46,146 nucleotides of DNA, taken from contig JAJYTC010000014.1 of assembly GCA_021793275.1 (NCBI GenBank), forward strand, positions 1 through 46,146, read 5' to 3'. Origin of the DNA: Deltaproteobacteria bacterium (GTDB taxonomy: Bacteria > Desulfobacterota > Syntrophobacteria > Syntrophobacterales > Syntrophobacteraceae). The first letter of the stretch is position 1; the number at the start of each line of letters is the position of its first letter. Shown in pieces: positions 1-46,146 of the stretch. Both the position numbers and the translations under genes were made by a program. A model generated the notes under the pieces. It did no database searches. It saw nothing but the letters and a program-made list of their open reading frames with translations, and was not told where the DNA came from.

Positions 1-1
1 A

Positions 2-2503
2 AAACGCCGCTATTCGCGCGCTACCACCAGCCAGAAATGCATGCGGGCGGGCGGAAAGCACAACGACCTCGAAAATGTCGGCCGTACGGCGCGCCACCAT
101 ACTTTTTTTGAAATGCTCGGCAATTTCTCCTTCGGCGATTACTTCAAAGAAGATGCGGTCAAATTCGCATGGGAGTTTTTGACCGTGGATATGGGGCTGC
201 CCAAAGACAAGCTCTTTGCGACGATCCACGAAGGCGACCGGGAAATGGAGCTCGGAGCTGACGAAGAAGCGCGCAGATTCTGGGCAAGATATCTTCCCCA
301 AGACCGGATCCTGGCATTTCCGACAAAGGATAATTTCTGGTCGATGGGCGATACCGGTCCCTGCGGCCCGTGTTCGGAGATCATTATCGACCAGGGCCCG
401 GGTATTGGATGCGGCAGGCCCGAGTGCAAACCGGGATGCGACTGCGACCGTTACCTGGAGCTGTGGAACCTGGTATTCATGCAGTTTAACCGCTCCCGGG
501 AAGGTTCTCTGGAACCCCTGCCCAGGCCGAGCATCGACACCGGAATGGGGCTCGAAAGAATCGCAGCCGTACTGCAAAAAGTTCCCTCAAATTACGACAC
601 CGACATTTTTGCCCCGATGATGGCCAGGATCGAACAGCTTACCGGGCACAAATACGGCGCCTCGGCAGAAAAGAACGTTTCATTCAAGGTCATTGCCGAT
701 CACAGCCGCTCAGCGGCTTTTCTGATCGGAGACGGCGCTTTGCCGGGCAATGAAGGACGCGGCTACGTGCTGAGGCGAGTAATCCGGCGCGCCTTGAGAC
801 ACGGGCGGTTTCTGGGCCTGGACCGGCCCTTTTTGTCCGAGGTTGCCCAAGCGGTCATGGAATCCATGCAGGACGCTTATCCGGAACTTTTGGAAAACCG
901 CAGCTTCATAACCCGCGTCATCCAGAACGAAGAAGAACGATTCAACGAAACCCTGGATAACGGCTTGAGGCTCCTGCAAACCGAAATGAAGCGGCTCAGT
1001 GACGAAAAAGCCACAACAATTCCCGGCTCGCTCATCTTCAAGCTCTACGATACATACGGTTTCCCGATCGATATCATTACCGACATGTCCGGGGATTCGG
1101 GTTTTCAGGTCGATGAGGCCGGGTTTCATGATTTCATGGAAAAGCAGCGCGATCAATCCAGAGCGGCCTGGAAAGGCAGCGGAGATCGCGAAATTCCCGA
1201 AGCCATTCGCCAGCTTTCCTCAAGAGGCATAAGCACGGATTTTCTCGGTTATGAAACGACGCAGGCCGATTCCGAGATAATCGCCCTGATCAGCGACGGA
1301 GAAGAAATCGGTTCGGCCTCCGAGGGGATGGACGTTGAATTGATCACCGCCGAAACCCCGTTTTACGGCGCATCGGGCGGCCAGGTGGGCGATAAGGGAG
1401 TGATAAGCGGACCGGCGGGAAAAATTACCGTCGTGGACACCTTGAAGCTCCCCGGAAACCTGATAGTGCACGCCGCCAAGGTCGAGGCCGGATCTTTTCA
1501 CGTAGGAGACACAGTCCACCTCGCCGTAGACCAGGAACTGCGCAAAGACACCGAAATACATCACACTGCAACTCATATCCTGCACGCTGTTTTGCGCAAG
1601 GTGCTCGGAGACCACGTCAAGCAGGCGGGTTCTCTCGTGGCGCCCGACCGTCTCCGCTTCGACTTCACTCACTTCAGCGCATTGACCCCCGAGGAACTCG
1701 AGCGTGTCGAGCGGCTGGCAAATGATCAAATCCGCCAAAACCTCCAGCTCAGCGTCCGGGTCATGGAACTCGAGGAGGCATTGAAGACCGGCGCCATGGC
1801 GCTTTTCGAAGAAAAATACGGCGAGCGCGTCCGGTTGGTTGAAATTCCGGGCTTCAGCCGGGAGCTTTGCGGCGGCACGCACACCCGATGGACTGGAGAA
1901 CTGGGGCTTTTCGTGATTTTACAGGAAACGGGCATAGCTGCCGGGGTCCGAAGGATCGAAGCCCTTGCCGGCAGGCATGCGGTGGAATACTTGAATCGAC
2001 AGAGACAAGCCCTCAACCGTGCCGCTTCTGCGCTTAAAACGGCGCCGCTCGAAGTTGGCGAACGCGTCGAAAAAATCCTCGCCCAACAGCGCCAGATGGA
2101 AAAGGAAATCGAGGCCCTCAAGGCTTCCGCCGCCGGCAGACGCTCGGCCGATCTCTTCGATCAGGCCGCTGAAATAGAGGGCGTACGGGTCCTCATTGCT
2201 CAAATCGAAGCCGATGATCCCAAGGCGCTCCGTGAAATAAACGATAAGTTCAAAGAAAAATTTGCCAGGGGAGTAGCTGTTCTCGGCGCCGTTTCGGGTG
2301 CAAAGGTCTTTCTGCTCGCAGGCGTTACCGCAGAGCTTACCGGCAGGTTGCACGCCGGTAATCTCATCAAAGAGATCGTTAAGGAAGTGGGAGGTTCCGG
2401 CGGTGGAAGACCCGATATGGCTCAAGCCGGCGGCAACAGGCCCGATAAGATCGAGGAGGCCCTCCATCTAGCCGAAAAATTAATCCGCGAAAAGCTCGCG
2501 TGA
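2..2503 (+). CDS. alaS: Alanine--tRNA ligase, 5'-truncated by window start
   Basis: AlaRS charges tRNA-Ala with alanine and hydrolyses mischarged Ser/Gly-tRNA-Ala. The reading frame is open from base 2, and the first residues (TTSQKCMRAGGKHNDL) match the conserved AlaRS aminoacylation domain. The true start is therefore upstream of the window, and roughly 40-50 residues are missing from a family length near 875. In order one sees the class II core (ARHHTFFEMLGNFSFGDYF), the tRNA-recognition region, the editing domain with its zinc ligands HTATH (about 1562-1576) and CGGTHT (about 1867-1884), and the C-terminal DHHA1 domain with GGSGGGRPDMAQAGG (about 2391-2435). ATG 41 is an internal Met, not the start. 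The gene is intact to its TGA at 2501-2503. A convergent small gene begins 21 bases beyond the stop, and no terminator hairpin is obvious between them. Confidence 0.97.
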   Translation, partial: KRRYSRATTSQKCMRAGGKHNDLENVGRTARHHTFFEMLGNFSFGDYFKEDAVKFAWEFLTVDMGLPKDKLFATIHEGDREMELGADEEARRFWARYLPQDRILAFPTKDNFWSMGDTGPCGPCSEIIIDQGPGIGCGRPECKPGCDCDRYLELWNLVFMQFNRSREGSLEPLPRPSIDTGMGLERIAAVLQKVPSNYDTDIFAPMMARIEQLTGHKYGASAEKNVSFKVIADHSRSAAFLIGDGALPGNEGRGYVLRRVIRRALRHGRFLGLDRPFLSEVAQAVMESMQDAYPELLENRSFITRVIQNEEERFNETLDNGLRLLQTEMKRLSDEKATTIPGSLIFKLYDTYGFPIDIITDMSGDSGFQVDEAGFHDFMEKQRDQSRAAWKGSGDREIPEAIRQLSSRGISTDFLGYETTQADSEIIALISDGEEIGSASEGMDVELITAETPFYGASGGQVGDKGVISGPAGKITVVDTLKLPGNLIVHAAKVEAGSFHVGDTVHLAVDQELRKDTEIHHTATHILHAVLRKVLGDHVKQAGSLVAPDRLRFDFTHFSALTPEELERVERLANDQIRQNLQLSVRVMELEEALKTGAMALFEEKYGERVRLVEIPGFSRELCGGTHTRWTGELGLFVILQETGIAAGVRRIEALAGRHAVEYLNRQRQALNRAASALKTAPLEVGERVEKILAQQRQMEKEIEALKASAAGRRSADLFDQAAEIEGVRVLIAQIEADDPKALREINDKFKEKFARGVAVLGAVSGAKVFLLAGVTAELTGRLHAGNLIKEIVKEVGGSGGGRPDMAQAGGNRPDKIEEALHLAEKLIREKLA

Positions 2504-2524
2504 ATGTGCGGATGAAAGGTTATC

Positions 2525-2692
2525 TCAAATCCGGTCCACACGGCAAAACGATAGCTCCTTTTCCACCTCGTCCGTGAGGTCCTCGCGAAAATCCATTATG
2601 CTATATATCGCGCCGCATTCCCGGCAACGCAGGTAGGCCGTGCGTCAGCCTTTCACTATTTCGACTTCTTTGTTGCACTTTTTGCAAAGCAA
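2525..2692 (-). CDS. Small dual-CXXC protein with in-frame TGA, candidate selenoprotein
   Basis: This is a 55-codon frame with a single in-frame TGA at 2647-2645 (codon 16). It reads MLCKKCNKEVEIVKG, then U or stop, then RTAYLRCRECGAIY and an acidic helical tail ending CRVDRI and TGA. Zinc-ribbon-like CxxC pairs (C3/C6 and C23/C26) lie on both sides of the TGA, so both halves clearly belong to one protein. The start is taken as TTG 2692 because AAGGAG lies 8 bases upstream of it; a GTG at 2701 is in frame but overlaps that Shine-Dalgarno. I recall a family described as dual CXXC motif small (seleno)protein in anaerobic Desulfobacterota, which would fit. A short hairpin (ACGCA/TGCGT) starts at the A of the TGA, and a second (CGGC/GCCG) lies just after it; neither proves a SECIS element. 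The alternative is a recent nonsense mutation in a zinc-ribbon gene. Its job is unknown; redox or metal binding is an inference. Confidence 0.7.
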
Positions 2693-2853
2693 TTGCGGCA
2701 CTCCTTGATCGGACTCAATATGGGAACTAATTTATATCGAATTCAGGCTTTAATTCAAGATGTAATCCGGATCTCTGAAAAAAGACAGGAGGTTCCACAT
2801 GTTCCCGGGGTGAGTTTTGCGATTTTACAGGTTCCAAGAGCGATTACCGGTTA

Positions 2854-2882
2854 TTGACTAACCGCCTTAAATATCTTAGTTT
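2854..2882 (+). promoter_or_regulatory. Putative sigma-70 promoter of the sigma factor gene
   Basis: TTGACT (2854-2859) and TAGTTT (2877-2882) are separated by 17 bases in an AT-rich stretch about 130 bases upstream of the sigma factor gene. The match is by eye only. Confidence 0.4.
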
Positions 2883-2964
2883 ATTTACTATTGAAGTCAT
2901 CCCTCCAGTAGTGTAAGCTGATTTCCGAGGGGGATGGCTGGTATTTTGCATATAGCTGGGGGGA

Positions 2965-3000
2965 GCGGCAGTAAGCCGGTACTTTTATCCCGGCTGCCGC
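2965..3000 (+). promoter_or_regulatory. GC-rich hairpin in the sigma factor mRNA leader
   Basis: GCGGCAG (2965-2971) pairs with CTGCCGC (2994-3000), and an inner CCGG/CCGG extends the stem after a four-base bulge. The structure ends directly before the Shine-Dalgarno AAGGAG and the ATG at 3014, and no T-run follows it. It may influence translation initiation rather than terminate transcription. Confidence 0.5.
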
Positions 3001-3013
3001 AAAGGAGAAGAAT

Positions 3014-4321
3014 ATGAAATCTTACGGCTCTGAAAAGTGCCTTCCATTTGATTATTATTTGAAAAAGCCCGATTCGGACGAGGACTTTGAAAGCCTCCTC
3101 CAAGGACGGGCAATAGAGGGCCGTTTTGAAAGGTCCGAGCTGGACCTGGAGCATATCGACCGGGAAGGTACGGAAGAAGAATCCGGCATTGCCGGGTTGG
3201 CCGAAATGGAAGTCGATGAAGAGGAAGAGCAAAGCGAGGCGGAAACAGCAGCGGTTTCCGTAGAGGAATTCGAAGAAGACCACATCACCTGTTACCTCAA
3301 AGAAGTGTCCAGCTATCCTCTGCTCACCCAGGAGCGGGAAACCGAGCTTGCGCAGATAATAAGGCACGGCCAGGACGACTTGGTGCAGATAGTGCGGGAA
3401 CATATTGACGATGACAGGATAATGGCGGAGCTCAACGAAAAGGTCAAAAAGCTCCTGGAGCATGAGAAAACCTTCCCTGGTGTGAGAGACAAGGTCCTCA
3501 AGGTAATAGTGCGCACGCTGGAACGGGCAGTTTCGGAGCATGCGGAAAATCCACTTTTCCCGGCCACGCTATGCAGGGTCAGGGCAATAATGAGGGCGGT
3601 GGACACGGCAAAGCAGGAGATGGTCCGGGCCAATCTGAGGCTGGTCTTGAGCATAGCCAAGCGCTACAGGGGCAGGGGCATGACTTTCGACGACCTGATC
3701 CAGGAAGGAAACCTGGGGCTTCTCAAAGCGGTCGGCCGGTTCGACCACACCAAGGGGAACCGGTTCAGCACCTATGCCACCTGGTGGGTACGGCAGAGCA
3801 TCATTCGCGGCATTTACGACAAGACCAGGACGATACGGCTGCCCGTGCATTTTATCGAATTGAAAAACCTTTTTTTCAAGGTCTATTACGAACTGCTCAA
3901 GGAATTGGGGCGGGAGCCGACGGCCGCGGAAATAGCCGAGCATTCCAGTCTGCCCGTGGAAAAGGTGCAGATGGTCCTCACACTTGCCGCTCAGCCCATA
4001 TCCCTGGAAACCCCCATAGGGGAAGATGAACAGCGGCTGGGCGATTTTATCGAAGACGAGAGAGCGATTTCCCCTGCCGATGAATGTTCGGACAGGGAAT
4101 TGGCCGAAGTGACGAGGGCACTGCTTTCGACACTCCAGCCAAGAGAGGAAAAAATCCTGCGGCTGCGGTTCGGCCTTGACGGTCAACCGGCTGAAACTCT
4201 CGAGAAAATAGGCAAGATTTTTAATGTCTCAAAGGAAAGGATACGCCAGATTGAAAAAAAGGCGCTCCGAAAGCTGAAAAATCCCAACAGACAGGCATGT
4301 CTGAAGAATTTTATAGACTAG
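3014..4321 (+). CDS. Group 2 (RpoS/RpoD-like) RNA polymerase sigma factor
   Basis: A 435-residue sigma-70 family protein that directs RNA polymerase to promoters. It has region 1.2 (DHITCYLKEVSSYPLLTQE, about residues 92-112), a short non-conserved linker, region 2 (RANLRLVLSIAKRYRGRGM through FSTYATWWVRQSII), region 3 (ELGREPTAAEIAE) and region 4 with its helix-turn-helix (FNVSKERIRQIEKKALRKL). The length and the lack of a large 1.1/NCR insert exclude a housekeeping RpoD and point to a group 2 factor. The first 90 residues are rich in Glu and Asp. ATG 3014 follows AAGGAG. The stop (TAG 4319-4321) shares the palindrome CTAG with the stop of the convergent rimO. I do not assign rpoS, since several paralogues of this type occur in Desulfobacterota. 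Confidence 0.93.
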   Translation: MKSYGSEKCLPFDYYLKKPDSDEDFESLLQGRAIEGRFERSELDLEHIDREGTEEESGIAGLAEMEVDEEEEQSEAETAAVSVEEFEEDHITCYLKEVSSYPLLTQERETELAQIIRHGQDDLVQIVREHIDDDRIMAELNEKVKKLLEHEKTFPGVRDKVLKVIVRTLERAVSEHAENPLFPATLCRVRAIMRAVDTAKQEMVRANLRLVLSIAKRYRGRGMTFDDLIQEGNLGLLKAVGRFDHTKGNRFSTYATWWVRQSIIRGIYDKTRTIRLPVHFIELKNLFFKVYYELLKELGREPTAAEIAEHSSLPVEKVQMVLTLAAQPISLETPIGEDEQRLGDFIEDERAISPADECSDRELAEVTRALLSTLQPREEKILRLRFGLDGQPAETLEKIGKIFNVSKERIRQIEKKALRKLKNPNRQACLKNFID

Positions 4322-5643
4322 CAAACTGTCCCTTCCAGGTCGTAATCATGCGAAGCTGTGATTTGTACAAGCCTTGTTTCTCCGGCTTCGCCATTGCCGG
4401 CCGTGATTATTACGCATCCGTCGACCTCAGGCGCCTGAGTGGGCAGGCGCCCGGCAACGAGTAGATCGCTTTCGGGGTGCGGGCCCTCGATCATGACCGG
4501 CATGGTCCGTCCCACCAGTTTTTCAAGTTTTCGCCTCGAAATATCCCTTTGCAGTTCGAGCAGGGCGACGCGCCTGCTTTCGGCGGTCCTGCTGCCCGGC
4601 CTGCCCGAAAGACGCGCGGCCCTTGTCCCGGCTTCGGGCGAAAAGACAAAGACCCCTGCGTGATCGAACCCGACTCGCTCGATAAATGCGAGAAGCGACT
4701 TGAAGTGAGCCCTTGTTTCACCGGGGAATCCCACCATGATGGAAGTGCGAAGCGCAATTTCCGGAACGATGGAACGGATTTTATCGATACTCGGCTCGGG
4801 TGAGCGTGCAGGACGTCCCATTGCCTCAAGGACTTCCGGGACGCAATGCTGGATGGGTATGTCCAGGTAGGGAACGATCCTGGCCGAATGCGCCATTACA
4901 TTGAGCAGCCGCTCGGAAATGCGCTCCGGATAAGAGTAGAGAAGCCTTATCCAGGCAAGCGGACCGGGCATCGCATCGAGTTTTTCGAGAAGGTTTGGAA
5001 GGGCTTCCGGATCGTTTCGGTCAAGCCCGAACGCGGTGGTGTCCTGGGCGATAAGATTGATTTCCTTTATTCCTTGGGCGGCGAGCCGCTCCGCCTCGGC
5101 CAGAATGTCGGCTTCCCGCCCGCTCCTTAGGGGTCCGCGCAGATTGGGAATGATGCAAAAAGAGCAGCAATTGTCGCAACCTTCCGCAATTTTGAGATAG
5201 GCCGAATGCGCTCCGGTTGAAATCACCCGCCCCGGCCCAAGGTCTGAAAGCCCCACGGGCCTTCCAATCCAAAGCCGCCTCGGGTTTCCGCCAAGTTTCG
5301 ATTCCACGGCGGTTGCCAGCGCGTGGTAATGAGAAGTCCCCAGGAAGATGTCAACCTCCGGAAGTTCTTTCAGCAGCTTCTTCCCATACCTTTGCACCAT
5401 GCAACCGGCGGCGACAATGATGGAGCATCTTCCCGACACCTTGTATTTGGCAACCTCAAGGACTGCTTCGATGGCCTCCCGAACGGCGATTTCCAAAAAC
5501 CCGCATGTATTGACCACTATAAGATCGGCCTCGCAGGCCTCCCCGGTCATCTGATAGCCCATGTCTACCAGTTGCTTTACCATGGCCTCGCTATCTACGA
5601 GGTTTTTTGCGCATCCCAGGCTGATAAGGCAGGCGTATTTCAT
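4318..5643 (-). CDS. rimO: Ribosomal protein S12 methylthiotransferase RimO
   Basis: A radical-SAM methylthiotransferase of 441 residues that adds a methylthio group to a conserved aspartate of ribosomal protein S12. The N-terminal UPF0004 domain has the three [4Fe-4S] cysteines (LGCAKNLVDSE, C11; NTCGF; AAGCMVQ). The radical SAM cluster motif is CxxxCxxC in GCDNCCSFCIIPNLRG; CIIP with the following RG is typical of RimO rather than MiaB (CVVP). A C-terminal TRAM domain follows. The ATG overlaps the TGA of the upstream kinase gene by four bases (ATGA), so translation is probably coupled and rimO is the last gene of the exopolysaccharide run. This is an odd place for a ribosome modification enzyme. 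Confidence 0.95.
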   Translation of the reverse strand: MKYACLISLGCAKNLVDSEAMVKQLVDMGYQMTGEACEADLIVVNTCGFLEIAVREAIEAVLEVAKYKVSGRCSIIVAAGCMVQRYGKKLLKELPEVDIFLGTSHYHALATAVESKLGGNPRRLWIGRPVGLSDLGPGRVISTGAHSAYLKIAEGCDNCCSFCIIPNLRGPLRSGREADILAEAERLAAQGIKEINLIAQDTTAFGLDRNDPEALPNLLEKLDAMPGPLAWIRLLYSYPERISERLLNVMAHSARIVPYLDIPIQHCVPEVLEAMGRPARSPEPSIDKIRSIVPEIALRTSIMVGFPGETRAHFKSLLAFIERVGFDHAGVFVFSPEAGTRAARLSGRPGSRTAESRRVALLELQRDISRRKLEKLVGRTMPVMIEGPHPESDLLVAGRLPTQAPEVDGCVIITAGNGEAGETRLVQITASHDYDLEGTVC

Positions 5644-6374
5644 AGATATTTATAGATAGACTCCGGAATGTAGTAGCGTCTCTTATTGAGGACGACTCCC
5701 AGTATATTTCCGCCGACCCTGGAAATACTGTCGCGCATTGTTTTGACTGCCTGCCACCTGGTTTTTTCGGCCTCGACCACCAATACGATTCCGTCCACCC
5801 TGGAAGCTACCGCGAGGCCGTCCGGAGAGACCGCCAGGGGCGCTGAATCGATTACGACCAAGTCAAACGCTCCTCTGAAATCATGACACATGTGTTCGAA
5901 CTTGGAATTAAAAACCTCAGGTGTAGACACAGCAGAATCGGAGCCAGGGCTCACGAACAGCTTGGACTGCCCGACGCGGTGAAACGGGTTGCCGCCAGGT
6001 TCTTCGCTTCTGAGCGCATCAAGCCAGCCGAACTTATCTTGAATATCGAAGAAATGGTCCTGACTCGGGTTATGCCGATCCGCATCCAGCAGGAGCACGG
6101 AATGTCCCACCATGTCGGCGGAGACTCTCGCAAACTCACGGGCAACCGTGGAAGTCCCTTCCCCTTCCCTTGTGCCGATAAACTGGACTATTCTGGATTT
6201 CTGATGAGGTAGAAGGGTCTCGATAACCTTATAGAGGCCCAGCATCTCGACTTCCAGTCCAAATCCTGCGGGTCCAGCCACGGCGAAAGGAGGGGGTACG
6301 GACGCAGGTGTCGGCGTCCCGTCGCCTTTCTTCTCTCGATGGATATTCTGTAGTGCTTCATAGATTTTGCTCAT
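5640..6374 (-). CDS. CpsD/BY-kinase-like ATPase of exopolysaccharide system
   Basis: A 244-residue cytoplasmic P-loop protein of the bacterial tyrosine kinase (CpsD/CapB) family, which normally works with a Wzz-type partner to control polysaccharide chain length and export. The N-terminus (MSKIYEALQNI) is typical of the exosortase-associated group. The Walker A loop is GTREGEGTST (residues 67-76); the position usually held by Lys is Thr74. Walker A' is LLLDADRHN and Walker B is LVVIDSAPL. The C-terminus carries a tyrosine cluster (RRYYIPESIYKYL), as in autophosphorylating BY-kinases. Kinase activity is therefore uncertain; GEGTST variants do occur in related proteins. The gene lies 199 bases after the ATPase gene and overlaps rimO by four bases. 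Confidence 0.88.
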   Translation of the reverse strand: MSKIYEALQNIHREKKGDGTPTPASVPPPFAVAGPAGFGLEVEMLGLYKVIETLLPHQKSRIVQFIGTREGEGTSTVAREFARVSADMVGHSVLLLDADRHNPSQDHFFDIQDKFGWLDALRSEEPGGNPFHRVGQSKLFVSPGSDSAVSTPEVFNSKFEHMCHDFRGAFDLVVIDSAPLAVSPDGLAVASRVDGIVLVVEAEKTRWQAVKTMRDSISRVGGNILGVVLNKRRYYIPESIYKYL

Positions 6375-6541
6375 GGCTGCACTCTTTCAGGTAGAAACTA
6401 TAAGCCATCAAATGCTCTTTGCCCACTTACAAGCAGTCGACACTCCGCGCTGAAGACTTAAATATCAATTTTAACTCCTGCTCTGCACGTGCAACCTGCG
6501 GAAGAAACACTTTTTTCTCCCGCCTCGATTCTGTTGATGTC

Positions 6542-6559
6542 CTTAATCCGAGGATTAAG
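6542..6559. repeat. Inverted repeat CTTAATCC-GA-GGATTAAG
   Basis: A perfect 8-base inverted repeat with a 2-base centre lies in the 199-base gap between the ExeA-like ATPase gene and the kinase gene. The tight centre suggests a protein-binding operator more than an RNA hairpin, and no T-run follows on the minus strand. Confidence 0.45.
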
Positions 6560-6573
6560 CTTTTCGAAAGATT

Positions 6574-7977
6574 TTAGCATACCTCAGGCCATCCTGCCAT
6601 AACCCCAACCAGAGGCTGGCTTACGCTATCGGCCTTTTTGACCTCCAGGGTCCGCAAGGGTTTCCCCTCTCGCCGGGTCCCCCGGGCAGGAGACTTATTC
6701 GGTTGTGCGGGATGCTTGGCGGGCTCAGACAAGCTCTCGGGCGCTTTTTGCAAAGGGGATTCGCCTCCAACAGCCGCAGGGGCCTCCGATGCCCTCCCGG
6801 TGGAGACCTTTTCTCCTTGGACACCGGGCGGTGTTTTTGGTTTGGCCGCTATCCCGGCATTGGGCTTAACTGCCATAGCCGCCGAGACCTTTTTCTCTCC
6901 GTCTGCACTCTTGCCCGAAAGTTTGGTCCCGGAGAATGCCGACGTTGGTTTTGACTCGGTCCTGTTCGCAAGAGAACCACCGACCTTTGCTTGTCTGACC
7001 TTAGCAGCCGCCGGCGGTTGTTCCGGCAGTTTTGTCCTGAAGGATTGTTTGCTCATCGGTGGATTTTCGAAGCGCGATATAACACTAGGCGAAACAAAAA
7101 CGGCCGCCGCAAGGCAAGCAACCACCGCAGGAACCCAAACAATTTTCCAACGAAAGCCCGAGCGAGGGTCTTCTCCCCGAAAATTTCCAATCACCTCTTT
7201 TACTATCTTCTCATCGACGAGCTTGCGTTGATGGCCAAATGCAGTGACAAGCGCATTGTCGCACAGGATGTTTATCGTGCGCGCAATTCCATTGGCCTCT
7301 TTGATAATACACTTCAGCGCCTTTTTGGTGAAAACCGGATTGTGGAACGACGACGCCCTCATCAGCCTGTGATGGATATAAGCAATGCTTTCCTCGGGAG
7401 TAAAGGGATCGATCCGCGACCGAATCGCGATCCGCTCTTTCAACTGCCCCAATTCAGACAGCTCCAGCCTGGCATCGAACTCCGGCTGACCGACAAGAAT
7501 TATCTGTATCAGTTTGTCCTGCGAGGTTTCGGGGTTCGACAGCATCCACAGCCGTTCGAGAGTTTCGACCGGCATGTTCTGCGCCTCGTCGATTATCAGC
7601 ACGACACTGCGGTCCTTCCCGTATTCATCGCTGAGATAATGGAAAAGAATTTCAAGGAGTTCGGCAGTGTCTTCGCCGGCAGCCCGGATGCCAAGCTCGG
7701 AAAAAATCTGTTTGAGCAGCCTGTCAAAGCAAAGGGCCGCATTGAATATATAGACGATCCTGATCTTTTCCTGGTCTATCCCTTCCAGGTATGACCTCAG
7801 AATGGTCGTCTTCCCCACTCCGGACTCCCCGGTAACGGCAATGAACCCCTTTCTGGTTTCAATACCGTATAAAATCGAGGCGGAGGCCTCCTTATGACTC
7901 GGGCTCAGAAAAAGGAAATCGGGGTCCGGAGTTATATGAAAAGGACTCTTTTTAAATTGGAAAAACTCAAGGTACAT
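6574..7977 (-). CDS. ExeA/XrtA-associated AAA+ ATPase, membrane anchored
   Basis: An AAA+ ATPase of the GspA/ExeA type found beside exosortase (XrtA) polysaccharide genes. The usual N-terminus MYLEFFQFKKSPFHITPDP decides the start at ATG 7977, 10 bases after the stop of the Wzz gene; an in-frame TTG at 8004 would overlap that gene. Walker A is GESGVGKTT (residues 50-58), Walker B VVLIIDEAQN, and a sensor-like arginine segment (LKERIAIRSRIDPFTPEE) follows. One transmembrane helix (IVWVPAVVACLAAAVFV) lies near residue 270. The remaining 170 or so residues are rich in Pro, Ala, Lys and Ser, with no recognisable peptidoglycan-binding or SPOR domain. It probably energises or organises the export machine. 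Confidence 0.9.
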   Translation of the reverse strand: MYLEFFQFKKSPFHITPDPDFLFLSPSHKEASASILYGIETRKGFIAVTGESGVGKTTILRSYLEGIDQEKIRIVYIFNAALCFDRLLKQIFSELGIRAAGEDTAELLEILFHYLSDEYGKDRSVVLIIDEAQNMPVETLERLWMLSNPETSQDKLIQIILVGQPEFDARLELSELGQLKERIAIRSRIDPFTPEESIAYIHHRLMRASSFHNPVFTKKALKCIIKEANGIARTINILCDNALVTAFGHQRKLVDEKIVKEVIGNFRGEDPRSGFRWKIVWVPAVVACLAAAVFVSPSVISRFENPPMSKQSFRTKLPEQPPAAAKVRQAKVGGSLANRTESKPTSAFSGTKLSGKSADGEKKVSAAMAVKPNAGIAAKPKTPPGVQGEKVSTGRASEAPAAVGGESPLQKAPESLSEPAKHPAQPNKSPARGTRREGKPLRTLEVKKADSVSQPLVGVMAGWPEVC

Positions 7978-7987
7978 CCCTGCAATC

Positions 7988-9532
7988 TTAGTCCTTGATC
8001 GCAACGGTGATCAGCACGGGAAGCTCCAATTTCTTTTCCGCCTCCATCGCGGTGCTCATCACCTGCTTGTTAATCTCCAAAATGTAGGCGATCCCGACGC
8101 TCGCGACCAAAGCAAAACCAATAGCGGCGGCAAACAGAAGGACCAGTGGTTTGGGCCGGTTTTCCGGCCCAATCGGCGGCACGGCCGGCTCGATCACGCT
8201 TACACTCGTCATTTTATCGCGGCCAAGTTCGTTATACACGTTGGCCTCTTCGAGTTTTCGCCGGTAATCCCCATATATTTGCTGATTGGAGGACACAGCC
8301 GCCGCCAGCATTCTATATTGGTTTTCGTTGGATTCAAAGAACTGAAGTTCGTTGTTCATTTGACCAATCTGGCTCTGAATGCCGGTGTACTCCACGTTCA
8401 ATGCGCTCAACTCAGCCTTTTTATTAAGGATCTGCTGCTCAATTCCCTGGTATACGGGGTCTGCCGGAGCAATCTTGGGATTTTTAGGGGAGTTCTTTTT
8501 GATGTAATCTTCTACAGTGGCTATCTGCGCGCGAATACCAGCAATCAGGGGGTTGTTTCCCTTATACTTCGCGAGCAACTGCTGCGCCTCAAGCTTGAGG
8601 CCGAGCAATTTGGCTTGAGCGACTCCCTCCCGATTGGAAGCCGCTGCAGTCAGCTCGGACGGGGGGATCGATTTCAATTCCTTTCCCAGTTCGGCAATCG
8701 TTTGCCCCACTTCCTTTATTTTGTTTGCCGTATTGTTCAATGCAACGTTCAGGTTCGAACGCTGATTGAGAAGCATTTTGCGCTGCTGGTCGAAGTCGAA
8801 GATCTTGGTCCGCTCGGAAAATGCCTTCAAGTTGTTCAGTGATTCCGCAAGTCTCTGTCGGTAGTAGTCAACCTTATTTTGGAGATACAGCGCTGACCGG
8901 GGGTCCTGATAAATCTCACTCCGCTTGTCGATGTAATCGCTAACGAGCTGATTGACTACAGCGGCCGCACTTTGAGGATCGGCCCCGTCGAATTTGACGC
9001 TTATGACCCCGCTCCTTTCGGCTCTTACCTCTAGATGTTTGTCAAGGACGGAAAGCGCCACGTCCTGCTTGCTGAGACCGGTGGGCTTATTCTTGGCAAG
9101 CCCGGGGACAATGGCTTCAGGCGTCAAAGCGCTGATGACTTTCTCTTTCAGATCTCTGCTCTCGAGAATACTCACTTCCGCCCCGAGCATCTCGGCCTGG
9201 TTGATCGAAGGCCCCCCTTTTTGCCTCAGCGACGGATCCGGATAATAATTCTCCCAGCCGAACTTTACCAGAATCGAAGACTTGGCCTCGAACCTGGGCT
9301 GGTAGATCACTTTTTTGTATACCAGCGCCATCGCGCAACCCAGGACGCTTAACACCAAAAAGGACACAATGATAATCTTCTGATGTTTAAAGAATATCGA
9401 CAGGTAGTCGCGAAGGTTGTTTGCCTGACGCACCTCCCGCACCGTAAACATTCGTTCGGACTGCAACGCCCGGGAAGTCGCCGCATTGGAAACAACCGCA
9501 ACATTTCGATCTGAATATCGGGATTCAGTCAT
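7988..9532 (-). CDS. Wzz/GumC-type polysaccharide chain-length determinant
   Basis: A 514-residue polysaccharide co-polymerase of the GumC/Wzz family acting in the inner membrane. It has an N-terminal cytoplasmic segment, a first transmembrane helix (IIIVSFLVLSVLGCAMALVY, about residues 53-72), a long periplasmic region with extended coiled coil (about 200-420), the GNxx segment, and a second helix near the C-terminus (PLVLLFAAAIGFALVASVGI). No kinase domain is fused; the partner ATPase is encoded separately downstream. ATG 9532 (MTESRYSDRN) is chosen over the upstream GTG 9556 because a GAGAG site precedes it and it begins 10 bases after the Wza stop. Spacing to the ATPase gene is also 10 bases, so the three genes look cotranscribed. 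Confidence 0.92.
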   Translation of the reverse strand: MTESRYSDRNVAVVSNAATSRALQSERMFTVREVRQANNLRDYLSIFFKHQKIIIVSFLVLSVLGCAMALVYKKVIYQPRFEAKSSILVKFGWENYYPDPSLRQKGGPSINQAEMLGAEVSILESRDLKEKVISALTPEAIVPGLAKNKPTGLSKQDVALSVLDKHLEVRAERSGVISVKFDGADPQSAAAVVNQLVSDYIDKRSEIYQDPRSALYLQNKVDYYRQRLAESLNNLKAFSERTKIFDFDQQRKMLLNQRSNLNVALNNTANKIKEVGQTIAELGKELKSIPPSELTAAASNREGVAQAKLLGLKLEAQQLLAKYKGNNPLIAGIRAQIATVEDYIKKNSPKNPKIAPADPVYQGIEQQILNKKAELSALNVEYTGIQSQIGQMNNELQFFESNENQYRMLAAAVSSNQQIYGDYRRKLEEANVYNELGRDKMTSVSVIEPAVPPIGPENRPKPLVLLFAAAIGFALVASVGIAYILEINKQVMSTAMEAEKKLELPVLITVAIKD

Positions 9533-9542
9533 AGAGCATCTC

Positions 9543-10259
9543 TCACGGTATACCACCTGGATTCATGTAATAATAAAATAGGAAAGCGTTGCCGAAAACA
9601 CCGATCGTACTGCCAATGTACTGCTGCACCCATTGGTCTACGTTTGCGATATGGCTTCTGGGCACAATAACCATATCATAAGGCTGCAAATAGATATTCT
9701 GAGACAGGTCGGCGCCTTTCATCGCTTTTTCGGCGTTCAGGGCAATTTCAAAGGGTTTGTTATTCGCGCCCCGCCGAAGGACTATCACGTCGTCAGTCCG
9801 GGCGGTGGGCGAAAAACCGCCCGCCATATCAATGGCATCCAAAACGGTTGTTGGGCCTGTCAGCAGCTCCATTGACGGCTTCCTTACCTCACCTCCGACA
9901 AAGATCCTGTTGCCCGCACTCTGGATCACCACTACGGTAAGATTGGGTTGCTGAAGATATTTGCCGTAGTCTTTGGTCAGCGTTTTTCTCAGCTCCTCGG
10001 TGGTTAACCCCGCAGCCTTGACTTCATTCACCAGCATAAGGGAGATCGTCCCGTCGGGCTGTACCCTCACATCCTGGTTCAGGTCCGGATTATAGAACAA
10101 CTTCACGCTAAGCTTGTCCCCGGGGGCAATTCGGTATGCATGGGGCATAGCAGGAGCCTTCGTGCCGGGCGCCCCGACTTTGACAGCACTCTTGCTGTAA
10201 GGTCCGCAGCCGTAAAGACCCAACGAAATTACAAATAAAATCAGAACACCTTTTTTCAT
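9543..10259 (-). CDS. Wza-like outer-membrane polysaccharide export lipoprotein
   Basis: A 238-residue polysaccharide export protein. A lipoprotein signal peptide ends at the lipobox LYGC (C18). The poly-export domain starts at YRIAPGDKLSVKLFYNPDL and is followed by an SLBB domain (IFVGGEVRKPSMELLTG onward). A hydrophobic C-terminal helix (STIGVFGNAFLFYYY) could form the outer-membrane ring, as in Wza. It would provide the exit channel for the polymer handled by the Wzz-like protein encoded 10 bases downstream. It is shorter than E. coli Wza, with one SLBB domain, as is usual in exosortase-type loci. Confidence 0.92.
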   Translation of the reverse strand: MKKGVLILFVISLGLYGCGPYSKSAVKVGAPGTKAPAMPHAYRIAPGDKLSVKLFYNPDLNQDVRVQPDGTISLMLVNEVKAAGLTTEELRKTLTKDYGKYLQQPNLTVVVIQSAGNRIFVGGEVRKPSMELLTGPTTVLDAIDMAGGFSPTARTDDVIVLRRGANNKPFEIALNAEKAMKGADLSQNIYLQPYDMVIVPRSHIANVDQWVQQYIGSTIGVFGNAFLFYYYMNPGGIP

Positions 10260-10324
10260 TTTTCCCCGCAGGTTATGTGCAGCACAGTCTTGATCCCTGA
10301 TCTAATATCTTTAAAATATCAAAT

Positions 10325-10822
10325 CTATTCCCGAGGAGTGATAAATCCATAGGGGAGATGGTATGCGTACCCCACGCCAACCAGGCTGACAGCAGCTTGA
10401 TTGAAAGTGGCCCATTTCGACACATGCTTTCCTGTACGGATCCGTACCGACCAATGATAACAGGTATTAGGCTTTAATGGTTTACTGAGTTTGAAATAAT
10501 TCCCGCTTATGCCTTGGACGTAATATATCTGCTTCCCCCACTTATTGGGCTTGAGCGGCGTTCCCACTATGGATTTATCCGCCGCCTTCGGCGGGGCCTG
10601 CCACACGGCGACATCATAGGTTTGGCCTTCCTTTTTGATGTTCTTCCATCGTAAGACAGGCTGCAGTGTATCTATAACCTGATAAAATTTCATCACACTG
10701 CTGCCCAGCTTTGGATATATCGGGCGTTCCCTTGTGCTGTAAGTTTTGGGAAGAGACACGCATCCGGCTGTAGCTGCACAGTATCCGATCAATACTATTA
10801 GCCCGAGCTTTTTAAGCTTCAT
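10325..10822 (-). CDS. Hypothetical exported lipoprotein in exopolysaccharide operon
   Basis: About 165 residues with a lipoprotein signal peptide (GLIVLIGYCAATAGC, lipobox TAGC). The rest is beta-rich, with a WSVRIRTGKHVSKWATF segment resembling a fibronectin-III-like fold, as in proteins that add sugar-binding or structural functions around secreted polymers. I do not recognise a named family. The start is uncertain: ATG 10834 and ATG 10822 are both in frame, and 10822 gives the more typical MKLKK signal start. It lies between the PEP-CTERM gene and the Wza gene, each about 60-65 bases away, in the same orientation. Confidence 0.75.
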   Translation of the reverse strand: MKLKKLGLIVLIGYCAATAGCVSLPKTYSTRERPIYPKLGSSVMKFYQVIDTLQPVLRWKNIKKEGQTYDVAVWQAPPKAADKSIVGTPLKPNKWGKQIYYVQGISGNYFKLSKPLKPNTCYHWSVRIRTGKHVSKWATFNQAAVSLVGVGYAYHLPYGFITPRE

Positions 10823-10884
10823 CCTACAATACATCCCATCTTTTCGCCAGGCAAATCCCCAACCTCACCTCGGTACTGGCAACG

Positions 10885-11871
10885 CTACGAGCGACCTTGA
10901 AACCGTTTTCCCACTTTCCGCGATGTAAGCATGCCGATCATCGCTGCCGCTAACAAAAGCAAGCTGGAAGGCTCCGGAACGGGAGTCTTGCGAATAGCCC
11001 CAGCACTCCCTCCCCCGCCGGGGATGAAGAAAGCGGGCGGAATGAACAACCTGCTTGCAAAACCTCCAACCGTTTGCAACGGAGGAGGGAAAAAAGCCGC
11101 TTTTACCTTCGGGGGTTTCCTTTTCGGGATTTTATATTCGATGATAAGCGGCTGTTGGTTTGTCACTGACTGACAAATAATAGCTATGAGATCGCCTGCA
11201 GCCGGGATGTAGTCTTTCCCCTTGAGGTTTGCCTCCCGGAGAAGTCGAGTCGCTGCCGCACTCAGTCTCCTGGGTTGAGGGCTCTTCGCCAGTCGCCAGA
11301 TTGCCTGCTGAATATCCTCCTTGGACCCCTTTGCGTGATTGATCAGATAGTCAATCTGGTGCCATTCCATACGTTTGAATTCCGGGGGCAGATTGGGGTC
11401 GGAAATATTGTAGAGTCTAACAACATGAATCGTGCCGCCGGGCAGCGGTGCGTTCTTCCTCAGACACCATGCATTATAGAATTCGAAATCATGAAGGTCA
11501 TAGCCGTATCTGACATTGAGGAAGAACAGCTCGAACCGGGTGCTTTTTCCTTGCCTTACATACATCTCAACCGGAAATTTTGGAATTTTTGGCACTGAAC
11601 TATTCGGCTGCGTACCCTTGACGATTGGATCGTTAGCCGGGACGCTTGACGCGGAAACCGATTCAGAAGGAATCTGAGCCGGCGGAGCCGGACTCCCCGC
11701 GCCAGAAGCGATCGATAATGGATTATTACCATGTACGTCCGGTCCGGGCACTGATACAAGAGGCACGGCAAAACCATTACAGCATGATCCAAGGATCAAA
11801 ATAAAGACCAGGATCAAAATTGCACGCACCTTCTTTAGCTCCGACAGCATCACCGATAGCTGTTTTGCCAT
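10885..11871 (-). CDS. PEP-CTERM sorting domain protein
   Basis: About 328 residues. A hydrophobic N-terminal segment (RAILILVFILILG) serves as signal peptide or anchor. A Pro/Ser-rich linker follows, then a globular middle region of unknown family (YGYDLHDFEFYNAWC and later). The C-terminal PEP-CTERM signal is near residue 298: VPEPSSLLLLAAAMIG followed by a basic tail (RKVGKRF). Exosortase (EpsH/XrtA) cleaves such signals in species that make extracellular polysaccharide. ATG 11871 is chosen because a TGAGG lies 5 bases before it. The frame stays open upstream to 12099, but that part looks like a fragment of a transposase. No exosortase gene is visible, so it must lie elsewhere. Confidence 0.82.
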   Translation of the reverse strand: MAKQLSVMLSELKKVRAILILVFILILGSCCNGFAVPLVSVPGPDVHGNNPLSIASGAGSPAPPAQIPSESVSASSVPANDPIVKGTQPNSSVPKIPKFPVEMYVRQGKSTRFELFFLNVRYGYDLHDFEFYNAWCLRKNAPLPGGTIHVVRLYNISDPNLPPEFKRMEWHQIDYLINHAKGSKEDIQQAIWRLAKSPQPRRLSAAATRLLREANLKGKDYIPAAGDLIAIICQSVTNQQPLIIEYKIPKRKPPKVKAAFFPPPLQTVGGFASRLFIPPAFFIPGGGGSAGAIRKTPVPEPSSLLLLAAAMIGMLTSRKVGKRFQGRS

Positions 11872-11886
11872 ATCAGCCTCAATCAT

Positions 11887-12036
11887 AAGGAAATGGGTCA
11901 TCCCCCTGAGATAGTTCCCCGCCATTTTCCGCACGCCCGGCCCAATCATCTCGAACACTTTCTCCGGCTGGGTCTGAATTTCTTTGAAAAAGGCCACCGC
12001 TTCGGGTACAGTAATTTCCACCCTCACGGTGCTCAT
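11887..12036 (-). pseudogene. Remnant of an IS256/mutator-like transposase N-terminus
   Basis: The frame fused in front of the PEP-CTERM gene reads MSTVRVEITVPEAVAFFKEI, then QPEKVFEMI, MAGNYLRG and MTHFL. This resembles the first 50 residues of IS256-type transposases, as I remember them, which run ELTHFLGRE at this point. The similarity stops at THFL, and the frame then continues into the start of the PEP-CTERM gene. The likely history is an insertion followed by deletion of most of the element. The identification is from memory of the family. Confidence 0.5.
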
Positions 12037-12181
12037 CCTTATTTGAGTTTGGTTTTGACAAACCCTCTTCTGGAGGAAAACGCCTTTTTCCGACCCCAAC
12101 CGAATTTGGACAATATAGTCTATACCACTATACTTCCATTCGTCGAGATTAATATGTGGATAACAATTAAAAATTCAAGGG

Positions 12182-12218
12182 GTAAATTACAGCGGATAAA
12201 ACAGGTAATAACATTACC
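12182..12218. promoter_or_regulatory. Clustered palindromes GTAA-A-TTAC and GGTAAT-AAC-ATTACC
   Basis: Two related inverted repeats, 12182-12190 and 12204-12218, lie in the AT-rich divergent region (12100-12451) between the exopolysaccharide run and rtcB. The shared GTAAT half-site suggests binding sites for one regulator. No gene is seen in this 350-base stretch. Confidence 0.4.
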
Positions 12219-12451
12219 CAAACCAGACAAAATATATCGGCATTATAAAGGGTTGCCTTTAATATTACCTTAATAGCCGCAATTGCCAAACTTGTCCTGC
12301 ACACCGGTCTGCTGATGCCCGCAGTCATGCATGAAAGATTGGTTGCCGCTAAGAAAAGTCATCTTACATTAATAAAATATTTCCTGTGCGCCCCGGCGCG
12401 CATCCTGGATCGTATCTGTTCCTGCTCAAATCTCGATTGAGGTGACGATTT

Positions 12452-13909
12452 ATGGCGATAATATCCAAGCTCAACAAAATATCGGACACTGTTTGGGAGA
12501 TCCCTGCGGATTACAAGGAAGGAATGCGTGTTCCGGCCCGCATCTATGCCACCGAAAAACTGCTAGCGGAAATGGACGAAGGGGTCGTCGACCAGGTGAC
12601 AAATGTCGCCACTTTGCCCGGCATACAAAAATATGCTCTCTGCATGCCCGACGGCCACTGGGGATACGGTTTTCCGATAGGGGGGGTGGCCGCCATGGAC
12701 GAGCGGTCCGGAGTCATCTCACCAGGCGGCATCGGATTCGACATCAACTGCGGCATGCGTCTGGTCCTGACCAACCTGAGCTATGACGAAATAAAAGAGT
12801 ACTTGAAAGAACTGGTGGACCGACTTTTCCAGCGGGTGCCGGCCGGGGTGGGGGGCAGCGGATTTGTCAAACTTTCGCAGGATGAGTTCCGCACCGTGGT
12901 CGAAAAGGGCTCCCAGTGGTGCATCGAGAACGGATATGGATGGGAAGAAGACCTCGAACGAACCGAGGAATTCGGCCGGGTCGAAGGCGCGGACGCCACC
13001 AAAATCAGCCAGAAAGCGGTCGATCGTGGATACAGGCAGATCGGGACCCTCGGCTCGGGCAATCATTATCTCGAAATCCAGGTGGCCCGGCCTGAGAACA
13101 TCTTCGATCCCGCACTGGCCAAAGCTTTAGGACTAAACATTCCCGACCAGGTGGTTGTCATGTTTCACTGCGGCAGCCGAGGTTTCGGCCACCAGGTCGC
13201 AACGGACTATCTGCAGACATTTCTGAAAGTGATGGAGCCTAAATACGCGATCAAAGTGCTCGACCGTGAACTGGCCTGTGCACCTTTTTTGTCCCCCGAA
13301 GGGCAGAACTATTTCGCCGCCATGAAATGTGCGATCAATATGTCGTTTGCTAACAGGCAGGTCATCTTGCACAGGGTCCGCGAAGTATTCTCGGAAGTGC
13401 TCCGAAAAGACCCTCTCGATTTGGGGATGCACCAGGTATACGACGTTGCCCATAACACGGCAAAACAGGAAATGCATAACATAGAAGGACGGCCAAAACG
13501 GCTGCTTGTCCACCGCAAAGGGGCCACAAGGGCCTTCGGACCGGGCGCCCAAGAGCTTCCTGAGGTCTATAGACAAACCGGCCAGCCGGTGATTATCGGC
13601 GGCAGCATGGAGACGGGTTCCTATCTGCTTACGGGGGTCAATTCCGCAGAACAGACGTTTTTCAGCACAGCCCACGGCAGCGGCAGAACTATGAGCCGCC
13701 AAAAGGCAAAAAAAATGTTTCACGGCAAAACGCTCCAGCATGATATGGAGCGCCGAGGCATTTACGTTCGCACGGCCTCATGGGCCGGCCTGGCCGAAGA
13801 AGCCGGCCCTGCGTATAAGAATATCGACGAAGTTGTGGAAGCCACCGAAGCCGCCGGCATCAGCAAAAGGGTGGCGCGGTTCGTCCCGGTAGGAAATATC
13901 AAGGGCTAG
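12452..13909 (+). CDS. rtcB: RNA-splicing ligase RtcB
   Basis: A 485-residue Mn2+/GTP-dependent RNA ligase that joins 2',3'-cyclic phosphate or 3'-phosphate ends to 5'-OH ends. Signatures in order: MPDGHWGYGFPIGG, the metal site GFDINCGMRL (Asp and Cys), GSGNHYLEIQ, the metal histidines in FHCGSRGFGHQV and VYDVAHN, and the guanylylated histidine His408 in STAHGSGRTMSR. The length fits the short bacterial and archaeal type. ATG 12452 follows GAGGTG. The gene is intact. An archease gene follows 94 bases downstream on the same strand, which fits the known requirement of many RtcB ligases for archease to turn over. Likely role: RNA repair after endonuclease damage. Confidence 0.96.
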   Translation: MAIISKLNKISDTVWEIPADYKEGMRVPARIYATEKLLAEMDEGVVDQVTNVATLPGIQKYALCMPDGHWGYGFPIGGVAAMDERSGVISPGGIGFDINCGMRLVLTNLSYDEIKEYLKELVDRLFQRVPAGVGGSGFVKLSQDEFRTVVEKGSQWCIENGYGWEEDLERTEEFGRVEGADATKISQKAVDRGYRQIGTLGSGNHYLEIQVARPENIFDPALAKALGLNIPDQVVVMFHCGSRGFGHQVATDYLQTFLKVMEPKYAIKVLDRELACAPFLSPEGQNYFAAMKCAINMSFANRQVILHRVREVFSEVLRKDPLDLGMHQVYDVAHNTAKQEMHNIEGRPKRLLVHRKGATRAFGPGAQELPEVYRQTGQPVIIGGSMETGSYLLTGVNSAEQTFFSTAHGSGRTMSRQKAKKMFHGKTLQHDMERRGIYVRTASWAGLAEEAGPAYKNIDEVVEATEAAGISKRVARFVPVGNIKG

Positions 13910-14003
13910 GCGCGACCGGACATTTCGATACTGCCGAGCGATTCGAGGCGGAGAGAACCAAACCGGAGTCAACAGATTTCGATCCTGCGAATAGGGGGAA
14001 TGG

Positions 14004-14435
14004 ATGCCCTTTGAATATATCGATGGAATCGCCATAGCCGACGTCGCCTTCAAGGCCTGGGGACAAACCCTCGAAGAGATGTTCATTGCCGCCGCCGATG
14101 CTACAATCAGCGTAATGGTCGAAGACCTGGAAACGATCGAACGCAGGCAAGACCGGGAGATCGAAATCAGCTCCTTCGCTGTAGATATGCTCCTTTTCAA
14201 CCTGCTCCAGGAGATCATCTTTTTTAAAGACGCGGAACAGCTCCTGCTTCGAATCGAAAAAGTCGCCGTCACGTCAAATGACGCTCAGTATGTCGCCAAA
14301 GCAACCGCACGGGGCGAGCCAATCGACCCCGGCCGGCATGAAATGATCGTAGACGTCAAGGCAGTGACCCTCCACCGGTTCAAGGTGGAACAAACCCGGC
14401 GCGGCTGGGAGGCCTTCGTTATCCTGGACGTTTAG
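14004..14435 (+). CDS. Archease (RtcB activator)
   Basis: A 143-residue protein matching the archease family in size and layout: FEYIDGIAIADVAFKAWG and TLEEMFIAAADAT at the N-terminus, a central LLFNLLQEIIF segment, and the C-terminal VKAVTLHRFKVE and WEAFVILDV. The usual HTADIG motif is altered to AIADVAF, but the Asp is retained, as is the C-terminal Asp (LDV) that helps bind metal. Archease speeds RtcB guanylylation and allows multiple turnover. The gene sits 94 bases after rtcB and is probably cotranscribed. Confidence 0.88.
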   Translation: MPFEYIDGIAIADVAFKAWGQTLEEMFIAAADATISVMVEDLETIERRQDREIEISSFAVDMLLFNLLQEIIFFKDAEQLLLRIEKVAVTSNDAQYVAKATARGEPIDPGRHEMIVDVKAVTLHRFKVEQTRRGWEAFVILDV

Positions 14436-14467
14436 CCCCCTTTTACGACCTTTTTTACATTAAATTA

Positions 14468-14496
14468 ATGACAATTTTGTCCACATTTGTTATTAA
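14468..14496 (+). promoter_or_regulatory. Putative sigma-70 promoter of the activator gene
   Basis: ATGACA (14468-14473) and TATTAA (14491-14496) are spaced by 17 bases, in an AT-rich gap upstream of the sigma-54 activator gene. It suggests that this gene has its own promoter in addition to read-through from rtcB and archease. Confidence 0.4.
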
Positions 14497-14547
14497 ATTA
14501 TTTTCCCTACTCAAAACAGACGATTACAACAATGACACAGGTCAGCC

Positions 14548-16074
14548 ATGCCCGACGATTTTACCCTGATCGAGCTCAGAGCGCTCCATGAGATAGCCAG
14601 GGTCCTTTCTCGATCCAACGAATTGAAAGACCAGTTGCAGGAAACTCTCGACATTCTCAGCACGCGCCTGGGGATGGAGAGGGGGATGATCTCCGTGCTC
14701 GATTTACAGACAGGCGATGCCTGGCTGGACGTCGCCCGGGGGGTCGATTTCGAAAGCGGGCAAATCAGCTACCGGCCGGGTGAAGGCATTACTGGCAAAG
14801 TGGCTCAAACCGGTCGCCCCATGGCAATAGCCAATCTGGGTAAGGAGACGCTTTTCCTGGACCGCACCGGAGCGCGAAAATCTTTGAACAGAGCAGAACT
14901 GGCCTTTTTATGCGTTCCGATTTTTTACCAGGGACGCTGCGTCGGCATTTTATCGGCCGACAAGCTTGCTCACCAGGTCGAAGAGATCGGCCAAGAACTG
15001 GCCATACTCGGGGCGGTTGCCGAACTGCTTGGCAAGGTGGTCTATTTCCGCGCAGTCGAGGAGGAAAACAGGCGACTCAGGCGGATGCTTGCCGAGGCGA
15101 GGCGTCCGACCACTAACATAATCGGCAGATCCAAGGTAATCCAGGAGGTTCTTCGCCTCATCGACCAGGTTGCCGATACGAACACGACCGTGCTCATATC
15201 GGGGGAAACCGGCACAGGCAAGGAACTGGCAGCTAAGGCCATTCACGAAAACAGCCGCAGGGCGCGCGGCCCCATGGTGCAGGTGAATTGCGCGGCAATG
15301 CCGGACACGCTCCTGGAAAGCGAGCTGTTCGGACACGAAAAAGGCGCGTTTACCGGCGCAATAACGCGACGGCGTGGACGCTTCGAAGAGGCCCAGGGCG
15401 GCACCATTTTCCTCGACGAAGTCGGAGAACTTTCCCCCATTGCCCAGGCAAAGCTTCTGCGCGTTTTACAGGAAAGAGAATTCCAACCGCTGGGCTCCTC
15501 GCGGACTGTAAAGGTCGACGTCCGCGTTATAACCGCTTCCAACAAGGACCTCGAATCGGAAATATCCCGGGGCGCCTTCCGGCAGGACCTCTTCTACAGG
15601 CTCAATGTATTTCCGATATATCTGCCGCCCCTGCGCGAGCGCGGCCCTGACATACTGCTGCTTGCCGACTATTTCGTTCTCAAGTATGCCCGGGAGTTCG
15701 CCAAGGACATAAAAAGGATCACCACGAGCGCCATTGACATGCTGATGTCCTATCACTGGCCCGGAAACGTTCGGGAACTTGAAAACTGCATAGAACGCGC
15801 AGTCTTGCTTTCACAGGAAAATTCAATAGATTCCTGGCACCTGCCGCCTACTCTGCAGATGAAACCCGAAGGCGCGCAAAACGTCAGCCGGGGAAAACTC
15901 GAGGCCCTCACCAGCGCGTTCGAACGAGACCTCATTACCGACACGCTGAAGGACGTTCGCGGAAACCAATCCCAGGCAGCCCGCCTGCTCGGGACAACCA
16001 AGAGGATTATTCAGTACAAAGTCGAAAAATACGGGATAGACCCGCGCAGATTTCGGATGAAACAGTCGGCCTGA
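14548..16074 (+). CDS. Sigma-54-dependent activator, GAF-AAA+-Fis (NifA-like)
   Basis: A 508-residue bacterial enhancer-binding protein. Residues 1-170 form a GAF sensor domain ([36 protein letters not shown]). The AAA+ domain has Walker A GETGTGKE, the sigma-54 contact loop GAFTGA, Walker [12 protein letters not shown] and the arginine-finger region [14 protein letters not shown]. The C-terminal Fis-type helix-turn-helix is [20 protein letters not shown]. The layout is that of NifA/AnfA-type proteins, but no nif genes are present. E. coli controls rtcBA with RtcR, a sigma-54 activator with a CARF sensor; here a GAF-type activator stands beside rtcB and archease, so control of RNA repair is a reasonable inference. 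I saw no convincing -24/-12 promoter before rtcB. Confidence 0.93.
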
Positions 16075-16210
16075 TTGTCAATGGCGCCACTTTCCAGGAA
16101 AAGCGTGAAATTTCCGGACCTTTTTTGGTTGCCGTTTTGAGCGGCTGGACTTACAAATGGATATGGGTAATAATTTCAGGTCGGGTGATTTTCGTGGGCA
16201 GGCGCACAAT

Positions 16211-16230
16211 ATAGCTCGACATAGCTCGAC
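16211..16230. repeat. Perfect tandem 10-base repeat before ftsH
   Basis: ATAGCTCGAC occurs twice in direct succession (16211-16220 and 16221-16230). A GC-rich imperfect hairpin (CCGGGG with CCCCGG, about 16235-16263) follows before the ftsH Shine-Dalgarno. Both lie in the 221-base gap after the activator gene, probably in the ftsH leader. Confidence 0.6.
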
Positions 16231-16295
16231 GGCCTCCGGGGATGAAGCTCACTCCCCCCGGCCGCCTCGAAATTGTTGGTTAGGAGGCTTCCCAA

Positions 16296-18254
16296 TTGAG
16301 TCCTTTTTATAAGAATCTGGCTCTCTGGCTGGTAATCAGCCTGATGGTGATTCTTCTTTTCAATATGTTTCACCAGTCCCAGCGGTCCAGCACCGAGACC
16401 ACTTACAGTCAATTTATGAGTTCCGTGGAAAAGGGCGAGGTATCCAAGGTGACCATCCAGGGGAATCACTTGCTGGGGGTCTACACCAATGGTACGGAGT
16501 TCAAGACCTATGCTCCGCGCGACGCCAATATGATCAAAATATTGATGGACCACGGGGTCAACATTCAGGCCAAACCACAGGAAGAATCTCCATGGTACAT
16601 GAATGTTCTTGTGAGCTGGTTGCCGATGCTGCTGCTTGTGGGCGTGTGGATTTTCTTCATGCGGCAGATGCAAGTGGGCGGCGGCAAGGCGATGAGCTTC
16701 GGCAAAAGCAAGGCGCGTCTGCTGAACGAGAGTTCCCGCAAGGTGCTCTTCAATGACGTTGCAGGAGTCGATGAGGCCAAAGAAGAGCTGCAGGAAATAG
16801 TCGAGTTTCTAAGGGACCCGAAAAAATTCACCAGGCTCGGGGGAAGAATCCCCAAGGGCGTGCTTTTGGTGGGCGCGCCCGGTACGGGCAAGACTCTGCT
16901 TGCAAAGGCCATTGCCGGTGAAGCCGGGGTACCGTTTTTTTCGATAAGCGGTTCGGACTTTGTCGAAATGTTCGTGGGCGTTGGCGCATCGCGGGTGCGA
17001 GACCTGTTTCTGCAAGGTAAGAAAAATGCCCCCTGCATCATTTTTATTGACGAAATCGACGCCGTGGGAAGGCATCGGGGGGCGGGCCTTGGCGGTGGGC
17101 ACGACGAGCGCGAACAAACTCTAAACCAGCTCCTTGTCGAAATGGACGGCTTCGAGTCCAACGAAGGCGTAATCCTGATAGCCGCAACCAACAGGCCTGA
17201 CGTTTTGGACCCGGCGCTGCTGCGTCCGGGCAGGTTCGACCGGCAGGTCGTCGTCCCCGTACCCGATATCAGGGGCAGGGAAGGCATCCTCAAAGTTCAC
17301 TGCGCCGCCAAACCGCTTGCCCCCGACGTGGACGTTCAGACCCTGGCCAAGGGTACGCCCGGATTTTCAGGGGCGGACCTCGAAAACCTGGTCAATGAGG
17401 CCGCTCTTCTGGCAGCCCGAAAGAATAAGGACCTTATCGCGATGTCCGACTTCGAAGACGCAAAGGATAAGGTCATGATGGGGCTCGAGAGGAAGAGCAT
17501 GGTGCTCAACGAGGAAGAAAAACGGGTAACCGCATTTCATGAGGCCGGACATGCCCTGGTGGCAAGACTGCTCCCGGGGGCGGACCCGCTGCACAAGGTC
17601 ACGATCATTCCGCGCGGACGCGCCCTGGGACTTACACAGCAGTTGCCCCAGGACGACCGCCATACCTATCCCAAGGACTTCCTGCTCGACAGCATAGCCA
17701 TACTCATGGGAGGGCGCGTCGCAGAAGAGATTTCCTTCAACATGAATACAACCGGAGCATCCAATGACATCGAGCGTGCGACCCAGATCGCGCGTCGCAT
17801 GGTTTGCGAATGGGGAATGAGCGAAAAAATGGGGCCGGTTAGTTTCGGCAGGCGCGACGACGCGCCGTTTCTGGGCCGCGAGCTTGGCCATCAGAGGGAT
17901 TTTAGCGAGCAGACCGCCCTGGACATAGACAAGGAAGTGCGGCGAATAGTCGATGAGAACTATCAGCGCGCCCACGATCTTTTGTCCGAACATAAAGCGA
18001 TCTTGGAAAAGATCGCAAACTCCCTGCTCGAACACGAGACGCTGGACCGCAAAGATGTCGATGCGATCATAAACGAACTGGCCCCCGGGCTCCTTTCTTC
18101 GCTGAAGGGCAAGTCATCCGGATACGACGACGCCAAGCCTTCCGCCCGCCCGGTTGAAAGCCAGGTCGAGCTCCCGAACACAAAGGAAGAAAACGGCCGG
18201 GAAGATGTCCAAACACCATTTAATCCGGCGCCCGATCCCGTCAAAGCGACTTAG
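16296..18254 (+). CDS. ftsH: ATP-dependent zinc metalloprotease FtsH
   Basis: A 652-residue membrane-anchored AAA+ protease that degrades unstable membrane and cytoplasmic proteins. Two N-terminal transmembrane helices ([18 protein letters not shown] and [19 protein letters not shown]) flank a periplasmic domain. Next come Walker A GAPGTGKT, the pore motif FVGVGAS, Walker [16 protein letters not shown] and the second region of homology ([19 protein letters not shown]). The zinc site HEAGH is at residues 415-419, with a downstream Asp ligand in [12 protein letters not shown]. The start is TTG 16296, set 8 bases after AGGAGG; no nearer ATG has a ribosome binding site. The tail after residue 590 is hydrophilic and variable. 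Confidence 0.96.
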
Positions 18255-18353
18255 CGTGCAGGTCGGAGTGAACGAGAGTGAACCCCAATGCCCTGAGGTC
18301 CGCAATCAGAACACCGTTGCGGTTCGCTCGGCTCACCCCGTGCAGGTTTGCTA
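18255..18353. repeat. Palindromic extragenic repeat, copy 1
   Basis: An imperfect palindrome: GTGAACGAGAGTGAACC on one side pairs with GGTTCGCTCGGCTCACC on the other. It lies between the convergent stops of ftsH and the first MFS gene. A related copy lies at 19580-19680. It could act as a bidirectional terminator or be a REP-like element. Confidence 0.5.
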
Positions 18354-19550
18354 TCAGTCGCCCGGGTCCTGGGCGACCGCGACACTGCGGGCTCTCTGAT
18401 TTTGCAAAAGAGTCGAAGAGACAATCCCCGCAAGTAGGAACAATGCAGCGGCGAAAACAAAGACCGCCCGAAAGCCCAGGTCGTAGAGTATTTTTCCGTT
18501 TATAAACGTTCCGATGCCTCCGCCGACGAACATATTGAATGATACAAGCGACATGACCGTGCCTCGTCGATTGGGCATGAGCTGCTGGGCCGTCGCAACA
18601 AGGCTCGGATGGATCATGATGAATCCCAGCCCAAAGCCTATGAGGGACAACGAGATCAAAAAAGGGGAATGGGAGACTTCCATGAGCGTCCAAGATGCCG
18701 CTCCGACAAGGCCTGCGTAGAGCAGCAGCCTGTCTCCCAGAGTCTGCCTGAGCGCCCCCGTTTTCCTGCCGCCCGTAACTGTAGCCAAACCGAAAAAGCT
18801 AAGAATCAGACCGACCAGAAAGATATTGTACCCGGTTCGGGCCTGGACGAACTCGCCGGCATAGGTGAAGCTTCCGAATACCGAAGCTCCAACGAGAAAG
18901 ACTATGCTCACCGTCTTGACGAGATCGGCGTTTGCAAAGACGTCCCGGTATGCATTTTTGAAGCTCAGGCGCGCGACCGTTCCCGGGCGTTTTTCAAGCA
19001 TCCTGAGCATGATGAGCGCAGTGATGAGCTGGGCGATCCCGTAGAACAGGTAGACGAGTCTCCAGGAACCGAAATAGGACAGCGCGCCGCCAATTGCCGT
19101 TGCGGATGCCCCACCCAGAAACGTGATGCCGAAGATTTTCCCGAGAGCCCGCTGAACTCCTCCTGGATCATGGCAGAATCGGTCCCCCACAAGCGACATG
19201 GCCACAGGAAGAACGGCAGCCGCGAATGCTCCGTTCACGGCCCGAAGGATGCACAGGGAAAGAAGGCCGGAAGCTCCTGCGGCAAGAGCGCAAAAAATCG
19301 CGGATCCGAATGCCGCAAAATTGATGACCTTAGCCTTACCGTACCGGTCGGCCAGCGGCCCGAAAAAAATGGTGAAAAGTCCGAAGGGAAGCATGTAGGA
19401 GGTAACGGAAAGGGCCGCCTGACTGATGGTCAAATGAAAGTCTCTGGCGATTTCGACCAGTAGAGGCGCAGCGGCGTAGTTTACTCCGCTGCCCCAAAAG
19501 GTCATCATCCCCAGGATCAAAATCAATTTACGCCCGTGTGGATCTTTCAT
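18354..19550 (-). CDS. MFS transporter (copy 1 of tandem duplicate)
   Basis: A 398-residue major facilitator with about 12 hydrophobic helices. The MFS signature after helix 2 is GPLADRYGKAK, with LRAVNGAFAAAVLPV in helix 4. The fold resembles the drug/H+ antiporter (DHA) group of AraJ/Bcr-like exporters; the substrate cannot be told. ATG 19550 aligns exactly with the start of the neighbouring copy. By manual alignment about 83 percent of the 398 residues are identical to the second copy upstream, with no gap. The sequence just before the start (GGATTTAGC) is also shared. Confidence 0.9.
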   Translation of the reverse strand: MKDPHGRKLILILGMMTFWGSGVNYAAAPLLVEIARDFHLTISQAALSVTSYMLPFGLFTIFFGPLADRYGKAKVINFAAFGSAIFCALAAGASGLLSLCILRAVNGAFAAAVLPVAMSLVGDRFCHDPGGVQRALGKIFGITFLGGASATAIGGALSYFGSWRLVYLFYGIAQLITALIMLRMLEKRPGTVARLSFKNAYRDVFANADLVKTVSIVFLVGASVFGSFTYAGEFVQARTGYNIFLVGLILSFFGLATVTGGRKTGALRQTLGDRLLLYAGLVGAASWTLMEVSHSPFLISLSLIGFGLGFIMIHPSLVATAQQLMPNRRGTVMSLVSFNMFVGGGIGTFINGKILYDLGFRAVFVFAAALFLLAGIVSSTLLQNQRARSVAVAQDPGD

Positions 19551-19579
19551 CTAGCTAAATCCTGTGAATCTAAATTCAA

Positions 19580-19681
19580 ATGTGTTAGCGCGTAGGCGGG
19601 GTGAACGAGAGTGAACCTAACACCCGCAATCAGGGTGCCGTTGGGCTTCGCTCCGCTCGCCTACTCCACTGCAGTTTGCTC
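19580..19681. repeat. Palindromic extragenic repeat, copy 2
   Basis: It repeats the block at 18255-18353, including GTGAACGAGAGTGAACC and CCGTTG followed by TTCGCTC, again just after the stop of an MFS gene (minus strand). GTAGGCG near 19590 and CGCCTAC near 19660 form the stem ends. The block was probably copied along with the gene. Confidence 0.5.
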
Positions 19682-20878
19682 TTAGTCGGCCAGGTTCTGA
19701 ACGCCTGCGACACTGCGGGCGCTCTGCTTTCGCAAAATTGTCGACCCGATGACTCCGGCAAGCAGGATCAATGCAGCGGCGAAAACGAAGACCGCCTGAA
19801 AGCCCAATTCGTTCAGTATTTTTCCGTTTATAAACGTTCCGACGCCCCCGCCGACGAACAGGTTGAATGATACGAGCGACATGACCGTGCCGCGTCGGTT
19901 GGGCATAAGTTGCTGCGCCGTCGCCACAAGGCTTGGATGGATCATGATGAATCCGAGCCCGAAACCTATGAGGGATAAGCAGAGCGTAAAAGGGGAATGG
20001 GAGACTCCCATGAGCGCCCAAGATACCGCGCCAACAATGCCTGCCTGGAACAGCAGCCTTTCTCCCAGCGTGCGCCTGAGCGCCCCGGTTTTCCTGCCGC
20101 CCGCAACTGTAGCCAGGCCGAAAAAGGTGAGAATCAGGCCGACCAGAAAGATATTGTACCCGGTTCGCGTCCGGACGAACTCGCCGGCATAGGCGAAGCT
20201 ACCGAATACCGCAGCTCCAACGAGAAAGACTACGCTTACGGTCTTGAGGAGATCGGTGTTTGCAAAAGCGTCCCGGTATGCGTCCCTGAAGCTCGGGCTG
20301 GCGACCCTTCCAGGCCGTTTATCAAGCGTCTTAAGCATGATGAGCGCAGTGATAAGCTCGGCGAGCCCGTAAAACAGGTAGACGAGTCTCCATGAACCGA
20401 AATAGGACAGTGCGCCTCCAATCGCCGTTGCCGATGCCCCGCCCAGAAACGTGATGCCGAAGACTTTGCCGAGGGCGTGTTGAACTTCCCCCGGATCATG
20501 GCTGAAGCGGTCGCCCACAAGCGACATGGTCACAGGAAGGATGGCCGCTGCGAATGCGCCGTTCACGGCCCGAAGGACGCACAGGGAAACAAGACCGGAA
20601 GTTGCTGCGGCAAGGGCGCAGAAAACGGCGGAGCCGAACGCCGCAAAATTGATGACCTTAGCCTTGCCGTAGCGGTCGGCAAGAGGCCCGAAAAAAATGG
20701 TGAAAAGTCCGAAGGGCAGCATGTAGGAAGTAACGGAAAGGGCCGCCTGACTGATGGTCAAATGAAAGTCTCTGGCGATTTCGACCAGGACAGGCGAAGC
20801 AGCGTAGTTTTCCCCGTTGCACCAAAAGGTCATCATCCCCAGGATCAAAATCAGTTTACGTCCGTCCGGTTCTTTCAT
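19682..20878 (-). CDS. MFS transporter (copy 2 of tandem duplicate)
   Basis: A 398-residue major facilitator, paralogue of the gene immediately downstream and colinear with it over its whole length. The MFS loop GPLADRYGKAK and the 12-helix pattern are kept. The frame opens further upstream at GTG 20935, but the alignment with copy 1 and the shared upstream sequence place the start at ATG 20878 (MKEPDGRKL). Changes cluster in loops and the last 15 residues (for example SARSVAGVQNLAD against RARSVAVAQDPGD), while the helices are nearly constant. This suggests a shared fold with possibly altered substrate. Confidence 0.9.
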   Translation of the reverse strand: MKEPDGRKLILILGMMTFWCNGENYAASPVLVEIARDFHLTISQAALSVTSYMLPFGLFTIFFGPLADRYGKAKVINFAAFGSAVFCALAAATSGLVSLCVLRAVNGAFAAAILPVTMSLVGDRFSHDPGEVQHALGKVFGITFLGGASATAIGGALSYFGSWRLVYLFYGLAELITALIMLKTLDKRPGRVASPSFRDAYRDAFANTDLLKTVSVVFLVGAAVFGSFAYAGEFVRTRTGYNIFLVGLILTFFGLATVAGGRKTGALRRTLGERLLFQAGIVGAVSWALMGVSHSPFTLCLSLIGFGLGFIMIHPSLVATAQQLMPNRRGTVMSLVSFNLFVGGGVGTFINGKILNELGFQAVFVFAAALILLAGVIGSTILRKQSARSVAGVQNLAD

Positions 20879-20976
20879 CCCGCTAAATCCCGTGAATCTA
20901 AGACTGTAAGGTAAATTGAACAGCGCTGAGGCCACTTCGCCCCCGGGACGGCAATCTATGGCGAATATGATCGAGG

Positions 20977-21420
20977 TTATCGCGGCCGCCGGGGTTTTAA
21001 AGACTTCAAAGGCAACGACCTGAGTTTTACGATCGTTTTCACCTGCTCGAATCCGGGGTCCTTATGAAGCAGAACGGCATTTTCCGCAAAAGCTGTTGCC
21101 GCAATCCAACTGTCACAGACCGAAAGATTTTTCGTTGCCTTTATTTCTATGGATTTTTCGAAGATCGCATCGGTGACATTTATTTTTTCCAATGGAAGAA
21201 GATCGAGATACCGGGCAAACTCATCGGATTCCGCCTTGTCTGCGTTTTTCCATATCCGATAGCGGCCCTCCATACAACTCATGAACGAAACGCAAACTCG
21301 CGCGCCCGAACGCAGAATATCTTCGACCAAATCGGCCCCCTCTTCATCATTCCAAAGAGTTAATAAAGCAGAGGTGTCAAACAGGAATGAATCGGTGGAG
21401 CTTTTCTTTTTAATTCTCAT
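20977..21420 (-). CDS. PIN-domain toxin (VapC-like RNase)
   Basis: A 147-residue PIN-domain protein. The acidic active-site residues expected for a Mg2+-dependent ribonuclease are visible: Asp15 (FLFDTSALL), Glu51 (SFMSCMEG), Asp103 (SVCDSWIAATA) and Asp121 (LLHKDPGFEQV). Such toxins cleave tRNA or rRNA when released from their antitoxin. The ATG overlaps the 3' end of the antitoxin gene by 11 bases, the usual toxin-antitoxin arrangement. The C-terminus is basic (KSLKPRRPR). Confidence 0.9.
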   Translation of the reverse strand: MRIKKKSSTDSFLFDTSALLTLWNDEEGADLVEDILRSGARVCVSFMSCMEGRYRIWKNADKAESDEFARYLDLLPLEKINVTDAIFEKSIEIKATKNLSVCDSWIAATAFAENAVLLHKDPGFEQVKTIVKLRSLPLKSLKPRRPR

Positions 21421-21640
21421 CTTGTGTCTCTGCGCGTCTTTCCTCGATCAGCCGCTCCGTTGAAAATCTTCGAGATCCGCGGCCCCTGAACGCCGACACG
21501 GGGTCTTTGGGCAGAGGTATGACTTTTATTACTCCGCCCTCTACAATCCATTCAATCTTTGATTCCGGCTCTATGTTGAACCTTTTCCTTATCTTGGCCG
21601 GAATGGAAACCTGGCCGCGCGCCGTCACTTTGGCTTTCAT
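21410..21640 (-). CDS. AbrB/MazE-type antitoxin
   Basis: A 76-residue swapped-hairpin DNA-binding protein: MKAKVTARGQVSIPAKIRKR followed by IEWIVEGGVIKVIPLP is a textbook SpoVT/AbrB domain. The acidic, flexible C-terminus (ERLIEERRAETQDEN) would mask the PIN toxin encoded directly downstream. The pair probably autoregulates its own promoter. The 71 bases upstream are AT-rich and contain no other gene. Confidence 0.9.
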   Translation of the reverse strand: MKAKVTARGQVSIPAKIRKRFNIEPESKIEWIVEGGVIKVIPLPKDPVSAFRGRGSRRFSTERLIEERRAETQDEN

Positions 21641-21711
21641 ACTATGGCTCCGCTCACATGAAATTTTCTATCTACATGATAAAAAAATCATATCTTGCAA
21701 AAAAACCTCCG

Positions 21712-23133
21712 TCAAACCTCTTTCCAGCCCCGCGCAGATTCCCTGATCGCATCCAGAAGCATCCGGTCGATAAGGTCGAACAGGGCCGCGCACAAGCCCC
21801 CGTGATTCATCTTCTTGCCAAAGAGCAAGGTACGAAGAGAATCCACCTTATCGTTGACTTTTCCGATTTTGCTGACCGCGCCGATCCCCGAGGCGATTTT
21901 TTCTTCGAAAAGCAGGCGCCTGGCGAATTCGCAGAATTCCAGGGTCATTTGTTCCAGTTCTGCCGCCCCCTCCGCCTGCTCCGGACCGCAGCCGGCTTCT
22001 AGCGATTTTTGTTCCAGTTCCGCCATAAAGCAAAGACAGACGAAAAGAGAGCCATACTCGAAACCGCGTATGCCCCGCCTCCAGTGAAGCAGCCATGGCT
22101 TTCTCCAGTTCCAGAGCAGGTTGGCTTCTCCGAAGGCGATGAGATCCGAAACGGCTTCTTTTGCCTTCATGGTCCCGGATGCAGGAGTCCCGACGTTTGC
22201 CCGGTGTCCGGGCACGCTCGCCAAAAGATCGGTTAGAAGCAAGCCGCTTTGGCCCTTGCTACCGCCGGGGCCAAGAGGGAGTGCCCCGGTTTTGCCGCCC
22301 GGGCCGGGACCGTTGTAGGAGTCATCGAGGTACTTTAATATGTTGGAAAAAAGCCGGTTACCCCAAAAGTCGCCGGGGGTCTCGATATGAGCATAGGAAA
22401 GAATAAGCCTGCCCTTCCCCCTGCGGGCTTCGATGATCGCCGGCTGTCCATCGATCCGGGCCGGATCGAGATTGATTCCGTAAACTCTTTCCAGTTCTCC
22501 CCAGCTCACGGTCCCATCCATGTCGCACACTCTTACATCGGCTACCTGGAAGTCTTCTCCGGCCGTCTGAGTGTATGCCGCCAGGCAGGAGACTTCGCAG
22601 CCGGAAGGAACGAGGAACTGCGAGGGCCACCAGATGGAGACGGGGATTCGCTCCGGGATGTTTTTCCATGCGCAGTGAGTCGCCATGCCGGAGACATAAA
22701 TCCGGCCGCTGGCGCTCGGAAGCCGTTGGGAAAGAGGCATTCTTCGAATCGGGACGAGGTAAAGAGCGGGCGGGCTCGAGAGGGCAAGCCCGGCGCCGCC
22801 GCAAAATCCGAGATAAGACCCGCCCTGGTCGATGAACCCGGCTATCTTCGATCTGCCCTTTTCTCCGAGCGCGCGAGCTTTGTGGGCCGCCCAGCCGCCG
22901 GGAACGATCAGAGTACGGTACGCGTCCAGACGCCCTTCGCAAACTTCCGATGCGCTAAGCAGTTCAAAGGGAATCCCGAGCCGCGACAAGGCATCTATGC
23001 AAAGAAGCCCCCATACGAGCGAATGGGTCCATAGGACCGCAACGGCAGGGCCATCCTGGGTAGTGACTGCGGTACAATCCTCGCGATATGAAGTCCCGTG
23101 CGCATTTCCGCCAATCGAGGAATTCACGGCCAT
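21712..23133 (-). CDS. BPL_N/class I glutamine-amidotransferase-like protein
   Basis: A 473-residue protein whose first 260 residues match the biotin-protein-ligase N-terminal (BPL_N) type of GATase1-like fold. They include VAVLWTHSLVWGLLC, LIVPGGWAAHKARALGEKG and the nucleophile elbow YLGFCGGAGLAL with Cys111. A glycine/proline-rich linker near 275 leads to a helical C-terminal domain (about 310-470) of no known family. No biotin ligase catalytic domain is present. ATG 23133 has GGAAGG 8 bases upstream. It starts 30 bases after the stop of the CoADR-like gene, so the two are probably one operon. The reaction is unknown. Confidence 0.78.
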   Translation of the reverse strand: MAVNSSIGGNAHGTSYREDCTAVTTQDGPAVAVLWTHSLVWGLLCIDALSRLGIPFELLSASEVCEGRLDAYRTLIVPGGWAAHKARALGEKGRSKIAGFIDQGGSYLGFCGGAGLALSSPPALYLVPIRRMPLSQRLPSASGRIYVSGMATHCAWKNIPERIPVSIWWPSQFLVPSGCEVSCLAAYTQTAGEDFQVADVRVCDMDGTVSWGELERVYGINLDPARIDGQPAIIEARRGKGRLILSYAHIETPGDFWGNRLFSNILKYLDDSYNGPGPGGKTGALPLGPGGSKGQSGLLLTDLLASVPGHRANVGTPASGTMKAKEAVSDLIAFGEANLLWNWRKPWLLHWRRGIRGFEYGSLFVCLCFMAELEQKSLEAGCGPEQAEGAAELEQMTLEFCEFARRLLFEEKIASGIGAVSKIGKVNDKVDSLRTLLFGKKMNHGGLCAALFDLIDRMLLDAIRESARGWKEV

Positions 23134-23163
23134 TGTCTGTACCTTCCGGCCTTCGTGCTTCCC

Positions 23164-24918
23164 TCAATCACGGCTGTCGCCGCCTTCGCTTTTAGGGGCT
23201 TTGGGAAACGCCCCGGATTTTTTAAGCGCGGCGACTCCGCCCTGGACATTCATCGTGTTTTTGATTCCCGCCCTTTCGAGCTGACGCATCGCTTCGTAGG
23301 ACCGAACGCCCGAATTGCAAACGAGGAGAAGCCGCTTGTCTCTAGGCACCTCATCCATTCTTTTGTTCAGGGTCTCCTGCGGTATGTTGAGCCACCGGCT
23401 GCCGTAGCGCTCCACGAACGGGGCCGCATTGGCGGGGCTTCTAACGTCCAGGCAGAGGCAGTCCGCACTTTCCTCGATCAGAAAACATCTTTCGAACTCG
23501 CCTGGTTCCATCGGCCTGTTCAACCCATCGAGGATGTTTTCGGCCGTATTTCCAGTTGCGTTGACCACGTCGAGTGCGGACGCAAATGGGGGCGAGTAGG
23601 CTATCTCGAGGTTGGAGATATCTTCAACCGTTGGCTTGAAGGGAAGAATGGCGGCAATGGAGTTTATTCTGCCCGCAACCGCGTCGCCGTTGGCGCCTAC
23701 GGCCTGTGCTCCCAGGATACGCCGCGTTTTGCGGTCCACCGTCATATGGAAATACATCAGGTCCTGGGTTGGATAGAAATGTGCCCTGTCTGCCTGCACA
23801 ACCAGCACCGATTCGGGATCGAAACCGTTTTTGAGGGCCGCTTGAGGCGTTATGCCCGTAGAAGCGACTCCCAGGTCGAAAACCTTCATCGAAAAACTGC
23901 CGACCGTCCCCTTGAATTTTGCGGCGCCTCCCGCGAGATTGGTCCCGATCACCCGCCCCTGCCGGTTGGCGAGCGAGCCCTGTGGGAAAAAGACCGGCTT
24001 GCCGGTGATAAGGTGAGCAATCTCGATGCAGTCGCCTCCGGCGAAGATCCGGGGGTCGGAGGTCTGAAGCATTTCGTTCACGATTATGGCCCCGGATGGC
24101 CCCGTGGCAAGGCGGGCGCTTCGAGCCAGCTCGGTATTTGGCCGCACCCCTGCAGCCGTGATGACGAGTTCCGTACGGATAATCTCTTCGGGTTTCAGTT
24201 CCACTTCCAGTCCGCCATCTTCTTTATCCCGCCTGATTTCGGCGACTCGGCGGCCAAGCCGAACCTGCACTCCTTTTTCTTCCAGATGGTTTCGAACGAT
24301 GGCGGCAAGCGAAGGGGCGAGGATTCCAGGCAGCACCTGATCTTCAATTTCCACCAGGTGCGTTTCGATCCCCCACAGATCGCCGAGGGCCTCCGCCATT
24401 TCGCAACCGATTGCCCCCGCGCCGACAATAACGGCCCTTTCCACCTTTCCGGTCGAAAGCATGTCCTTCACGGCCATCGCAGAGTGAAGGTTCGTGACCG
24501 AGGTTACCCCCGGAAGGTCGATGCCCGGGATCGGAGGTTTATTGGGAGTGCTGCCGGTTGCTATCACCAGCTGGTCGTAGGGCAGGTCGTCCTCGACGCC
24601 CGACGCCAGATCAAGTACCCGCACGGTCCTTTTCACACGGTCTATTGCGGTCGCCCTGGTCCGAACCCTTACCCTAACGTCTTTTACGTCCTGGAAAAAC
24701 TGCGGGGTCCTAAGCATGTGGAAGCTCGTGCTCATAAGATCCTGCACGCTGTTCACGTCTCCCGAGATGAAATAGGGGATGCCGCAGCCTCCGTACGAAA
24801 CGTATTCGTCCTGATCGACTATCACCACCTCGGCATCAGGTTCGAGCCTCTTGAGCCTGCATGCCGCTTTCGGACCAAGCGCAACACCTCCGATGATCAC
24901 TACTTTTTTCCCGTTCAT
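23164..24918 (-). CDS. CoA-disulfide-reductase-like flavoprotein with rhodanese domain
   Basis: About 584 residues. The N-terminal FAD-binding motif is KKVVIIGGVALGPKAACRLK, followed by the redox cysteine Cys45 in SYGGCGIPYF, as in CoA disulfide reductase and NADH oxidase. The NAD(P)H motif is VIVGAGAIGCEMAEAL and the FAD-closing motif IFAGGDCIEI. A dimerisation domain follows. The last 110 residues are a rhodanese domain with active Cys in LLVCNSGVRSYEA. CoADR-Rhd fusions reduce CoA persulfide, polysulfide or related low-molecular-weight disulfides, which fits an anaerobe handling sulfur. ATG 24918 (MNGKK) is preferred, with AAGG 5 bases before it; an in-frame ATG at 24969 lacks support. Confidence 0.93.
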   Translation of the reverse strand: MNGKKVVIIGGVALGPKAACRLKRLEPDAEVVIVDQDEYVSYGGCGIPYFISGDVNSVQDLMSTSFHMLRTPQFFQDVKDVRVRVRTRATAIDRVKRTVRVLDLASGVEDDLPYDQLVIATGSTPNKPPIPGIDLPGVTSVTNLHSAMAVKDMLSTGKVERAVIVGAGAIGCEMAEALGDLWGIETHLVEIEDQVLPGILAPSLAAIVRNHLEEKGVQVRLGRRVAEIRRDKEDGGLEVELKPEEIIRTELVITAAGVRPNTELARSARLATGPSGAIIVNEMLQTSDPRIFAGGDCIEIAHLITGKPVFFPQGSLANRQGRVIGTNLAGGAAKFKGTVGSFSMKVFDLGVASTGITPQAALKNGFDPESVLVVQADRAHFYPTQDLMYFHMTVDRKTRRILGAQAVGANGDAVAGRINSIAAILPFKPTVEDISNLEIAYSPPFASALDVVNATGNTAENILDGLNRPMEPGEFERCFLIEESADCLCLDVRSPANAAPFVERYGSRWLNIPQETLNKRMDEVPRDKRLLLVCNSGVRSYEAMRQLERAGIKNTMNVQGGVAALKKSGAFPKAPKSEGGDSRD

Positions 24919-24957
24919 AGGCACCTTCTCCCCACACTCTAAGCCTGCGGCGATTTT

Positions 24958-25031
24958 GCAAGCAGGCAAGTCGGCCGGCGCTCCCAGCGCCTCTGCGAGC
25001 AGGCAAGTAGGCCGACGCTCCCAGCGCCCCT
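24958..25031. repeat. Two tandem copies of a 37-base unit
   Basis: Copy 1 is 24958-24994 and copy 2 is 24995-25031. They differ at four positions and share GCAGGCAAGT and GCTCCCAGCGCC. They fill the gap between the zinc-ribbon gene and the CoADR gene. Two copies without a spacer do not make a CRISPR array. Confidence 0.75.
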
Positions 25032-25042
25032 ATACCGGCGCC

Positions 25043-25264
25043 TCAGTCATTTCCGAAACTGCGGATGGCCCCGCAGTCAGGGCATGTCCACAGGATTCCG
25101 TTGCAGCTCATGCCCCAAAAATTTTCCTCCATGCAATCCTGGCAAATCATGAAACCGCAGGGGCAGCTCCAGCAAAAACTTTGCTCTCTGGAACACACGG
25201 CACACACATATTTTTCCGGACGGCGCCATTTCCCATTGCGCCCGGCTTTTTCCGAACCGCTCAT
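25043..25264 (-). CDS. Small zinc-ribbon protein, hypothetical
   Basis: 73 residues with three cysteine groups: CAVC, then CWSCPCGFMICQDC, and CPDC in WTCPDCGAIRSFGND. The pattern indicates binding of two zinc ions, RING/FYVE-like or zinc-ribbon. A GGAAGG site precedes the ATG. It is transcribed in the same direction as the CoADR-rhodanese gene 124 bases further on and may belong to the same unit. Nothing in the sequence shows a reaction; DNA or protein binding is possible. Confidence 0.8.
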   Translation of the reverse strand: MSGSEKAGRNGKWRRPEKYVCAVCSREQSFCWSCPCGFMICQDCMEENFWGMSCNGILWTCPDCGAIRSFGND

Positions 25265-25516
25265 TTACCCTTCCTTTTGTATCTCCGGGTGCGCCGGGAA
25301 AGTGCGATTAAACCCGGGCAGCTTCGAGCGCCCAAATAGAGTGTACTTTTTTTACGGCTGTCAGCCATTTTGCATTTTAAACCACAATTCAACCGGGTGG
25401 CCATGAAAATCGGGGTTATGCGGTTCACCACACCCTGGATCGGCATAGCAAAAAGCGCGGTACCGATGGAAAAACACTTCGATGCTGCCGGGATATTTGT
25501 TGCCTTCGCCTGCATT

Positions 25517-25564
25517 TTGCCGCTTCTATTGCCGTTTCTAATGCCGCTTGTATTACCGCTTCTG
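25517..25564. repeat. 12-base tandem repeat, four units
   Basis: TTGCCGCTTCTA, TTGCCGTTTCTA, ATGCCGCTTGTA and TTACCGCTTCTG follow each other, with a partial fifth unit. The 400-base stretch between the zinc-ribbon gene and the next plus-strand gene holds nothing else I can support. Frames across it on either strand have no recognisable protein. Confidence 0.65.
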
Positions 25565-25663
25565 GTTGCCGTTTTGCGCCTCCGAATCCTTCGCGATATA
25601 GCCTGGGGCTCCGGCATTCACTCCTTTCCAGGAAAAAGTCATTCCAACATGGAGGACAGGGAC

Positions 25664-26134
25664 ATGGGGGCTGTAAAGCTTAGCATCGAGGCGAGCGGCA
25701 GAGAGGGAACGGAAGGCCGTGGAAACAGGACCGGAGAGTCTTTTGTCTTTCCCCTGCGGAGTCGCGCACAGGCTGCTGCCGGTTTCCAAATCATCCCGCA
25801 TCCTTCGGGAGGGAGCAAGAGCGTCGATTTCGAACCCGCTGAGGCTACGGACGCGTCCAGTGGCGAGTTGGAGCTTTGGGGCGCCGTCTTACTGCAGGCA
25901 ATAGAGGATTATCATCGCAAGGGCGCAGGCTACGAGGTCGCAGTCAATGGGATCAGGCTGCGCGGATGGTACTACGACAAGGAAATACGCCGCGACAAGC
26001 GCAGGGCCGAGACCTGGTTCAAATCGAAGAGCGAGGACGTCGGCAGCTTCCTCTGGATCTGTGACCTCCTGAAACTGGATCCGGATCGCGTATGGGCCAG
26101 GATAAGGGAGAAAAATTTCGCGCTTACCCAGTAA
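25664..26134 (+). CDS. Hypothetical protein with C-terminal LELWGAVLLQAI domain
   Basis: A 156-residue soluble protein. The first 60 residues are low complexity, rich in Gly, Ser and Arg. The C-terminal half contains ELELWGAVLLQAIEDYHRK, RRDKRRAETWFKSKSED and GSFLWICDLLKLDPDRVWAR. This arrangement (acidic start, ALL-AI helix, AxxWF, xFxxxCDLxxLDPDxV) resembles a small family seen in mobile elements and phage regions of proteobacteria, whose function is not known to me. ATG 25664 is chosen for its GGAGG 8 bases upstream; ATG 25649 and the longer frame from 25370 are less likely. It stands alone, divergent from the zinc-ribbon gene. Confidence 0.65.
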   Translation: MGAVKLSIEASGREGTEGRGNRTGESFVFPLRSRAQAAAGFQIIPHPSGGSKSVDFEPAEATDASSGELELWGAVLLQAIEDYHRKGAGYEVAVNGIRLRGWYYDKEIRRDKRRAETWFKSKSEDVGSFLWICDLLKLDPDRVWARIREKNFALTQ

Positions 26135-26284
26135 GAGGTGATTTACTCAGTAGCGCCCTATTTTGAATCTTGGGACCTGCCGCCGCTCTTCACCGGCTCG
26201 GCAAATGGAGGTAATTGTGCTTGACATAGGACGGCAGCAAGAGGCATCATTCTCCGACCTTTTCAAAGATCGTGGAGACGCCAC

Positions 26285-27223
26285 ATGCACCCAAAATTAA
26301 ACGAAATACTCGGCAGAATTGGTAACGGTACAGACGTAATTGTTTACGCTGGACCGATACGGGAAACGCTGGGTAACGATCTCTTTAAATGCTGCCGCCG
26401 TAGGGAGGGGAAGAGAGCGATCCTCTTTCTTACAACCGGCGGCGGGGATCCGCACGCCGCATTCAGGATAGCAAGGTGCCTCCAGATCAGATATGAAGAA
26501 GGATTTTCAATTCTCATCAATACTTTTTGCAAAAGCGCCGGCACCTTGGTAGCAATCGGGGCAAAAGAAATTATAATGTCAGATATGGCCGAACTTGGGC
26601 CGCTGGATGTTCAAATCCCCAAAACGAACGAACTGGTGGCGCAAACGTCCGGTCTCGAACTGTCGCATGCGCTGGCATGGATCGGCGATTATGCTTTTTC
26701 GATTTTCGAACAATATTTTCTGCAGATTGCAGTGCGGAGCGGAGGCCAAATCTCCACTGCGAGTGCAATCCAAGCGGCGACAAAAATGGCTGTCGGGTTC
26801 ATGAAACCGATTTATGAGCAAATTGATCCCATGCGCATAGGCGAAGTGGACCGTGCGATGAAAATCGCAAGTGATTATGGAATACGTTTAAATCAGGGCA
26901 ATCTCAAAGAAGACGCGCTGGATCAGTTGATAAGCGAGTATCCGGATCACAATTTTGTAATCGACAGGGGGGAGGCCAAGGAACTGTTTAGGAACGTCCG
27001 ACCTCCTTCCGATGCCGAAGGGGAGCTTGCCGAATTAGTGCAGAGCCTCGTTGAAGACGCCCTTGAAAGCGGCGATTCCCTTATAGTAAATCTTTCGAAA
27101 AATGGAGAAGACAATGCGGCAAACGGCGGGGAACCTGATAACTTACCTGAAGAAACAAAGCAAGCAGATGAGGCCGCTCCGGAAGACAATGTTCACAGGG
27201 ACGATGATGAGGAGGACCTCTAA
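26285..27223 (+). CDS. SDH-type Clp-fold serine protease (SppA/ClpP superfamily)
   Basis: A 312-residue protein of the serine dehydrogenase proteinase family. The crotonase/Clp-like core shows AILFLTTGGGDPHAAFRIA (oxyanion glycine turn), the nucleophile Ser84 in NTFCKSAGTLVAIGAKEI, and AELGPLDVQIPK after it. There is no signal peptide or transmembrane helix, so it should be cytosolic, unlike SppA. The last 60 residues are acidic and disordered (EDNVHRDDDEEDL), possibly a binding tail. ATG 26285 follows GGAGA. The nearest genes give no functional clue, and the 540 bases downstream hold no recognisable gene. Proteases of this family appear in accessory and defence settings, but that role is not shown here. 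Confidence 0.85.
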   Translation: MHPKLNEILGRIGNGTDVIVYAGPIRETLGNDLFKCCRRREGKRAILFLTTGGGDPHAAFRIARCLQIRYEEGFSILINTFCKSAGTLVAIGAKEIIMSDMAELGPLDVQIPKTNELVAQTSGLELSHALAWIGDYAFSIFEQYFLQIAVRSGGQISTASAIQAATKMAVGFMKPIYEQIDPMRIGEVDRAMKIASDYGIRLNQGNLKEDALDQLISEYPDHNFVIDRGEAKELFRNVRPPSDAEGELAELVQSLVEDALESGDSLIVNLSKNGEDNAANGGEPDNLPEETKQADEAAPEDNVHRDDDEEDL

Positions 27224-27764
27224 ATCGAATATTCTAGACAGAATTTCAAGTTCCTCCAAAGCTCACAAAATATAACATTTCAATTCTGCTTTTTCCTGCA
27301 CTGCGTCACTATCGCCGCCTGCACAGCGTCCTCAGCCGATATTGCGGGCGGCATTTCCAAAACCTCAAAGAACCTCCGTTTTTCGCCTCCCTCTACAGGA
27401 GCCTCGTATCATCCTTGGACGATCCGCCGCCTCCTGGAATATTCTAATTAGGACGTTACCATTTATTCTTGCATTTTGTGAAAGCTCGGATATATGTTTG
27501 ATACGAGGAATTGTAACCGGAATGAAAAACACGCAATTAGCTCGCAGGCTGTGTGATCTTTCAAGTTTTGCACGGGGATAAGATCAGCCTGAGCGAGTGC
27601 CGCGACATCCCGAAAACGTGCTCGATTACGTTCCCAACACCAAAGAGTGCACCGGGCACAGATCATAATGCTCTTTCCACGCTAATATCCCGCAGATGCG
27701 GACAAGGAAATAAAGACCGCACAACAGCAGCGAGAACGCCCCATTACGACAAAGGAGAGAAGCG
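27224..27764. other. 540-base gap without a supported gene
   Basis: Several short open frames cross this stretch on both strands, but none has a ribosome binding site with recognisable protein sequence. The final bases (AAAGGAG, about 27750) are the Shine-Dalgarno of the benzoate-CoA ligase gene. The base composition is patchy and the stretch may be decayed sequence. Confidence 0.5.
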
Positions 27765-29312
27765 ATGGGAATCGAACTGGGACTTCCCGAGCAATTTAAC
27801 GCCGCCGATTACTTTGTAGATCGAAACGTGCGGGAAGGCCGCGCAGATAAAGTCGCCGTCCTGTGTGAGGACCGGTCTTTGACCTATGGCCAGGTGCAGG
27901 CCGGAATGAACAGGATCGGCAACGGCCTGAAAGGTCTGGGCATCCACATGGAGGACCGCGTAGCTCTTCTGCTTCTTGATACCGAAGTCTATCCCCAGGC
28001 CTTCTTCGGGGCCATAAAGATAGGGGCTGTGCCCATCTGCCTAAACACGCTGATGCGGCCGAAGGACTATTTGTATTTTTTGAACGACAGCAGGGCCAGG
28101 GTGCTGATCATTGATGCAGCCCTAATCGATGTCTTCGACCCCATCAGAAAAGACCTGCGATTCCTCGAACACACCATCGTGGTAAACGGCTCGGCCCCGG
28201 AATGGGCCATGTCCTTCGACCGGTTCGTCGAAGGCAAGTCGAGCGAGCTCGAGCCGGCGCCGACCGGACCCGACGATTCCTGCTTCTGGCTCTACAGCTC
28301 GGGATCGACGGGCGCTCCCAAGGGCGCCGTTCATCTGCAGCACGACATGGTCTATTGCGTCGAGACTTACGGCAAGCAGGTATTGGGCGTTCGCGAAGAC
28401 GACATATGCTTTTCGGCAGCCAAGCTGTTTTTTGCTTACGGACTGGGCAACGGGCTCTATTTCCCGTTCAGCGTCGGAGCAACGGCTGTATATATGCCGG
28501 TGCGGCCCACTCCTGCCTCTGTCTATGAAACCATTCGTCGTCACAGGCCGACCCTCTTTTTCGGGGTCCCCACCCTCTACGCTGCGATGCTCCAGGCAGA
28601 GGGCAGCCTTGACGGAGTAAGGCTTTGCGTATCGGCCGGCGAAGCGCTTCCGGCCGACATACTCAGGCGCTGGTTCGAACGTCACCATGTCCAGATTGCC
28701 GACGGGATCGGATCGACTGAAATCGCCCATATTTTTATCTCGAATTCCGCCGACTCCATAAAGCCCGGAAGCTCGGGAAAAGTTGTCCCGGGCTATGAAG
28801 CAAAGATCGTCGATGAGAACTTCCAGGAAGTTCCGGTCGGGGAGATCGGCACGTTGCTCATAAAGGGCGACAGCATCTGCTCGTGTTACTGGAACAAGCA
28901 CGAGAAGACAAAATCGACCTTCCTTGGCGAGTGGATAAACACCGACGACAAGTACTACAGGGATGAAGAGGGTTTTTATTATTACGTCGGGCGCAGCAAC
29001 GACATGCTCAAGGTAGGAGGCATATGGGTTTCGCCCGTGGAAGTCGAGTCCTGCCTCATAGCACATCCCGCGGTCTTTGAATGCGCCGTCGTCGCAGCGA
29101 CCGACAAGGAAAACCTCGTAAAACCCAAAGCTTTCATAGTGCTGAAGCCGGGGTATTCGCCGGGCCTTCAGATGGAAGAAGAGTTAAAGAATTACGTCAA
29201 AACGCAACTGGCCCATTATAAGTTCCCGCGGTGGATCGTATTCGTCGATGAACTGCCCAAGACCGCCACGGGAAAGCTCAAAAGATTCGAGCTGCGAGGA
29301 AGTAAGGGGTAA
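27765..29312 (+). CDS. Benzoate-CoA ligase family protein
   Basis: A 515-residue AMP-forming acyl-CoA ligase that makes an aryl-CoA from an aromatic acid, ATP and CoA. The phosphate loop is LYSSGSTGAPKGAVH, and the adenine/aryl motif DGIGSTEIAHIFISN has the STEI typical of benzoate ligases. The hinge is YYYVGRSNDMLKVGG, and the catalytic lysine is K504 in KTATGKLKRF. The N-terminus QFNAADYFVDRNVREGRADK is also typical of benzoate and 4-hydroxybenzoate ligases. ATG 27765 follows AAAGGAGAG. It stands alone, with a strong terminator downstream, so other ring-degradation genes lie elsewhere. A related aromatic or heterocyclic acid could be the true substrate. Confidence 0.92.
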   Translation: MGIELGLPEQFNAADYFVDRNVREGRADKVAVLCEDRSLTYGQVQAGMNRIGNGLKGLGIHMEDRVALLLLDTEVYPQAFFGAIKIGAVPICLNTLMRPKDYLYFLNDSRARVLIIDAALIDVFDPIRKDLRFLEHTIVVNGSAPEWAMSFDRFVEGKSSELEPAPTGPDDSCFWLYSSGSTGAPKGAVHLQHDMVYCVETYGKQVLGVREDDICFSAAKLFFAYGLGNGLYFPFSVGATAVYMPVRPTPASVYETIRRHRPTLFFGVPTLYAAMLQAEGSLDGVRLCVSAGEALPADILRRWFERHHVQIADGIGSTEIAHIFISNSADSIKPGSSGKVVPGYEAKIVDENFQEVPVGEIGTLLIKGDSICSCYWNKHEKTKSTFLGEWINTDDKYYRDEEGFYYYVGRSNDMLKVGGIWVSPVEVESCLIAHPAVFECAVVAATDKENLVKPKAFIVLKPGYSPGLQMEEELKNYVKTQLAHYKFPRWIVFVDELPKTATGKLKRFELRGSKG

Positions 29313-29343
29313 AGGGTTCAGGATAATTCGTACATTAAGGGTT

Positions 29344-29392
29344 GAGGGATTAAGCGACCGTTTCCATCGCTAAATCCCTCTTCTTATTTTTT
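29344..29392 (+). terminator. Rho-independent terminator of the benzoate-CoA ligase gene
   Basis: GAGGGATTAAGCGA (29344-29357) pairs with TCGCTAAATCCCTC (29367-29380), with a single mismatch in 14 and a 9-base loop. A T-rich tract follows (TTCTTATTTTTT). It sits 31 bases after the stop. Confidence 0.9.
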
Positions 29393-29570
29393 GAAAAATC
29401 CATCCTTTGATTAGTCTGGTAAAGCACCGCATTCCCATCCGCATCGTGAGATTTTGTCTTTGGACGTAAGACGTTGAAATGTGCTTCGGACCGGAAAGGC
29501 CGGTAATTATCTCTTTGTTGCTCCCGCTGTATTTGGCGGGATCATGCCACTTCTCGATTTTCTACTCGCT

Positions 29571-29790
29571 ACTTTCTCCGTAAACCTTTAAGAGCATCCC
29601 GCTTTCCTGCCACCCACGAAACTATGAGTTTTGAATCCGTGCAGATGCCGGTCCAGGTGTAATTCCAGGTTACCTTGAAAATAGCCCAATTTTCATGCTT
29701 ATCGGGTGACCCGCGCGCCATGAGGTCGTTCCGAAAACTACTGGTGGAGCGCTGGAGATTTTTGTGCCAGCCGATAAAAGTACACAGATA
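29571..29790 (-). pseudogene. Degenerate IS1-like transposase fragment
   Basis: The minus-strand frame contains NYTWTGICTDSKLIVSWVAG followed by KRDALKGL. This resembles the central DDE region (WTWTAICADTKLVPSWLVGNRDA) of IS1-family transposases common in environmental bacteria. The frame ends soon after at a stop near 29571, and the upstream part (WHKNLQRSTSSFRNDL) is unlike the family. It is a relic without terminal repeats that I can see. It occupies most of the otherwise gene-free stretch 29393-29867. Confidence 0.5.
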
Positions 29791-29803
29791 ACCTGATAAA
29801 ATT

Positions 29804-29815
29804 AACTTGCAAGTT
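29804..29815. promoter_or_regulatory. Palindrome AACTTGCAAGTT upstream of marR gene
   Basis: A perfect 12-base palindrome 52 bases upstream of the MarR start, of the size and position of a typical MarR autoregulatory operator. Confidence 0.5.
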
Positions 29816-29825
29816 TACCTGTTGA

Positions 29826-29840
29826 TTGGCATATTGCCAA
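29826..29840. promoter_or_regulatory. Second palindrome TTGGCA-TAT-TGCCAA upstream of marR gene
   Basis: A perfect inverted repeat of 6 bases with a 3-base centre, 27 bases before the MarR start and 10 bases after the first palindrome. It may be a second site for MarR or the site of another regulator. Confidence 0.45.
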
Positions 29841-29867
29841 ATGTACTGCGCCGCGAAAGGAATCGCC

Positions 29868-30296
29868 ATGTCGGAAAAGAAACTGGAAATCGCTGTAACC
29901 GAATTTATTCAGGCAATCGGACTGCTGGTGCGCCGTACACGAGCGGCGGCCGCTTCCCACGAGCTTTCGTGGACCGAGTCCGCCGTCTTGTGGCGCCTTG
30001 CTCAAGAGGGGCCTGCAACGACCGCCGATCTGGCGCGCGCAGAAGCAATGAAACCCCAATCAATGGGAGCCGCCGTCGCGACGCTTGAGAAAAAGGGTTT
30101 GGTCGGGCGTAAGCCCCATCCGACCGACGGCCGTCAAGTAAACGTCGGGCTGACCGCCAAGGGCGCCGACCTGTGGAAAAACGCCGGGGATGCGAAGCTG
30201 GCATGGCTTGTGCGGGTGATCTCTCAGCTCGATGAACAGGAACGTGAAACGCTGTTTGCCGCTGGCGAGATCATCAGGAAAATGGTGGATAAATGA
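29868..30296 (+). CDS. MarR family transcriptional regulator
   Basis: A 142-residue winged-helix regulator. The recognition region is TTADLARAEAMKPQSMGAAVATLEKKGLVGRKPHPTDGRQ (quoted as landmarks: TTADLARAE, MKPQSMGAAV and the wing HPTDGRQVNVGL). Helices at both ends would form the dimer. ATG 29868 (MSEKKLEIA) is chosen for AAAGGA 6 bases upstream; an ATG at 29826 lies inside the second palindrome. Such proteins usually repress an adjacent gene and are released by phenolic or other small ligands. No transporter or enzyme gene follows in the same unit, so its target is probably itself or the benzoate-CoA ligase region; that is inference. Confidence 0.9.
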   Translation: MSEKKLEIAVTEFIQAIGLLVRRTRAAAASHELSWTESAVLWRLAQEGPATTADLARAEAMKPQSMGAAVATLEKKGLVGRKPHPTDGRQVNVGLTAKGADLWKNAGDAKLAWLVRVISQLDEQERETLFAAGEIIRKMVDK

Positions 30297-30524
30297 CCCG
30301 CAATAAGGCGCGGACGCAGCTTGTGAATAGGCCGTCAATGCCGTGCCGGACAGCGATGCCGACGCACACCGTCAAAGTGTAGAGAAGATTTTTCCCCGTA
30401 TTAGTGAGAGGACCACAACCGATGAAGTGTTGAAGATATTGCAGACGGGGCCTGCGGATCGGCAATCCGTATGAAAAATCCAATTCCCGCGCAACCGAAC
30501 GGCAGGTAATGGAGAAGCAAGACT

Positions 30525-31250
30525 ATGAAAATGTGCCGCATCCTGGTTATCGACGACGATTCGGAATCGTGTGAATTATTAACCGGCTGTTTCAAAGCTG
30601 AACGCTTTGAAACCACTTCTGTTCGCGACGGCGGACATGGATTGAAACTGGCTGCCTCCGCAGCGGAACAATACGACTTGATAGTGCTCTCTGTAACGCT
30701 CTCCGGAATAAGTGCCTTTGAGGTCCTTAAGTCTCTGCGTCCTCAATTCGATACCCCTGTCGTCATGTTGACGACTCGTGACAAAAAAGTGGACGGCATT
30801 ATCGGGCTGGAAATGGGGGCTGATGCTTTTATGCTCAAGCCGTTCAATCCCCGCGAGCTTGTTGCTTATGCCCGCGCCATCCTTCGCCGGACCAAAGATC
30901 ACCACCGCCGCACTTTTATCCCCGAAAGAATCTCCGTGGGCGATGTCGAACTGGATACCGTGACCCGTGTGGCACACCGTTGCGGCGAGCGGCTCAATTT
31001 GACCTCTGTCGAATTCGGATTTCTTGAAATGCTGCTCAGGTCGGCCGGTCAGGTGATAACGTCCGAACAACTCGCCGAGGGTGTGCTGGGCCGCACTCTG
31101 TCCGCCTACGACCGCAGTGTGAGCGTGCATGTCGGAAATCTTCGCAAGAAGCTCGGACATAGACTGGGCGAAATTGAGCGGATCATAACGGTGCGTGGTC
31201 AGGGATACATTTACGCGAATCCGCAGGAGCACAATTTTATGTCGCACTGA
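30525..31250 (+). CDS. OmpR/CpxR-like response regulator with altered receiver
   Basis: A 241-residue protein with an N-terminal receiver domain and a C-terminal OmpR-type winged helix (LNLTSVEFGFLEMLLRSAGQ, SAYDRSVSVHVGNLRKKLG, ITVRGQGYIY). The acidic pair (IDDD, residues 10-12), the switch Thr83 and Lys105 (MLKPF) are kept. The phosphorylation site, normally DLIVLDV, is DLIVLSV: residue 56 is Ser (codon TCT 30690-30692). Normal phosphotransfer should be impossible, so it may act as a constitutive or ligand-controlled DNA-binding protein. No histidine kinase gene adjoins it. ATG 30525 is used; a second in-frame ATG two codons later is also possible. Confidence 0.9.
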   Translation: MKMCRILVIDDDSESCELLTGCFKAERFETTSVRDGGHGLKLAASAAEQYDLIVLSVTLSGISAFEVLKSLRPQFDTPVVMLTTRDKKVDGIIGLEMGADAFMLKPFNPRELVAYARAILRRTKDHHRRTFIPERISVGDVELDTVTRVAHRCGERLNLTSVEFGFLEMLLRSAGQVITSEQLAEGVLGRTLSAYDRSVSVHVGNLRKKLGHRLGEIERIITVRGQGYIYANPQEHNFMSH

Positions 31251-31269
31251 ATACGCGGGGGTGAAGGAA

Positions 31270-31300
31270 GCGTTGAACGCAAAAACCCGGCGTTTTTCTT
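31270..31300 (+). terminator. Weak terminator after the response regulator gene
   Basis: AACGC and GCGTT pair around AAAAACCCG, followed by TTTTTCTT. The stem is only 5 base pairs, so confidence is low. Confidence 0.35.
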
Positions 31301-31346
31301 AGTGCTTCGCAAAGCGCATAATGACATGATCGCACTCCGCCCGGTT

Positions 31347-31769
31347 TCAACCGAGGCGGGCCGGTGGAAGCCCGCCCCTCATCCATCTAAGGTAGGAATC
31401 GATCACCGGGAAATCGGCCTCGGCCCAGTCGAGCCCGGGGAGTTCACGAGGGGAAACCCATCTTATAGCCGCATGCTCGTTCAAAACAATTTCGCCTGAA
31501 ACAATCGTGCAGACCACCGGGTAGAGGGTGACGGAAAACTCCGGGTAGTGATGCGTGCTCGAAGGCAAAGCACCCCTTATCTCGACGCGAATCCCCATCT
31601 CCTCCCACAGCTCGCGCCTGACGCATTCTTCCACCGATTCTCCGGACTCGATTTTGCCGCCGGGAAACTCCCATTTGAGCGGCAGCGTCTTCCCTTCGCC
31701 CCTCCTGGCAGCAAGCACCATTCCGTTGCGCTCGATTATGCCGCAGGCCACGTGAATATGACTCGTTAT
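31347..31769 (-). CDS. MutT-type Nudix hydrolase, probable ATA start
   Basis: A Nudix hydrolase of about 140 residues, most like 8-oxo-dGTP diphosphatase MutT, which removes oxidised nucleotides. The Nudix box is complete: GGKIESGESVEEC and RRELWEEMGI. No ATG lies at the expected start. AAGGAG (31776-31781) is followed, after 6 bases, by ATA 31769-31767, which begins (M)TSHIHVACGIIERNG and gives a full first beta-strand as in the family. The first standard start is GTG 31751, which would cut that strand. The gene lies 42 bases after the FeoB-associated gene in the same orientation, so it is probably the last gene of the feoB unit, linking iron uptake to oxidative damage control (inference). 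Confidence 0.85.
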   Translation of the reverse strand: MTSHIHVACGIIERNGMVLAARRGEGKTLPLKWEFPGGKIESGESVEECVRRELWEEMGIRVEIRGALPSSTHHYPEFSVTLYPVVCTIVSGEIVLNEHAAIRWVSPRELPGLDWAEADFPVIDSYLRWMRGGLPPARLG

Positions 31770-31811
31770 GGCTGACTCCTTCGTTTCAATTTGCAGCCTT
31801 ACCGGCCCTTT

Positions 31812-32009
31812 TCATTGCCCCTGACGGGGGGCGGCGGGGCCGTGATCGGCGCAGGTCCCATCCGCATCGGGCTTTGCGCCGCAACACCCGGAGCCCGAAC
31901 ATCCCGAACATCCCGGGTCGCTGCCTGTGCGGTATACCTTAAGAAAATGGCGCGCTACAAATATCGCCGCGCCAACCAGCACAATGATCGTCACGATTGT
32001 CTGCCACAT
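31812..32009 (-). CDS. FeoB-associated Cys-rich membrane protein
   Basis: 65 residues: one transmembrane helix (MWQTIVTIIVLVGAAIFVA) followed by a cysteine-rich tail (CSGCSGSGCCG). This is the layout of the small FeoB-associated proteins found just after feoB in many anaerobes. ATG 32009 follows AGGAGG at a 6-base spacing and lies 10 bases after the feoB stop. The role in Fe(II) transport is not established. Confidence 0.88.
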   Translation of the reverse strand: MWQTIVTIIVLVGAAIFVARHFLKVYRTGSDPGCSGCSGSGCCGAKPDADGTCADHGPAAPRQGQ

Positions 32010-32019
32010 AGCGGTCCTC

Positions 32020-34224
32020 CTAAATGCCGATTCCGAGCAGCCGCCCGACCTGATATACGAGGACGGCCACCACAAAAGCCACCGTCGTGTTGAATACCAC
32101 GGAAAACATGGCCCATTTCCAGCTTCCGGCCTCTTTTGCCAGGCATACGACGCTTACCACGCAAGGCACATAAAGCATTGTAAACAGGATCAGGGTAAAG
32201 GCAACAAGCGGGTTCCAGGTCGGATCCGCTTTGAGCATAGCACCCAGAGGGACCGTTTTCCCGCTGCCGCTCCGCCCCATCGCGTATGCGGTGCTAAGCA
32301 CCGAGAGCACTATCTCCTTGCCGGCCACGCCCCCCACAAGGGCCACGTTTGTTCGCCAGTCGAATCCGCAGTAACGAGTTATACGCTCCAGGGCGATTCC
32401 CATACGTCCGGCCAACGAGTATCTCAAAGCCGCCCGGGCCTCGTCGCCATCGATCGCTGCGGCTGTTAGATCGCCGGCCGGCTTGCCCGCCAGTTGCGCC
32501 TCAACCCCTTTCGCCTGGTATGCAAGTCCGGCCGCAATGACTCGCCTCTGCGCATCAAAAACCGCCCTCTTCGATTCGGGCAGCCGGGGAAAGTTCATGA
32601 GCGCCCAGAAAAGGATGGAAACAGCCAATATAACTGTGCCGGCCTTTCTCACATAGAGCCATGCGCGTTCCCATGTGTGAATCACAAGCCCCCTTGCGGT
32701 CGGCAGCCGGTAGGGAGGCAGTTCGAGAAGAAAAGGCGTGTTCGGGCCCCTCAGGATCGTAGTCCGCAGAAATTTGGCCACAAGGAACGCCATCGCCCAG
32801 GATATAAGCGTTAGGAGCATCATCATCTGCGCCTTGCTTTTAGCAAAAAAAGCGCCTATCAGGAGGGCGTAAACGGGGAGCTTGGCGCCGCAGTTCATGA
32901 AGCCGATGGTCAGCATCGTCGCCAACCGCTCATTGGAACTGCGAAGCGTCCGCGTCGCCATAACTCCGGGCACCCCGCACCCGCCTGCGATCCCCCCGCC
33001 CACCATGTAGGCCATGAAAGAGCTTCCATGAAGCCCGAAGGTGCGGAAGACGCGGTCGAGCATGAAAGCGGCCCGCGCGAGATAGCCCGAGTCTTCGAGA
33101 AATGCGATCCCGAAAAAGATGAAAATGATTATCGGCACGAACGCCAGGATCCCGCCCACTCCGTCGATGATTCCCCTGACCAGGAGCGAGCGCAGAAGAC
33201 CCGGATGAAGAGTTGATTCGACCACTGCCCCCAGGGCCGCAAAACCGCTCTGGAGCCATTTCACCGGGGCATCGCTTCCGGTAAACGCAAAATAGTAGAG
33301 AGCATACAGGATAAGGCCCATGATCAAAGGGCCGGCAACGCGATGAGTAACAACACGGTCCATACGGTCTGAAAGGTAAAGCCGATCGGCCGCAGGCTTT
33401 CGCTTCATCACACCCGATTTTAGCAGCCCGGAGATAAAACCGTAGCGATAGTCCGCTATAATGCCCTCGGGGTAGGTGTCCAGGGTTTTGCGAAGATGTT
33501 CGGCAACCCTGGCCACCATCTTTTCCAGTTCGGCTGAAAGCTCCGGGGCGGCCACCCGTCCTTTCGCGACAATTTCTTCATCGGATTCGAGATACTTGAG
33601 GGCGGTCCATCGCGCCGGGTAAAGACCGGTAAGCAGCCCCGCCGAAGAGATCTTGGCCTCCATCTCCTGCAGCACCGGATCGATATCCGGCCCGTAGGGG
33701 ATTTGCGGCGGCCCGATCGAACCGGCCCCTTCCCTGGCAATCCGGGAGGCGACCGCAAGAAGTTCCTCTTTGCCCCTGCCGCTCCTCGCCACGGTTGGAA
33801 TCACCGGCACATTGAGCTTTCGCGAAAGCTCCCCGGCATCGATCTCGATCCCTCGCCCTTCAGCCACATCGATCATATTGAGCGCTATTACCACCGGGAT
33901 TCCCAGCTCGAAGAGCTGGAGCGTCAGGTAGAGGTTCCGGTCCAGGTTGGAGGCATCCACGATGTTTATGACCACGCGCGGACGTTCGGTCGTAAGGACC
34001 TGCCGCGCCACCAGCTCTTCGGGAGAATAGGCCGTTAAAGAATAAGTCCCCGGGAGGTCCACTATGTGTAGGTCGTAGCCGTTCTGCGAATAGTAGCCCT
34101 CCTTTCTTTCAACCGTAACCCCGGGGTAGTTCGCCACATGCTGGTGCGCCCCGGTTATGGCGTTGAAAAGAGATGTCTTTCCCGAATTGGGATTTCCCGC
34201 CAGCGCTATAAGATCATCGTTCAC
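32020..34224 (-). CDS. feoB: Ferrous iron transporter FeoB
   Basis: A 734-residue inner-membrane Fe(II) transporter with a cytosolic G-protein domain. The G1 motif is GNPNSGKTSLFN (residues 10-21), G3 DLPGTYSL and G4 NMID, followed by the helical GDI domain and the polytopic core with GVPGVMATRTL and GAKLPVYALLIGAFF. The start is GTG 34224, with GAGGAG 8 bases upstream. feoA is not next to it on either side, which is unusual, and no FeoA/SH3-like domain is fused. The Cys-rich partner follows 10 bases downstream. An inverted repeat 19 bases upstream may bind a metal-dependent repressor. Confidence 0.96.
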   Translation of the reverse strand: MNDDLIALAGNPNSGKTSLFNAITGAHQHVANYPGVTVERKEGYYSQNGYDLHIVDLPGTYSLTAYSPEELVARQVLTTERPRVVINIVDASNLDRNLYLTLQLFELGIPVVIALNMIDVAEGRGIEIDAGELSRKLNVPVIPTVARSGRGKEELLAVASRIAREGAGSIGPPQIPYGPDIDPVLQEMEAKISSAGLLTGLYPARWTALKYLESDEEIVAKGRVAAPELSAELEKMVARVAEHLRKTLDTYPEGIIADYRYGFISGLLKSGVMKRKPAADRLYLSDRMDRVVTHRVAGPLIMGLILYALYYFAFTGSDAPVKWLQSGFAALGAVVESTLHPGLLRSLLVRGIIDGVGGILAFVPIIIFIFFGIAFLEDSGYLARAAFMLDRVFRTFGLHGSSFMAYMVGGGIAGGCGVPGVMATRTLRSSNERLATMLTIGFMNCGAKLPVYALLIGAFFAKSKAQMMMLLTLISWAMAFLVAKFLRTTILRGPNTPFLLELPPYRLPTARGLVIHTWERAWLYVRKAGTVILAVSILFWALMNFPRLPESKRAVFDAQRRVIAAGLAYQAKGVEAQLAGKPAGDLTAAAIDGDEARAALRYSLAGRMGIALERITRYCGFDWRTNVALVGGVAGKEIVLSVLSTAYAMGRSGSGKTVPLGAMLKADPTWNPLVAFTLILFTMLYVPCVVSVVCLAKEAGSWKWAMFSVVFNTTVAFVVAVLVYQVGRLLGIGI

Positions 34225-34242
34225 TTTTGATTCTCCTCGGGG

Positions 34243-34260
34243 AGTTAGGTATCACTAACT
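34243..34260. promoter_or_regulatory. Inverted repeat AGTTAG-N6-CTAACT before feoB
   Basis: A 6-base perfect inverted repeat 19 bases upstream of the feoB start. The half-sites GTTAG/CTAAC resemble those of DtxR/IdeR-type iron-dependent repressors, so iron-responsive control is plausible. It does not look like a Fur box. Confidence 0.5.
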
Positions 34261-34289
34261 TCTTTTCCGGTCAACAACTATTTGCCGCC

Positions 34290-35135
34290 TCATAGGTAGC
34301 CAAGCGCCAACAAAGACCAGAAAACCGACCAGGCCAACACCCCAATAGTCGCCACTCCACAGCTCACCCCGAGGACCTTGTGATAGAAATTTTCCGCCTT
34401 TCTTTCCTGGTAGCCAAGAAGATAGCCTGCCAACACCCCGCAAACCACCCCTGCGCCGTGTGCCCAGTTGTTGATTCCCGATACCAGAAAACCGAAGACG
34501 AAAATTGCAACCAGCCAGCCGATTATCTGATGGTAGACCATTTGCCCGTATTGACCGCCCCGGCTCTTCCCGAAATAGAGCGCTGCGCCGATAAGGCCGC
34601 AAATGGCCGCCGAAGCGCCGATAGTTAGAGGAATGCCGGCAAGATAGGAAATCACAAATCCTCCGATCCCGCTCAGCGTGTAGATCGAAAACATCCTGTA
34701 GACCCCGTATTCCTGGACCACCAGCGGCCCTATCTGCCAAAGGGCTATCATGTTGAAAAGAATATGCAGGATACTGCCGTGCAGATAGTTGGCGCTCAAA
34801 AACGACCACCACGTATGAAACCGGGCTATGGGAAACGTTCCCGTTGCTCCGAGGCTAATCAGGCTTCTTGTGCTTGGAGACAAAAAATGCAGCGGGTTTG
34901 CCGAAAAACCGATCGATCCCGGATTGATTAGAACCGACAGAACAAACATGCCGACGTTCAGCGCGATGATGTTGGTCACAATCCGGTCCGAAGCGAACAG
35001 GCCCCGGCCAATGGAAATATTCTTCCAGCGCGAGCCCGGATGTCCAAGTCCGCAGTGCGGACAACGTTCTTCATCAATACTGACGAGGCGCCTGCAGTTG
35101 GGACAAAGAATCGAATTCCTGCTCTGTGCTTCCAT
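34290..35135 (-). CDS. Rhomboid family intramembrane serine protease with zinc ribbon
   Basis: A 281-residue protein. The N-terminus is a zinc ribbon (C11xxC14 and C25xxC28), followed by about seven hydrophobic helices. The rhomboid catalytic dyad is Ser175 in TIGASAAICG and His226 in NNWAHGAG, with the upstream HGSILHILFNMIALW loop also typical. The usual GxSG is GASA, a mild variant. Substrates are unknown. The gene is 65 bases upstream of the feoB unit on the same strand, with the inverted repeat between them, so the two are probably regulated separately. Confidence 0.92.
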   Translation of the reverse strand: MEAQSRNSILCPNCRRLVSIDEERCPHCGLGHPGSRWKNISIGRGLFASDRIVTNIIALNVGMFVLSVLINPGSIGFSANPLHFLSPSTRSLISLGATGTFPIARFHTWWSFLSANYLHGSILHILFNMIALWQIGPLVVQEYGVYRMFSIYTLSGIGGFVISYLAGIPLTIGASAAICGLIGAALYFGKSRGGQYGQMVYHQIIGWLVAIFVFGFLVSGINNWAHGAGVVCGVLAGYLLGYQERKAENFYHKVLGVSCGVATIGVLAWSVFWSLLALGYL

Positions 35136-35395
35136 GGTTGTCCTATATTCTTGAAATTAACAAGAATCCTCTTATATCACATTTAAAGAATCGAACAACC
35201 GGCAAGCCCCCGGCTACAAATCCGCCGCAACAATTCATGATCCTCCGGCACACCCCAAACCCCGAAAAGCATGATGCCCTCCGCGGCTCTGCGCCTCTGC
35301 GTGAGAACTTTTCAAAACACAGGCGGTAGAGTGCGCGGAGAAAAGCGAGGCCGAAACAGCTCTTTACTCACCCTGCTCTGCGGTTTTCTACCTTT

Positions 35396-36007
35396 TTAGC
35401 GCCAAACCCTCTTTATCGCTGCTCTTTGCAAATTGATCAGATTGGGTCCCTCGGCGCCCTGGATAATACTTGCCTTCTCGGCGGTCCATAACGGCTTGCT
35501 GCTGTCCAACTCCCCCAGCAGGTCGATTTCAATTCCCTTTTGGCTGCTCTCGCAATAGTAGTTAACTATTTTCCCCTGTACCTCCCAGCCCGCGCCCGTC
35601 CTTGGCCGGCATGTCGTTCCGTCCGCAAGTTCGACAAGCCACGCGCCCTGTCCGCCAACCCGACCGGTCTGCCGCTCGGCTTCGGGCAGCGGCTTTGTCA
35701 GTTTCATTCTCAGGCCGGGATCGCCCTTTGCGGGGTTGGGGTCGCACACCACAAAGCCCTTGTCTTTGTCTTCGAAGCAGGGATCGAAAATCTCATTTCC
35801 TGCCATGCAGCGCCACGCATCCGATCTCGCAATCGCTATGGAACCCGTCCAGCAGTATCCCCTGAGCATACCTCGGCCCGGTGTATGAGGCACAAACCTG
35901 ATGACCTCTGTAATCCGACCGGAGGCATGTGCGGACGCGACCGCAGGCGCCCCGAGCATCCCCGATAAAATGAGCGCCAGGGACATTTTCCATTTCACCT
36001 TCGCCAT
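35396..36007 (-). CDS. Hypothetical exported protein
   Basis: 203 residues with a clear signal peptide (MAKVKWKMSLALILSGMLG, cleavage near ASAHA). The mature part contains six cysteines (for example GYCWTG, WRCMAG, DPCFED, VVCDP and YYCESS), which suggests disulfide bonds in the periplasm. It has no motif that I recognise. It is monocistronic, divergent from the histidine kinase gene. The 260 bases between it and the rhomboid gene contain no gene that I can support. Confidence 0.75.
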   Translation of the reverse strand: MAKVKWKMSLALILSGMLGAPAVASAHASGRITEVIRFVPHTPGRGMLRGYCWTGSIAIARSDAWRCMAGNEIFDPCFEDKDKGFVVCDPNPAKGDPGLRMKLTKPLPEAERQTGRVGGQGAWLVELADGTTCRPRTGAGWEVQGKIVNYYCESSQKGIEIDLLGELDSSKPLWTAEKASIIQGAEGPNLINLQRAAIKRVWR

Positions 36008-36172
36008 ATTTTCTTCCCCCTTTCTTAATTTTCGTGCTTATATTTTGCCGATTGGCCCTCCGGCCACGTGACGTTCCAGTGATAAATCAGTGATAAATAC
36101 CTGAAGTACTTATTAAGAGAACAGTGTTATAATATATAGGTTATTATTTAACCAGCGGGTCGTGGAGCGATT

Positions 36173-37579
36173 ATGGTTGAAGAGTCGTCTTGCGTGCTTT
36201 TCAGGGAGGGAGGTAGCGTATCCTCCGGCGAAATGACTTATTGCATCGTTGAAAGGGTGCGGGAGAAAAAGAAAAATTACGAACGCTACGGCTTCGAACG
36301 CTCTCAGGAAGAGGCTTTCGCAACTTTTTTCGATCTTGCCCAGGAATACACAACGATCGACAGCCTTTACCAGATTTGCACCAGTGTTGCCAAAGAGTTC
36401 CTGGACCTCGAAAGCAGAATCTATATCATAGAACCCAAAAGCTCCCAACTCCAGTTGGTCTGCACCAGTTCGGAGGGCCTCGTCACGCCCCGTGAGCGCA
36501 GCAACCACCGGGTGGAGTTGGTCGAAAAACCGGTGGAGTCTGAGCAGTCGTGGTTTTTCCCCATTCGGGGCAACCAGGCGCTTGTCAATACGCTTCCGTT
36601 CCTGGGCCAAAGGTCCATTCTCGGCGTCTTTGAAGTCCTGCCCAAAGACGCGATCGATGAGCGCAAACACTTTTTCCTGGAAAAATTCACCAACCGGATA
36701 GGTTACAATCTCCACCAGAAACTGCTGGTCCAGCAGAATATCAATCATATCAAATTTATAAATCAGCTCGTATCGGACATCGAACACAACGTCATAACGC
36801 CCAATCTATATTATAAACTGTTCCTGATCCGGCTCAGGAAAATGATCGAAAATTACCGGACTATCGAAGAGCTGGTCCAAAAAATAGCCGTCGATCCTTC
36901 CGGATGCGGCGCCGTGGCCCAAGCCCTGCGCGATGCCGCTAGTAGCCTCCATGACGCCAACCACGATCTTCAAAACGAGATTGCCGCCCTGTGCAGTCAT
37001 TACGAGCATACCAGCCTTTTTTTGGAAACCCTCATGCGAAAGGACCATTTCCAAAAAGGGACCTACGTGCTCAGAAAGCAGTCATGCAATTTCCGTAAAG
37101 AGATTATCCGGCCTCTCATCGATCGTTACGCCGCCCTCTTCGAAAGAAAGGGCATAACGGTGGACGACGGGCTTGAAAATGTGCCCGACGAACAGGTTAC
37201 CCTCTTTGTCGACAAGGGGCTGATATCCCAGGTTTTCGACAACTTTTTTTCGAACGCGCTCAAATACGCCGGGCAAGTAGATGAGGCCGGCCGGCCCGCA
37301 AGGCTCTTCTCTCTAAACCGGCGGATCATTAAGAACGCTTTCGGACAGGACAAACCGGGCGTTCGATTCGACTTTTTCACCACGGGCAAACCCCTGACCC
37401 CGGAAGAAAGCGATCGCGTCTTCGATGAGGGATTCCGCGCAGGCGGCAGCGCTGCAGAAGGGAAGGGGCACGGCCTTCATTTCGTAAAAAACGTGGTCGA
37501 GATCCATGGCGGATTGGTGGGCTGCGAACCGCAGGCAGGCGGAAACCTGTTCTATCTCGTCCTGCCGTTCGAAAAATAG
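36173..37579 (+). CDS. Soluble sensor histidine kinase, GAF-like N-terminus
   Basis: A 468-residue protein without transmembrane segments. Residues 50-180 look like a GAF-type sensor (LYQICTSVAKEFLDLESRIY and SILGVFEVLP). The likely phospho-acceptor is His205 in LVSDIEHNVITPNL, followed by a long helical region. The HATPase_c domain has N box QVFDNFFSNALKYA and G2 box GKGHGLHFVKNVVEIHGG; the G1 box is weak (VRFDFFTTGKPLT). No response regulator adjoins it. The start is ATG 36173, with a weak ribosome binding site. It may sense a cytosolic signal and feed clpX/lon control, but only its position upstream of those genes suggests this. Confidence 0.82.
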   Translation: MVEESSCVLFREGGSVSSGEMTYCIVERVREKKKNYERYGFERSQEEAFATFFDLAQEYTTIDSLYQICTSVAKEFLDLESRIYIIEPKSSQLQLVCTSSEGLVTPRERSNHRVELVEKPVESEQSWFFPIRGNQALVNTLPFLGQRSILGVFEVLPKDAIDERKHFFLEKFTNRIGYNLHQKLLVQQNINHIKFINQLVSDIEHNVITPNLYYKLFLIRLRKMIENYRTIEELVQKIAVDPSGCGAVAQALRDAASSLHDANHDLQNEIAALCSHYEHTSLFLETLMRKDHFQKGTYVLRKQSCNFRKEIIRPLIDRYAALFERKGITVDDGLENVPDEQVTLFVDKGLISQVFDNFFSNALKYAGQVDEAGRPARLFSLNRRIIKNAFGQDKPGVRFDFFTTGKPLTPEESDRVFDEGFRAGGSAAEGKGHGLHFVKNVVEIHGGLVGCEPQAGGNLFYLVLPFEK

Positions 37580-37802
37580 CCGCCTCGAAGGCTGTTTTGC
37601 CCTGGCGCGATCCTGCCCTGAGACGGAACAAATCTGCCGGGTAGCCGGCCTGCCTGGATTTACCCCCCTATTGATTTTTTCATTCGATAGGGTTACCTCT
37701 TCGCTTCATGAGCAGATCTTTTCTCCCCGGGGGGGAGGGAGTGAGCCAAGTGTCTGGAATCCTTACGCAGCACAATTTGAGGTAGCTTAATCTCGTTCGC
37801 GT

Positions 37803-37811
37803 TGTTATAAT
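37803..37811 (+). promoter_or_regulatory. Extended -10 promoter upstream of clpX
   Basis: TGTTATAAT fits an extended -10 (TGn followed by a perfect TATAAT) about 115 bases before clpX. The -35 region at 17 bases (TAGCTT) is poor. No sigma-32 type promoter was recognised in the 345-base gap before clpX, which holds no gene. Confidence 0.5.
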
Positions 37812-37925
37812 ATTTAAGCCTGTCTTCCCAAAGCAAAATTTGATTCACATAATATGAGAATCGACCCGATATTCTTGTTGCGAACATATCTAACCAGGGA
37901 AGATGCAGGCTAAGGAGGAATCTTG

Positions 37926-39179
37926 ATGGCCAGGAAACGTGATGACCGTGGTGGTGAGCTCAGATGTTCCTTTTGCGGAAAAAGTCAGGATGAAGTCAAG
38001 AAGCTGATTGCCGGTCCTACTGTCTATATTTGCGATGAGTGCGTGGAGCTTTGCAACGACATCATTGCCGAGGAATATGAAAGGGAGGGCGCGGCTCGGG
38101 CCACCCAGATTCCCAAACCCGCCGGCATAAAGCAGATCCTTGACCAGTACGTTATCGGTCAGGAAAGGGCGAAAAAAGTCCTTTCAGTCGCTGTTCACAA
38201 TCATTACAAGCGCATCGAGCTGAAAATCGACAAAAACGACGTTGAGCTCCAGAAGAGCAACATCCTGATGATCGGGCCCACCGGGTCGGGCAAAACTCTG
38301 CTTGCCCAAACCCTCGCCAGGATTCTCAACGTGCCCTTTACCATAGCCGATGCAACCACGCTCACCGAAGCGGGCTACGTGGGCGAAGACGTCGAAAATA
38401 TCCTCGTAAGCCTGATCCAGGCGGCCGACTACGATATCGAGAAGGCCTCCAGGGGGATAGTCTACATCGACGAAATAGACAAGATTGCAAAAAAATCCGA
38501 CAGCCCCTCGATCACCCGTGACGTGTCGGGAGAAGGCGTGCAGCAGGCGCTGCTGAAAATCCTCGAGGGCACCGTGGCCAACGTGCCCCCCAAGGGCGGC
38601 AGAAAGCATCCTCAGCAGGAATTCATAAAGATCGACACAACCAATATTCTTTTCATCTGCGGCGGGGCTTTCAACTACCTCGAGAGCATCATTCGCGCTC
38701 GAATTGGCGTGAAAGGCATGGGATTCGGCGCCGAAATCCGAAGCAAGGAAGAAAAGAGCATCGGCGAGGTGCTAAGGCATGTGCAACCCGAAGACCTGCT
38801 CAAGTTCGGTATGATTCCCGAGTTCATCGGCAGGCTCCCGGTTATAGCGACCCTTAGCGAACTCACCGAAGAAGAACTGGTGAACATTTTGACCGAGCCT
38901 AAAAACGCTCTGGTCAAACAGTACAAGAAGCTGTTCGAACTGGAAAACGTTCGCTTGCACTTCAACGATGGGGTCTTGAGGGCGATCTCCAAGGAAGCCA
39001 TCAGGCGCAAGTCCGGCGCCCGTGGCCTCAGGTCCATCATGGAAAACATCATGCTCGACATCATGTACGACCTTCCCTCCCACCCGGAGATTCAGGAGTG
39101 CATCATAAACGAGGACGTACTAACCAAGGACGCGCAGCCCCTTCTCCTGTATCGGGGCCAGGACCAGGAGTCGGCGTGA
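37926..39179 (+). CDS. clpX: ATP-dependent Clp protease ATP-binding subunit ClpX
   Basis: A 417-residue AAA+ unfoldase that feeds proteins to ClpP. The N-terminal C4 zinc domain is [11 protein letters not shown] and [10 protein letters not shown]. Walker A is [12 protein letters not shown], the pore loop GYVGEDVEN and Walker [12 protein letters not shown]. The ClpP-binding loop is MGFGAEI (IGF-like). Sensor 2 is [15 protein letters not shown] 37926 is chosen over TTG 37923 because AGGAGG lies 7 bases upstream. tig and clpP, the usual partners upstream, are absent; a histidine kinase gene lies there instead. lon follows 83 bases downstream, so clpX-lon is likely one unit. Confidence 0.96.
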
Positions 39180-39262
39180 AGTCGATTTGCGCTGGGCGAC
39201 TTGCCCTACCCCCGGCGCTGCCGGAGGTAGATGATTTCAACGCACGAAAGTAACTGACGAAC

Positions 39263-41698
<2,436 letters not shown>

Positions 41699-41845
41699 CA
41701 CTCGGAAGCGACCCGTAGGACTTTTCAAAACAGGCAGCTAAAATGCTTGACATGGAAGGTCGATTTGATCGATAATAATCTTTCCAGGGACGCGAGGGGC
41801 ACTGGGCCTGTTCCTCCCCTTTTTCCACAGGGGATGGGAGTTTTT

Positions 41846-41918
41846 GGGCGGGTAGCTCAGTTGGGAGAGCATCGGCCTTACAAGCCGGGGGTCACAGGTT
41901 CGAGCCCTGTTCCGCCTA
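41846..41918 (+). tRNA. tRNA-Val (anticodon UAC)
   Basis: 73 bases with a full cloverleaf: acceptor GGGCGGG with TCCGCCT, D stem GCTC/GAGC, anticodon stem TCGGC/GCCGG with loop CTTACAA (anticodon TAC), T arm ACAGG-TTCGAGC-CCTGT and discriminator A. CCA is not encoded. The first and last acceptor pairs are G:U. Confidence 0.93.
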
Positions 41919-41929
41919 TGCAGTTTATC

Positions 41930-42006
<77 letters not shown>

Positions 42007-42016
42007 GAAAATTCAA

Positions 42017-42047
42017 GGGTTTACGGGTTTTCCGTAAGCCCTTTTTT
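42017..42047 (+). terminator. Terminator of the tRNA-Val/tRNA-Asp unit
   Basis: GGGTTTACGG pairs with CCGTAAGCCC across GTTTT, with one G:U pair, and is followed by TTTTTT. The T-run ends at the stop codon of the converging integrase gene (42046-42048). Confidence 0.85.
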
Positions 42048-43194
42048 AGTGGCGGGAAGGGCTGGTGGTAAAATTGGTGGTAAAAGGGGTTTCTGATTCG
42101 TTATGGAGCAACGCCATTACATCAGCCAGACCGGAATGAATTTTTTTCAGATACCTGTCCGTTGTCGAAACCCGTTTATGCCGCAAAATTTCCTGAACTG
42201 CGTTGCTGCTGATCTTGTGCTTGTCGGAAAGAATCGAGCCGACATACCTTCTGAGAGCATGATATTTGAAGACCTTCACCCCTGCCCGGTTGCATAGAGT
42301 TTCCAAAAATCTCCTGCGATCTACAAAGGGCTGCCCGTAAAAGCGCCCTGGCTTGGTAATCGGGAAAACGTACGGATTATCGGGGATAGGCTTGTTGTTC
42401 CATAACCATTTCAGGCTTTCGTAAAGATCGTCGGTCATGGGAAGCTGTTCATATTCCATTTCGCCATTACGGTTTTTCCTCGAACCAAGTCGGACCTGTC
42501 GCTGCTCAAAATTTATGTCGTCGTTCCAGGTCCACCTGAAAATTTCGGATTTCCGCGCCCCCGTTTGAAGATAGGCGTCCAGAAAAACCCGTTCGTGCCG
42601 GGTCGCTACCATGAGAACTTTCAAAACGTCCTTCTCTGTCGGGGTGTACTGTTCTTTTTCCTTATGGGGAAGTTTCTTCACCTTGACCGGGTTCGTCGGC
42701 AGATCATGAATCTGCATGCCCCAATTCCACAAGGCGAGCAAATTCTTTCGGTCTTTGTTTGAGGAGTTATTGGAAGCCCGCCTTAAAGGATGTTTCAACT
42801 TGCCGTTTTCGTTGTATTCGGCTTCCGGGGCCTTCGTCGCTCGGTCCTCAAGATACTTCGCTACCATGGCTGGTTTGACATCCTTCACTGGGATATCGCC
42901 GCCCCAGCGCTTCGATAAGGCCTGGAGAAGCGCTTTCTTTTCGTCGTAAACCTTCGGGCTGAAATGAAGCTTGGAATAATCCAAATAGAGACAAAAAAAG
43001 GTTCTCAAAGACATGTCCTCCGGCTTTGGTTCCGGCTTGGGCGTGTTCTGTTCGACAAGGATTTCCGCCTTCCTGGTTTCTTCCCATGCGCAAGCCTTCT
43101 TGTAATCTTTCAGGTCAAAAAACTTCCGCTCCCGTTTACCGTTCACCATGATGCATGCACAGTATTTTTGTTTTATTTTGTCGATATGTGGCAT
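42046..43194 (-). CDS. Tyrosine recombinase/integrase
   Basis: A 382-residue phage-type integrase. The N-terminal half has an arm-binding-like start (KQKYCACIMVNGKRERKFFD) and a SAM-like core-binding domain. The catalytic residues are Arg in QTGARKSEIFRWTW, His-x-x-Arg in YHALRRYVGS, His in ILRHKRVSTTD and the nucleophile Tyr in DRYLKKI. ATG 43194 is chosen because GGAGGG lies 6 bases upstream; ATG 43227 is in frame but unsupported. The gene runs toward tRNA-Asp and ends in its terminator. It should catalyse insertion and excision at that tRNA. It is intact and probably active. Confidence 0.93.
   Translation of the reverse strand: MPHIDKIKQKYCACIMVNGKRERKFFDLKDYKKACAWEETRKAEILVEQNTPKPEPKPEDMSLRTFFCLYLDYSKLHFSPKVYDEKKALLQALSKRWGGDIPVKDVKPAMVAKYLEDRATKAPEAEYNENGKLKHPLRRASNNSSNKDRKNLLALWNWGMQIHDLPTNPVKVKKLPHKEKEQYTPTEKDVLKVLMVATRHERVFLDAYLQTGARKSEIFRWTWNDDINFEQRQVRLGSRKNRNGEMEYEQLPMTDDLYESLKWLWNNKPIPDNPYVFPITKPGRFYGQPFVDRRRFLETLCNRAGVKVFKYHALRRYVGSILSDKHKISSNAVQEILRHKRVSTTDRYLKKIHSGLADVMALLHNESETPFTTNFTTSPSRH
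42064..42085. repeat. Direct repeat GGTGGTAAAA x2 at the 3' end of int
   Basis: GGTGGTAAAA occurs at 42064-42073 and 42076-42085, separated by TT. It lies within the last codons of the integrase gene, close to the attachment site. A similar double repeat lies upstream of the gene at 43208-43229, as expected for integrase arm or excisionase sites. Confidence 0.5.
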
Positions 43195-43207
43195 ATGTGA
43201 CCCTCCA

Positions 43208-43229
43208 TGTGGTAAATTGGGTGGCAAAA
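43208..43229. repeat. Direct repeat GTGGTAAA/GTGGCAAAA at the 5' end of int
   Basis: TGTGGTAAATTGGGTGGCAAAA is closely similar to the block at 42064-42085 and lies 14 bases upstream of the integrase start, in the same orientation. It overlaps the probable promoter or ribosome binding area, so it could also allow autoregulation. Confidence 0.45.
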
Positions 43230-43231
43230 AC

Positions 43232-43666
43232 TCAGTTCAAGTATGTGTTTTTACTTCGAATCAACGAGAGCAAATGGTAAAGGCCATGCACCGCCGGGTC
43301 TGTCTCCTGATGTACCTGGGGCTTTACTGCCTGCGGTTTCAGTTTCTTCTTCGGAATTGGAGCCGGGTCTTTTTTCTTGCGGGACTCCATCCGCGCATTA
43401 TCAAGGGCTTCCTTCAGTGTTGAGCGGCGAAAAATGATGCTTCCGCCTATCCTCGAAGCACCCAATTCCGCCGCATTCGCGTAGCACCATGACGGGCTTT
43501 TCCCAAGCATGCGAGCAAGATCGATAGCGGAAATGAAATCTTCCGGGGAAGACGAAAATTTGCTGATCTCCGCAGGCTCCTGGGCTTCCCATTCATTCAG
43601 GGGTTGCAGGTTCTTAATCTCGCCGACTAGGTTCCTGATGATTTGCAAATTGGTTTTTCCTGCCAT
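43232..43666 (-). CDS. HTH protein, candidate excisionase
   Basis: 144 residues. The core (residues 43-85) reads DFISAIDLARMLGKSPSWCY, then ASRIGGSIIFRRSTLKEAL, a MerR/excisionase-type winged helix-turn-helix. The N-terminus is helical, and the C-terminus is basic and proline-rich (RKKKDPAPIPKKKLKPQ). It is directly upstream of the integrase gene (37 bases) in the same direction, so it is a likely recombination directionality factor. ATG 43666 is used. Confidence 0.75.
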   Translation of the reverse strand: MAGKTNLQIIRNLVGEIKNLQPLNEWEAQEPAEISKFSSSPEDFISAIDLARMLGKSPSWCYANAAELGASRIGGSIIFRRSTLKEALDNARMESRKKKDPAPIPKKKLKPQAVKPQVHQETDPAVHGLYHLLSLIRSKNTYLN

Positions 43667-43731
43667 TGTTTTTACTCCACAGACCAGGGGGGCAGCCGCC
43701 CGCCCTGGGGATATGGTTCAATTCAGGCTGA

Positions 43732-44355
43732 TTACGCCGCCTCTTCTTGAGACATCTTCGTGCTGCATTCATCGCTCGGGATGCATTTCTCACACTCATC
43801 GGCGTTTTCGTCAAAAAGGACGCCGAAACAAGACGGTCGCTCCTGTTGTTCCGCGCTCGCTTCCCCCGACTCTTGTTCCGTTAGAACTGGGTCAGGGGCT
43901 TCGATAGAGTGTTCATGATCGGAAATGGGGACGATTTCCATCAGCGTGTCGAAAGCCGTATTTAAGACATCCAGACGCCTTCTCATGACTTTGCGCGGAA
44001 TCTGCTTCCACCCATCAGTTTGAGCGTCTTCGATGATAGTCTGAAGGTCTTGGAATCCAGCCTGAACTGCTGATGCCGCAGTTTCGAAATCCCTCCAGAG
44101 ATTCTTTTCGGGAACTCGGGGGATATCTGCGGTATTTTCAGTGGGGACATCTGTCCCCAATCCTGGTTTTGCTCTTTTAGATGATCTAACCCGCGCATCC
44201 TTTTTGCGGATCGTCTCCGGTTTTATATCTGTGCCCAAGCTCTCAGAATACATTTTTGCCAGCCTTATAGCCGCCTTCCGGAGAGTAAGCCCCTCTTTTA
44301 GAAATTCGTCCATTTGCTCGTTAACTTCGATTTTACAGACATCTGTGATAGCCAT
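43732..44355 (-). CDS. Hypothetical protein of the integrative element
   Basis: 207 residues. The N-terminal third is helical (MDEFLKEGLTLRKAAIRLAK) and could be a DNA-binding segment with an HTH-like RKAAIRLAKMY. The middle has a long helix (VMRRRLDVLNTAFDTLME). The C-terminus holds a cysteine motif (CFGVLF, ADECEKCIP, DECS) that may bind a metal. I do not recognise the family. It lies between the two HTH genes in the same direction and probably belongs to the control region of the element. Confidence 0.65.
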   Translation of the reverse strand: MAITDVCKIEVNEQMDEFLKEGLTLRKAAIRLAKMYSESLGTDIKPETIRKKDARVRSSKRAKPGLGTDVPTENTADIPRVPEKNLWRDFETAASAVQAGFQDLQTIIEDAQTDGWKQIPRKVMRRRLDVLNTAFDTLMEIVPISDHEHSIEAPDPVLTEQESGEASAEQQERPSCFGVLFDENADECEKCIPSDECSTKMSQEEAA

Positions 44356-44376
44356 CCTGCTTTCCTCCCGTGCCTT

Positions 44377-44916
44377 CTAGAGCTTGACTTCAGCCTCTCG
44401 CTTTCGCCGTTCCATGATCTCTTTCATTCCCGCCGATGGTCCCTCCTGTTCCCCCGTTTGCTTCGCCTCTCGCGCCTGCCGAACAAAATCGGCCATAAAG
44501 TTGTGGATGATCTTTTCCGGGTCTGCGCCCTGGTCGGCGCATACCTGTTCGAAAGCTTTACGTTCTTCGCTCTTCAAGACGCCAGCCTGCAAATGGTAGA
44601 AAAGCTCCTTACCGCCCTGAGCCTGCCAATACCTCTCCAGGTCGCTCCGAGATATCCTGAAGTCCCGACCAATCCGAGCGGCCACGAGACTACCCGTTCT
44701 GATTGCCTTCCTGACGGTGTTTTCATGGCAATTTAAGACGTTCGCCGCCTGGGCGATTGTGAACACGTCAAGGTTGTCCAGGGCCTCTTTCAAGGTCTCT
44801 TCCCATTGTTCAGGGGTGGACTGCCCGAGTAGCTCAGGGTGATCCCTGGCGATCGCATCAAGGCGGGTCAGCGCCTTTTTGACCCGCCCTAGATCCACTG
44901 CTTTCGTCTTCGGCAT
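44377..44916 (-). CDS. HTH excisionase-family DNA-binding protein
   Basis: 179 residues. The winged HTH is DVFTIAQAANVLNCHENTVR then IRTGSLVAARIGRDFRISRSD and LERYWQAQGG, typical of the excisionase/HTH_17 family. The C-terminal part is helical and charged (KAFEQVCADQGADPEKII). ATG 44916 is chosen for AAAGGAG 8 bases upstream; the open frame reaches 45108, but that part overlaps the serine recombinase gene. It starts 13 bases after the recombinase stop, so the two are probably cotranscribed. Confidence 0.8.
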   Translation of the reverse strand: MPKTKAVDLGRVKKALTRLDAIARDHPELLGQSTPEQWEETLKEALDNLDVFTIAQAANVLNCHENTVRKAIRTGSLVAARIGRDFRISRSDLERYWQAQGGKELFYHLQAGVLKSEERKAFEQVCADQGADPEKIIHNFMADFVRQAREAKQTGEQEGPSAGMKEIMERRKREAEVKL

Positions 44917-44929
44917 GGTGATATCTCCT

Positions 44930-45601
44930 TTATGCTGCAAGCATTCTTTGGATCTGTTTCGCGTCGAATGCGTTTCCATTCCGGGCCTTGAATCCTTGTT
45001 CGAAAAGCTCTTTCGAAATTGTCCGAAGAGACAGACCGCACTGCTTGAGTTCAAGAGCCTGGGCAATGACAAGTTGTTCCGCTGAGTTCTTTTCGAGGGT
45101 TTTTCCATCTTCGGAAAGAGAGAAGCCGTAGGGGATGGAGCCGACTCGTTGACCGTTGCTCTTCTTGTGGCTCATTGCGCTTTTGGTGCGTTCTCCGATG
45201 ATTCCGCGCTCCATTTCGGCAAGTGCCGCCGTGAGGGTGAAAAAGAACCTTCCCATTGCGCTTTGAGTGTCGAGGGTTTCCATTATCGAGTGGAAGCCGA
45301 CACCCCATTTATCAAAAAGGCGGGTGGTCTCCAGGGCATCTACTGTAGAACGAAACATCCTGTCGAGCTTATAGACTATAACGGCCTGCACCTGCTTCGA
45401 CTTTGCCATGGACAATACCTTTTGCGCTCCGGGCCGGTTCAGATTTTTTGCGGATATGCCCGCGTCTTCGATGATTTCAACAAGGTCCAGGTCTTTTAAA
45501 GCTGCATAGGCCTGGATTTTGGCCCGCTGATTTTCCAGGGACACACCCAAGCTCGCTTGATCTTCCGTCGAAACTCGAATATAGCCGATTGCTTTTTCCA
45601 T
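44930..45601 (-). CDS. Serine recombinase (resolvase/invertase family)
   Basis: 223 residues. The catalytic domain begins EKAIGYIRVSTEDQASLGVS with nucleophile Ser11, followed by AVIVYKLDRMFRSTVDAL, the dimerisation helix (AMGRFFFTLTAALAEMERGI) and the motif ERTKSAMSHKKSNGQRVG. A short C-terminal DNA-binding region has an HTH-like LSLRTISKELFEQGF. The size fits a resolvase/invertase rather than a large serine integrase. ATG 45601 (MEKAIG) is preferred over in-frame upstream starts. A tyrosine integrase already serves the element, so this protein more likely resolves dimers, inverts a segment or is left from another element. Confidence 0.9.
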   Translation of the reverse strand: MEKAIGYIRVSTEDQASLGVSLENQRAKIQAYAALKDLDLVEIIEDAGISAKNLNRPGAQKVLSMAKSKQVQAVIVYKLDRMFRSTVDALETTRLFDKWGVGFHSIMETLDTQSAMGRFFFTLTAALAEMERGIIGERTKSAMSHKKSNGQRVGSIPYGFSLSEDGKTLEKNSAEQLVIAQALELKQCGLSLRTISKELFEQGFKARNGNAFDAKQIQRMLAA

Positions 45602-45717
45602 CGCTTTTCTCCCCGTCATCGAAGTTACAGTTTCCTTATACAGCTGTCGGGAAGAAAGCACAAGCGTTAATTAACTTATTTTGCCATTCTCTTACTTTCC
45701 GTGACGGAGGGAACGGT

Positions 45718-45885
45718 ATGTCACACGCGGGGGAGAAAGAGAAGCCAGAGATTGAGAGGGAACTTCCTTTACTGTGGGATCAGTTTGCCATAAATAAGAA
45801 AATGGAAGTCCAGTCAGCGCATAAAAATCGGATCAATAAAAAAGAAGGGGAGAAAATGGCTACTGCGGGAGGACATAATGGGTAA
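45718..45885 (+). CDS. Small hypothetical protein, divergent from recombinase
   Basis: 55 residues, highly charged (MSHAGEKEKPEIERELPLLW), ending MATAGGHNG. ATG 45718 follows GGAGGG. The stop overlaps the start of the next gene by 8 bases, which suggests coupled translation and supports both frames. No family is recognised. Confidence 0.55.
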   Translation: MSHAGEKEKPEIERELPLLWDQFAINKKMEVQSAHKNRINKKEGEKMATAGGHNG

Positions 45886-46051
45886 ATGCAAATATTGCGG
45901 AAAATCGGCAGGGCTATTTCGAAATGAACATAAGGAATGCGAAGCCGAGCATAACCTGAGGGTATATGGCGCTCTTAATGAGGTCATAGCTGCCATAAAG
46001 GGTGCGAAGAGTTTCGGGGTGATTTCGATACTCTCATTTGGCCCACTTTGA
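45878..46051 (+). pseudogene. Zinc-finger protein gene truncated by IS insertion
   Basis: The frame starts MGKCKYCGKSAGLFRNEHKE and continues CEAEHNLRVYGALNEVIAAI. The CxxCGK and HxxC pattern resembles small zinc-binding proteins with a MxxCxYCGKxAGxF start. GGGAGG lies upstream, and the start overlaps the previous stop. After about 47 residues the frame runs into the IS21-type end (from about 46020) and stops by chance at 46049-46051, so the native C-terminus is lost. Confidence 0.65.
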
Positions 46052-46146
46052 TACTCAGAAATGGCCCACCCTGAAACAGAGGTGTGTATCCTGATCCAGT
46101 GAAATTGACCTGGAGAGGAGGCGCGCTTGGGGAGGAGAAGCAAAGT
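46020..46146 (+). mobile_element. IS21-family insertion sequence, left end
   Basis: Two tandem copies of a roughly 23-base unit occur: GATACTCTCATTTGGCCCAC and GATACTCAGAAATGGCCCAC. Such repeated transposase-binding sites are typical of IS21-family ends. The sequence then runs to a Shine-Dalgarno (GGGGAGGAG, about 46130-46138) at the window edge, so istA should start just beyond base 46146 on the plus strand. Confidence 0.7.

Follow-up and report, generated by a model that had tools for sequence, protein, structure and literature searches.

The window (the whole stretch of 46,146 nucleotides analysed here) belongs to a 4.65 Mb draft genome in 278 contigs; among the named genomes of the collection, those closest to it are Syntrophobacteraceae MAGs. 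Between alaS and a gene for a sigma-70 family factor, the minus strand at positions 2692-2525 reads as LLCKKCNKEVEIVKG-U-RTAYLRCRECGAIYSIMDFREDLTDEVEKELSFCRVDRI, a predicted protein of 55 residues in which an in-frame TGA at codon 16 is taken as selenocysteine (Sec). The features of the locus are as follows.

2525..2692, minus strand: predicted gene for a 55-residue selenoprotein of the NF041197 family (55.0 bits with the TGA as Cys, 47.4 bits with it as X, 45.9 bits at the DNA level with one TGA)
2692-2690, minus strand: TTG start codon, from the sequence (the reading begins TTG-CTT-TGC)
2527-2525, minus strand: TGA stop codon after codon 55, from the sequence
2645..2647, minus strand: in-frame TGA at residue 16, probably read as Sec (the column holds a TGA or a Cys codon in 60 of 60 homologues)
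2675..2686, minus strand: first CXXC motif, CKKC (cysteines invariant among 55 aligned members)
2615..2626, minus strand: second CXXC motif, CREC (cysteines invariant among the same 55 members)
2701..2706, minus strand: Shine-Dalgarno sequence AAGGAG, spaced 8 nt from the TTG
2612..2628, minus strand: SECIS-like hairpin with a 5-bp stem and the 7-nt loop CGGGAAU (all five pairs in 29 of 35 Sec forms versus 2 of 25 Cys forms)
41..2503, plus strand: alaS, truncated by the window start and convergent with the selenoprotein gene (Pfam tRNA-synt_2c, 606 bits, and synteny; coordinates counted from the first ATG inside the window)
3014..4321, plus strand: sigma-70 family factor, divergent from the selenoprotein gene (Pfam Sigma70 r1.2/r2/r3/r4)

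The initial annotation, made from the sequence alone, had placed CKKC, a TGA and CREC in a single minus-strand frame between alaS and the sigma factor, behind a good Shine-Dalgarno sequence and a TTG start. The coordinates and the position of the TGA at codon 16 are as it claimed, and Pfam matches identify both neighbours. The arrangement of Shine-Dalgarno sequence and start codon is seen again in homologues; many close relatives start with TTG, other homologues with ATG. The synteny with alaS holds in Syntrophobacteraceae.

A new member of a catalogued family

Both scores of the 55-residue product against the NF041197 profile lie above its curated cut-off of 40 bits, and the match is full-length (positions 1-53 of 53). 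Searching the genome at the DNA level gave the same gene with an E value of 3.2e-11, while the profile matched in none of 14 control genomes, which argues that the gene is not a chance occurrence. NF041197 (CxxC_Se_CxxC) bears the NCBIfam name 'dual CXXC motif small (seleno)protein' and was first described from the Olavius algarvensis delta-1 symbiont; reviews list it as OS_HP3, a hypothetical protein from the 2007 analysis of that symbiont (PMC13188914, PMC9312934). Its members carry a Sec or Cys flanked by two CXXC motifs and occur in Desulfobacterota, the same as here, and we found no difference of substance between the family and the window gene. The latter is thus a real, new example of a known family. 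The statement in the initial annotation that small dual-CXXC selenoproteins exist in Desulfobacterota was correct, the family in question being NF041197 (PMC13188914); the novelty of the find was overrated, OS_HP3 having been described in 2007.

An NF041197 gene is present in 9 of the 11 genomes of the genus, and the presence of one TGA in each of the nine argues against a sequencing error. Among the 60 nearest genomes, 46 carry the gene, with exactly one TGA per copy, and none carries a Cys form. Across the phylum the family was found in 112 of 395 genomes, where forms lacking the TGA are also present. Desulforhabdus sp. TSK, a cultured strain, is one carrier. A family this common in the sampled Desulfobacterota may have a partner that would explain part of their large selenoproteomes.

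Many Desulfobacterota also contain a second, more divergent NF041197-like gene (L112-L127), nearly always with one TGA, which scores under the cut-off when the TGA is taken as a stop and mostly over it when the TGA is taken as Cys; in two of these genes (L115 and L125) CxC replaces the first CXXC. We considered whether a second, lower-scoring TGA copy per genome represents a new subfamily, and rejected this, as three tested TGA copies of its main type pass the NF041197 cut-off once the TGA is counted as Cys.

Coding across the TGA and a hairpin behind it

In 60 homologues extracted from the phylum, the column of codon 16 is occupied by TGA (35 genes) or by TGC/TGT (25 genes) and by no other codon, as expected from the proposal that homologues would carry Cys or U at this position. 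The 55 aligned members share five invariant columns: C3, C6, U/C16, C23 and C26. A tree built with the Sec/Cys column masked requires three changes between the two states, although it rests on few columns and many of its forks are unresolved. The two forms also coexist within a single genus: L078 carries Sec and L071 Cys, the orthologues being 53% identical with similar genes upstream, and the pair offers a ready natural comparison. For a family known so far by name, the analysis as a whole supplies a clean comparison of Sec with Cys. Among six congeners of the window's genome, the part of the gene 3′ of the TGA has dN of 0.06-0.35 and dS of 0.34-2.6; dN below dS beyond the TGA indicates that this region is selected as protein.

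Downstream of the TGA, nucleotides 16-20 pair with nucleotides 28-32 (counted from 0) in a 5-bp stem. The complete stem is present in 29 of 35 Sec forms versus 2 of 25 Cys forms (raw p=6e-9), and GG stands at loop positions 2-3 in 25 of 35 versus 1 of 25. The contrast in the stem persisted after clustering at 70% identity (18 of 21 Sec versus 2 of 13 Cys forms, p=8e-5) and at 60% identity (p=0.002), and lost significance at 50%, where the comparison is down to 8 Sec and 5 Cys rows. Since Sec and Cys forms differ in protein sequence too, we also analysed synonymous codon choice. Cys codons 3′ of the TGA, inside the hairpin, are TGC rather than TGT by 67:3, as compared with 48:22 for Cys codons 5′ of the TGA in the same genes (p=3e-5). 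Likewise, the Arg/Lys codon 8, which falls in the loop, has G as its third base in 28 of 31 cases versus 108 of 284 for other Arg/Lys codons (p=2e-8). All five stem pairs are found in 11 of 14 more distant TGA members as well. The loop in many Sec forms is AGGUC, which the loop of the E. coli fdhF SECIS element resembles. Taken at its fixed place after the TGA, the hairpin is SECIS-like and a putative SelB site.

Folding energy gave a different picture. In the window, the minimum free energy fold takes a neighbouring register with the loop GGAAUG, and the energy of the region after the TGA is ordinary (z -0.83); against synonymous shuffles it is ordinary too (mean z -0.45). We therefore rejected plain minimum free energy and its z-scores as a SECIS test; they are uninformative, being probably dominated by GC content and coding constraint. 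The suggestion that a bacterial SECIS would be recognized by folding the bases after the TGA thus held for a stem at a fixed position and for the codon choice within it, but not for folding energy alone.

Decoding of the UGA

The genome encodes SelA (618 bits), SelD (379 bits; contig C115:14356-15276) and a tRNA-Sec with a UCA anticodon. The selD gene has a TGA of its own (L045, L050), which independently supports the reading of UGA as Sec in this genome; this TGA falls at the probable catalytic Cys. A selB profile gave no match over its cut-off in the genome, because the gene is broken by a contig edge and only its C-terminal quarter remains: with SelB of a congener as the query, residues 475-633 were found at 87% identity at positions 4-480 of contig C90, and the assembly gap there explains the apparent absence of selB. 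Thus, of the machinery that the initial annotation proposed to look for, selA, selD and tRNA-Sec(UCA) are in place, whereas selB is represented in the draft by its C-terminal end and not at full length. SelB was found in 109 of the 112 genomes that bear the family, the other three being this draft and two genomes with a completeness of 67% and 76%. It was also found in 243 of 283 genomes without the family, and the co-occurrence is therefore weak support. The initial annotation had held that an ordinary residue at codon 16 in homologues, together with a genome devoid of Sec machinery, would speak against a selenoprotein; neither was found.

The family match, the column restricted to Sec and Cys, the machinery and the hairpin support the original reading of a probable selenoprotein, and we put the probability that the UGA at codon 16 is decoded as Sec, giving a 55-residue selenoprotein, at about 0.93 on this sequence evidence. 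SelA, SelD and tRNA-Sec(UCA) would make Sec-tRNA; SelB, putatively bound to the hairpin ~16-32 nt past the UGA, would then insert Sec at codon 16, and translation would run on from there to the TGA behind codon 55. A gene that a standard caller would lose would in this case be a real selenoprotein.

Alternatively, the UGA could be translated as Cys by a selC* tRNA-Cys(UCA) together with a second elongation factor, SelB*. Such tRNAs, with a UCA or GCA anticodon and encoded beside a second selB, are reported in Syntrophobacterales and Desulfobacterales (PMC7609411, a review), and the system is thought to read UGA in these related orders. Consistent with this, SelB paralogues adjoin long-arm GCA/UCA tRNAs in further genera of this family and order (for example L089, L090 and L092). 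Within the window's genus, however, neither a second SelB nor one beside a long-arm tRNA-Cys(UCA) was found in this genome or in 10 congeners, all drafts in which absence is not absolute. The 12 RF01852 matches in the genome correspond to one tRNA-Sec and ordinary tRNAs, and a fragment on contig C166 that we considered as a second SelB proved to be EF-Tu by its sequence. That the TGA gene is nevertheless kept in 9 of the 11 genomes makes Sec much the stronger interpretation in this genus, and translation as Cys is very improbable. Still less credible is a pseudogene or sequencing error, in which an earlier Cys codon has become a true stop: the frame does look broken to a standard gene caller, but the TGA is shared by 46 of the 60 nearest genomes, none of which has a Cys form, dN is below dS beyond it, and the hairpin is kept.

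In relatives, long-variable-arm tRNAs lie beside SelB paralogues with the anticodon GCA (L088:1264-1355, L091:1651-1742 and L092:1020-1108) or TCA (L089:3091-3182 and L090:1362-1453). These loci fit the published selC*/selB* tRNA-Cys system.

Fold, gene context and possible function

The AlphaFold2 model of the protein has a mean pLDDT of 73, with about 79-85 in an N-terminal ribbon, where strands 9-15 and 18-23 form a beta-hairpin with Sec in its turn. Among the structures compared, the best neighbours were RPB9, RPC10 and zinc ribbons of translation factors (VIA Z <= 4.0), with which sequence profiles weakly agree; Foldseek returned no match with E < 0.001. A small zinc ribbon, in which the two CXXC pairs would hold one metal ion, is a moderately supported prediction of the fold. 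We infer that the four motif cysteines bind this metal, which would leave Sec at the tip of the hairpin, between basic residues, free to react.

The neighbours in Syntrophobacteraceae are alaS and either rpoD or a gene for a TGS-domain GTPase, while a phosphoribosyltransferase gene, probably pyrE, lies upstream of many Cys forms. In one related family (L010-L014), apparent genes for peptide deformylase and Met-tRNA formyltransferase (def-fmt), named from the starts of their sequences, lie downstream. We rejected a function based on an operon, as in the window's family the gene points towards alaS and away from rpoD or the GTPase gene, and other lineages have other neighbours. The gene context points to no pathway.

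The position of Sec in the model suggests that its selenolate, at the tip of the beta-hairpin, could react with a partner or a small oxidant. A redox role is the function that we tentatively propose, at rather less than even odds. Somewhat less likely is a role in metal handling or in regulation rather than in redox catalysis, through the binding of RNA polymerase, the ribosome or tRNA enzymes by a zinc ribbon. This alternative bears on function alone and leaves Sec decoding untouched. The nearest folds, the zinc ribbons of RPB9/RPC10 and aIF2-beta, argue for it, having CXXC, a beta-hairpin and CXXC with similar spacing, as do the translation genes frequently found nearby (alaS and the TGS-domain GTPase gene in Syntrophobacteraceae, the apparent def-fmt genes in another family). 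However, the matches in fold are weak, zinc ribbons are widespread, and the neighbours vary by lineage and are not co-directional in the window's family. Moreover, RPB9/RPC10 and aIF2-beta, to which the similarity in sequence and fold is weak, lack Sec and are subunits of large machines, and the window protein scores far under their cut-offs. The two ideas can be combined in a selenium-dependent redox regulator, a zinc ribbon that would offer the Sec on its exposed hairpin tip to a partner machine, be it RNA polymerase, the ribosome or an enzyme acting on tRNA. We regard this as distinctly unlikely; if true, such a regulator would be spread, as a Sec or Cys form, over more than a quarter of the sampled Desulfobacterota genomes.

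Zinc-ribbon proteins of the FmdB family (TIGR02605) are also small and dual-CXXC, like the window protein, and Sec forms of them are described (PMC13188914). In FmdB, however, Sec lies within the motif (UxxU), whereas in the window protein it lies between the motifs, and the latter scores 12-14 bits against TIGR02605, which has a cut-off of 31.3.
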